From NCBI RefSeq assembly GCF_027000115.1, contig NZ_JALTON010000015.1, positions 1 through 39,460 of the forward strand: a DNA stretch of 39,460 nucleotides, given 5' to 3'. The stretch is from Thiohalobacter sp. Its GTDB lineage: Bacteria; Pseudomonadota; Gammaproteobacteria; Thiohalobacterales; Thiohalobacteraceae. Made by a program: the position numbers and the translations under genes. Below, one piece after another: positions 1-39,460 of this stretch (positions within the stretch are counted from its first letter, which is position 1; every line of letters starts with the position of its first letter). Under the pieces are notes generated by a model. It was not told the DNA's origin. It saw only the letters and a list, made by a program, of their open reading frames with translations, and did not search any database.

Positions 1-62
1 CGCAATACCACCTCCTGCTTGCGCTTCGCCGACCACCGCTTCACCGATGACTTCTTGCTCAT
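1..62 (-). CDS. Partial transposase OrfA-like protein, N-terminus only
   Basis: Reading leftwards from an ATG at 62, an open frame runs off the window edge and gives about 20 residues beginning MSKKSSVKRWSAKRKQEVVL. A strong ribosome binding site (AGGAGGTG, 66-73 on the complement) precedes the start. The basic KRWSxKRKxEVVL opening resembles the first helix of helix-turn-helix OrfA proteins of IS3-type elements. This is a recognition from memory, and only a fifth or less of such a protein is visible, so the family is tentative. Confidence 0.5.
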   Translation of the reverse strand, partial: MSKKSSVKRWSAKRKQEVVL

Positions 63-106
63 GGACACCTCCTGTCGCTCTCACTCTACGACCAAATATG
101 TGTCCA
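1..106 (-). mobile_element. End of an insertion sequence leaving the window on the left
   Basis: The DNA from about 106 leftwards looks like an IS terminus. On the complement it begins TGGACACATATTTGG and is followed after a short leader by a ribosome binding site and the transposase start at 62. To its right the IS30-type remnant starts abruptly in mid-frame, so this element probably inserted into or recombined with it. The other end lies outside the window, so length and target duplication cannot be judged. Confidence 0.45.
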
Positions 107-115
107 GAATATTCG

Positions 116-301
116 AGGGGCAACCCAAACGGCCTTATCCGCCAGTACTTCCCCAAGGGCTGCGACTTCGCCACCATCACTGACAAGGACATCCAGCACG
201 TCATGAACAGACTCAACAACCGGCCAAGGAAATGCCTTGGAATGAAAACACCCAATCAGGTATTTTTCGGCATCAACCCGCCCGTTGCACTAGCGAGTTG
301 A
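116..301 (+). pseudogene. IS30-family transposase, C-terminal remnant
   Basis: About 60 in-frame residues match the end of IS30-type transposases: NGLIRQYFPKG, then D-F-x-x-I-T-D-x-D-I, then the highly typical LNNRPRKCLG and KTPNQVFF, ending at a TGA at 299-301. The integrase catalytic core lies upstream in the family and is absent here; residues before about 116 come from the neighbouring IS end. The text just before NGLIRQYF is also shorter than the usual form. The following bases, TTGAATCCGCC (298-308), look like the element's terminal repeat. It is a dead fragment. Confidence 0.85.
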
Positions 302-393
302 ATCCGCCGGCTCAAAGACAAATGTATCGTAATGTCGCTGTAAGAATGAATAGATCAGACGTTCCTTAGAGCGATGACCACAAAACACAAAGT

Positions 394-418
394 TGGAGTT
401 GCCCCGTTTTTGTGGACA
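394..418 (+). repeat. Left terminal inverted repeat of the IS3 element
   Basis: The 25 bp starting TGGAGTTGCCCCG and ending GTGGACA are the reverse complement of 1553-1577 at 21 of 25 positions. The orfA start lies 30 bp inside it, with AGAGGAGGTG (430-439) as ribosome binding site. Confidence 0.8.
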
Positions 419-447
419 CCTGAAGATTTGAGAGGAGGTGTCTGGAA

Positions 448-761
448 ATGGGCAAGACGAGGAAACCATATCCGCCGGAGTTTCGGCAACAGATGGTTGA
501 GCTGGTACGGGCCGGGCGTACCCCGGAGTCGCTGGCCCGGGAGTTCGAGCCGACGGCGGAGAGCATCCGCAACTGGGTGCGGCAGGCAGACCGTGACGAG
601 GGGCGTCGTGATGACGGCCTGACGAGCCCGGAGCGGAGGAGCTGCAGCGTCTACGGCGTGAGATCGGCCAGCTCAAGATCGAGCGGGAGATCCTGGCAAA
701 AACCGCGGCCTGGTTCGCCCGGGAGACCGACTCGGTGCCGCCGAAGTCTTCGAGTTCGTGA
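448..761 (+). pseudogene. IS3 OrfA, frameshifted
   Basis: OrfA of IS3 elements is the helix-turn-helix DNA-binding half of the transposase. The first 60 codons are intact (MGKTRKPYPPEFRQQMVELV..., then SIRNWVRQADRDEGRRDDG). At about 634-635 one base is missing: resuming one frame over gives EELQRLRREIGQLK, EREILAKTAAWFARE and SVPPKSSSS, stopping at TGA 759-761. That is the leucine-zipper tail expected for OrfA. The start at 448 follows an excellent ribosome binding site. A sequencing error could mimic the single-base loss. Confidence 0.85.
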
Positions 762-1572
762 AAGTGAATCGGGCCGATTACCCTGTTGCCACGATGTGCC
801 GGCTGCTCGGAGTCTCCACGAGCGAGTTCTATGCGTGGCTGAAGCGTCCCGAGTCGGCCAGGACGCGGCGGGATGCCGAACTGGCTGACAAGGTAGAGGT
901 GATCCACGCGCGCTCTAGTGGGACCTATGGTGCGCCCCGGATTCACGCCGAACTGCGTGCAGAAGGCGAGCAGGTTGGCCGCAATCGGGTGGCGCGGCTG
1001 ATGAAGGCCAAGGGGCTGGTGGGCGCCAGCCGCCGCAAGGGTTGCTGCACGGCGTCCCGTGTCGGTACGGCGCGACCGGCACCGGACCTGGTGGAGCGGC
1101 AATTTACCGCCGAGGCCTCGGAAGCCGGCGTATCGTGGGCTGGGCCATGGCGGCGCACTTGCGGACCGAACTGGTGCTCTCGGCGCTCAACATGGCGCTG
1201 CGGCAACGCCAGCCCGAGGCGGTCGTACATCACTCGGACCAGGGGTGCCAGTATACGTCGCTGGCTTTCAGCCGGCGCTGTGAGGAAGCCGGTGTGCGGC
1301 CATCGATGGGCAGCGTCGGGGACTGCTTCGACAATGCCATGGCGGAGAGCTTCTTCGCTACCCTGGAATGTGAGCTGCTGGATAGGAGCACATTCCGCAC
1401 ACGTGCCGAGGCGGAGCATGCCATCTTCGAGTTCATCGAGGATTGGTACAATCCGCATCGTCTACACTCGTCGCTGGGCTATCTGTCACCGATCAGCTTC
1501 GAGCGGCAGCATAGCCAGCACAAGGGCGGGGTTCAGACCCCAAATGTGGAACTGTCCACTGAAGCGGGGTAA
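758..1572 (+). pseudogene. IS3 OrfB transposase with internal deletion
   Basis: OrfB carries the DDE recombinase. The first part is in one frame (758 to about 1110: VKVNRADYPVATMCRLLGVS, then the HTH_21 segment SSGTYGAPRIHAELR, then PAPDLVERQFTAE). The second is in another (about 1117-1572: SRRIVGWAMAAHLRTELV, HSDQGCQYTS, SMGSVGDCFDNAMAESFFATLE, WYNPHRLHSSLGYLSP). Between them the usual stretch of roughly 25-30 residues bearing the first catalytic aspartate (the W-x-x-D-I-T-Y region) is missing. The second Asp (HSDQG) and the Glu (AESFF) remain, so the enzyme is inactive by loss of one catalytic residue. Confidence 0.88.
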
Positions 1573-1577
1573 CTCCA
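1553..1577 (-). repeat. Right terminal inverted repeat of the IS3 element
   Basis: The partner of 394-418; its complement reads TGGAGTTACCCCGC...GTGGACA, with four mismatches to the left copy. The orfB stop codon (TAA, 1570-1572) lies inside it, as is common in compact IS3 elements. Confidence 0.8.
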
Positions 1578-1594
1578 GCGGATTTTCGCTCGGC

Positions 1595-1655
1595 CTCGGG
1601 GGCGCTTCACTCAAGCCGTAGCGACGGCTACGGCTTTGTTCCAGCGCCTCCCGAG
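1595..1655. repeat. Long palindrome just outside the IS element
   Basis: A two-tier hairpin. The inner 10-bp perfect stem (1613-1622 with 1627-1636, loop ACGG-like) is followed by TTGTT. An outer stem pairs 1595-1606 with 1643-1655 with one bulge. The inner part could act as a rightward terminator. Its core (TTCACTCAA, CGTAGC, GGCTACG) is shared, in inverse orientation, with the palindrome at 13877-13926, which points to a dispersed repeat family rather than a dedicated terminator. The rest of 1578-1843 shows no gene. Confidence 0.6.
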
Positions 1656-1843
1656 CCCGGCTGCAAATCCGCCATCATCCGCAGCCCCGGTACAACATGC
1701 GGGCTAGGTGAGTGAGGCGTGAGGCGCCGAGGCCTGGGCGCCTGCGCAGGCGGGGGTGGTTCGCGGCGACGCGGGCAGGCGCGCCACGAAACCATCCGCC
1801 TGCGCCCGTTCTGCCCGGGCGCCGGTATACCGATGCGGCGGCC

Positions 1844-2044
1844 TCAGCCGGTCTGGCGGTAGACCACGCCTTCCGGGAACATCACCTCGTTGCTGGCCAG
1901 CTGGTCGAGCGGATAGCCGTCGTCGGCGTAGGCGGCGATGCGGTCGAATTCGTAGTGGCCTTCGGGCGCGTCGATGGTTTTGAAGATGGGATGGCCCATG
2001 TAGTGTCCGATCCTGGGGCCGAAGCGGGAGTCTCGATAGTTCAC
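1844..2044 (-). CDS. Small hypothetical protein (66 aa)
   Basis: I do not recognise the family. The frame starts at a GTG (2042-2044) and encodes a soluble 66-residue protein rich in aromatic and acidic residues (RIGHYMGHPIFKTIDAPEG, then YEFDRIAAYADDGYPLDQL, then MFPEGVVYRQTG). The balanced composition, unlike the Arg/Ala/Pro-rich text of shadow frames in this GC-rich DNA, is the main reason to believe it. The ribosome binding site (AGGA about 8 nt upstream) is weak. It points away from aroC, so it may be a single-gene unit. No membrane segment or signal peptide is visible. Confidence 0.6.
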   Translation of the reverse strand: MNYRDSRFGPRIGHYMGHPIFKTIDAPEGHYEFDRIAAYADDGYPLDQLASNEVMFPEGVVYRQTG

Positions 2045-2154
2045 GTCTCGATCCTGTCATTCCGTCGTTGATCGGCCCACACCCCCCGTGTGGCGCCTCA
2101 TCCCGACTATCGGCGTCGGCCTCCGGGGCTTTAGCCGTGCCTCGGGAAGCTGTG

Positions 2155-2160
2155 TACAAT
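2155..2160 (+). promoter_or_regulatory. Candidate -10 element immediately before aroC
   Basis: TACAAT lies 8 bp before the aroC ATG, with no Shine-Dalgarno sequence in between (AGCCCGCC). No convincing -35 is seen (TTAGCC at 2131 with 18-bp spacing is the best). If used, transcription would begin at or within 1-2 nt of the start codon, giving a leaderless mRNA. The motif is also simple enough to occur by chance. Confidence 0.35.
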
Positions 2161-2168
2161 AGCCCGCC

Positions 2169-3269
2169 ATGTCCGGAAACAGTTTTGGAAAACTCTTTGT
2201 TGTCACCAGCTTTGGCGAGAGCCACGGGCCCGCGCTGGGCTGCGTGGTGGATGGCTGCCCGCCCGGCCTGGAGCTGAGCGAGGCCGACCTGCAGCACGAC
2301 CTCGACCGGCGCAAGCCCGGCAAGAGCCGGCACACGACCCAACGCCGCGAGGCCGACCAGGTGCAGATCCTCTCCGGGGTGTTCGAGGGCCGCACCACCG
2401 GCACCCCCATCGGGCTGATCATTCACAATACGGATCAGCGCTCGAAGGACTATTCGGACATCATGGACCGGTTTCGCCCGGGCCATGCCGACTATACCTA
2501 CCAGCAGAAGTACGGCTTCCGCGACTATCGTGGCGGCGGGCGCTCCTCCGCCCGCGAGACGGCCATGCGCGTGGCCGCCGGGGCCATCGCCAAGAAGTAC
2601 CTGCGCGAGCGCCTCGGCATCGGGATCCGTGGTTACCTGTCCCGGCTCGGGCCGCTACGGCCCAATGACTTCGACTGGTCGGCGGTGGAAACCAATCCCT
2701 TCTTCTGGCCCGATGCCGACCAGGTGCCGGAACTGGAGGACTTCATGGACCGGCTGCGCAAGTCGGGCGATTCCATCGGGGCCCAGGTGACGGTGGTGGC
2801 GACCGGCGTGCCGCCGGGACTGGGCGAGCCCATCTTCGACCGCCTCGACGCCGACATCGCCCATGCGCTGATGAGCATCAACGCAGTAAAGGGGGTCGAG
2901 ATCGGTGCCGGCTTCGCCAGCGTGGAACAGCGCGGCACCGAGCACCGCGACGAGATCACCCCGGAGGGTTTTGTCAGCAACCACGCCGGTGGTGTGCTGG
3001 GCGGCATCTCCTCGGGGCAGGACATCGTCGCCCGCATCGCGCTCAAGCCGACCTCCAGCCTGCGGCTGCCGGGCCGATCGGTGAATCTTGCCGGCGAACC
3101 GGTCGAGGTCGTCACCAAGGGTCGGCACGATCCCTGCGTGGGCATCCGCGCCACGCCCATCGCCGAGGCCATGCTGGCCATCGTGCTGATGGATCACTGG
3201 CTGCGGCACCGGGCACAGAACGCGGATGTGGCCTCCGGCACGCCTGTCATTCCCGCCTGTCCCGATTGA
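2169..3269 (+). CDS. aroC: Chorismate synthase
   Basis: Converts 5-enolpyruvylshikimate-3-phosphate to chorismate using reduced FMN, the last step of the shikimate pathway that feeds Trp, Phe, Tyr, folate and quinones. At 366 aa it has the normal bacterial length. Family signatures are clear: [14 protein letters not shown] near residue 16, [17 protein letters not shown] near 46-62, and [18 protein letters not shown] near 123-140, with [13 protein letters not shown] later. The start is fixed by the conserved [10 protein letters not shown] opening. It stands alone between IS debris and a permease; no other aromatic-pathway gene is adjacent, although trpFBA lie 11 kb away. Confidence 0.98.
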
Positions 3270-3348
3270 TCGCCAGCCAACCGCTGCCGCCGTAAGGTTC
3301 GCAGCGACAGGGCGCCCCGGACTGCCCCAGTTCAGGTGTCATTCCCCG

Positions 3349-3354
3349 TATAAT
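3349..3354 (+). promoter_or_regulatory. Candidate -10 element for the MFS permease
   Basis: A perfect TATAAT sits 33 bp before the GTG at 3388. The region 17 bp upstream is a poor -35, so the site would need an activator or a tolerant polymerase. It supports starting the permease at 3388 rather than further upstream. Confidence 0.4.
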
Positions 3355-3387
3355 CTTGCGCTCACCCGCATTCCTGGAACAGGGATC

Positions 3388-4545
3388 GTGTACTGGCGCC
3401 TGTCAGCCTTCTACTTCTTCTACTTCGCCTCCCTCGGTGCGCTGGTGCCCTACTGGAGCCTGTATCTCAGGTCACTGGGCTTCGATGCGGCGGCCATCGG
3501 CGAGCTGATCGCCATCCTCATGGCCACCAAGCTGGTGGCGCCCAACATCTGGGGCTGGATCGCCGATCATACCGGCCGGCGCATGGCCATCATCCGGCTG
3601 GCCTCGCTGGCCTCGCTGGTGACCTTCCTGGGCGTGTTCCTGGGGCAGGGCTACCTGTGGCTGGCGCTGGTGATGGCGGTGTTCAGCTTCTTCTGGAACG
3701 CCTCGCTGCCCCAGTTCGAGGCCGTCACCCTGACCCATCTCGGTGACCGGGCCCATCGCTACAGCATCGTCCGCCTGTGGGGCTCCATTGGCTTCATCGT
3801 TACCGTGGCCGGCATCGGACCGCTGCTCGACCGCCACGATCCCGCGCTGCTGCCCTGGCTGATCGCCGGCCTGTTCGCGGCCATCTGGCTGGCCAGCCTC
3901 GGCGTGCGCGAGGAGGCCAGCGGTGGCGCGCCGGCCGACCATGGCCCCATCCGGCAGGTGCTGGCCCGGCCCGAGGTGCGTGCGCTGCTGGTGGTGTGCT
4001 TTCTGATGCAGGCCAGCCACGGGCCCTACTACACCTTCTACACCCTCTACATGGAGGGCCATGGCTACAGCCGGACGTTGATCGGACAATTGTGGGCGCT
4101 GGGGGTAGTGGCGGAGATCGGCGTGTTCCTGGTGATGCATCGCTGGCTGCCACGCTTCGGTCCGCGCCGGCTGCTGCTGGGCAGCCTGCTGCTGACGGCA
4201 CTGCGCTGGGGTCTGATTGCCGGTTTTCCCGAGCATCTGGTGCTGATGCTGTTTGCGCAGGGCCTGCACGCGGCCAGTTTCGGCGTCTACCACGCGGTCG
4301 TCATTCATCTGATCCATGCCCACTTTCGTGGTCGCCACCAGGGGCGGGGGCAGGCCTTGTATTCCAGCCTGAGCTTCGGCGCCGGCGGGGCCGTTGGCAG
4401 CCTGGCGGCGGGGTACCTCTGGGCGGGTATCGGACCTCAGGGCACCTACCTCGCTGCGGCAGGTGCCGCGCTGCTGGCGACCCTGGTGGCCTGGCAATAT
4501 GTGCAGGGTCGAGTATCGGCGCCCATGTCCGGCGGGCGAGACTGA
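3388..4545 (+). CDS. Major facilitator superfamily permease (HcaT/NupG-like)
   Basis: A 385-residue, 12-helix inner-membrane transporter. The opening VYWRLSAFYFFYFASLGALVPYWSLYLRSLG, with no cytoplasmic leader, resembles the phenylpropionate-permease (HcaT) branch of the superfamily, as do FWNASLPQFEAVTL and RLWGSIGFI. The loop between helices 2 and 3 carries the MFS-type GWIADHTGRR signature near residue 60. The substrate cannot be read from sequence. The frame is open further upstream, but a GTG at 3388 just before the first helix, a GGAACAGGG ribosome binding site and a TATAAT at 3349 favour this start. It is followed after 9 bp by the oppositely oriented LysR gene. Confidence 0.85.
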   Translation: MYWRLSAFYFFYFASLGALVPYWSLYLRSLGFDAAAIGELIAILMATKLVAPNIWGWIADHTGRRMAIIRLASLASLVTFLGVFLGQGYLWLALVMAVFSFFWNASLPQFEAVTLTHLGDRAHRYSIVRLWGSIGFIVTVAGIGPLLDRHDPALLPWLIAGLFAAIWLASLGVREEASGGAPADHGPIRQVLARPEVRALLVVCFLMQASHGPYYTFYTLYMEGHGYSRTLIGQLWALGVVAEIGVFLVMHRWLPRFGPRRLLLGSLLLTALRWGLIAGFPEHLVLMLFAQGLHAASFGVYHAVVIHLIHAHFRGRHQGRGQALYSSLSFGAGGAVGSLAAGYLWAGIGPQGTYLAAAGAALLATLVAWQYVQGRVSAPMSGGRD

Positions 4546-4554
4546 CGCAGGCGC

Positions 4555-5424
4555 TCAGTCGGGGGTCAACAGGTCGACGAAGGCCTGCGCGGCATTGGAG
4601 AGGGTGCGTTCCCGGTGCCGCACCAGCCCCAGGGTGCGCGAGAGCTTCCCGAGCCCCTGTACCTGCACTTCGATCAACTGTTCATCCAGCAGGCTGCGCG
4701 GCAACAGGCTCCACCCGAGGCCCACCGCGACCAGCATCTTGATCGTCTCCAGATAGTGGATCGAGGGGCCGGCGTCGAGCTGCACGCCTCTGGCCTGAAA
4801 GGCGCGGGCGATGATCTGGCCGGTATAGGTTTCCGGGCCGGGAAGGATCGCGCGGTGTTCGGCGAGCCGGGATGGGCTGACCCGCCGGTGAACGGCCAGG
4901 GGATGGTCGGGGGCGACCACGAAGGCCAGCGGATCGGGCCAGACCGGGATCACGCGCAGATTGTCAGGCGGGCGGGTGGGCAGGGTGACCACGCCCAGGT
5001 CCAGCCGGCCCTGGGCGACGGCCTCGCAGGCTGCTTCCGAGTCGAGGAACTCCAGGTCGAGCTGTGCCTCGGGATAGCGCCGGGTGAAGTCGCGAAGCAG
5101 CGGCGGCAGCCGGTGCAGGCCGATGTGGTGGCTGGTGCCCAGGCGCAGATGGCCGCCGACCTCGCCGGACAGGTCTTCCAGCCGCCGGCGCGCATCCTCG
5201 AATTCGGCAAGGATGCGGCGTGCGCGCGGCAGCAGGGTTTCGCCGGCCTCCGTCAGGCGCAAACGGCGGCCCATGCGGTCGAACAGACGGTGCGCCAGGC
5301 CGGATTCCAGGGCCGCGATGCGCTTGCTCACCGCGGGCTGGGTCAGGTGAAGCCGCTCGGCGGCCAGCGAGAAGGAGCCGCTTTCAGCGACCCGGACGAA
5401 GGCCTGGAGGTTGCGGATGTCCAT
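4555..5424 (-). CDS. LysR-type transcriptional regulator next to leuC
   Basis: A 289-residue LysR regulator. The winged helix-turn-helix occupies residues 1-60 (MDIRNLQAFVRVAESGSFSL, then RLHLTQPAVSKRIAALE), followed by a linker helix and a periplasmic-binding-protein-like effector domain from about 90 (LRLGTSHHIGLHRLPPLL, then the typical FVVAPDHPLA). Full length for the family. It is divergent from leuC across a 149-bp AT-rich gap, the classic layout in which a LysR protein controls the neighbouring operon, so regulation of leuCDB is a reasonable inference; the ligand is unknown. Confidence 0.88.
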   Translation of the reverse strand: MDIRNLQAFVRVAESGSFSLAAERLHLTQPAVSKRIAALESGLAHRLFDRMGRRLRLTEAGETLLPRARRILAEFEDARRRLEDLSGEVGGHLRLGTSHHIGLHRLPPLLRDFTRRYPEAQLDLEFLDSEAACEAVAQGRLDLGVVTLPTRPPDNLRVIPVWPDPLAFVVAPDHPLAVHRRVSPSRLAEHRAILPGPETYTGQIIARAFQARGVQLDAGPSIHYLETIKMLVAVGLGWSLLPRSLLDEQLIEVQVQGLGKLSRTLGLVRHRERTLSNAAQAFVDLLTPD

Positions 5425-5573
5425 GCGTCGACGGGGCTCTGTGCCACGGGGGCGTTCGATTCGACCTATCTATAATATATCGGAATATAAAAAATAAAAA
5501 ATATGAATTTCTGTAATTTGTTTTCAAGGCTACAATGCCGGCATCGGGACTACTGCAAGGACAGGATGCGGCC
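5425..5573. promoter_or_regulatory. Divergent LysR/leuC control region
   Basis: The gap is strikingly AT-rich (5465-5530) in GC-rich DNA. On the plus strand there is a perfect TATAAT at 5471-5476 and a TACAAT at 5531-5536, neither with a good -35, as is usual for activator-dependent promoters. On the minus strand, TTGAAA (complement of 5523-5528) followed by an AT-rich -10 zone could drive the regulator. A small palindrome (TATAT/ATATA, 5476-5489) is a possible LysR half-site pair. No leucine-rich leader peptide or attenuator hairpin is seen before leuC. Confidence 0.5.
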
Positions 5574-6977
5574 ATGCGCGGAAAGACCCTCTACGACAAG
5601 CTTTGGGACGAGCACCTGGTGCGTACCGAGGAGGACGGCACCGCGCTGCTCTACATCGACCGGCATCTGGTGCACGAGGTCACCTCGCCGCAGGCCTTCG
5701 AGGGGCTGCGCCTGGCCGGGCGCAGGCCCTGGCGCACCGATGCGGTGCTGGCGGTGCCGGACCACAACGTGCCCACCACCGACCGCAGCCGGGGGATCCA
5801 GGACCCGGTATCGCGCATCCAGGTGGAGACGCTGGACCGCAACTGCCGGGAATTCGGCATCACCGAGTTCCCGATGAACGACGTCCGTCAGGGCATCGTG
5901 CACGTCATCGGCCCGGAAGAGGGCTTCACCCTGCCGGGGATGACGGTGGTCTGCGGCGACTCGCACACCTCCACCCATGGTGCCTTCGGCGCACTGGCCT
6001 TCGGCATCGGTACCTCCGAGGTGGAGCACGTGCTGGCCACCCAGTGTCTCATCCAGAAGAAGATGAAGAACATGCGCGTCACTGTGCGCGGCCAGGTCGG
6101 CCCGGGGGTGACGGCCAAGGACATCGTACTCGCCATCATCGGCGAGATCGGCACCGCGGGCGGCACCGGACATGCCATCGAGTTCGCCGGCGAGGCCATC
6201 CGGGCGCTGTCCATGGAGGGGCGCATGACGGTGTGCAACATGGCCATCGAGGCCGGCGCCCGTGCCGGCATGATCGCGGTGGACGACACCACCATCGACT
6301 ATGTGCGCGGCCGGCCCTGGGCGCCGAAGGGCGCGCTGTGGGACCGGGCCGAGGCGCACTGGAAGACCCTGCATTCGGATCCGGACGCCGTGTTCGATAC
6401 CGAGGTGGTGATCGAGGCCGCCGACATCCGCCCGCAGGTGACCTGGGGCACCTCGCCCGAGATGGTGGTGCCCATCGACGGGCGCATCCCGGATCCCGCC
6501 GAGGAGCCCGATGCGGTGAAGGCGGCCGGCATGCGCAAGGCCCTGGCGTACATGGGGCTCGAGCCGGGCACGCCCATCAGCGAGGTGGCGGTGGACAAGG
6601 TGTTCATCGGCTCCTGCACCAACTCGCGCATCGAGGATCTGCGCGCCGCCGCGGCGGTGGTCAAGGGGCGCAAGGTGGCCGAGGGCGTGAAACAGGCCAT
6701 GGTGGTGCCGGGCTCCGGTCTGGTGAAGCAGCAGGCCGAGGAGGAGGGCCTGCACGAGATCTTCCTCGAGGCCGGTTTCGAGTGGCGCGAGCCGGGCTGT
6801 TCAATGTGCCTGGCCATGAACGCGGATCGCCTGGAACCCGGCGAGCGCTGTGCCAGCACCTCGAACCGCAACTTCGAGGGGCGCCAGGGGCAGGGCGGGC
6901 GTACCCATCTGGTCAGTCCGGCCATGGCCGCCGCTGCGGCCGTTGCGGGTCATTTCGTGGACGTGCGGGAGTGTTGA
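5574..6977 (+). CDS. leuC: 3-isopropylmalate dehydratase, large subunit
   Basis: With LeuD it forms isopropylmalate isomerase, a 4Fe-4S aconitase-type enzyme converting 2- to 3-isopropylmalate in leucine synthesis. At 467 aa it is normal length. Iron-sulphur ligands are visible in [11 protein letters not shown] (near 345) and GCSMCLAMN (near 405). The frame is open from 5535, but the start is placed at 5574 because family members begin M[15 protein letters not shown] and a GGACAGGA ribosome binding site precedes it. It heads leuC-leuD-leuB and faces a LysR gene. The gap to leuD holds a palindromic repeat. Confidence 0.97.
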
Positions 6978-6982
6978 GAATA

Positions 6983-7086
6983 GCCACGGAATCCACTGAA
7001 TCCACGGAAACACCGATGTCATCCATCGCTGCGTTCGAGATGCTTGACGCCATTGTTCTTTTCGTGGGTTCAGCGGGTCCCGTGGC
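6983..7086. repeat. Palindromic repeat, copy 1 (leuC-leuD gap)
   Basis: Left arm 6983-7011 (starting GCCACGGAATCCACTGAA) pairs imperfectly with right arm 7055-7086 (ending GGTCCCGTGGC) around a 43-nt loop. The arm is built on a short motif, (GAA)TCCAC, repeated twice. The same arm sequence bounds the leuD-leuB and leuB-asd gaps. It begins 5 bp after the leuC stop and ends 19 bp before leuD, leaving room for GAGGGAAG as the leuD ribosome binding site. Confidence 0.8.
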
Positions 7087-7105
7087 CATGTCTTGAGGGA
7101 AGACC

Positions 7106-7750
7106 ATGGACAAATTTGAAACCTTCACCGGGCTGGTGGCGCCGCTGGATCGGCCCAATGTTGATACCGATGCCATCATCCCCAAGCAGTACCTCAAGTC
7201 GGTCAAGCGCACCGGGTTCGGGCCCAACCTGTTCGACGACTGGCGCTATCTCGATCCCGGCGAGCCGGGCATGGATCACTCGAAACGCCGCCCGAACCCG
7301 GACTTCGTGCTCAAACAGCCGCGCTACCAGGGCGCCGAGATCCTGCTGGCGCGGGAGAACTTCGGTTGCGGCTCCTCGCGAGAGCATGCGGTGTGGGCGC
7401 TCACCGACTATGGCATCCGCAGCGTCATCGCGCCGAGCTTTGCCGACATCTTCTACAACAACAGCTTCAAGAACGGCCTGCTGCCCATCGTCCTCGACGA
7501 GCAGACCGTGGACCGGCTGTTCCGCGAGGTGGAGGCCAACGAGGGCTACCGGCTCACCATCGATCTCGAGGCGCAGACCATTACCACGCCCTCGGGCGAG
7601 GTGATCCCCTTCGAGGTGGACGCGTTCCGCCGCTACTGCCTGCTCAATGGCCTGGACGACATCGGCCTGACCCTGCAGCACGCCGACGAGATCCGCGCCT
7701 ACGAGGCGCGCCGGCGGCAAGAGGCGCCCTGGCTGTTCGAGAATGCTTGA
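7106..7750 (+). CDS. leuD: 3-isopropylmalate dehydratase, small subunit
   Basis: The swivelling small subunit that completes the isomerase active site. At 214 aa it is typical of the proteobacterial LeuD1 type. Recognised by [30 protein letters not shown] at the start, [20 protein letters not shown] near residue 80-100 (substrate-binding loop) and [17 protein letters not shown] ribosome binding site (GAGGGAAG) lies 5 bp upstream. It is separated from leuC and leuB by copies of the same palindromic repeat, so operon transcripts would contain these hairpins. Confidence 0.97.
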
Positions 7751-7760
7751 AATGCGGATG

Positions 7761-7868
7761 GCCACAGGAACCACTGCGCCCACGGCAACGGTCCCTGTGG
7801 CGCGCGCCTCTGTGCGGTGCCTGGAACAGACCTCTTTCCTTTCCGTGGATTCAGTGGTCCCCGCGGCC
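7761..7868. repeat. Palindromic repeat, copy 2 (leuD-leuB gap)
   Basis: Arms 7761-7789 (GCCACAGGAACCACTGCG...) and 7839-7868 (CTTTCCGTGGATTCAGTGG...) are diverged relatives of the copy 1 and copy 3 arms, with a 49-nt loop. The pairing can be extended outwards by TGCGGAT near 7754 and ATCCGCA near 7874. It fills most of the 148-bp gap between leuD and leuB. Confidence 0.7.
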
Positions 7869-7898
7869 ATCGACATCCGCAATCGACTGGGACGGTAG

Positions 7899-8978
7899 AT
7901 GATGAAGAAGATACTGGTACTGCCGGGTGACGGCATCGGGCCCGAGATCGTGGCCGAGGCGATGAAGGTGTTGCGCCACTTGACGGAGACGGCCGGCCTG
8001 GGGGTCGAGCTGAGCGAGGGCCTGGTGGGCGGCGCGGCCTATGACGAAACGGGTTCGCCGCTGCCGGAGGCCACGCTGGAGGCGGCGAAGGCCGCCGATG
8101 GCATCCTGCTGGGCGCCGTCGGTGGGCCGAAGTGGGAGCCGCTGGACATTGCGGTGCGTCCCGAGAAGGGCCTGCTCGGCCTGCGTGCGGGGCTGGGGCT
8201 GTTTGCCAACCTGCGCCCGGCCATCCTCTATCCCCAGCTCGCCGAGGCCTCCAGCCTCAGGCCCGAGGTGGTCGCCGGGCTGGACATCATGATCGTGCGC
8301 GAGTTGACCGGCGGCATCTATTTCGGCCGGCCGCGGGGGGTCCGCACGCTCGACAACGGTGAGCGCGAGGGGTTCAATACCCTGGTCTATTCGGAGTCGG
8401 AGATCCGCCGCATCGGCCGCGTCGCCTTCGACATCGCCGGCAAGCGTGGCGGGCGGGTGTGCTCGGTGGACAAGGCCAACGTGCTCGAATGCACCGAGCT
8501 GTGGCGCGAGGTCATGACCGGGCTGGCCGGCGAATACCCGGACATCGAGCTTTCGCACATGTACGTGGACAATGCCGCCATGCAACTGGTCCGGGCGCCC
8601 AAGCAGTTCGACGTCATCGTGACCACCAACATGTTCGGCGATATCCTCTCGGACGAGGCGGCCATGCTTACCGGCTCCATCGGCATGTTGCCGTCGGCCT
8701 CGCTCAACGAGCAGGGGCAGGGCATGTACGAACCCATCCACGGCTCCGCGCCGGACATCGCCGGCAAGGGTATCGCCAACCCGCTGGCGACCATCCTGTC
8801 CGTGGCCATGATGCTGCGCTACAGTCTCGACCAGCCGGCGCTGGCCGATCGCATCGAGGCCGCCGTCGGCGCCGTGCTCGACCAGGGCCTGCGCACGCCC
8901 GACATCATGCAGCCCGGCATGCGCGAAGTGGGCACGGCTGAAATGGGCGATGCCGTGGTCGCTGCGCTGCGGAATTGA
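7899..8978 (+). CDS. leuB: 3-isopropylmalate dehydrogenase
   Basis: NAD-dependent oxidative decarboxylation of 3-isopropylmalate to 2-ketoisocaproate, the third leucine step. 359 aa, full length. Landmarks: [13 protein letters not shown] at the N-terminus, [10 protein letters not shown] near 70, [10 protein letters not shown] near 137, VDKANVLE near 190, and the metal and substrate segment [26 protein letters not shown] near 240. Two adjacent ATG codons (7899, 7902) are equally possible starts; the difference is one residue. The ribosome binding site (GGGACGG) is modest. leuA is not in the window. Confidence 0.97.
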
Positions 8979-8983
8979 TCATG

Positions 8984-9047
8984 GCCACGGAATCCACGGT
9001 ATCCACTGAAACAGATTATGTTCCGTGGATTCGGTGGATTCCGTGGC
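8984..9047. repeat. Palindromic repeat, copy 3 (leuB-asd gap)
   Basis: The most regular copy. Arm 8984-9012 and arm 9020-9047 are near-perfect inverted repeats (GCCACGGAATCCAC then ATCCAC in both) with a 7-nt loop (AGATTAT). It would form a stable hairpin in RNA or a cruciform in DNA. It starts 5 bp after the leuB stop and ends before the AGGAG of asd. There is no T-run, so it is not an ordinary intrinsic terminator. Confidence 0.85.
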
Positions 9048-9079
9048 TAATGAAGGCAACTTTCAGGAGTTAGGTGCAG

Positions 9080-10102
<1,023 letters not shown>

Positions 10103-10231
10103 GCTATAGTTGACCGGGAGCCGCTAAAGAAAAACCCTGACAGTCCGTTTACTTGCATCAAGTTTTTCAGACAGGCCACAGGTTCGGGCCCGCACCGGAG
10201 AGCGGCGCCCTTGACCACGAGAGGACACAAA

Positions 10232-12685
10232 ATGGTTAGGAAATCGGCCCTGGTCACGGCCATGCTCGGAGCCTTCGCCAGCCAGTCGTTCGCGCTCGGA
10301 CTCGGCGACATCAGACTCAATTCCGCCCTCAACCAGCCTCTCGACGCCGAAGTCGAGCTGCTGTCACCCACCCCCAAGGAACTCAACGAGCTGCGCGTGA
10401 CCCTGGCGCCGCCCGAGGCCTACCGGAAGGCGGGGCTGGAGCGGGTGCACTTCCATACCCGCATGCGGTTCAGCGTCGAGAAGCGCCCCGACGGCAGCGC
10501 GGTGGTCCGGATCACCACCCGCGATCCGGTGCGCGAGCCCTTCCTGGATTTCCTGCTCGAGGCGAGCTGGAGCGCGGGCCAGGTGATCCGCGAATACACG
10601 GTGCTCGTCGACCCCCCGGTCCTGATGCCTGCGCCGGCGCCGGCGACGCAGGCCGCGACCACGACTGCGCCGGCGCCCCGGACTGAACCGCGTCGGGCTG
10701 CGGCACCGCAGCCGGCCGTGCGCGCGCCGCGCATGACCGCCCGTGCCGGGGAATATGGCCCCACCCGGCGCAACGATACCCTGTGGCAGATCGCCGAACA
10801 GGTACGCCCCGACGGCGGGGTGACCATGGAACAGACCATGCTCGCGCTGCTGGAGGCCAATCCCGAGGCCTTCAGTCACGGCAACATCAACTACCTGAAG
10901 GCGGGCTACGTGCTGCGTATCCCCTCCCGCGAGGAGATGACCGCGATCAGCCAGGCCGAGGCCCGGCGCGAAGTCAGCCGCCAGAACCGCCTGTGGCGGG
11001 AAGGGCGGGCGTCGGCGACGCAGGCGGCCCGCAGCGGCACCATCGAGCGCAAGCCCGCAGCGACTGGCGGCGGCGCCGCGGCAGTGGCACCGGAGGCCCC
11101 GGCGGACGCCCAGCTCAAGCTGGTCGCACCGGACAAGGCCGCTTCGGCTTCCGCCGGTGCCGGTACCGGCGGCGAGGCCGCGCTGGACGATATGCGCAGC
11201 GAACTGGCGGTTGCCGTCGAGGCGGTCCAGGCCCAGCAGCAGCAGAACCAGGAACTCAGTGATCGCCTGGCCCAGCTCGAGGCCCAGATCGCCCAGCTGC
11301 ACCGTCTGATCCAGCTCAAGGACCAGGAGCTGGCCCGGTTGCAGGGCGGCGTGGCCGGACAGGCCCCTGTCCCGGCCGGGGAGACGCCTGCCGGGACTGC
11401 GCCGGCTGAAGCGGTGCCGGAAACGGCAGCCGAGTCCCCGGCAGTTGCCCCCGAACCGGAGACGCCGGCGACAGCCGCGCGAGCCCCGGAGGCCCAGCCC
11501 GGGTCCGTGCCGCCGTCGATGGAAGAAGAGATCGTCGAGGAGACCTCGGCACAGGTTGCGGACGAGGGCCTGGTGGCGAAGTTCATGAACAACCCGTTGT
11601 GGCAGGCGGGTGCCGCCCTGGTGGTAGTACTGATAGGCCTGTTCGCCTGGCTCGGCGGTCGCCGCCGGCGCATGGAAGGCACCGACTTCCAGGAAAGCAT
11701 CCTGGCGGGTGGCGAGGCGCCCCGGACACCGGCGCCGGCCACGCCGGCCCCGGCCACTGCAGCCGCAGCCGGGGCCGCGGCGGTTGCCGGTGCAGCGGAG
11801 CAGGCGGGTGCCCCGGCCGAGACGACGGCTGATCAGGGCAAGCAGGAGACGCCCTCGGATTCCACCCTGTTCACCGACTTCTCGGTCAGCGACATGGGGG
11901 CCATCCAGAACGAGGCCGAGGCCGATCCCATCGCCGAAGCCGATGTCTACCTGGCCTACGGTCGCTTCCAGCAGGCCGAGGAGCTGATCAAGAGTGCCAT
12001 CGAGGCCGAACCGGAGCGGATCGAACTGCGTGGCAAGCTGCTCGAGATCTACCATGCCGCCCGCAACGTTCCCGCCTTCGACGCCGAGGCCGAGGCCCTG
12101 GCCGCGCGTCTGGCCGGTGCCGAGGATCCGGTCTGGGATCACGTGATGGAGATGGGTCGCGAACTGAATCCCGGCAATCCGCTGTACGGCGGCGAGGGCG
12201 CCGAGGCAGCGGCCACGCCGGAGGCCCCTGAAGCCGAGCCCGAGGCATCCGCAGAGGCGACCGACGCGCTGGAGATGCTCGAGGGTCTGGAGGTTCCGGG
12301 CGGTGCGGGCGAAGAAGCGGCGCCGGCGGAGGAAGAAGACAACAGCCTGGAGTTCTCGCTGGAGGGGCTGGAGTCCTTTGGCGGAGAGAGCGAATCGCCC
12401 GAATCCGAGGCCGCCGCCCCGGCTGACGAGGGGCTCGATTTCCAGATGGACGAAAGCCCGACCGAGGATCTGGTCAGCAGCGCCACCGAGGAGATCGAGG
12501 AGGCGCTCGGTGGCGAGGGTTCGCTGGCCACGTCCGACGAGGTCGCTACCAAGCTGGATCTTGCCCGCGCCTATGTGGAAATGGGTGACCCGGAAGGTGC
12601 CCGCAGTATCCTCTCCGAGGTTCTGGACGAGGGCAACGAGGACCAGCGCAAGGAGGCCCAGGCGCTGCTCGACCAGCTCGGCTGA
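10232..12685 (+). CDS. fimV: FimV/HubP-family pole-organising protein
   Basis: A large inner-membrane protein with a peptidoglycan-binding periplasmic part, needed in relatives for polar assembly of type IV pili and other machinery. The 817 residues show: a signal-like opening (VRKSALVTAMLGAFASQSFA), the FimV N-terminal domain LGDIRLNSALNQPLDAEVEL, a LysM domain near 173-235 (NDTLWQIAEQVRP), a Gln-rich coiled coil near 318-372, one membrane helix near 457-475 (GAALVVVLIGLFAWL), then a long acidic cytoplasmic part ending in a TPR-like FimV C-terminal domain near 770-817. Start ATG 10232 follows GAGAGG. Flanked by asd and truA, as in pseudomonads. Confidence 0.95.
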   Translation: MVRKSALVTAMLGAFASQSFALGLGDIRLNSALNQPLDAEVELLSPTPKELNELRVTLAPPEAYRKAGLERVHFHTRMRFSVEKRPDGSAVVRITTRDPVREPFLDFLLEASWSAGQVIREYTVLVDPPVLMPAPAPATQAATTTAPAPRTEPRRAAAPQPAVRAPRMTARAGEYGPTRRNDTLWQIAEQVRPDGGVTMEQTMLALLEANPEAFSHGNINYLKAGYVLRIPSREEMTAISQAEARREVSRQNRLWREGRASATQAARSGTIERKPAATGGGAAAVAPEAPADAQLKLVAPDKAASASAGAGTGGEAALDDMRSELAVAVEAVQAQQQQNQELSDRLAQLEAQIAQLHRLIQLKDQELARLQGGVAGQAPVPAGETPAGTAPAEAVPETAAESPAVAPEPETPATAARAPEAQPGSVPPSMEEEIVEETSAQVADEGLVAKFMNNPLWQAGAALVVVLIGLFAWLGGRRRRMEGTDFQESILAGGEAPRTPAPATPAPATAAAAGAAAVAGAAEQAGAPAETTADQGKQETPSDSTLFTDFSVSDMGAIQNEAEADPIAEADVYLAYGRFQQAEELIKSAIEAEPERIELRGKLLEIYHAARNVPAFDAEAEALAARLAGAEDPVWDHVMEMGRELNPGNPLYGGEGAEAAATPEAPEAEPEASAEATDALEMLEGLEVPGGAGEEAAPAEEEDNSLEFSLEGLESFGGESESPESEAAAPADEGLDFQMDESPTEDLVSSATEEIEEALGGEGSLATSDEVATKLDLARAYVEMGDPEGARSILSEVLDEGNEDQRKEAQALLDQLG

Positions 12686-12899
12686 GGCCCGACCATGGAA
12701 AGCCGCGCGGCCCCGAGGCCGGGCGAAAATCCACCAGGGCCGCAGCAGGAAGCGGGCGGCCACAAACCGTGCTCCGGAAAATGGGGCCTGACTCCGGCCC
12801 GTCGCCCGCCAACACAACAGCTTGTCTACCGCCCACTTCCGCCCTGACGCAATATGCGGGCCAGCTCCCCGGGCCGTTGCTTTTGACCTGTAGGTTGTC

Positions 12900-13685
12900 A
12901 TGACCCGCATCGCACTCGGCATCGAATACGACGGCAGCGCCTTCAACGGCTGGCAGAGCCAGCCGCATGCGCCCAGCGTCCAGGACGCGGTGGAGGCGGC
13001 GCTGTCCAGGGTGGCCGACCATCGCGTGCGGGTGGTCTGCGCTGGGCGCACCGACACCGGCGTGCATGCCACCGCCCAGGTGGTGCACTTCGATACCCAT
13101 GCCGTGCGCGAGCGGCATGCCTGGGTGCTGGGGGGCAATGCCAACCTGCCGGACACCGTCAGTATCCTCTGGGCGCGCGAGGTCGCGGACGACTTCCACG
13201 CCCGGTTCTCGGCCCGGACCCGCAGCTATCGCTATGTCATCCTGCGCCGCGCCGCGCGGCCGGCGCTGCTGGCGCGGCGGGTGAGCTGGGTTCACAAGGC
13301 GCTCGATGTCGCGCCCATGCAGGCTGCCGCCCGCCATCTGCTGGGCGAGCACGACTTCAGCGCCTTCCGGGCACTGGCCTGCCAGGCGAAGCATCCGGTG
13401 CGCACCATCCACCGGCTGGAGCTGAGCGAGGCCGGTCCCTTCATCCATCTCGATATCGAGGCCAATGCCTTCCTGCACCACATGGTGCGCAACATCGCGG
13501 GCACCCTGATGGCGGTCGGCAGTGGCGAGCGCTCGCCGGACTGGGTCGCCGAGGTGCTGGCCGCGCGGGATCGGGCCCTGGCCGGGATTACCGCGCCCCC
13601 CGATGGCCTGTATCTCGTCGGCGTGCGCTATCCGCAGGCCTTCGGCCTGCCCGGGAGCGGGTGGTTGCCGGCGTTTCAGGCCTGA
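12900..13685 (+). CDS. truA: tRNA pseudouridine(38-40) synthase
   Basis: Makes pseudouridine at positions 38-40 of the anticodon stem-loop. 261 aa, full length. The opening MTRIALGIEYDGSAFNGWQSQ and the catalytic-aspartate motif CAGRTDTGVHA (near 50-58) identify it, with ARSYRYVI-like RTRSYRYVILRR and HHMVRNIAGTLMAVG further on. The ribosome binding site is weak (GTAGGT). The 214-bp gap after fimV holds no gene that I can see. In related bacteria trpF follows closely, but here a 384-bp gap carries an inverted-repeat element. Confidence 0.97.
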   Translation: MTRIALGIEYDGSAFNGWQSQPHAPSVQDAVEAALSRVADHRVRVVCAGRTDTGVHATAQVVHFDTHAVRERHAWVLGGNANLPDTVSILWAREVADDFHARFSARTRSYRYVILRRAARPALLARRVSWVHKALDVAPMQAAARHLLGEHDFSAFRALACQAKHPVRTIHRLELSEAGPFIHLDIEANAFLHHMVRNIAGTLMAVGSGERSPDWVAEVLAARDRALAGITAPPDGLYLVGVRYPQAFGLPGSGWLPAFQA

Positions 13686-13818
13686 TCCGCGTCCCGGCTC
13701 CGGCATGGCGCCCCGGGTGGGGGAGTGGCAAAATGGGCAATCCGGACGCGCGCTGCACGCTTGGCCTGTGCGCGCAATCCGACCATTGAATGACGAGCGA
13801 GGTTCCTTGAACACGCCA

Positions 13819-14063
13819 AGCCCGAAAGTTGCACGAAGCTGCCGGATGGATGTGCGTCTGGCGTGTTCGAGCGTGCCGCTTTGGAGCGAAAAGCGTAGCC
13901 ATTGCTACGTTTTGAGTGAAAAGCGGTGCGATCGGGCGCGCCAGGCGCGCAGACGCCGGCAGAGCGGTGCGGTAACAAACCGCTACCCGCTGATATACGA
14001 AGAATGCGCTTGATAAACATGGCGCGATTCCAGTTTTCAGCGGCTTCGTGCAATTTTCGGGCT
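13819..14063. repeat. Inverted-repeat-bounded non-coding element before trpF
   Basis: Arms 13819-13842 and 14040-14063 are inverted repeats (22 of 24 matching, starting AGCCCGAAAGTTGCACGAAG) enclosing 197 bp with no credible gene. Inside are nested palindromes, including 13877-13926 and a partly matching pair around GCGTCTGGCG (13854) and CGCCAGGCGCGCAGACGC (13939-13956). The design resembles a miniature inverted-repeat element or compound REP-type sequence. The right arm ends only 6 bp before the trpF start. The flanking 13686-13818 shows nothing further. Confidence 0.65.
13877..13926. repeat. Palindrome of the GTAGC/GCTAC family
   Basis: Left arm 13877-13899 and right arm 13904-13926 form a long imperfect hairpin with a CATT loop; the apex CGTAGC/GCTACG is perfect. 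Its complement (CGCTTTTCACTCAAAACG, then TAGCAATGGCTACG) closely follows the palindrome at 1601-1648, showing two dispersed members in this window. Neither lies in a gene. Confidence 0.65.
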
Positions 14064-14069
14064 AACCGG

Positions 14070-14690
14070 GTGCGGGTCAAGATCTGCGGCATTACCCGCA
14101 CCGAGGACGCGGCCGCCGCATCGGCAGCCGGTGCCGATGCCATTGGTCTGGTATTCCATAATCCAAGCCCCCGCGCGGTGACGCCCGCGCAGGCCGCCGC
14201 GCTGGCCGCCGCGCTGCCGCCGTTCGTGACCCGGGTGGGGCTGTTCGTGGATGCGTCGCCGGAGCGGGTGCGCGCCACGCTGGACGCGGTCCATCTGGAC
14301 CTGCTGCAGTTCCACGGCGATGAGCCGCCCGAGTACTGCGCGGCCTTCGGCCGGCCCTGGCTCAAGGCCATCCGCCTGCGCCCGGGCCTGGACCTGGCCG
14401 CCGAGGCGGAGCGTTACGCCGATGCCTGCGGCCTGCTGGTCGATGCCTGGCATCCGGAACTGCCCGGCGGTACCGGTGAGCTGGGCGACTGGTCGCGGAT
14501 TCCGGAGCGGCTGCCGCGGCCGCTGGTGCTGGCGGGCGGCCTGACGCCGGACAATGTCGGCGAGGCCATCGCCCGGGTGCGTCCCTGGGCCGTCGATGTC
14601 AGCAGCGGCGTGGAAAGCGAAAAGGGCATCAAGGATGCCGCATTGATCGAAGCCTTCATGCAAGGAGTGAATCGTGTCCACACCCAGTGA
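14070..14690 (+). CDS. trpF: Phosphoribosylanthranilate isomerase
   Basis: Third step of tryptophan synthesis, a TIM-barrel enzyme. About 206 aa from a GTG at 14070 ([14 protein letters not shown]), matching the conserved family start with its catalytic cysteine at residue 6. [13 protein letters not shown] near 80 and the phosphate-binding end [10 protein letters not shown] and [15 protein letters not shown] follow. There is only a poor ribosome binding site (CGGGCTAACCGG), lying where the upstream inverted-repeat element stops, so that insertion may have replaced the original leader. The frame is open further upstream (ATG 14019) but that text belongs to the repeat. The 3' end overlaps trpB by 17 bp. 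Confidence 0.95.
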
Positions 14691-15900
14691 GGCCGTCACG
14701 GCCACCACCGGCGAGCTGCCGGACGAGAACGGGCACTTCGGGCCCTACGGTGGACGTTTCGTCGCCGAGACCCTGATGGAGCCCATCGAGGAACTGCGCC
14801 AGGCCTACGAACGCCTGCGCAACGATCCCGAATTCCGGGCCGAGCTGGACCGCGATCTGGCCCACTACGTGGGTCGTCCGTCGCCGCTCTATCACGCCGA
14901 GCGCTGGAGCCGGCGGCTCGGCGGCGCGCAGATCTGGCTCAAGCGCGAGGATCTGAACCACACCGGCGCGCACAAGATCAACAACACCGTCGGCCAGGCC
15001 CTGCTGGCCCGCCACATGGGCAAGACGCGCGTGATCGGAGAGACCGGCGCCGGCCAGCACGGCGTGGCCACGGCCACGGTGGCGGCGCGGCTGGGCATGG
15101 AGTGCGTCATCTACATGGGGGCCGAGGACATCCGCCGCCAGGCCATCAATGTCTATCGCATGCGCCTGCTCGGGGCCGAGGTGATCGGCGTGGAGTCCGG
15201 CTCCAGGACCCTCAAGGACGCGCTCAACGAGGCCATGCGCGACTGGGTGACCCACGTCGATACCACCTTCTACATCATCGGCACCGTGGCCGGACCGCAT
15301 CCCTATCCGGCGCTGGTGCGCGACTTCCAGGCAGTGATCGGCCGGGAGGCGCGGCAGCAGATGCTGGATCAGGCGGGCTGCCTGCCGGATGCGCTGGTCG
15401 CCTGCGTGGGCGGAGGCTCGAACGCCATCGGCCTGTTCCATCCCTTCCTGGCCGACGAAGGTGTGGCCATGTACGGCGTCGAGGGTGGCGGCGAGGGCAT
15501 CGCAAGCGGCCGTCATGCCGCGCCCCTGTGCGCGGGGCGGCCCGGCGTGCTGCACGGCAACCGCACCTACCTGATGGAAGACGAGGACGGCCAGATCATC
15601 GAGACTCACTCCATCTCCGCAGGGCTGGACTATCCGGGCGTGGGGCCGGAACATGCCTGGCTCAGGGACATCGGCCGCGCGCAGTATGTGGCGGCCACCG
15701 ACAGCGAGGCGCTGGACGCCTTCCACGAACTGACCCGCACCGAGGGCATCCTGCCGGCGCTCGAATCCAGTCATGCCCTGGCCCACGCCGCGAAGCTCGC
15801 GCGCGAGATGCGCCCCGATCAGCATGTGGTGGTCAATCTGTCCGGACGCGGCGACAAGGACATCCACACCGTGGCGGCGCACGAGGGGATCGAGGTATGA
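14674..15900 (+). CDS. trpB: Tryptophan synthase beta chain
   Basis: PLP enzyme joining indole and serine to give tryptophan. 408 aa, of the usual TrpB1 type. The PLP lysine is in [10 protein letters not shown] (near 98), and the cofactor phosphate loop is VGGGSNAIG (near 245). Start GTG 14674 is set by AAGGAG 8 bp upstream, inside the end of trpF; this 17-bp overlap implies translational coupling. The stop overlaps the trpA ATG (ATGA). trpE, trpG, trpD and trpC are not present here. Confidence 0.98.
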
Positions 15901-16754
15901 GTCGCATCCAGGCCCGCTTCGAGCGGCTGAAATCCGAAGGTCGCAAGGTGCTCGTTCCCTATGTCACGGCCGGTGATCCGCAGCCGGACGTCACCGTGCC
16001 CCTGATGCATGCCATGGTCGAGGCCGGCGCCGACATCATCGAGCTGGGCGTGCCCTTTTCCGACCCCATGGCGGATGGTCCGACCATCCAGGCTGCCTGC
16101 GAGCGCGCCCTGCGCCATCACGTCAGCCTGCGCCAGGTGCTGGGCATGGTGCGCAGCTTCCGCGAGCGTGATGCCGACACGCCCGTGGTGCTGATGGGGT
16201 ATCTCAATCCCGTCGAAGTGATGGGTTACGAGGCCTTCGCCGAGGCTGCGCGCGAGGCCGGCGTCGATGGTGCCCTGACCGTCGACCTGCCGCCCGAGGA
16301 GGCGCATGATCTGGTGGTTGCCTTGCGGGGTGCCGGGATCGATCCCATCTTCCTGCTGTCGCCGACCACTGGCGAGACGCGCATGGACCGCATTGCCTCC
16401 GTGGCCAGCGGCTTTCTCTACTACGTGTCCTTCAAGGGCGTGACCGGCGCCAACCGGCTCGATGTGTCCGCGGTCGCCGAGAGGCTGAGCCTGATCCGGC
16501 GTCATACCGCGCTGCCGCTCGGTGTCGGCTTCGGCATCCGCGATGCCGAGTCGGCTGCCGCCGTGGCACGGGTGGCGGATGCCGTGGTGGTGGGCAGCGC
16601 GCTGGTGCAGCGGGTGGCGGAGCTGGCCGACCGGCCGGAGGCGATCGCCCCGGCGGTGACCGGGGTGCTGCGCGAGATGCGCGCGGCCATGGACGTGGCC
16701 ACAGGCGCGACCCATCCGGCGGCGCCCGGCAAGCAACAGGAAACAGGCTCATGA
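15897..16754 (+). CDS. trpA: Tryptophan synthase alpha chain
   Basis: Cleaves indole-glycerol phosphate and channels indole to TrpB. 285 aa, a little long because of an extra 15-20 residue tail ([19 protein letters not shown]). Landmarks: [13 protein letters not shown], catalytic Glu in [20 protein letters not shown] (near 46-65), [14 protein letters not shown], and the phosphate loop [10 protein letters not shown] with VVGSALV. The start codon overlaps the trpB stop (ATGA), and its own stop overlaps the accD start in the same way. The tail extends over the accD ribosome binding region (CAGGAAACAGG), which may be why it is unusual. Confidence 0.97.
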
Positions 16755-17611
16755 GCTGGTTCGAGAAACTGATGCCCAGCCGCATTCGCACCGAGGGCGG
16801 CAGCAAACGCACGGTGCCGGAAGGCCTGTGGACCAAGTGCGACGCCTGCGGCTCGGTGCTGTACCGCGCCGAGCTGGAACGCAATCTCGAAGTCTGCCCC
16901 AAGTGCTCGCATCACATGCGCATCGGTGCGCGGCGGCGGCTGGAGACCTTTCTCGATGAATCGCCGCGTACCGAGCTGGCCGCCGAGGTGCATCCGGTCG
17001 ATGTGCTCAAGTTCAAGGACAGCAAGAAGTACAGGGATCGTCTCGCCCAGGCGCAGAAGAAGACCGGCGAGACCGATGCGCTGGTGGTGATGGAAGGAGA
17101 GCTGTGCGGCATCCCGCTGGTCGCCTGCGCCTTCGAGTTCGGCTTCATGGGCGGTTCCATGGGCGCGGTGGTGGGCGAGCGCTTCGTGCGCGCGGTCGAC
17201 CACTGCATGGAGCAGCGCATGCCGCTGGTCTGCTTCTCCGCCAGCGGCGGTGCGCGCATGCAGGAAGCCCTGTTCTCTCTGATGCAGATGGCCAAGACCT
17301 CGGCTGCGCTGGGGCGCTTGAAACAGGCCGGCCTGCCTTACGTTTCGGTACTCACCGATCCGACCATGGGGGGCGTGTCGGCCAGTCTGGCCATGCTGGG
17401 TGACGTGCACATCGCCGAGCCCAATGCCCTGATCGGCTTTGCCGGTCCGCGGGTGATCGAGCAGACGGTGCGGGAGACCCTGCCGGAAGGCTTCCAGCGC
17501 AGCGAGTTCCTGCTCGAACATGGCGCCATCGACATGATCGTCGATCGCCGCGAACTGCGCGAGCGCATCGCCCGCCTGCTGGCCATGTTCACCCACCGCG
17601 CGGCCTCCTGA
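16751..17611 (+). CDS. accD: Acetyl-CoA carboxylase carboxyltransferase, beta subunit
   Basis: With AccA it transfers the carboxyl group from biotin to acetyl-CoA, the committed step of fatty acid synthesis. 286 aa. The N-terminal zinc finger is complete (CDACG near 30 and CPKCSHH near 50), followed by the crotonase-like core: [41 protein letters not shown], and [15 protein letters not shown]. The start overlaps the trpA stop (ATGA), so Trp and fatty-acid genes are co-transcribed and coupled. The order trp-accD-folC is widely conserved in gammaproteobacteria. Confidence 0.97.
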
Positions 17612-17622
17612 TCGCGGAAGCC

Positions 17623-18873
17623 GTGCGCTTCCCGACGCTGGACGCCTGGCTGGCGTGGCAAGAGACCCTGCATCCCCGCGCCATCGATCTCGGCCTGGAG
17701 CGGGTCGCGGTCGTGGCGCGCCGCCTCGGCCTGGACAAACCGTCCTGCACCACCGTCACCGTCGCCGGCACCAACGGCAAGGGCTCCAGCGTGGCCATGC
17801 TGGAGGCCGTGCTGCGCGCGGCGGGGCGGCGCGTGGGCGCCTATACCTCGCCGCACCTGCTGCGCTACAACGAGCGCATCCGCATCGACGGTTCGGAGAT
17901 CGATGATGCGTCGCTGATGGCCGCCTTCGAGCGCGTCGACCAGGCTCGTGGCGACACCACGTTGTCCTATTTCGAGTTCGGTACCCTGGCTGCGCTGCTG
18001 CTGTTCGCCGAGGCCGGACTGGACCTGCAGCTGCTGGAGGTGGGTCTGGGCGGTCGGCTGGATGCGGTCAATGTGGTGGCTGCCGATGTCGCGCTGGTCA
18101 CCCGCGTCGATCTCGACCATTGTGACTGGCTCGGCGACGACCGGGAATCCATCGGCCGGGAGAAGGCCGGTATCTTCCGCTGCGGCCGGCCGGCCATCGT
18201 TGCCGATCCCCGCCCGCCGGCCACGCTGGCCGAAACGGCTGCGGAGGTCGGTGCCGACCTGCGGCTGCGTGGCCGCGACTTTGACATTGCCCGTCTCGGT
18301 GCCGACGGTCGCTGGGACTGGACGGGCCGCAAATGGCGTTTCCAGGGCCTGCCTGCCCCGGCCTTGACCGGTGTGCACCAGTACGACAACGCTGCGGGTG
18401 TCCTCGCTGCGCTCGAAGCACTGCCGGGCGGTCTGGCGCCCCCTCGCGAGGCCGTTGCGGAGGGGCTGGCCGCGGTACGGCTGCCGGGACGGCTGGAGAG
18501 GCGCGCGGGCCGGGTTCCCCTGTTGCTCGACGTGGCCCACAATCCCGATGCCTGCGCGCGGCTGGCCAGTTACCTGGCCGCCAATCCAGTTCCCGGCCGC
18601 ACCCTGGCGGTGCTGGGTGTCCTGGCGGACAAGGATCTCGCGGACATGCTGGCGCCGTTGCGCGATCGGGTGGATGCCTGGTACGCCGCCACCACGGCGG
18701 GAACGCGCGGGTTGTCGGCGGAGGCCCTGGCGATGCGGCTGCGTGACGCGGGCATCGAGCCGGCGGGGCAGGGCAGGGTCGCGGCCCTGGTGACCGAATT
18801 GCAGCGCACGGCCGTGCCGGGGGACCGTATTCTGGTGTTCGGTTCCTTCCTGACCGTGGCGGAAGCGTTATAA
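17623..18873 (+). CDS. folC: Folylpolyglutamate synthase / dihydrofolate synthase
   Basis: Adds glutamate to dihydropteroate and extends the folate polyglutamate tail. 416 aa, Mur-ligase fold. The ATP loop is VTVAGTNGKGSSV (near 45-58), then YTSPHLLRYNERI (folate-binding loop near 80), TRVDLDHCDWLGDDRESIGREKAGI, and LLLDVAHNPDA in the C-terminal domain. Start GTG at 17623, 11 bp after accD, with CGGAAG as a weak ribosome binding site. It ends in a TATAAT-containing stop region that may promote dedD. Confidence 0.96.
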   Translation: MRFPTLDAWLAWQETLHPRAIDLGLERVAVVARRLGLDKPSCTTVTVAGTNGKGSSVAMLEAVLRAAGRRVGAYTSPHLLRYNERIRIDGSEIDDASLMAAFERVDQARGDTTLSYFEFGTLAALLLFAEAGLDLQLLEVGLGGRLDAVNVVAADVALVTRVDLDHCDWLGDDRESIGREKAGIFRCGRPAIVADPRPPATLAETAAEVGADLRLRGRDFDIARLGADGRWDWTGRKWRFQGLPAPALTGVHQYDNAAGVLAALEALPGGLAPPREAVAEGLAAVRLPGRLERRAGRVPLLLDVAHNPDACARLASYLAANPVPGRTLAVLGVLADKDLADMLAPLRDRVDAWYAATTAGTRGLSAEALAMRLRDAGIEPAGQGRVAALVTELQRTAVPGDRILVFGSFLTVAEAL

Positions 18874-18874
18874 T
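18869..18874 (+). promoter_or_regulatory. Candidate -10 element before dedD
   Basis: A perfect TATAAT overlaps the folC stop codon and lies 29 bp before the dedD GTG. The -35 region is poor. It could provide a second start point for dedD-cvpA-purF. Confidence 0.3.
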
Positions 18875-18903
18875 CCCCATTTCCCGATTCCGCGAGGCAA
18901 GCC

Positions 18904-19524
18904 GTGGATTCCAAGCTCAAGCAACGCCTGGTGGGTGCCGTGGTCCTGGTCGCCCTGGCCGTGATCCTGGTGCCCATGATCCTGGAAAGCCCCGAGGATC
19001 TCGGTGAGCCCGGCAGCAACCTGCCGCCCATGCCCGAGGCGATCATCCGCGAACCCGCCGAGCCCCTGGTGCTGCCGCCGCCGGAGGTGACGGCCCCCGC
19101 GCCGCCGGAGGGGCTGGTGGAGGCACCGGCGACGGCAACGGCCGAACCCATGGCCGCGGCAGCGGAGCCGGCGCAGCCCTCGTCGGCATCGGTCGCCGAG
19201 GAAAACGCGGCTGGCGCCAGTCCTGCGCCCGCTGTCGAGACGCCGCCGGTGAAGCCTGCGGTGCCGGCGTCCACCCCACCACCGGAGCTGACCGGCTGGG
19301 TCGTGCAGCTCGGCAGCTTTTCCAGCGAGGCCAACGCCACGGCGCTGCGGGACAGGGCGCGCGCGCTGGGCTATGCCGCCTTCGTGCAGCCGGCGAAGAC
19401 GCCCAAGGGGACCACCTACCGGGTCCGGGTCGGACCCGAGCTGGAGCGGGCGCGGGCGGAGAAGCTGCGCGACGAGCTGAAACAGAAACTCGGCATGGCC
19501 GGCATGGTCACCCATCACCCCTGA
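18904..19524 (+). CDS. dedD: DedD-like SPOR-domain protein
   Basis: A bitopic inner-membrane cell-division protein that binds denuded septal peptidoglycan. 206 aa: short cytoplasmic start (MDSKLKQRL), a membrane helix near 10-27 (VGAVVLVALAVILVPMIL), a long Pro/Ala-rich periplasmic linker (about 40-130), and a C-terminal SPOR domain from about 134 (GWVVQLGSFSSEANA, then LGYAAFVQPA, TYRVRVGPE). Start GTG 18904 with GAGG 6 bp upstream. Its place between folC and cvpA is the conserved position of dedD. Confidence 0.93.
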   Translation: MDSKLKQRLVGAVVLVALAVILVPMILESPEDLGEPGSNLPPMPEAIIREPAEPLVLPPPEVTAPAPPEGLVEAPATATAEPMAAAAEPAQPSSASVAEENAAGASPAPAVETPPVKPAVPASTPPPELTGWVVQLGSFSSEANATALRDRARALGYAAFVQPAKTPKGTTYRVRVGPELERARAEKLRDELKQKLGMAGMVTHHP

Positions 19525-19585
19525 TGGCGGCAGGGCAGATATCCAGGGGGCGGCCCGGCAGCGGGCCGCGGGGGCAGGGCGTCAC

Positions 19586-20077
19586 ATGACCGGCGCCGAC
19601 ATTGTCATTCTGGTGATCATCGCCATCTCGGCGCTGCTGAGCCTGGTCCGGGGCTTCATGAAGGAAGCGCTGTCGCTGGTGACCTGGATCGCGGCCTTCT
19701 GGGTGTCGCTGGCGTTCACCGACCGCGCCGCCGCTCTGCTGGCGAACTGGGTGAGTCTGCCCTCGGCCCGCGCGGCGCTGGCCTTCGCCGGCCTGTTCGT
19801 GACCGTGCTGCTGCTGGGCGGGCTGGTGAACTACCTGATCGGGCAGCTGGTACGCAAGACCGGCCTCGGCGGCACCGACCGCATGCTGGGTATGGTATTT
19901 GGCGTGGTGCGCGGCGCCATGGTGGTGGCGGTGCTGGTACTGTTGGCCGGGTTGACCGCCGTGCCCCAGGATCCCTGGTGGCAGGACTCGATCCTGCTGC
20001 CGCATTTCGAGCGCATCGCGCTCTGGCTGCGGGATTTCCTGCCGCCGGACGTGGCGGCGGACGTGCATTTCGACTGA
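19586..20077 (+). CDS. cvpA: CvpA-family inner-membrane protein
   Basis: 163 aa with four predicted membrane helices (about 5-22, 28-46, 65-85 and 104-124). The opening MTGADIVILVIIAISALLSLVRGFMKEALSLVTW is characteristic of CvpA, required for colicin V export in E. coli; its general role is unsettled, though envelope stress resistance has been linked to it. It lies 20 bp before purF, as in many gammaproteobacteria, and is probably co-transcribed with it. The 61-bp gap after dedD holds only a GGGGGC/GGGCCGC-rich stretch. Confidence 0.94.
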   Translation: MTGADIVILVIIAISALLSLVRGFMKEALSLVTWIAAFWVSLAFTDRAAALLANWVSLPSARAALAFAGLFVTVLLLGGLVNYLIGQLVRKTGLGGTDRMLGMVFGVVRGAMVVAVLVLLAGLTAVPQDPWWQDSILLPHFERIALWLRDFLPPDVAADVHFD

Positions 20078-20097
20078 CAGGGGAGTAGTTTCCTACC

Positions 20098-21612
20098 ATG
20101 TGCGGAATCATAGGCATCGTGGCCCAGGAGCGCGTGAATCAGGCGCTCTACGATGGCCTGACGGTACTCCAGCATCGCGGGCAGGACGCGGCCGGCATCA
20201 TGACCTGCGACGGCGATCGCCTCTATCTGCGCAAGGACAACGGCCTGGTTCGGGACGTCTTTCACACCCGCCACATGCTGCGGCTGCATGGCAACATGGG
20301 TATCGGCCATGTGCGCTATCCGACGGCCGGTTGCGAATCCAGTGCCGAGGCACAGCCTTTCTATGTCAACTCCCCCTATGGCATCAGCCTGGCCCACAAC
20401 GGCAATCTGACCAATGCCGTGCAGCTCAAGCAGGATCTGTTCCGCGAGGACCTGCGCCACATCAACACCGATTCCGATTCCGAGATCCTGCTCAACATCT
20501 TTGCCCATGAACTGTTGCGCCAGGGCAAGCTGGAAGTGAGCGCGGAGGACATATTCGGGGCCATCGAGGCCGTGCACCGGCGCTGCCGCGGCGCCTATGC
20601 CGCCGTGGCCATGGTAACCGGTTATGGCATCGTCGCCTTTCGCGATCCTTTCGGCATCCGACCGCTGGTGGTGGGCGAACGCAGCGGTGCCGGTGGCGTG
20701 AAGGAGTATGCCTTTGCCTCCGAAAGCGTGGCGCTGGACGTGCTCGGTTACCAGTTGATCGGCGACGTGGCGCCCGGGGAGGCCGTCATCGCCACCCTGG
20801 ACGGGCAGCTGCATCGGCGGGTCTGCGCGGCAGATGCGCAGTATGCGACCTGCATCTTCGAATTCGTCTACCTGGCGCGGCCCGACTCCATCATCGATGA
20901 CGTGTCGGTGTACAAGGCCCGGCTGCGCATGGGCGAGAAGCTGGCGGCCAAGATCCGCCGGGAATGGCCGGAGCACGACATCGACGTGGTGATTCCCATT
21001 CCCGATACCAGCCGCACCTCGGCCCTGGAACTGGCCAACAATCTCGGCGTGAAGTATCGCGAGGGCTTCATCAAGAACCGCTATATCGGGCGCACCTTCA
21101 TCATGCCCGGCCAGCAGCAGCGCAGAAAATCGGTGCGCCAGAAGCTCAATGCCATCGACCTGGAGTTCCGGGGCAAGAACGTGTTGCTGGTCGACGATTC
21201 CATCGTTCGTGGTACCACCTCGGGGCAGATCATCCAGATGGCCCGCGAGGCCGGCGCGCGCCGGGTGTACTTTGCTTCCGCGGCGCCGCCCGTGCGCTAC
21301 CCCAATGTGTACGGTATCGACATGCCCACCCGCGAGGAACTGGTGGCCTACAACCGCACGGTCGAGGAAATAGCGGAAGTGATCGGTGCCGATCGCCTCA
21401 TCTACCAGGATCTGGAGGATCTCGTCCGCGCGGTGCAGAAGGGCAACCCCAGGCTCGCCCGCTTCGACACCTCGGTATTCAATGGCGAATACGTCACCGG
21501 GGACGTGGACGAGTCCTACCTGCAGCACCTGGAGGATGTCCGCAACGATGCCGCCAAGGCCGCGCGTCGCAGTGCCGACGAGGAAGTCATCGAGCTGCAC
21601 AACACTGCTTGA
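20098..21612 (+). CDS. purF: Amidophosphoribosyltransferase
   Basis: First committed step of purine synthesis: PRPP plus glutamine gives phosphoribosylamine. 504 aa. The start MCGIIGIV places the catalytic Cys directly after the removed Met, with no propeptide. The glutaminase domain ([21 protein letters not shown]) fills the first half; the PRPP loop [17 protein letters not shown] is near 362-378. GGGGAG precedes the start. Its end lies 3 bp from the end of the convergent GGDEF-EAL gene, with no terminator hairpin visible between them. Confidence 0.98.
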
Positions 21613-21615
21613 GGT

Positions 21616-24015
21616 TCAGGCCGTTCTGCCCCGGGCAAACTCACTGAGCTGACTGGCAAGCGGCCGTGGCCGGGCCAGCGCGTAGCCCTGCCCGAAATCC
21701 ACGCTCATGGCCACCAGCTCGTCCAGCACCTGTTGGTCCTGCACGAACTCCGCCAGCGTTTCCATGCCCAGGGCATGTCCGATCTGGTTGATGGACTCGA
21801 CCAGTGTCCGGTCCAGTGGTTCGCGCGGGATCTCGCGCACGAAGCTGCCGTCGATCTTGAGCAGGTCGACGGGCAGGTTCTTGAGATAGCCGAAGGAACT
21901 CAGACCGCTGCCGAAGTCGTCCAGGGCAAGACGGCAGCCGTGCTCACGTATACGGCGGATGAAGTGCGCTGCATGGGCGAGATGGGAAACGGCGGCGGTT
22001 TCCGTGATCTCGAAGCACAGGTGAGGTGCGAGCCCGGGGTTGCCTTCCAGTAACGCGATCACTTCCTCGATGAAGCCCCGGTCACCGATCGACTGGCCCG
22101 AGAGGTTGATGGAAAAGCAGATGTCCTTGCCATTCCGCGCCCAGCCGTTGCGGCCCAGCTCCGCCACGACGCTGCGCAGCACCCAGCGATCGATTCGCGG
22201 CATCAGATTATAGCGTTCGGCAGCAGGAATGAAGGCTCCGGGCGGAACCAGTTTCCCGTTCCGGTCCTCGAGTCGCAGCAGGATCTCGCCGAAATGGACA
22301 TCCTCACGCGGGGCAACCGATACGATCGGCTGGTAATAGAGCATGAAACGATCCTCGGCCAGTGCCTCGTTGATGCGCTGGACCCACTGCATCTCGCCCG
22401 CGCGCCGGCTGATGGCCAGGTCACCGGCATGGCAGGCATACACGCGATTGCGTCCGGTTTCCTTGGCGAGATAACAGGCGCTGTCCGCAAGGCTGAACAA
22501 TTCGTAGAGATTGCCGCTGTCGCCGTTCAGCGGTACCAGCCCGATACTGACGCTGATCGAGAACTGCTTGTCGTCCCAGGTGAAACCCAGGTTCTCGACC
22601 GCGTGCCGGATGCGATCGAGCATGACCCGTGCGCCGTCCTCGTCGCAACGCCTGAGCAGCACCGCGAACTCATCACCGCCCATGCGCGCTACCAGATCGG
22701 TGTCCCGTATCAGCAGCCGGAGCTGCTCGGCCACACGTTTCAGCAGTTCATCGCCAGCCAGATGCCCCGCAGTATCGTTGACGATCTTGAACTGGTCGAG
22801 ATCGATGAATGCCAGCCAGAATGTCTTCTCCTGGATCCGTGCTTCCTCCAGCGCCTCCCGTATTCGATTCTCGAACTCGCGACGGTTGATGAGTCCGGTC
22901 AGGGCGTCATGGCGGGCGTGATAGGCGAGCTGGTTGGAAAGCGCCCGCATGCGGGTGACGTCGCGGAACACCAGGATGGCGCCCCTGAGCATGCCGTTCC
23001 GGCCATAAATGGGCGTGGCGGTGTACTCGATGGCGATCTGTTCCTGGTCGAGGCGGCGAAGCAGGGTGTCGCCGTCGGAGTTAACCGTCCCCGGTTGTTC
23101 CAGCACGCGGCCGAGCGGATCGAGCTGTTGCCGGGGGTACGCCTCGGACAGGATGTGCAGGATCTCCTGTACCGGGCGGCCGATGGCTTCCTCGGGCGCA
23201 AGGCCGATGAGTTCGGCCGCGGCGCGGTTGATCTCCGCGACGCGCCCATTGGCATGCACGCTGATCACGCCGTCGCCGATGGCGTACAGCGTGGTCTGGT
23301 AGTGTTCACGCGCGGCATCCAGAGACTCGGCGGCCTCGCTGGTAATGCGCTGGACGCGGCGGGCGATGAGGAAACTCAGCAGAGCGAGCATCAGGGCCAG
23401 AATGACCAGCGCGAGGCGGGTGTGAAACAGCTCCTGGTGGGCCTGCGCCAGCGCCCGCTGGGCGTTGTCCTTGCGACTCGCGACCAGGGTGGAGAGGGTC
23501 TTGAAGACGGCGTCCTGTCCCGGCAGTACGACGTCCTGCAGCAGCGCCAGTGCCGCGTCGCCTTCTCCGGCGAGCAGGGATTCGGCGATTGTTCTCTGCA
23601 AGGCACCGACCCGAGCGGTCATGTTGCGCTGTTCCCGGAGCAAGCGGCGTTCGTTCTCGTCCAGGGGCAGGGTCATGAGTTCGCTGCGCGCTTCGGCGAA
23701 GCGTGCACCCATTTCATTGATCCGCATCCACTCCGCGTCCATGTCGAAGGGATCGGACAGCAGCAGCATCTTCTGCAGCGAGACCGTGCGCTCGCGGGCC
23801 GCGGTGCGCATCTGGTAGATGAGGTCTATCTTGCGGTAGTCGTTCTCGATCAGGCGCTCGAGACGCATGACATCCCGGGTCAGCACGCTGACTGCAATCA
23901 GCGTGGAGAGCAGCATCAGGCCGACGATGGCGGCGAATCCGAGCATCACGACCGGTCGGCCGTGGCGGTCCGTGGCGGCGTGCGGCCACTGGCTGGCAGG
24001 CCGGGTGGGCACCAT
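21616..24015 (-). CDS. Membrane PAS-GGDEF-EAL c-di-GMP protein
   Basis: A 799-residue signalling protein. Helix near 22-46, a four-helix-like periplasmic sensor to about 190, a second helix near 197-213, PAS (near 235-355), GGDEF (near 365-530) and EAL (near 545-795). GGDEF is intact (ARMGGDEFAVLL) with an RDTD inhibitory site five residues earlier. EAL-domain residues are also present: EILLR, NLSGQS, FEITETAA, LDDFGSGLSSF, LKIDGSF, DFGQGY. It may make and degrade c-di-GMP. The frame is open from 24048, but GGGAGGAG 3 bp before 24015 and a TACTAT overlapping 24048 favour this start. Confidence 0.93.
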   Translation of the reverse strand: MVPTRPASQWPHAATDRHGRPVVMLGFAAIVGLMLLSTLIAVSVLTRDVMRLERLIENDYRKIDLIYQMRTAARERTVSLQKMLLLSDPFDMDAEWMRINEMGARFAEARSELMTLPLDENERRLLREQRNMTARVGALQRTIAESLLAGEGDAALALLQDVVLPGQDAVFKTLSTLVASRKDNAQRALAQAHQELFHTRLALVILALMLALLSFLIARRVQRITSEAAESLDAAREHYQTTLYAIGDGVISVHANGRVAEINRAAAELIGLAPEEAIGRPVQEILHILSEAYPRQQLDPLGRVLEQPGTVNSDGDTLLRRLDQEQIAIEYTATPIYGRNGMLRGAILVFRDVTRMRALSNQLAYHARHDALTGLINRREFENRIREALEEARIQEKTFWLAFIDLDQFKIVNDTAGHLAGDELLKRVAEQLRLLIRDTDLVARMGGDEFAVLLRRCDEDGARVMLDRIRHAVENLGFTWDDKQFSISVSIGLVPLNGDSGNLYELFSLADSACYLAKETGRNRVYACHAGDLAISRRAGEMQWVQRINEALAEDRFMLYYQPIVSVAPREDVHFGEILLRLEDRNGKLVPPGAFIPAAERYNLMPRIDRWVLRSVVAELGRNGWARNGKDICFSINLSGQSIGDRGFIEEVIALLEGNPGLAPHLCFEITETAAVSHLAHAAHFIRRIREHGCRLALDDFGSGLSSFGYLKNLPVDLLKIDGSFVREIPREPLDRTLVESINQIGHALGMETLAEFVQDQQVLDELVAMSVDFGQGYALARPRPLASQLSEFARGRTA

Positions 24016-24161
24016 GGGCTCCTCCCGCGGGGGTGGTAGCCCAAGCATAGTATCCGGAGAAGTGTTTTTCCCGGACCACGGGCAGCGCGGTGGGCAGGAT
24101 CACCCGCACCCGCGCCGTGATTGCTCGGCTCGGCCGGAGAGAACCGCGTTTTTCAGATGGT

Positions 24162-24250
24162 TATTGACCCGGCAACCCAATATGTCGTGTGACGCCGGGC
24201 AGGGGATTTCTCTGCGCCTGAACACGGCATATTGGGTTGCCGGGTCAATA
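24162..24250. repeat. 29-bp-stem hairpin between two signalling genes
   Basis: Arms 24162-24184 and 24228-24250 are a perfect 23-bp inverted repeat (beginning TATTGACCCGGCAACCC), extended by five more pairs and one T-G wobble to 24190/24222. The loop is 31 nt. It ends 21 bp after the chemoreceptor stop and lies upstream of the GGDEF-EAL gene on the same strand. There is no T-run on either side, so a classic intrinsic terminator is unlikely. A small mobile or structural element is the alternative. The rest of 24016-24161 shows only a possible promoter. Confidence 0.8.
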
Positions 24251-24270
24251 CATCCTGATCCCGTAACTTT

Positions 24271-25827
24271 TCAGCGCGCGAACTGTTTTATGGTTCCCGC
24301 AAGCCGGTCGATGGTGCGTGCCAGTTCCTGATTGGCCGCTTCCACCTGGTTGCCCGACTCGTTCACCAGGCGAGACGCCTCATTGATACTGAGGATATTC
24401 TGGTTGATCTCGTGCGCCACTGCACTCTGTTCCTCAGCAGCCGTGGCAATCTGTTCGCTCATGCTGGTGATCCGCTCCATGGCCTGTTTGATTTCACTCA
24501 ATGCATCTCGGGCCTTGGCAGTGGTGGTTTCGGTCCGCATCATACGGCCCTGCACCGCCTCCAGTCGCTCGCTGGCCTGGTTGGTGGCCTGCTGCAACTG
24601 TTCGATCATGTGCTGGATCTCGTCCGTGGAGGTCTGGGTGCGGCTGGCGAGGGTGCGGACTTCGTCCGCGACGACCGCGAAGCCCCGGCCCTGTTCACCG
24701 GCCCGGGCCGCTTCGATGGCTGCATTGAGTGCCAGCAGATTGGTTTGTTCGGCAATGCCGCGGATGACATCGATCACGGTGCCGATTTGGTCGCTGCCCT
24801 CCTTGAGGGTCGAAACCACCTCGTGTACCTGGCCCAGTGCGGTGGCCAGCTCGCCCACCTCGCCCGCCACCTGATCGACCACGGCCGAACCCTGTCGACT
24901 GGAGGCATCGGCCTCGCCGATCGCTTCCGAGGTCTGCGCGGCATTGCGCGCTACCTCGGATACAGTGGCCGTCATTTCTTCCATGGCCGTAGCAACTTGT
25001 GCCACGTCGGTTGTCTGTTTTCCCAGTTGCTGGCAGCTTCTGGAAATCTGCTGGTGGTTTTCCGCGGCCACGAACTCCAGGTGGTCTACAGCTTCGCGCA
25101 TCCGACACACCAGCGTTTCCATGAGCTGCCGCTGGTAGTGCTGGACGAGCTGAAGCTGACCCAGTTCGTCATGGCGGCCGGTGTAAAGCGGTCGCATGAT
25201 GGCATTGTCATAGATGCTGCGGGATTCCTCGGCTGCCCGTCGCCAGGGATGGCTGACCCGGCTGGCACCGACCCAGGCGGTCAGGGCGCCGGCACCGGCG
25301 GCTATCAGCGGGTGCCAGGCCAGACCCGCCACGACCGCGATGCCGGTAAGCGAGGCCGCTGCCAGGATGCGCGCGCGGAGCCCGGGTCTGGGCAGCCATG
25401 TAGGCCAGACACTCTTGCCGCCGCTCATGAGACGGGCATACAGGCGGGTGGCGCGCGCCACCCGCTCCCGCGTGGGTTTCACGCGAACGGATTGATAGCC
25501 GGTAACCTGCCCGTTCTCGACGATAGGTGTGACAATGGCGTCCACCCAGTAGTAGTCGCCGCTCTTGCTGCGGTTCTTGACCAGTCCCATCCATGGGCGA
25601 GCGGCCTTGAGGTGTTGCCAGAGGTTGGCAAAGGCGGCCGGTGGCATGTCGGGATGACGGACGACGTTGTGACTGACACCGAGGAGTTCGTTCTCGTTGA
25701 ATCCCGAGATTTCAATGAAATCCGGGTTGCAATGACGGATGATGCCTTTCAGGTCGGTGGTGGAGATGAATCGCCGATCTTCGGCATAGTCCAATTCGTG
25801 GTCCGTTACCGGCAGATTTCGTTTCAT
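24271..25827 (-). CDS. Aer-like PAS-domain methyl-accepting chemotaxis protein
   Basis: 518 aa, close to E. coli Aer. An N-terminal PAS domain (about 10-115) contains [19 protein letters not shown] and [10 protein letters not shown], typical of redox or energy sensing with bound FAD in Aer; binding here is inferred. A hydrophobic hairpin follows near 150-190, then a linker, then the signalling domain with the CheA/CheW tip [20 protein letters not shown] near 345-365. No periplasmic ligand domain exists, fitting internal sensing. The start at 25827 has GGAGGGAG just upstream; the open frame beyond it is leader DNA. A sigma-28 promoter is 60 bp upstream. Confidence 0.94.
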
Positions 25828-25886
25828 GGCTCCCTCCAAGTCAACGAAAAACTGAGGCAAGATGTGGAAAACTTGGCTGCTATCCA

Positions 25887-25913
25887 GAGTCGGCGGGTTC
25901 TTGGCCAACTTTA
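25887..25913 (-). promoter_or_regulatory. Sigma-28 (FliA) promoter for the chemoreceptor
   Basis: Read on the complement, TAAA (25913-25910), a spacer of exactly 15 nt, then GCCGACTC (25894-25887) matches the flagellar sigma consensus TAAA-N15-GCCGATAA at all four -35 positions and the first five -10 positions. It would give a leader of about 50 nt before the ATG at 25827. It implies that the receptor is expressed with the late flagellar class. Confidence 0.75.
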
Positions 25914-25978
25914 GCCCCCATCTTCCACCAGGGCGGCAGCGGGCGGCAGGCGCCTCGTTGTCCTGGCAGGCAATGAAC

Positions 25979-25997
25979 CGGATACGACTTGTATCCG
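25979..25997. repeat. Short palindrome in the chemoreceptor-metZ gap
   Basis: CGGATAC/GTATCCG, a perfect 7-bp inverted repeat with a 5-nt loop, lies upstream of the sigma-28 promoter and about 85 bp before the metZ riboswitch. It could be an operator; no family is recognised. Confidence 0.35.
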
Positions 25998-26047
25998 CCC
26001 GCATCCTGGTGGCGGGGCTGTTGTGTGCCGGAAAGGGCCTGGCGTGA

Positions 26048-26076
26048 TTGCCGGCCCTGCGGATTTCTGCTAAGTT
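26048..26076 (+). promoter_or_regulatory. Candidate promoter for metZ
   Basis: TTGCCG (26048-26053), 17 bp, TAAGTT (26071-26076). Only a moderate match to the housekeeping consensus, but transcription would begin near 26083, the first base of riboswitch helix P1, which is where it should begin. Confidence 0.4.
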
Positions 26077-26082
26077 GTTGAT

Positions 26083-26134
26083 GCGCCGATTTGAACTCAG
26101 CTTGCGGGCGCGGGAAAGAAATCCAGCTAAAGCG
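26083..26134 (+). promoter_or_regulatory. SAM-II riboswitch aptamer before metZ
   Basis: A SAM-sensing RNA element that lowers expression of methionine genes when S-adenosylmethionine is plentiful. Helix P1 is GCGCC (26083-26087) with GGCGC (26107-26111). Its loop opens with the conserved GATTTGA (26088) and closes with GCTTGC (26100-26105). The 3' segment carries AAGAAATC then AGCTAAAG (26116-26132), the hallmark of SAM-II. GATTT/AAATC and AGCT/AGCT complementarity allows the pseudoknot type of fold. The gene behind it, metZ, is a standard SAM-II target. SAM-II is best known from Alphaproteobacteria. Confidence 0.85.
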
Positions 26135-26141
26135 AGAGCGG

Positions 26142-26173
26142 CCTGCTTTCGCATCGGTGAAGCGGGTTTTTTT
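26142..26173 (+). terminator. Intrinsic terminator of the metZ attenuator
   Basis: CCTGCTT (26142-26148) pairs with AAGCGGG (26160-26166), followed at once by seven Ts (26167-26173). A competing hairpin, GCGAGAGC (26132-26139) with GCTTTCGC (26145-26152), 8 bp around a 5-nt loop, overlaps the left terminator arm and starts where the aptamer ends. It is a natural antiterminator. The metZ ATG is 20 bp after the T-run. Confidence 0.75.
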
Positions 26174-26192
26174 GTGCCCGGGGGGCCTTGCC

Positions 26193-27377
26193 ATGAACGA
26201 AGACAAGCATTACCGACCGGCCACCCTGGCCGTCCGCGCCGGCCAGCGGCGAACCGCCGAGGGGGAGCATGCCGAACCCCTGTTCCTGACTTCGAGCTAT
26301 GTGTTCGGCTCGGCCGCCGAGGCGGCCGCGCGCTTCTCCGGTGCAGAGCCGGGCAACATCTATTCCCGTTTCACCAATCCCACCGTGCGCACCTTCGAGG
26401 CGCGGCTGGCGGCGCTGGAGGGCGGCGAACGCTGCGTGGCGACGGCCTCGGGCATGTCCGCCATCCTGGCCACCTGTCTGGGGCTGCTGAAGGCGGGCGA
26501 CCACATCGCCTCCTCGCGAGCCATCTTCGGCAGCACCGTGGTGCTGTTCGACAACTATCTCGGCAAGCTCGGCATCGAGACCAGCTATGTGGATCTGGAG
26601 GATCTCGACGCCTGGGCCGCGGCCATCCGGCCCGAAACCCGGCTGCTGTTCCTGGAGTCTCCGTCCAATCCGCTCACCACGCTCGGCGACATCCGCGCCC
26701 TGGCCGATCTCGCCCATGCCAACAATTGCCTGCTGGTGGTGGACAACTGCTTCTGCACGCCGGCCCTGCAGCGGCCGCTGGCGCTGGGGGCGGACATCGT
26801 CATTCACTCTGCGACCAAGTATCTCGACGGCCAGGGCCGCTGCGTGGGTGGCGCCGTGGTCGGTGACGCGGAGCGCGTCGGCGGGGACGTGTACGGCTTC
26901 CTGCGTACCGCCGGCCCCACCATGAGCGCCTTCAATGCCTGGGTGTTCCTCAAGGGGCTGGAGACGCTGGCGCTGCGCATGCAGGCGCACTGCCGCAATG
27001 CGCAGCAACTGGCCGAGTGGCTGACGGCGCATCCGGCCGTGACCCGCGTCCATTACCCCGGGCTGGACTCGCATCCGCAGCATGAACTGGCCGGCCGCCA
27101 GCAGTCGGGTTACGGCGGTATCGTCAGCTTCGAGGTAAAGGGCGGGCAGGCGGGCGCCTGGCAGGTGGTGGATGCGACCGAGCTGCTGTCGATCACGGCC
27201 AACCTGGGCGATGCCAAGACCACCATCACCCATCCGGCCACCACGACCCACGGTCGGCTGAGTCCGGAACAGCGCGCGGCGGCGGGCATCACGGACGGCC
27301 TGCTCAGGGTGGCGGTGGGCCTGGAGGACGTGCGCGACATCCAGGAGGATCTGGCGCGCGGCCTGGACGCCTTGTGA
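26193..27377 (+). CDS. metZ: O-succinylhomoserine sulfhydrylase
   Basis: PLP enzyme making homocysteine directly from O-succinylhomoserine and sulfide, bypassing cystathionine. 394 aa, Cys/Met-metabolism fold. [22 protein letters not shown] near 60-80, [11 protein letters not shown] near 88, [20 protein letters not shown] near 185, and the PLP lysine in [12 protein letters not shown] near 207. ATG 26193 is chosen because it follows the riboswitch and terminator and matches the family start. In pseudomonads metZ directly follows purF; here two signalling genes intervene. The stop is 3 bp from the convergent gene. Confidence 0.94.
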
Positions 27378-27380
27378 GGG

Positions 27381-27737
27381 TCAGCTTTCTTCGCCGTTGC
27401 CGTTGGGCCGGATGCGCCCCACGCCCCAGTGGCAGATGTCGTTGTAGGAAAAGGGCTGGCCGGGTTGCAGTTCGCAGCCGGGCAGCACCCGTTCGATGAT
27501 GACGGTGCAGCTGCTCTCCTGGGCGGCCTTGATGGGGTCCTCGTTGTAGCGCGGTAGGATGAGGAGCTGGGAAACCGCTTCGCCTTCGATCTCGAAGCCG
27601 TCGCCGTTGAGGTGGAGCAGGTAGTAGAAGGCACCGTTGCCGCCGCGGATCAGTCCCTCGCCTTCGACATGCAACGGGTTGTGGCCGGAAAAGTCCTCGG
27701 GTTCGAAGATTTCCAGCAGGTGGGTACGCGCTGCCAT
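27381..27737 (-). CDS. Conserved-looking hypothetical protein (118 aa)
   Basis: Not recognised. A soluble 118-residue protein beginning MAARTHLLEIFEPEDFSG. The start at 27737 is set by GGGAGG 7 bp upstream; the longer open frame lacks one. It contains FYYLLHLNGDGFEIEGEAVSQ and ends acidic. There is no signal peptide or membrane segment. Two cysteines (VIIERVLPGCE and DICHWGVG) are present but no clear metal motif. Convergent with metZ at 3 bp, so it is probably transcribed alone from the TTGACA-type promoter upstream. Confidence 0.7.
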   Translation of the reverse strand: MAARTHLLEIFEPEDFSGHNPLHVEGEGLIRGGNGAFYYLLHLNGDGFEIEGEAVSQLLILPRYNEDPIKAAQESSCTVIIERVLPGCELQPGQPFSYNDICHWGVGRIRPNGNGEES

Positions 27738-27768
27738 GGCCGTGCCTCCCCTCGTTCCCGTTTCGGGC

Positions 27769-27798
27769 AGCATGCACCAGCGCAAAGTCCGCTGTCAA
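27769..27798 (-). promoter_or_regulatory. Candidate promoter for the 118-aa gene
   Basis: On the complement, a perfect TTGACA (27798-27793) is followed after 18 bp by CATGCT (27774-27769), a weak -10. It lies 32 bp before the ATG at 27737. Confidence 0.35.
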
Positions 27799-27879
27799 AA
27801 ACCGGTAATGATCGCGGCCGGTGCATTCGGGCAGATCCCTGCGCGAATCCGGTGCCAACCGGGAATCCGTATTAGAAAT

Positions 27880-27910
27880 GATTCATAACTGTATGTGTAA
27901 GCTATGAATC
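27880..27910. promoter_or_regulatory. Palindrome across the glycerate kinase start codon
   Basis: GATTCATA (27880-27887) and TATGAATC (27903-27910) are a perfect 8-bp inverted repeat with 15 bp between them, in a locally AT-rich stretch. The second arm contains the ATG of the kinase gene. It could be a repressor operator or an RNA hairpin hiding the start. Confidence 0.45.
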
Positions 27911-29145
27911 CTGCTACGCATCTGCGTCACCGGTTGCTGGATCTGTTCCAGGTGGGCCTGGCGGCCGTGGCCGGCGATCGGGTGACCCGCGAGGCCCTGG
28001 CCGGGGGACGCGCCCGCCCCGTGCATCTGCTGGCCGTGGGCAAGGCGGCGGCTGCCATGGCGGCCGGGGCGCTGCAGGCGCTCGAGGGTCGGGTCGAGCG
28101 CGGGCTGGTGGTGGTTCCGCATGGCTATCCCGCCGAGGGACTGGAGGCGCTGCGGGTGCTGACGGCGGGACACCCGCTGCCCGATGCCGACAGCCTGGCG
28201 GCAGGCGCCGCCGCCCGCGACTTCGCGGCCGCCGTGCCGCCGGATCGCGAGCTGCTGGTGCTGCTCTCGGGCGGGGCGTCTGCGCTGATGGAGGCACTGC
28301 CGCCGGGCATGACGCTCGATGACCTGCGGCGGCTCACCGAATGGATGCTCGGCAGCGGGCTGGACATCCACGCCATGAACCGTGTTCGCCAGGCCGTGTC
28401 CCGCATCAAGGGTGGCGGTCTGGCCCGCTGTCTGCGCACGCCGCACGCCGAGGTACTGCTGATATCGGACGTTCCGGACGACGATCCCGCGGCCATCGGC
28501 TCCGGTCCCCTTCATGCGCCCCTGGACGGTCCGTTGCCGGCAGTGCCCGAGGCATTGAGCCGCTGGGTGCGCGAGGATGCGCCGGCCGGTACGCGCCCGC
28601 TGATTCCGCACCGTGTCATTGCCTCGGTGGATGATGCCCTGGCGGCCATCGCGGCCGAGGCCGGGCGCATGGGCCTGCGCTGCCGGCGTGTGCCCGGCCG
28701 CTTCTCCGGCAATGCCGAGACCCTCGGGCGCCGCTTTGCCACCGAACTGGTCGAGGGCCCGCCGCAACTGTGGCTGGCGGGGGGCGAATCGAACGTGCAT
28801 CTGCCGCCGCATCCCGGCCGGGGCGGACGCAACCAGCATCTGGCGCTGGCGGCAGCCAGGGTGCTGGCCGGCGTGGGCGACTGTGCCCTGCTGGCTGCGG
28901 GAACCGACGGTCGGGACGGGCCGACACCGGATGCCGGTGCCCTGGTCGACGGCGGCACGATCGCGCGGGGCCGGGCGCAGGGACTGGATCCCGAGGCGGC
29001 GCTGGCGGCGGCCGATGCCGGCCGCTTTCTGGAGGCGAGCGGGGATCTGCTGCACACGGGCCCGACCGGCACCAATGTCGCCGATCTGGTGCTCGGCCTG
29101 CGGCAGCCCGGCGTTGACGTACAATGCAGCCATGAGTGCCGATGA
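27904..29145 (+). CDS. Glycerate 2-kinase (DUF4147/MOFRL family)
   Basis: Phosphorylates D-glycerate to 2-phosphoglycerate, linking photorespiratory-type or glyoxylate carbon to glycolysis. 413 aa, with the two-domain layout of the family: VGKAAAAMAAGALQ near 42, LLVLLSGGASALMEAL near 118, INRVR-like MNRVRQAVSRIKGGGLAR near 158, LLISDVPDDDPAAIGSGP near 185, then the MOFRL domain with WLAGGESNVHL and LAAGTDGRDGPTPDAGALVDG near 340. No Shine-Dalgarno is visible before ATG 27904, and a palindrome spans it. It overlaps the next gene by 14 bp. Confidence 0.88.
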   Translation: MNPATHLRHRLLDLFQVGLAAVAGDRVTREALAGGRARPVHLLAVGKAAAAMAAGALQALEGRVERGLVVVPHGYPAEGLEALRVLTAGHPLPDADSLAAGAAARDFAAAVPPDRELLVLLSGGASALMEALPPGMTLDDLRRLTEWMLGSGLDIHAMNRVRQAVSRIKGGGLARCLRTPHAEVLLISDVPDDDPAAIGSGPLHAPLDGPLPAVPEALSRWVREDAPAGTRPLIPHRVIASVDDALAAIAAEAGRMGLRCRRVPGRFSGNAETLGRRFATELVEGPPQLWLAGGESNVHLPPHPGRGGRNQHLALAAARVLAGVGDCALLAAGTDGRDGPTPDAGALVDGGTIARGRAQGLDPEAALAAADAGRFLEASGDLLHTGPTGTNVADLVLGLRQPGVDVQCSHECR

Positions 29146-29995
29146 GCTGTTCCCCCGTGCCGCCGCGGCGCTGGCGGCAAGTGACCCCGACGACAAGTGC
29201 CGCCTCACCGCCGCTGCGGTCGCCGATCTGGCGGCAGGGCGACTCGCGGTGCATCCCGAGCGGGCCGGCGGCGCGCTGGACAGGCCGGGGCGGCCGCCGC
29301 GGCCGCAACTGGTGCCGCCCAAGCGGGTGCCGCGGCGCCGGCTGGGCTCGGTCCAGGGGCGTGCCGCCCTGCTGCATGCCATTGCCCACATCGAGTTCAA
29401 TGCCATCAATCTCGCCTGGGATGCCGTGTGTCGCTTCCCGGGCCTGCCCGAGGCCTATTACCGCGACTGGGCGCGGGTGGCGGGCGAGGAGGCCGAGCAC
29501 TTCGGCCTGTTGCGTGCGCGGCTGCGGGCGCTCAGATTCGACTATGGCGACTTCCCGGCCCACGACGGGCTGTGGCAGATGGCGCTGGACACCCGGGACG
29601 ATCCCCTGATCCGCATGGCGCTGGTGCCGCGGGTGCTGGAAGCGCGCGGCCTGGATGTCACGCCGGGCATGATGGCGCGGCTGGCCGAGGCGGGCGACCG
29701 GGAAAGCGTGGCGGCGCTGGAGATCATCCTGCGCGACGAGGTGGGCCACGTCGAGATCGGTACCCGCTGGTTCCGCCACCTGTGCGCCGAGCGCGGGCTG
29801 GAACCCGAGGCCACCTTCGAGGGTCTTCTGAACGAACATCTCGCGGGGCGGGTCAAGGGCCCGTTCCATGTCGAGGCCCGCCTGCGCGCGGGCTTCACCG
29901 AATCCGAAATGGCCAGGCTGGAGGCGCTGGCCGAGCGCAGCGCGGATACGCAGACGGCCAGGGAACCGGCGGACGTGTCCGGGGAGTTGTCGTGA
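29132..29995 (+). CDS. DUF455 ferritin-like protein
   Basis: 287 aa. Ferritin-like helical-bundle residues for a di-iron or similar metal site are visible: AIAHIEFNAINLAWDA near 88, REEAEHF-like GEEAEHFGLLRARL near 120, LEARGLDVTPGM near 172, and DEVGHVEIGTRWF near 207. The precise reaction of DUF455 proteins is not established. Relatives include MiaE-like and other redox ferritin-like enzymes. The start overlaps the kinase end by 14 bp and its stop overlaps the next start (GTGA), so the three genes form one coupled unit. Confidence 0.85.
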   Translation: MSADELFPRAAAALAASDPDDKCRLTAAAVADLAAGRLAVHPERAGGALDRPGRPPRPQLVPPKRVPRRRLGSVQGRAALLHAIAHIEFNAINLAWDAVCRFPGLPEAYYRDWARVAGEEAEHFGLLRARLRALRFDYGDFPAHDGLWQMALDTRDDPLIRMALVPRVLEARGLDVTPGMMARLAEAGDRESVAALEIILRDEVGHVEIGTRWFRHLCAERGLEPEATFEGLLNEHLAGRVKGPFHVEARLRAGFTESEMARLEALAERSADTQTAREPADVSGELS

Positions 29996-30705
29996 AGGTG
30001 AAGTATCCGGGTCTGCTGTTGGGATGCGTACTGGGTCTGGTGCTGTCCGTACCGGCGCTTGCGGCCGAGGCCGCCGGTGGTTCGGTCGAGGCCGTCATGC
30101 TGCTCTATCAGGAGCGCGAGCCGGGGACGGATGTCTACCCGGTGCGGGTACTGGTGACGCCCGACTATCTGCGTATCGACGACAACCGCGACGGCAGCGA
30201 CTTCGTGCTGTTCGAGCGCCATAGCGGGCGGGTGACCAGCGTGGCGCACGAGACACGGACCCTGGTGCGCATCGAGCGGTTCGACTTCGATCGCGCCGCC
30301 GCACCCGATTACCGGGTCGATCTCGACCTGGCCGAGGATGCGCCGCCGATTGGCGGTTACGCGGTGAGCGAGTACCGGCTGCATGCTGGCGACACCCTGT
30401 GTGCCGATGCCTCGGTGGTGCCGGGCCTGCTGGGTGATGCGGCGCGGGCGCTCGCCGCCTACGAGCGGGTGCTGGCGGGGCGGCAGTTCCGGGACCTGGA
30501 CAAGACGCCGGCGGAATTCCGCACGCCCTGCTACCTGGCCAACTACGTCTATGCCGGCGACCGCATGGCCGCAGCGGGGCTGCCGGTGCGCATGCGCATC
30601 CGCGATGGCCGCGAGCGGCTGCTGGTCGATTACGCGCCGCGGATCAGCGTGGCCAGCGAGCTGTTCGAGATCCCCGAGGGTTACGAGCTGTTGCAGTTGC
30701 CCTGA
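29992..30705 (+). CDS. Exported protein of unknown function
   Basis: 237 aa with a clear signal peptide (VKVKYPGLLLGCVLGLVLSVPALA, likely cut after ALA at 24). The mature part is beta-rich and hydrophilic: VEAVMLLYQEREPGTDVYPVRVLVTPDYLRID, then a run resembling lipoprotein-carrier-like folds (SDFVLFERHSGRVTSVAHETRTLV). Two cysteines, near 138 and 180, could form a disulfide. Not assigned to a family. Start GTG 29992 overlaps the DUF455 stop and has GGGGAG upstream. It ends 3 bp from lpxH, which converges. Confidence 0.75.
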   Translation: MKVKYPGLLLGCVLGLVLSVPALAAEAAGGSVEAVMLLYQEREPGTDVYPVRVLVTPDYLRIDDNRDGSDFVLFERHSGRVTSVAHETRTLVRIERFDFDRAAAPDYRVDLDLAEDAPPIGGYAVSEYRLHAGDTLCADASVVPGLLGDAARALAAYERVLAGRQFRDLDKTPAEFRTPCYLANYVYAGDRMAAAGLPVRMRIRDGRERLLVDYAPRISVASELFEIPEGYELLQLP

Positions 30706-30708
30706 GCC

Positions 30709-31458
30709 TTACCCGAGCAGCGCACCGTCGGCGCCGACTTCGAGCAGCCGGCAATCGTCGGCCGTGCACAGCAGCGCACTGCCGGTCTGGTACCAGTCCC
30801 CTAGGACGATGCGCTGGGCGGGCCGGCCGGCCACCTCGAGCCGGTGCAGGGCAGGACGGTGGGTATGGCCGTGGATCAGCCGGTCGACGCCCTGTTCGGC
30901 CAGTGCCCGGACCACGGCCTCCGCATTCACGTCCATGATCTCGGCCGCCTTGCCGGCCGTTTCCGTCTTCGAGGTCTCGCGCAGACTCGTCGCGATGGCG
31001 CGGCGCTCGGCCAGTGGCCGTGCCAGGAAGGCGGCCTGCCAGTCCGGATTGCGCACCTGGGCGCGAAAGGCCTGATAGTCGACATCGTCGGCGCACAGGG
31101 TATCGCCGTGCATGAGCAGGGTAGGGCGGCCGTACAGGTCGATGACCGAGGGGTCGGCCAGCAGCCGGGCGCCGGTACGCTGGGCAAAGCGATCGCCGAG
31201 CAGGAAGTCCCGGTTGCCGTGCATTACGGAAAGCGGCACGCCCCGCGCGCTCAGAGCGGCGAGATCCTCGAGCACCGTGAGCAGCACCGGATCATCCTCG
31301 TCATCGCCGATCCAGGCCTCGAACAGGTCGCCGAGGATGTAGAGGCCATCGCAGGCCTCGGCATCGATGCCGGCCAGAAAGCGCCGGAACAGCGCCAGCA
31401 TGTGCGGGCGCTGCGGGTCCAGGTGCAGATCGGAGATGAACAGGGTGTGGCGGGGCAT
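30709..31458 (-). CDS. lpxH: UDP-2,3-diacylglucosamine diphosphatase
   Basis: Cleaves UDP-2,3-diacylglucosamine to lipid X in lipid A synthesis, at the cytoplasmic face of the inner membrane. 249 aa calcineurin-like phosphoesterase with all metal motifs: LFISDLHLD (near 7-13), LGDLFEAWIGDD (near 43), MHGNRDFLLGD (near 80), MHGDTLCADD (near 115) and HGHTHRPALH (near 197). Probably co-transcribed with the cyclophilin gene upstream, the common ppi-lpxH pairing, with a small hairpin between them. Confidence 0.96.
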   Translation of the reverse strand: MPRHTLFISDLHLDPQRPHMLALFRRFLAGIDAEACDGLYILGDLFEAWIGDDEDDPVLLTVLEDLAALSARGVPLSVMHGNRDFLLGDRFAQRTGARLLADPSVIDLYGRPTLLMHGDTLCADDVDYQAFRAQVRNPDWQAAFLARPLAERRAIATSLRETSKTETAGKAAEIMDVNAEAVVRALAEQGVDRLIHGHTHRPALHRLEVAGRPAQRIVLGDWYQTGSALLCTADDCRLLEVGADGALLG

Positions 31459-31465
31459 GACGGCG

Positions 31466-31487
31466 GCCGCACCCCGGAGGGTGCGGC
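31466..31487 (-). terminator. Hairpin between cyclophilin and lpxH genes
   Basis: A perfect 9-bp GC stem (GCCGCACCC/GGGTGCGGC) with a CGGA loop in the 39-bp gap. No T-run follows on the minus strand, so it is more likely a pause, partial terminator or mRNA-stabilising structure than a full stop. Confidence 0.45.
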
Positions 31488-31497
31488 GCGGGCGGCC

Positions 31498-32088
31498 TCA
31501 GTCCTCGACGGTGACCTTTTCGATGATCACCGGCTCCTGCGGCACGTCCTGATGGCCGCTGGGATGGGTGCCGGTGGCCACCTTCTCGATGGCGTGCACC
31601 ACGTCCATGCCTTCCACCACCTTGCCGAACACACAGTAGCCCCAGCCCTGTGGCGTGGGGGCGCTGAAGTCCAGGAAGCTGTTGTCCTTCACGTTGATGA
31701 AGAACTGGGCGGTGGCCGAGTGCGGGTCCGGCGTGCGCGCCATGGCGATGGTGCCGGTTTCGTTGTGCAGGCCGTTGTCGGCCTCGTTCCTGATCGGGGC
31801 GCGCGTCGGCTTCTGCGACATGTCGGGGGTGAAGCCGCCGCCCTGGATCATGAAGCCGGGGATGACGCGGTGGAAGATGGTGCCGTCGTAGAAGCCCGAG
31901 CGGGCGTACTCGAGAAAGTTGGCGACGGTTTCCGGGGCCTTTTCGGCGTCGAGTTCGAGGACGATGTCGCCCTTGTTGGTCTGCATGCGTACGGTCACGG
32001 TGGCTTTCTCCGGGGTCTCGGCCGCGGCTGCCGGCGCGGCGCAAACGAGGAACAGGGGCAGCAGCAGGGCGGCGAACAGTCGATGCAT
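31498..32088 (-). CDS. ppiA: Periplasmic peptidyl-prolyl cis-trans isomerase (cyclophilin)
   Basis: Cyclophilin-type proline isomerase assisting envelope protein folding. 196 aa with a signal peptide ([22 protein letters not shown], cut near residue 23). Catalytic-fold motifs: [15 protein letters not shown] (near 76-90), [25 protein letters not shown] (near 124-140), and [15 protein letters not shown]. The bacterial type lacks the eukaryotic insert. Export is inferred from the leader, hence PpiA rather than the cytoplasmic PpiB. Confidence 0.93.
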
Positions 32089-32204
32089 GGTGCGCGGCCT
32101 TCCAGTTTTCGGGTTCCGGCATGATACCGGCTCGGGCGCCGCGCTTCATCCCTGGCGGGGTGCGGGATGTGCGGGACAGCGGTTGATAGTAAGATGCCGC
32201 GGTC

Positions 32205-33686
32205 ATGATCCCGAGCGCCCCCGTCACCCGCTTTGCCCCCAGCCCCACCGGCGAACTGCATCTGGGCAATGTACGCACTGCGTTGTTCAACTGGCTGCTG
32301 GCACGGGCCGGAAAGGGCCGCTTCCTGCTGCGCATCGAGGATACCGACCGCGAACGGAGTGAGGAACGCTTCGTCGGGCAACTGGTCGAGGATCTGCGCT
32401 GGCTCGGCCTGGACTGGGACGAGGGGCCGGAGCGGGAAGGGGCTGCCGGCCCCTGTCGCCAGTCGGCGCGCGACGACCTGTACCGCCCCCTGTTCGAGCG
32501 TCTCGAGGCCGCCGGCCTGGCCTATCCCTGCTTCTGCACACCGGAGGCGCTGGCCCGGGCGCGGACCGCACAGATGGCGGACGGCCGGCCGCCGCGCTAT
32601 CCGGGCACCTGTGCCCGGCTGACCCCCGAACAGCGCGCCGAACGGCTGGCGGAGGGGCGCCGACCGACACTGCGCTTTCGCGTGCCCCCGGGGCGCGAGA
32701 TCGGGTTCGAGGATCTGGTTCGTGGGCCGCAGGTCTTCGCCAGCGACGACATCGGCGACTTCGTCATCCGGCGGGCCGACGGCAGCGCCGCCTTCTTCTT
32801 CGGCAATGCGGTCGACGATGCGCTGATGGGCGTGACCCATGTCCTGCGGGGTGAGGATCACCTGGCGAACACGCCGCGCCAGTTGCTGCTGCTGGAGGCC
32901 CTGGAGCTGGTCGCGCCGGCCTATGGCCATCTGCCGCTGATCCTGGGCGAGGACGGGGCGCCCCTGTCCAAGCGCAACGGCAGCGAAACCATTCGCGCCC
33001 TGCGCGATACCGGCTACCTGCCGGCAGCCATCGTCAACCACCTCGCGAGGCTGGGACAGGCGCTGGCAGATGATCCGGGACTGCTGTCGCTGGAGGTGCT
33101 GGCGGCGCGGTTCGACCTCGATCGCCTGGGACGTTCCCCGGCACGGCACGACCCGCAGCAGCTGCTGCACTGGCAGAAGGCCGCCATTGCCGCCGCGACC
33201 GATGCCGAGCTGTGGGACTGGCTGCGCGGGCGCTGCTTCGCCGACGGCCACTGCATCGAGGACCTGGTGCCGCCCGAGCGGGCACTCGAGTTCGTCCATG
33301 CGGTGCGGGACAATATCACGCTGCCGGTCGATGCCCATGTCTGGGCGGGTGACCTGTTCGCGGAAACCGGGCACCATGCCCCGGACGCCCGGGCCGAGAT
33401 CCTGGCGGCCGGTGCCGGGTTCTTCGCGCAGGCGCTGGCCTGTTTCGATGCCGGCAGTGGTTTCCGCGACTTCACCCGGGATCTGTCGGCGGCCACGGGC
33501 AGGAAGGGCCGGGCGCTTTACCTGCCGCTGCGGGCGGCGCTGACTGGGGAGCTTGCCGACCCCGAGCGCGGCAGCCTCTGGCGCGAGGGCCCGGAACTGG
33601 GCCGGCTGTGGCCGTTGCTGGGGCCGGAGCGCATTGCGCGGCGGCTGCGGCTGGCCCGTGATGTCTGTCTCAACGAGCGAGAGTAG
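32205..33686 (+). CDS. gltX: Glutamyl-tRNA synthetase
   Basis: Class I synthetase charging tRNA-Glu. 493 aa, a full-length enzyme rather than the short queuosine-type GluQ. The HIGH box is [13 protein letters not shown] (10-22) and the KMSKS box is LSKRNGS (near 250), replacing the more usual KRHG. A CFC...YPGTC pair (near 109 and 133) suggests bound zinc. The C-terminal anticodon domain looks divergent, so it could be a second GltX with altered tRNA choice; whether another gltX exists elsewhere cannot be seen. No strong ribosome binding site precedes ATG 32205. cysS follows after 4 bp. Confidence 0.9.
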
Positions 33687-33690
33687 AAAC

Positions 33691-35073
33691 ATGCTGCATG
33701 TGTACAACAGTCTGACCCGGCGCAAGGAACCCTTCGAGCCGCTCGAACCCGGCAGGGTGCGCATGTACGTCTGCGGCATGACCGTCTACGACTACTGCCA
33801 TCTGGGCCATGCCCGGGTGCTGGTGGTGTTCGATGTCATCGTGCGCTACCTGCGCGAGCTGGGTTTCGACGTGACCTATGTCCGCAACATCACCGACATC
33901 GACGACAAGATCATCCGTCGCGCCAGCGAGAACGGCGAGCCTTTCGAGCGGCTGACACAGCGCTTCATCGAGGCCATGCACGAGGATGCCGCGGCGCTGG
34001 GCGTGCTGCCGCCCGACCATGAGCCGCGTGCCACGGCCTCGATGGATGACATCATCCGCATGATCGAAACCCTGGTGGCCAAGGGTTATGCCTATCAGGC
34101 CGACAATGGCGATGTCTACTACGATGTCAGTTGCTTCGAGGGCTACGGCCAGCTTTCCGGCGAGCGTCCCGATGACCTGCGGGCCGGCGCCCGCATCGAG
34201 GTGGACGAGGCCAAGGACGACCCGCTGGACTTCGTGCTGTGGAAGGCGGCCAAGCCCGGCGAACCGAGCTGGCCGTCGCCCTGGGGCGAGGGGCGTCCGG
34301 GCTGGCACATCGAGTGCTCGGCCATGTCCACCCGCTGCCTGGGCGACCATTTCGACATCCATGGCGGGGGCATGGACCTCAAGTTTCCCCATCACGAGAA
34401 CGAGATCGCCCAGTCCGAGGCCGCCACCGGGCACAAATTCGTCAACTACTGGATCCACAACGGCTTCATCCAGGTGGACGAGGAGAAGATGTCCAAGTCG
34501 CTGGGCAATTTCTTCACCGTGCGCGAGGTGCTGGGCCGCTACCAGCCGGAGGTGGTGCGTTTCTTTATCCTCTCCAGCCACTACCGCAGCCCGCTCAACT
34601 ACAGCGAGGACAATCTCGACCAGGCCCGCAGCGGGCTGGACCGGCTGTACACTGCGCTGCGGGGCGCCCGGCCCGACGAGGGCGAGATGCTGCCCGACTT
34701 CCTGCTGCGCTTCCGCGACGCCATGGACGATGATTTCAACACCCCCGAGGCCATCGCCCTGCTGTTCGAACTGGCCCGCGACCTCAATCGTGCCAAGGAG
34801 CAGGACGCCCCGGAGGCGGCCGACCTGGCCGCCACTCTGCGCGGGCTGGGCAGCATCCTCGGGCTGCTGCAGGCGGATCCCCAGCTATATTTACGGGGTG
34901 GTGGCGCGCCGGAGGGGCTGAGCGACGCCGAGATCGAGGCCCTGCTCGCGGCCCGCGCCGAGGCCCGCGCGCGCAAGGACTGGGCCGAATCCGACCGCAT
35001 TCGCGACCAGCTCCGCGACGCCGGCATCCTGCTGGAGGACGGTCCCCGGGGCACGAGCTGGCGTCGCGCCTGA
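33691..35073 (+). CDS. cysS: Cysteinyl-tRNA synthetase
   Basis: Charges tRNA-Cys. 460 aa, class [25 protein letters not shown] contains the zinc cysteine and the HLGH form of the HIGH box (near 27-45). WHIECSAMS and [10 protein letters not shown] give further zinc ligands, and [10 protein letters not shown] (near 265) is the second signature. The ATG at 33691 fits the family start, with GAGAG upstream; an earlier in-frame start would run into gltX. Adjacent to gltX, hinting at shared expression. Confidence 0.97.
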
Positions 35074-35163
35074 GGATTCAAGAAAGCCGGTCACCGGCCG
35101 CTGGTTCAGTCGAACGTGGATTGCCGAAAATCCCTTTATTTATTTGTGGTTGTGGGGTGTGTT

Positions 35164-35550
35164 GTGAGTGACCGAGGTTACCGCGCGCTGGTCGGGACGC
35201 TGCTCCTGCTGGGCCTGTACCTGGAACGGCCGGAGATCGTCTGGGGGCTGATCGGCCTGATGCTGTTCGAGGGGGTGACCAATTTCCGCCTGCCGCTGGT
35301 GCTGCAGAGCCTGTTCGGGAGTGAGCCGGGCCCGGACAGCCAGGAGCCGGATATCGGCGTTGCCCGGATCGCCTTCGACGCCGAGCGCGCCTGGCGGCTG
35401 GTGGTGGCGACCCTGCTGTTCCTCTCCTATCACCAGCTTTCCGAGCAGCTCTGGTTTTTCCCCTGGTTCATGGGCTTTGCCATCCTGGGTGCCGGGATCA
35501 GCGGTGTCTGCCCGGTGCTGATGGCGCTCAAGGCGTTGCGCTTTCGATGA
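35164..35550 (+). CDS. DUF2892-like integral membrane protein
   Basis: 128 aa from GTG 35164 (an earlier GTG at 35116 is possible but would add a hydrophobic leader of low likelihood). Four hydrophobic segments are seen near 7-20, 24-38, 76-92 and 100-120. The end, FMGFAILGAGISGVCPVLMALKAL, matches the G-x-CP signature of DUF2892/YgaP-type membrane domains. Function unknown. Its stop overlaps the next start (ATGA), so it is translationally coupled to a c-di-GMP protein and may help to anchor or sense for it. Confidence 0.75.
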   Translation: MSDRGYRALVGTLLLLGLYLERPEIVWGLIGLMLFEGVTNFRLPLVLQSLFGSEPGPDSQEPDIGVARIAFDAERAWRLVVATLLFLSYHQLSEQLWFFPWFMGFAILGAGISGVCPVLMALKALRFR

Positions 35551-37985
35551 ATCGGGAACTCGATACACCGGAACTGCCCCTGCGGTCCCGCCTGCCGGCA
35601 CGCATCACCGGCATCGTGTTCTGGGGCACCATGCTGGTCGGGCTCATCCTGTCGCTGTTCCAGTTGCGCACCCTCGAGGAGGAGATCCGCGGGCGCCAGG
35701 CGCTCAATGCGGACCGCTTCGCCTACCAGTTGGAGGCGCTGCTGGAAGAGCTGGAATCGCCTGATCCGGCTCTGGCCGAGGGACGCATCCGCGCATTGAT
35801 GCGCGACTACGACCTGGTCGGCGTTGTGCTCGACACCCGTAACGGGCGCTATCGATTCGGCGAGATATCGGCAGAGGGCATCAACGGCTATCGCCAGGTG
35901 GTGCGGGGCGAGCGCCTGCGCCAGACGCTGGGGCTGCGCCGGCTCGAAGTGTTTGCCCCGGACATCGGGGCCGAGATGACCGAGCGTCGCAAGCAGGTGC
36001 TGCTGACCATGGGGCTGCTGTTCTCGGCCTTCGGTTTCGTGCTGCAGTGGATTCTGCAGCGCATCCTGACGCGGCCCTTTCTGGACATGGTCGCCACGGC
36101 GCAGCGTTTCATTCGTGGAGACGCGGGCGCCCGCTTCGATGAGCGGCGGCCGGACGAGTTCGGCTTTCTCGGTACTTTCTTCAATCGTGCCCTGGACGCA
36201 ATGCGCGTGCAGCAGGACGAGTTGCGCGAGGCGCTGAACCGGGTACGGGAATCGGAGGCCGCCCTGTTCGACGAGAAGGAGCGCATCGAGGTCACCCTGC
36301 ATTCCATCGGCGACGCAGTGATCACCACCGACGAAGCGGCCTGTATCCAGTATCTCAACCCGGTCGCCGAGCGCCTGACCGGCTACCAGTTGCACGAGAT
36401 CCGTGGTCGCCCCATCCGCGAAGTGATGCAGCTTGTCAACGAGAACACCCGTGAGCCGGTGGAGAATCCGGTCGAGCAGTGCCTGGTCTGCGGCGAGACC
36501 CTGGAACTGGCCGAGCACACCTTGCTGATCCGGGCCAATGGCGATGAAGTGGCCATCGAAGACTCGGCGGCGCCCATCCGCGACCGCAACGGCGAGCTGA
36601 TCGGCGCGGTCATGGTGTTTCACGATGTCGGCCATGCCCGGCGGCTGGCTCGCGAGCTGTCCTATCAGGCCACCCATGATGCCCTGACCGGTCTGTACAA
36701 CCGGCGCGCGTTCGAGGAGCGGCTCAAGGAGGCCCTGCGGCAGGTTCAGGTTCAGGGCGGCCAGGGCGAACACGCCTTCTGCTACCTGGACCTCGATCAG
36801 TTCAAGGTGGTCAATGACACCTGCGGTCACGTCGCCGGCGACGAATTGCTGCGCCAGGTCGGCCTGTTGTTGCAGCAGGCGGTTCGTGAAACCGACATAC
36901 TGGCGCGCCTGGGTGGCGACGAGTTCGGCATTCTGCTGAGGCACTGCCCGGCCAGCCGGGCGCTCGCCATCGCCGAACAGGTCAGGCGTACCATCCGCGA
37001 TTTTCGCTTCGTGTTCGACGAGCACAGCTTCGAGATCGGGGTCAGCATCGGTGTGGTGGCCATCGACGGTCAGATGCAAAACGTGGCGCAGGTCTACAGT
37101 GCCGCGGATGTCGCCTGCTATGCCGCCAAGGATACGGGCCGCAACCGGGTGCACCTGTACCAGCCGGACGATCGCGAGGTGCGCGAGCGGCGCGGCGAGA
37201 TGCGCTGGGTATCGCGCATCCATCGCGCCCTGGAAGAGGAGCGATTCGTGCTCTATCTGCAGCCGATCGCGCCGCTCGGTGACGAGGTTTCCGACGGGTA
37301 TCACTACGAGGTGCTGCTGCGGATTCGCAACGAGGCCGGCGAGGAGATCGCGCCCATGGCCTTCATCCCTGCCGCGGAGCGCTTCAACTTGATGCCGACC
37401 ATCGATCGCTGGGTGGTCAATCGCGTGCTCATGCATGCCGCCGCCATGCTGCAGGCCCCGGAGCCCGTGGTCTGGGCCGTGAATATCTCCGGCTGCTCGC
37501 TGGGCGACACCGAGTTCCTGGAGTTCCTGGTCGATGCCATTCGCGAGTCGCCGGTGCCTGGCGAGCGCTTCTGTTTCGAGATCACCGAGACCGCGGCCAT
37601 TGCCAACCTGCGCCGCGCGGTGCGCTTCATGAGCCAGCTCAAGGCCCTGGGCTGCCGCTTTGCCCTGGACGACTTCGGCAGCGGGCTCAGTTCCTTCGGC
37701 TATCTCAAGAACCTCGATGTGGACTACCTCAAGATCGACGGCAGCTTCGTGCGCGACATGATCGACGACCCCATCGATCGCGCCATGGTCGAGGCCATCA
37801 ACAATCTGGGTCACGTGATGGAGATCCGCACCATCGCCGAGTTCGTCGAATCCGATGCCATTCGCCTGGCACTGGCAGAACTCGGCGTCGATTACGGGCA
37901 GGGCTATGGCGTGGGGCGGCCACGCCCCATCCAGGCCGTCCTCGAGGAGCGGCGGGCGCGCATGCACACGATTGCCAGCCTGTGA
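35547..37985 (+). CDS. Membrane HAMP-PAS-GGDEF-EAL c-di-GMP protein
   Basis: 812 aa. Membrane helix near 22-43, periplasmic sensor about 45-148, second helix near 150-170, HAMP-like linker (RPFLDMVATAQRFIRGD, then RPDEFGFLGTFFNRALDAM), PAS near 245-370, GGDEF near 378-545 and EAL near 555-805. Key residues are present: ARLGGDEFGILL with RETD inhibitory site, EVLLR, NISGCS, FEITETAA, LDDFGSGLSSF, LKIDGSF, YGQGYG. It is a paralogue of the protein at 21616-24015: the PAS-GGDEF-EAL halves share layout and many segments, but the sensors differ. Start ATG 35547 overlaps the upstream stop. Confidence 0.93.
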   Translation: MNRELDTPELPLRSRLPARITGIVFWGTMLVGLILSLFQLRTLEEEIRGRQALNADRFAYQLEALLEELESPDPALAEGRIRALMRDYDLVGVVLDTRNGRYRFGEISAEGINGYRQVVRGERLRQTLGLRRLEVFAPDIGAEMTERRKQVLLTMGLLFSAFGFVLQWILQRILTRPFLDMVATAQRFIRGDAGARFDERRPDEFGFLGTFFNRALDAMRVQQDELREALNRVRESEAALFDEKERIEVTLHSIGDAVITTDEAACIQYLNPVAERLTGYQLHEIRGRPIREVMQLVNENTREPVENPVEQCLVCGETLELAEHTLLIRANGDEVAIEDSAAPIRDRNGELIGAVMVFHDVGHARRLARELSYQATHDALTGLYNRRAFEERLKEALRQVQVQGGQGEHAFCYLDLDQFKVVNDTCGHVAGDELLRQVGLLLQQAVRETDILARLGGDEFGILLRHCPASRALAIAEQVRRTIRDFRFVFDEHSFEIGVSIGVVAIDGQMQNVAQVYSAADVACYAAKDTGRNRVHLYQPDDREVRERRGEMRWVSRIHRALEEERFVLYLQPIAPLGDEVSDGYHYEVLLRIRNEAGEEIAPMAFIPAAERFNLMPTIDRWVVNRVLMHAAAMLQAPEPVVWAVNISGCSLGDTEFLEFLVDAIRESPVPGERFCFEITETAAIANLRRAVRFMSQLKALGCRFALDDFGSGLSSFGYLKNLDVDYLKIDGSFVRDMIDDPIDRAMVEAINNLGHVMEIRTIAEFVESDAIRLALAELGVDYGQGYGVGRPRPIQAVLEERRARMHTIASL

Positions 37986-37999
37986 ACTGTTGCCGAAGT

Positions 38000-38857
38000 T
38001 CAGTCGCCGTGCAGCGCTTCCGCGGCGTGCAGGGTGTTCTCGAGCAGGGTGGCAACCGTCATCGGGCCGACCCCGCCGGGCACCGGCGTGATCCAGGCCG
38101 CGCGTTCCGCGGCCGGCGCGAATTCCACGTCGCCGACCAGGCGGCCGTCCGGCTGGCGGTTGATGCCGACGTCGATCACGGTCGCGCCCGGCTTGACCCA
38201 TTCGCCCTTGACCAGTTCCGGCTTGCCCACGGCGACCACCAGGATGTCGGCAGCGGCCACGTGGGCGGCCAGGTCGCGGGTGAAGCGGTGGCAGGTGGTC
38301 ACGGTGGCGCCCGCCAGCAGCAGTTCCAGGCCCATGGGCCGGCCGACATGGTTCGAGGCCCCGACCACCACCGCCTCGCGGCCGTAGAAGGGTTCCTCGA
38401 TGGCGCGCAGCAGGGTCATGACCCCGGCGGGCGTGCAGGGGCGCAGCACCGGCATGCGCACCGCCAGCCGGCCGATGTTGTAGGGGTGGAAGCCGTCCAC
38501 GTCCTTGTCCGGGCGGATGCGCTCGACCACGGCCGTGGTGTCGATGTGCGCAGGCAGGGGCAGCTGCACCAGGATGCCGTCGATCTCGGGATCGGCGTTG
38601 AGGGTGTCGATCAGCTCCAGCAGTTGCTGCTGGGTGGTATCGGCCGGCAGATCCCAGGACTTCGACAGCAGGCCGGCCTCGTCGCAGGCGCGGCGCTTGT
38701 TGCGGACATAGACCTGCGAGGCGGGATCCTCGCCCACCAGTACCACTGCCAGACCGGGCCGTCGCAGGCCCTGGGCCAGTCGCGCTTCGATGCGCCGGGC
38801 CACGCGGGCACGCACCTCCGCGGCGATGGCCTTGCCGTCGATGATCTGGGCGGTCAT
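38000..38857 (-). CDS. folD: Methylenetetrahydrofolate dehydrogenase/cyclohydrolase
   Basis: Interconverts methylene- and formyl-tetrahydrofolate, supplying one-carbon units for purines and formyl-Met. 285 aa. The substrate lysine lies in [13 protein letters not shown] (near 52-64), then [23 protein letters not shown], the NADP loop [13 protein letters not shown] (near 163-175) and [12 protein letters not shown] near the end. The frame is open to 38923, but ATG 38857 ([12 protein letters not shown]) matches the family. Complementary in role to folC and purF in this window. Convergent with the GGDEF-EAL gene. Confidence 0.97.
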
Positions 38858-38945
38858 GTTCGAAGCCTGGTCTCGGATGGCCGAAAGCCGGCAATTTTCG
38901 CACGCGCCTCTGTGCCGCCACAAGGGAGATCCGGCGCCGGCCGCG

Positions 38946-38974
38946 TTGACCCGCGCCTACGGTCGCCTTATCAT
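38946..38974 (+). promoter_or_regulatory. Promoter of the tRNA-Pro gene
   Basis: TTGACC (38946-38951), exactly 17 bp, TATCAT (38969-38974): 5 of 6 matches each. A GC-rich discriminator (CTGCGCCC) follows, typical of stringently controlled stable-RNA promoters. Transcription would start near 38981, giving a leader of about 35 nt. Confidence 0.75.
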
Positions 38975-39015
38975 CTGCGCCCTTGCTGCGCGGCAGACCG
39001 GCGCGGCGGGCAGCG

Positions 39016-39092
39016 CGGGGTATAGCGCAGTCTGGTAGCGCGCCTGCTTTGGGAGCAGGATGTCGGGGGTTCGAATCCCTCTACCCCGACCA
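39016..39092 (+). tRNA. tRNA-Pro (anticodon TGG)
   Basis: A complete 77-nt tRNA with encoded CCA. Acceptor stem CGGGGTA (39016-39022) with TACCCCG (39082-39088), discriminator A, then CCA. The anticodon arm is CCTGC-TTTGGGA-GCAGG, with anticodon TGG at 39050-39052. The T-arm carries GGGTTCGAATCCC. The anticodon reads CCA and, by wobble, other proline codons. The last 18 nt recur in the tandem repeats that follow. Confidence 0.97.
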
Positions 39093-39460
39093 GTGCGAAC
39101 AGGGAGTCCGCCGCGGGCGAGTGAACCGCGCGGCGAAGGGTCGGGAAGATTCGAACCCCCGACGTATCGAAATGGCGGGTTCGACGGCCTGCGGAGCAGG
39201 CCGAACGCGGCGCAGCCGCGGCCCCGGAGGGGTGAGGGCGCAGCCCGAATCATCCCTCTACCCCGACCAGTGCGAACAGGGAGTCCGCCGCGGGCGAGTG
39301 AACCGCGCGGCGAGGGGTCGGGAAGATTCGAACCCCCCGACGTATCGAAATGGCGGGTTCGACGGCCTGCGGAGCAGGCCGAACGCGGCGCAGCCGCGGC
39401 CCCGGAGGGGTGAGGGCGCAGCCCGAATCATCCCTCTACCCCGACCAGTGCGAACAGGGA
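39075..39460. repeat. 177/178-bp tandem repeat array reusing the tRNA 3' end
   Basis: Unit 1 is 39075-39251 (177 bp), unit 2 is 39252-39429 (178 bp), and unit 3 begins at 39430 and leaves the window after 31 bp. Each begins with the last 18 nt of the tRNA (ATCCCTCTACCCCGACCA). Units 1 and 2 differ by only two changes: an A/G near 39137 and one extra C in unit 2. The rest of the unit is GC-rich and hairpin-prone (GGCCTGCGGAGCAGGCC). No promoter or credible gene is seen inside. Confidence 0.95.
39148..39163 (-). repeat. Inverted copy of the tRNA-Pro T-arm inside repeat unit 1
   Basis: GATTCGAACCCCCGAC is the exact reverse complement of tRNA positions 39062-39077 (16 of 16). Unit 2 has it at 39325-39341 with one extra C. 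In the primary transcript it could base-pair with the T-arm of the tRNA. Confidence 0.85.

Follow-up and report, generated by a model that had tools for sequence, protein, structure and literature searches.

A tandem array behind tRNA-Pro

The DNA analysed here, referred to as the window, is a stretch of 39,460 nt from Thiohalobacter sp., cut from a contig of 68,085 bp (NZ_JALTON010000015.1), and it stops on the right where a scaffold gap of 100 N begins. Next to that edge lies a tRNA-Pro gene followed by a tandem array (Table 1). TRF reported one array (39075-39460; period 178, 2.2 copies, 99% matches), and a repeat search of the window gave unit spacings of 177 and 178, the difference being one additional C where unit 2 copies the T arm in inverted form. 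The sequence-only reading had described at least two near-identical full units and the beginning of a third behind this tRNA, each opening with the last 18 nt of the gene including CCA, and this anatomy was borne out: the tRNA-Pro tail ATCCCTCTACCCCGACCA, at 39075-39092, recurs exactly at the start of units 2 and 3. The tRNA-derived parts of a unit are not the 18-nt tail copy alone, since each unit also holds an inverted T arm. Each unit opens with tail copy B (18 nt), followed by a spacer, the inverted T arm, GGGTTCGA and a module here called X (67 nt), after which comes the next B. Apart from hairpins and tRNA-derived sequence the 177-bp units contain no gene, and the open frames that cross them are read-through of the repeat.

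Table 1. Features of the tRNA-Pro locus in window coordinates.
Feature	Position	Strand	Remarks
Promoter-like site TTGACC-17-TATCAT	38946..38974	+	consensus match only
tRNA-Pro(TGG) gene	39016..39092	+	T loop TTCGAAT; ARAGORN, Rfam
Repeat unit 1	39075..39251	+	177 bp, from T-loop position to next tail copy
Closing helix P1, 5' strand GGTCGGG	39139..39145	+	predicted fold; pairs with 39262-39268 (CCCGACC, tail copy)
Inverted T-arm copy, unit 1	39148..39163	-	16/16 complementary to 39062-39077
GGGTTCGA, left border of X	39177..39184	+	direct copy of T-arm 5' half and loop
Module X, unit 1	39185..39251	+	model R2, 43.5 bits, E 4.3e-8
Parts of X, unit 1	P3 39185-39203; P4 39206-39220; P5 39220-39235; P6 39236-39246		GAACG linker between P3 and P4; right border CCCGAATC
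Repeat unit 2	39252..39429	+	178 bp
Tail copy B	39252..39269	+	exact last 18 nt of tRNA-Pro including CCA
Inverted T arm, unit 2	39325..39341	-	one extra C
Module X, unit 2	39363..39429	+	P3 39363-39381, P4 39384-39398, P5 39398-39413, P6 39414-39424; 43.5 bits, E 4.3e-8
Start of unit 3	39430..39460	+	followed by 100-N assembly gap
Second exact tail copy	39430..39447	+	last 18 nt of tRNA-Pro

Beyond the gap lie, in this order, a small piece of the array in inverted orientation, another partial unit and the genes for tRNA-Arg(TCT), tRNA-His, tRNA-Lys and tRNA-Leu, with one more unit between tRNA-Arg and tRNA-His that carries the Arg tail instead of the Pro tail. A minus-strand tRNA-Gly(GCC) called by ARAGORN is merely the inverted T arm of this tRNA-Arg unit. 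The Pro array has at least three unit starts; the inverted fragment, within contig positions 39461-39660, is probably a product of mis-scaffolding, and the array has probably been collapsed in the assembly. The promoter-like site ahead of tRNA-Pro was the sole one found as far as beyond tRNA-Leu, and no intrinsic terminator was found from tRNA-Pro to beyond tRNA-Leu, the stretch of the 100-N gap being unread.

The window units are related to the tyrT repeats of E. coli

To our knowledge, the repeats behind the E. coli tyrT gene have been known for decades without an accepted function. The RtT small RNA is about 171 nt long, and the annotated E. coli RttR has its 3' end at the repeated CCA. Like the window array, the tyrT locus consists of tandem units of about 178 bp behind a tRNA, each starting with that tRNA's own 3' end and CCA, and in both the unit includes an inverted T arm, a GGTTCGA border and the linkers GAACG, GGCCCGRAGGGYGA and GARTA. 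In E. coli K-12 tyrT the inverted T arm reads CGGGGAAGGATGAGAAG and is accompanied by GGTTCGA, with GARTA ahead of the tail copy. The two loci differ in the tRNA, which is Pro in the window, and the tail copy and inverted T arm are accordingly those of tRNA-Pro.

We used the Rfam model of RtT (RF00391; cut-off 45 bits), which includes a closing helix specific to tRNA-Tyr, and with it the Pro units scored 23.4 bits each, below the cut-off. Scores above it were obtained for the tRNA-Tyr units of the source genome (55.4 bits) and for tRNA-Gln units of its relative G001 (52.4 and 45.4 bits). On contig C49 of the source genome, group II intron signals (RF02012, RF00029) lie just behind the RtT-type units of the tRNA-Tyr cluster, before the next tRNA. 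A second covariance model, R2, was built from seven sequences, none of them a tRNA-Pro unit and two of them tRNA-Ser units of the source genome; it recovered both window units, the next match in the window having an E value of 0.17. The four-hairpin core with its conserved linkers, found by this Pro-free model, and a tail end identical to the 3' end of the host tRNA with its CCA are thus both present in the Pro units. The tandem GA in the first hairpin is absent, P3 of the Pro units, CGGCCTGCGGAGCAGGCCG, being a plain hairpin, whereas CGAGC..GCGAG surrounds the first hairpin in the E. coli, tRNA-Ser and tRNA-Gln units. Tandem GA in RtT RNA has been described with CaCoFold (PMC7657543; PMC8250186); the window units, which are known from DNA alone, differ from E. 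coli tyrT in this feature.

Since a model free of Pro units finds both window units, and the order of parts and the module are the same, we take the likeness of the Pro array to tyrT to be one of homology and not of convergence. The resemblance noted in the sequence-only reading was therefore correct and goes deeper than it had claimed, to an inverted T arm, a GGTTCGA junction and a module X common to both; its suggestion of a convergent class of repeats is not supported, given these shared parts, and the integrative element that it had named as a possible refutation fared no better (below). The shared 178-bp period, which it had thought remarkable, carries no meaning by itself, since periods run from about 114 to 217 bp.

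RtT-family RNAs adjoining tRNAs other than tRNA-Tyr, as in the window, have also been reported from Actinobacillus pleuropneumoniae, where Arrc20 and Arrc21 gave northern signals (PMC4986893). They differ in that they are reported to lie upstream of tRNA-Asn and tRNA-Lys genes, and the portions of that report which deal with them describe neither a tandem array nor a tailored tail (PMC4986893).

Module X has a conserved four-hairpin structure

Module X is about 67 nt long, comprises four hairpins and has constant borders, with GTTCGA before it and GARTM/ATCC after it (the slash marks the end of X). In the Pro units the hairpins are CGGCCTGC-GGA-GCAGGCCG, then CGCGGC-GCA-GCCGCG, which the GAACG linker overlaps, GCCCC-GGA-GGGGT and GGGC-GCA-GCCC, followed by GAATC. 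The predicted fold runs from the inverted T arm to B and is closed by GGTCGGG on CCCGACC. Across 130 distinct X sequences, 95.8% of the predicted pairs were paired, compared with 77.2% in column shuffles and 36-46% when the structure was slid along the alignment, and double changes numbered 431 against 107 and were present in 19 of the 23 pairs; these counts lean upward, as the alignment was fitted to the structure of the model and the shuffles ignore relatedness. P4 and P6 hold many pair types, such as CG, GC, TA and AT. At paired positions G.T outnumbered A.C by 38 to 13, which favours the tRNA-sense strand as the strand that folds. The nearest neighbour of an X came from another genome and another tRNA in 82 of the 130 sequences, with no clear tree signal.

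Similar units lie behind many tRNAs in dozens of genera

The search of other genomes that the sequence-only reading had proposed, for tRNA 3' ends repeated in tandem, recovered like arrays behind many tRNAs. We employed model R1, built from subsets of units with a structure supplied by hand, an alignment of all units by MAFFT having misplaced the first hairpin. R1 detected X in 61 of 276 Gammaproteobacteria, representing 56 of 216 genera (E <= 1e-4), and in 35 of 299 genomes of a phylum-wide sample, 15 of which belong to one family of another class; the three loci checked in that class lay directly behind tRNA-Gln, directly behind tRNA-Ser and beside tRNA-Ser. RF00391 alone gave matches in 65 of 370 Gammaproteobacteria (E <= 1e-3) and, among 14 control genomes, in E. 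coli only. Hosts include Escherichia, Serratia, Photorhabdus, Thioalkalivibrio, Salinisphaera, Marinobacter and Rheinheimera, and a Mariprofundus contig was among the pattern matches. In gamma-proteobacteria X lies nearly always behind a tRNA 3' end, and at least 12 kinds of tRNA genes are involved. A literature search found no published description of the repeat family as a whole.

A census of all tRNAs in the source genome and in G004 and G001, two complete genomes from its family, revealed tail repeats at Tyr, Pro, Arg, Ser and Gln genes, with periods of about 114 to 213 bp and in each case the tail of the tRNA concerned. In single-contig G004 these were Tyr (about 186 bp, two copies), Ser-GCT (184 bp, two copies) and Gln (213 bp, three copies), and in single-contig G001, Gln (158 bp, two copies); the orthologous spacer between tRNA-Pro and tRNA-Arg in G004 and G001 contained no unit. 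Like arrays are present in thousands of complete E. coli genomes, and these together with the single-contig genomes rule out a general assembly artefact. Two tRNA-Pro(GGG) loci and one tRNA-Arg(CCG) locus carry a second, distinct form: their tandem tail repeats are 114-140 bp long and have another hairpin linker, and neither X nor the GGTTCGA border is recognisable in them.

Most isolated matches to X without a tRNA lay at a contig end or behind a displaced tRNA 3' half, where an island or prophage has its border, and therefore do not prove transposition. At five loci, the tRNA 3' half ahead of the units had been severed from the 5' half, in what look like the distal ends of islands or prophages, so arrays can be carried off from their tRNA.

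Tail copies match the resident tRNA

Of the 67 first units that follow a tRNA directly, 44 carried exactly the last 18 nt of their own tRNA and 51 did so with at most 2 mismatches, whereas permuting the tRNAs left a mean of 3.3 matching copies. In an independent pattern set, 55 of the 61 units immediately following a tRNA reproduced the last 18 nt of that tRNA without a mismatch. For isoacceptors whose ends differ between genomes (304 comparisons), the copy matched its own tRNA in 172 and that of the other genome in 1, which shows that the tail copy tracks the resident gene. The inverted T arm is likewise longest against the gene it follows, the mean inverted match being 10.8 nt with the own tRNA, 7.4 nt with other tRNAs and 5.4 nt with shuffled spacers.

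Direct repeats of a tRNA 3' end are also the mark of tyrosine-recombinase islands, and the units could on that account be tandem remnants of integration at tRNA 3' ends, that is, mini-elements between att copies. The tail copies stand where attL and attR would be, and in several genomes a real island has displaced an array alongside the tRNA 3' half. The units differ from such islands in that all are short (about 178 bp in the window, about 110-220 bp overall) and geneless, with no integrase or cargo between the direct repeats. One module, moreover, stands behind many tRNAs, each time with that tRNA's tail, whereas mobile elements would arrive with an att of their own; in the comparisons above it is the resident tRNA that the copy matches, and no genuine phage record with a unit was found. 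Together with the fact that E. coli loci change only by whole tandem copies of 168 or 178 bp, this leaves the integrative element with an att site at the tRNA end, which the sequence-only reading had named as a possible refutation, unsupported, and integration remnants strike us as highly improbable.

The T loop is a common integrase target, and the tail copies are exact and end in CCA, so they might act as decoy targets that draw away the enzymes of tRNA 3' processing or, alternatively, integrases bound for the tRNA end. Such a role would leave the conserved module X and the inverted T arm unexplained, and we regard it as very unlikely.

Almost all target tRNAs share one T loop, TTCGAATC. In the census of three genomes a unit accompanied 17 of 41 tRNAs with this loop, compared with 1 of the 85 tRNAs that lack it (odds ratio 59.5, p 5e-9), counts that include one spurious tRNA call among the 41 and also repeats without a recognisable X.

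E. coli loci vary by whole units

The proK alleles of E. coli contain 0, 1 or 2 complete units in 168-bp steps, and in all of them, the zero-unit allele included, the last unit is truncated after GGTTCGACTCGA and runs into REP-like sequence. The tyrT alleles range in 178-bp steps from four units down to none. A search for an empty-site allele at both loci showed loss of whole units only; an IS4-like insertion allele met in this survey is irrelevant to that question. Steps of whole units are what recombination between tandem direct repeats yields, and such recombination can also keep the tail copies in step.

Array number thus varies freely among E. coli strains, some of which have none, as neutral tandem duplication would predict, and the gap and inverted fragment in the local assembly would suit an artefact. 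An origin of either kind, with no selected structure, seems scarcely credible in view of the compensatory base changes across 130 distinct sequences, the recurrence behind many tRNAs in dozens of genera and the presence of arrays in complete genomes.

REP and BIME elements resemble X in being short GC-rich palindromic repeats between genes, and a BIME-type attenuator cluster with similarity to rtT has been described (PMC2965389). REP differs in occurring between genes of many kinds, whereas X follows tRNA 3' ends, consists of four hairpins and keeps fixed borders within the T loop.

Interrupted tRNA copies and the mobility of X

At two tRNA-Ser loci of the source genome and at tRNA-Gln of G004, upstream copies of the whole tRNA are interrupted by X and are followed by one intact copy. 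X breaks the T loop at one exact point, after GTTCGA and before ATCC, and excision of X in silico restored the exact T loop in both the tRNA-Ser and the tRNA-Gln copies. In G029 (C1:455000-462000), three partial tRNA-Ser copies upstream of tRNA-Ser(CGA) hold X in the anticodon loop (CTCGA-X-A) and are followed by the intact tRNA-Ser gene and an ordinary downstream unit. The X modules of the three tRNA-Ser loci in the source genome are 95-96% identical, and pairs of X above 80% identity made up 10.6% of within-genome pairs at different tRNAs compared with 0.7% of pairs between genomes.

Each of these results, like the constant borders of X and the bias of units towards TTCGAATC tRNAs, would be expected if X were a selfish mobile element, geneless and about 70-80 nt in size, whose insertion sites are hairpin loops with TCGA/A, chiefly the tRNA T loop. 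Its structure would then be kept for movement, as ssDNA or RNA, and the tandem copies would be by-products that save one intact tRNA. The near-identical X modules at the three tRNA-Ser loci and the anticodon-loop X of G029 speak in particular for movement, and against the reading that we prefer (below). On the other side, no clean pair of empty and filled sites was found, the polymorphism in E. coli involving whole tandem units only, nor did any copy turn up that was not linked to a tRNA 3' end or to a displaced tRNA 3' half. The search of phage records returned one match, apparently chromosomal or mislabelled, as were most of the plasmid matches, and no genuine phage carriage was found; we know of no partner transposase. 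The interrupted tRNAs could also arise by deletion between two copies of GGTTCGA. Taken together, these observations make a mobile X possible but rather unlikely. We would give somewhat less credence to the wider proposal that X represents a new class of minimal mobile elements with no protein of their own, which enter TCGA/A loops (the T loop, in one case the anticodon loop) and are adapted anew to each tRNA by way of an inverted T-arm copy and a tail copy, with E. coli RtT as one settled descendant.

A tailored RtT array, probably within a tRNA operon

The explanation that we consider probable makes the window array a form of the E. coli tyrT RtT repeats that is tailored to tRNA-Pro, lies within a tRNA operon and is released as an RtT-like RNA. 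The array would be transcribed as part of a tRNA transcript in the order Pro, array, Arg, unit, His, Lys and Leu; transcription through it is likely because it lies between tRNA genes with one promoter-like site and no intrinsic terminator found. Each unit would fold into a closed multi-hairpin RNA in which the tail copy and its complement form the closing helix. As the unit RNA would end in CCA in the manner of a tRNA, enzymes that trim tRNA 3' ends could release a small RNA like RtT, and recombination between the direct repeats may keep the tail copies identical to the tRNA.

A small RNA from the array is plausible by analogy, because RttR ends at the repeated CCA and two RtT-family RNAs of Actinobacillus were seen on northern blots (PMC4986893). 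That the released RNA might act in tRNA maturation or in a starvation response is a guess by analogy with the E. coli literature. A hairpin resembling an intrinsic terminator stands between the tRNA and the unit at 31 of the 67 loci, which means that strong co-transcription with the tRNA cannot hold for many units and argues against a purely RNA-based account.

The tyrT repeats themselves were already known, though poorly understood, and the window array is a real variant of them, tailored to its tRNA. The results recast the RtT repeats from an oddity of a single operon into a recurrent, structured, tRNA-tailored family in dozens of genera, with a rule for its targets (T loop TTCGAATC), compensatory changes, variable copy number within E. 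coli and two instructive exceptions, the interrupted tRNA copies and the anticodon-loop insertion. Their value lies less in the single array of the window than in this rule across genomes. The old question of what the tyrT repeats do can now be tested in laboratory E. coli.

The family also calls for a correction in annotation, RtT not being specific to the tyrT transcript and being a source of spurious tRNA and protein calls. The proK locus of K-12 MG1655 has one unit, which is unannotated in NC_000913 (NC_000913.3), and in other E. coli records the proK unit is labelled as coming from the tyrT transcript.
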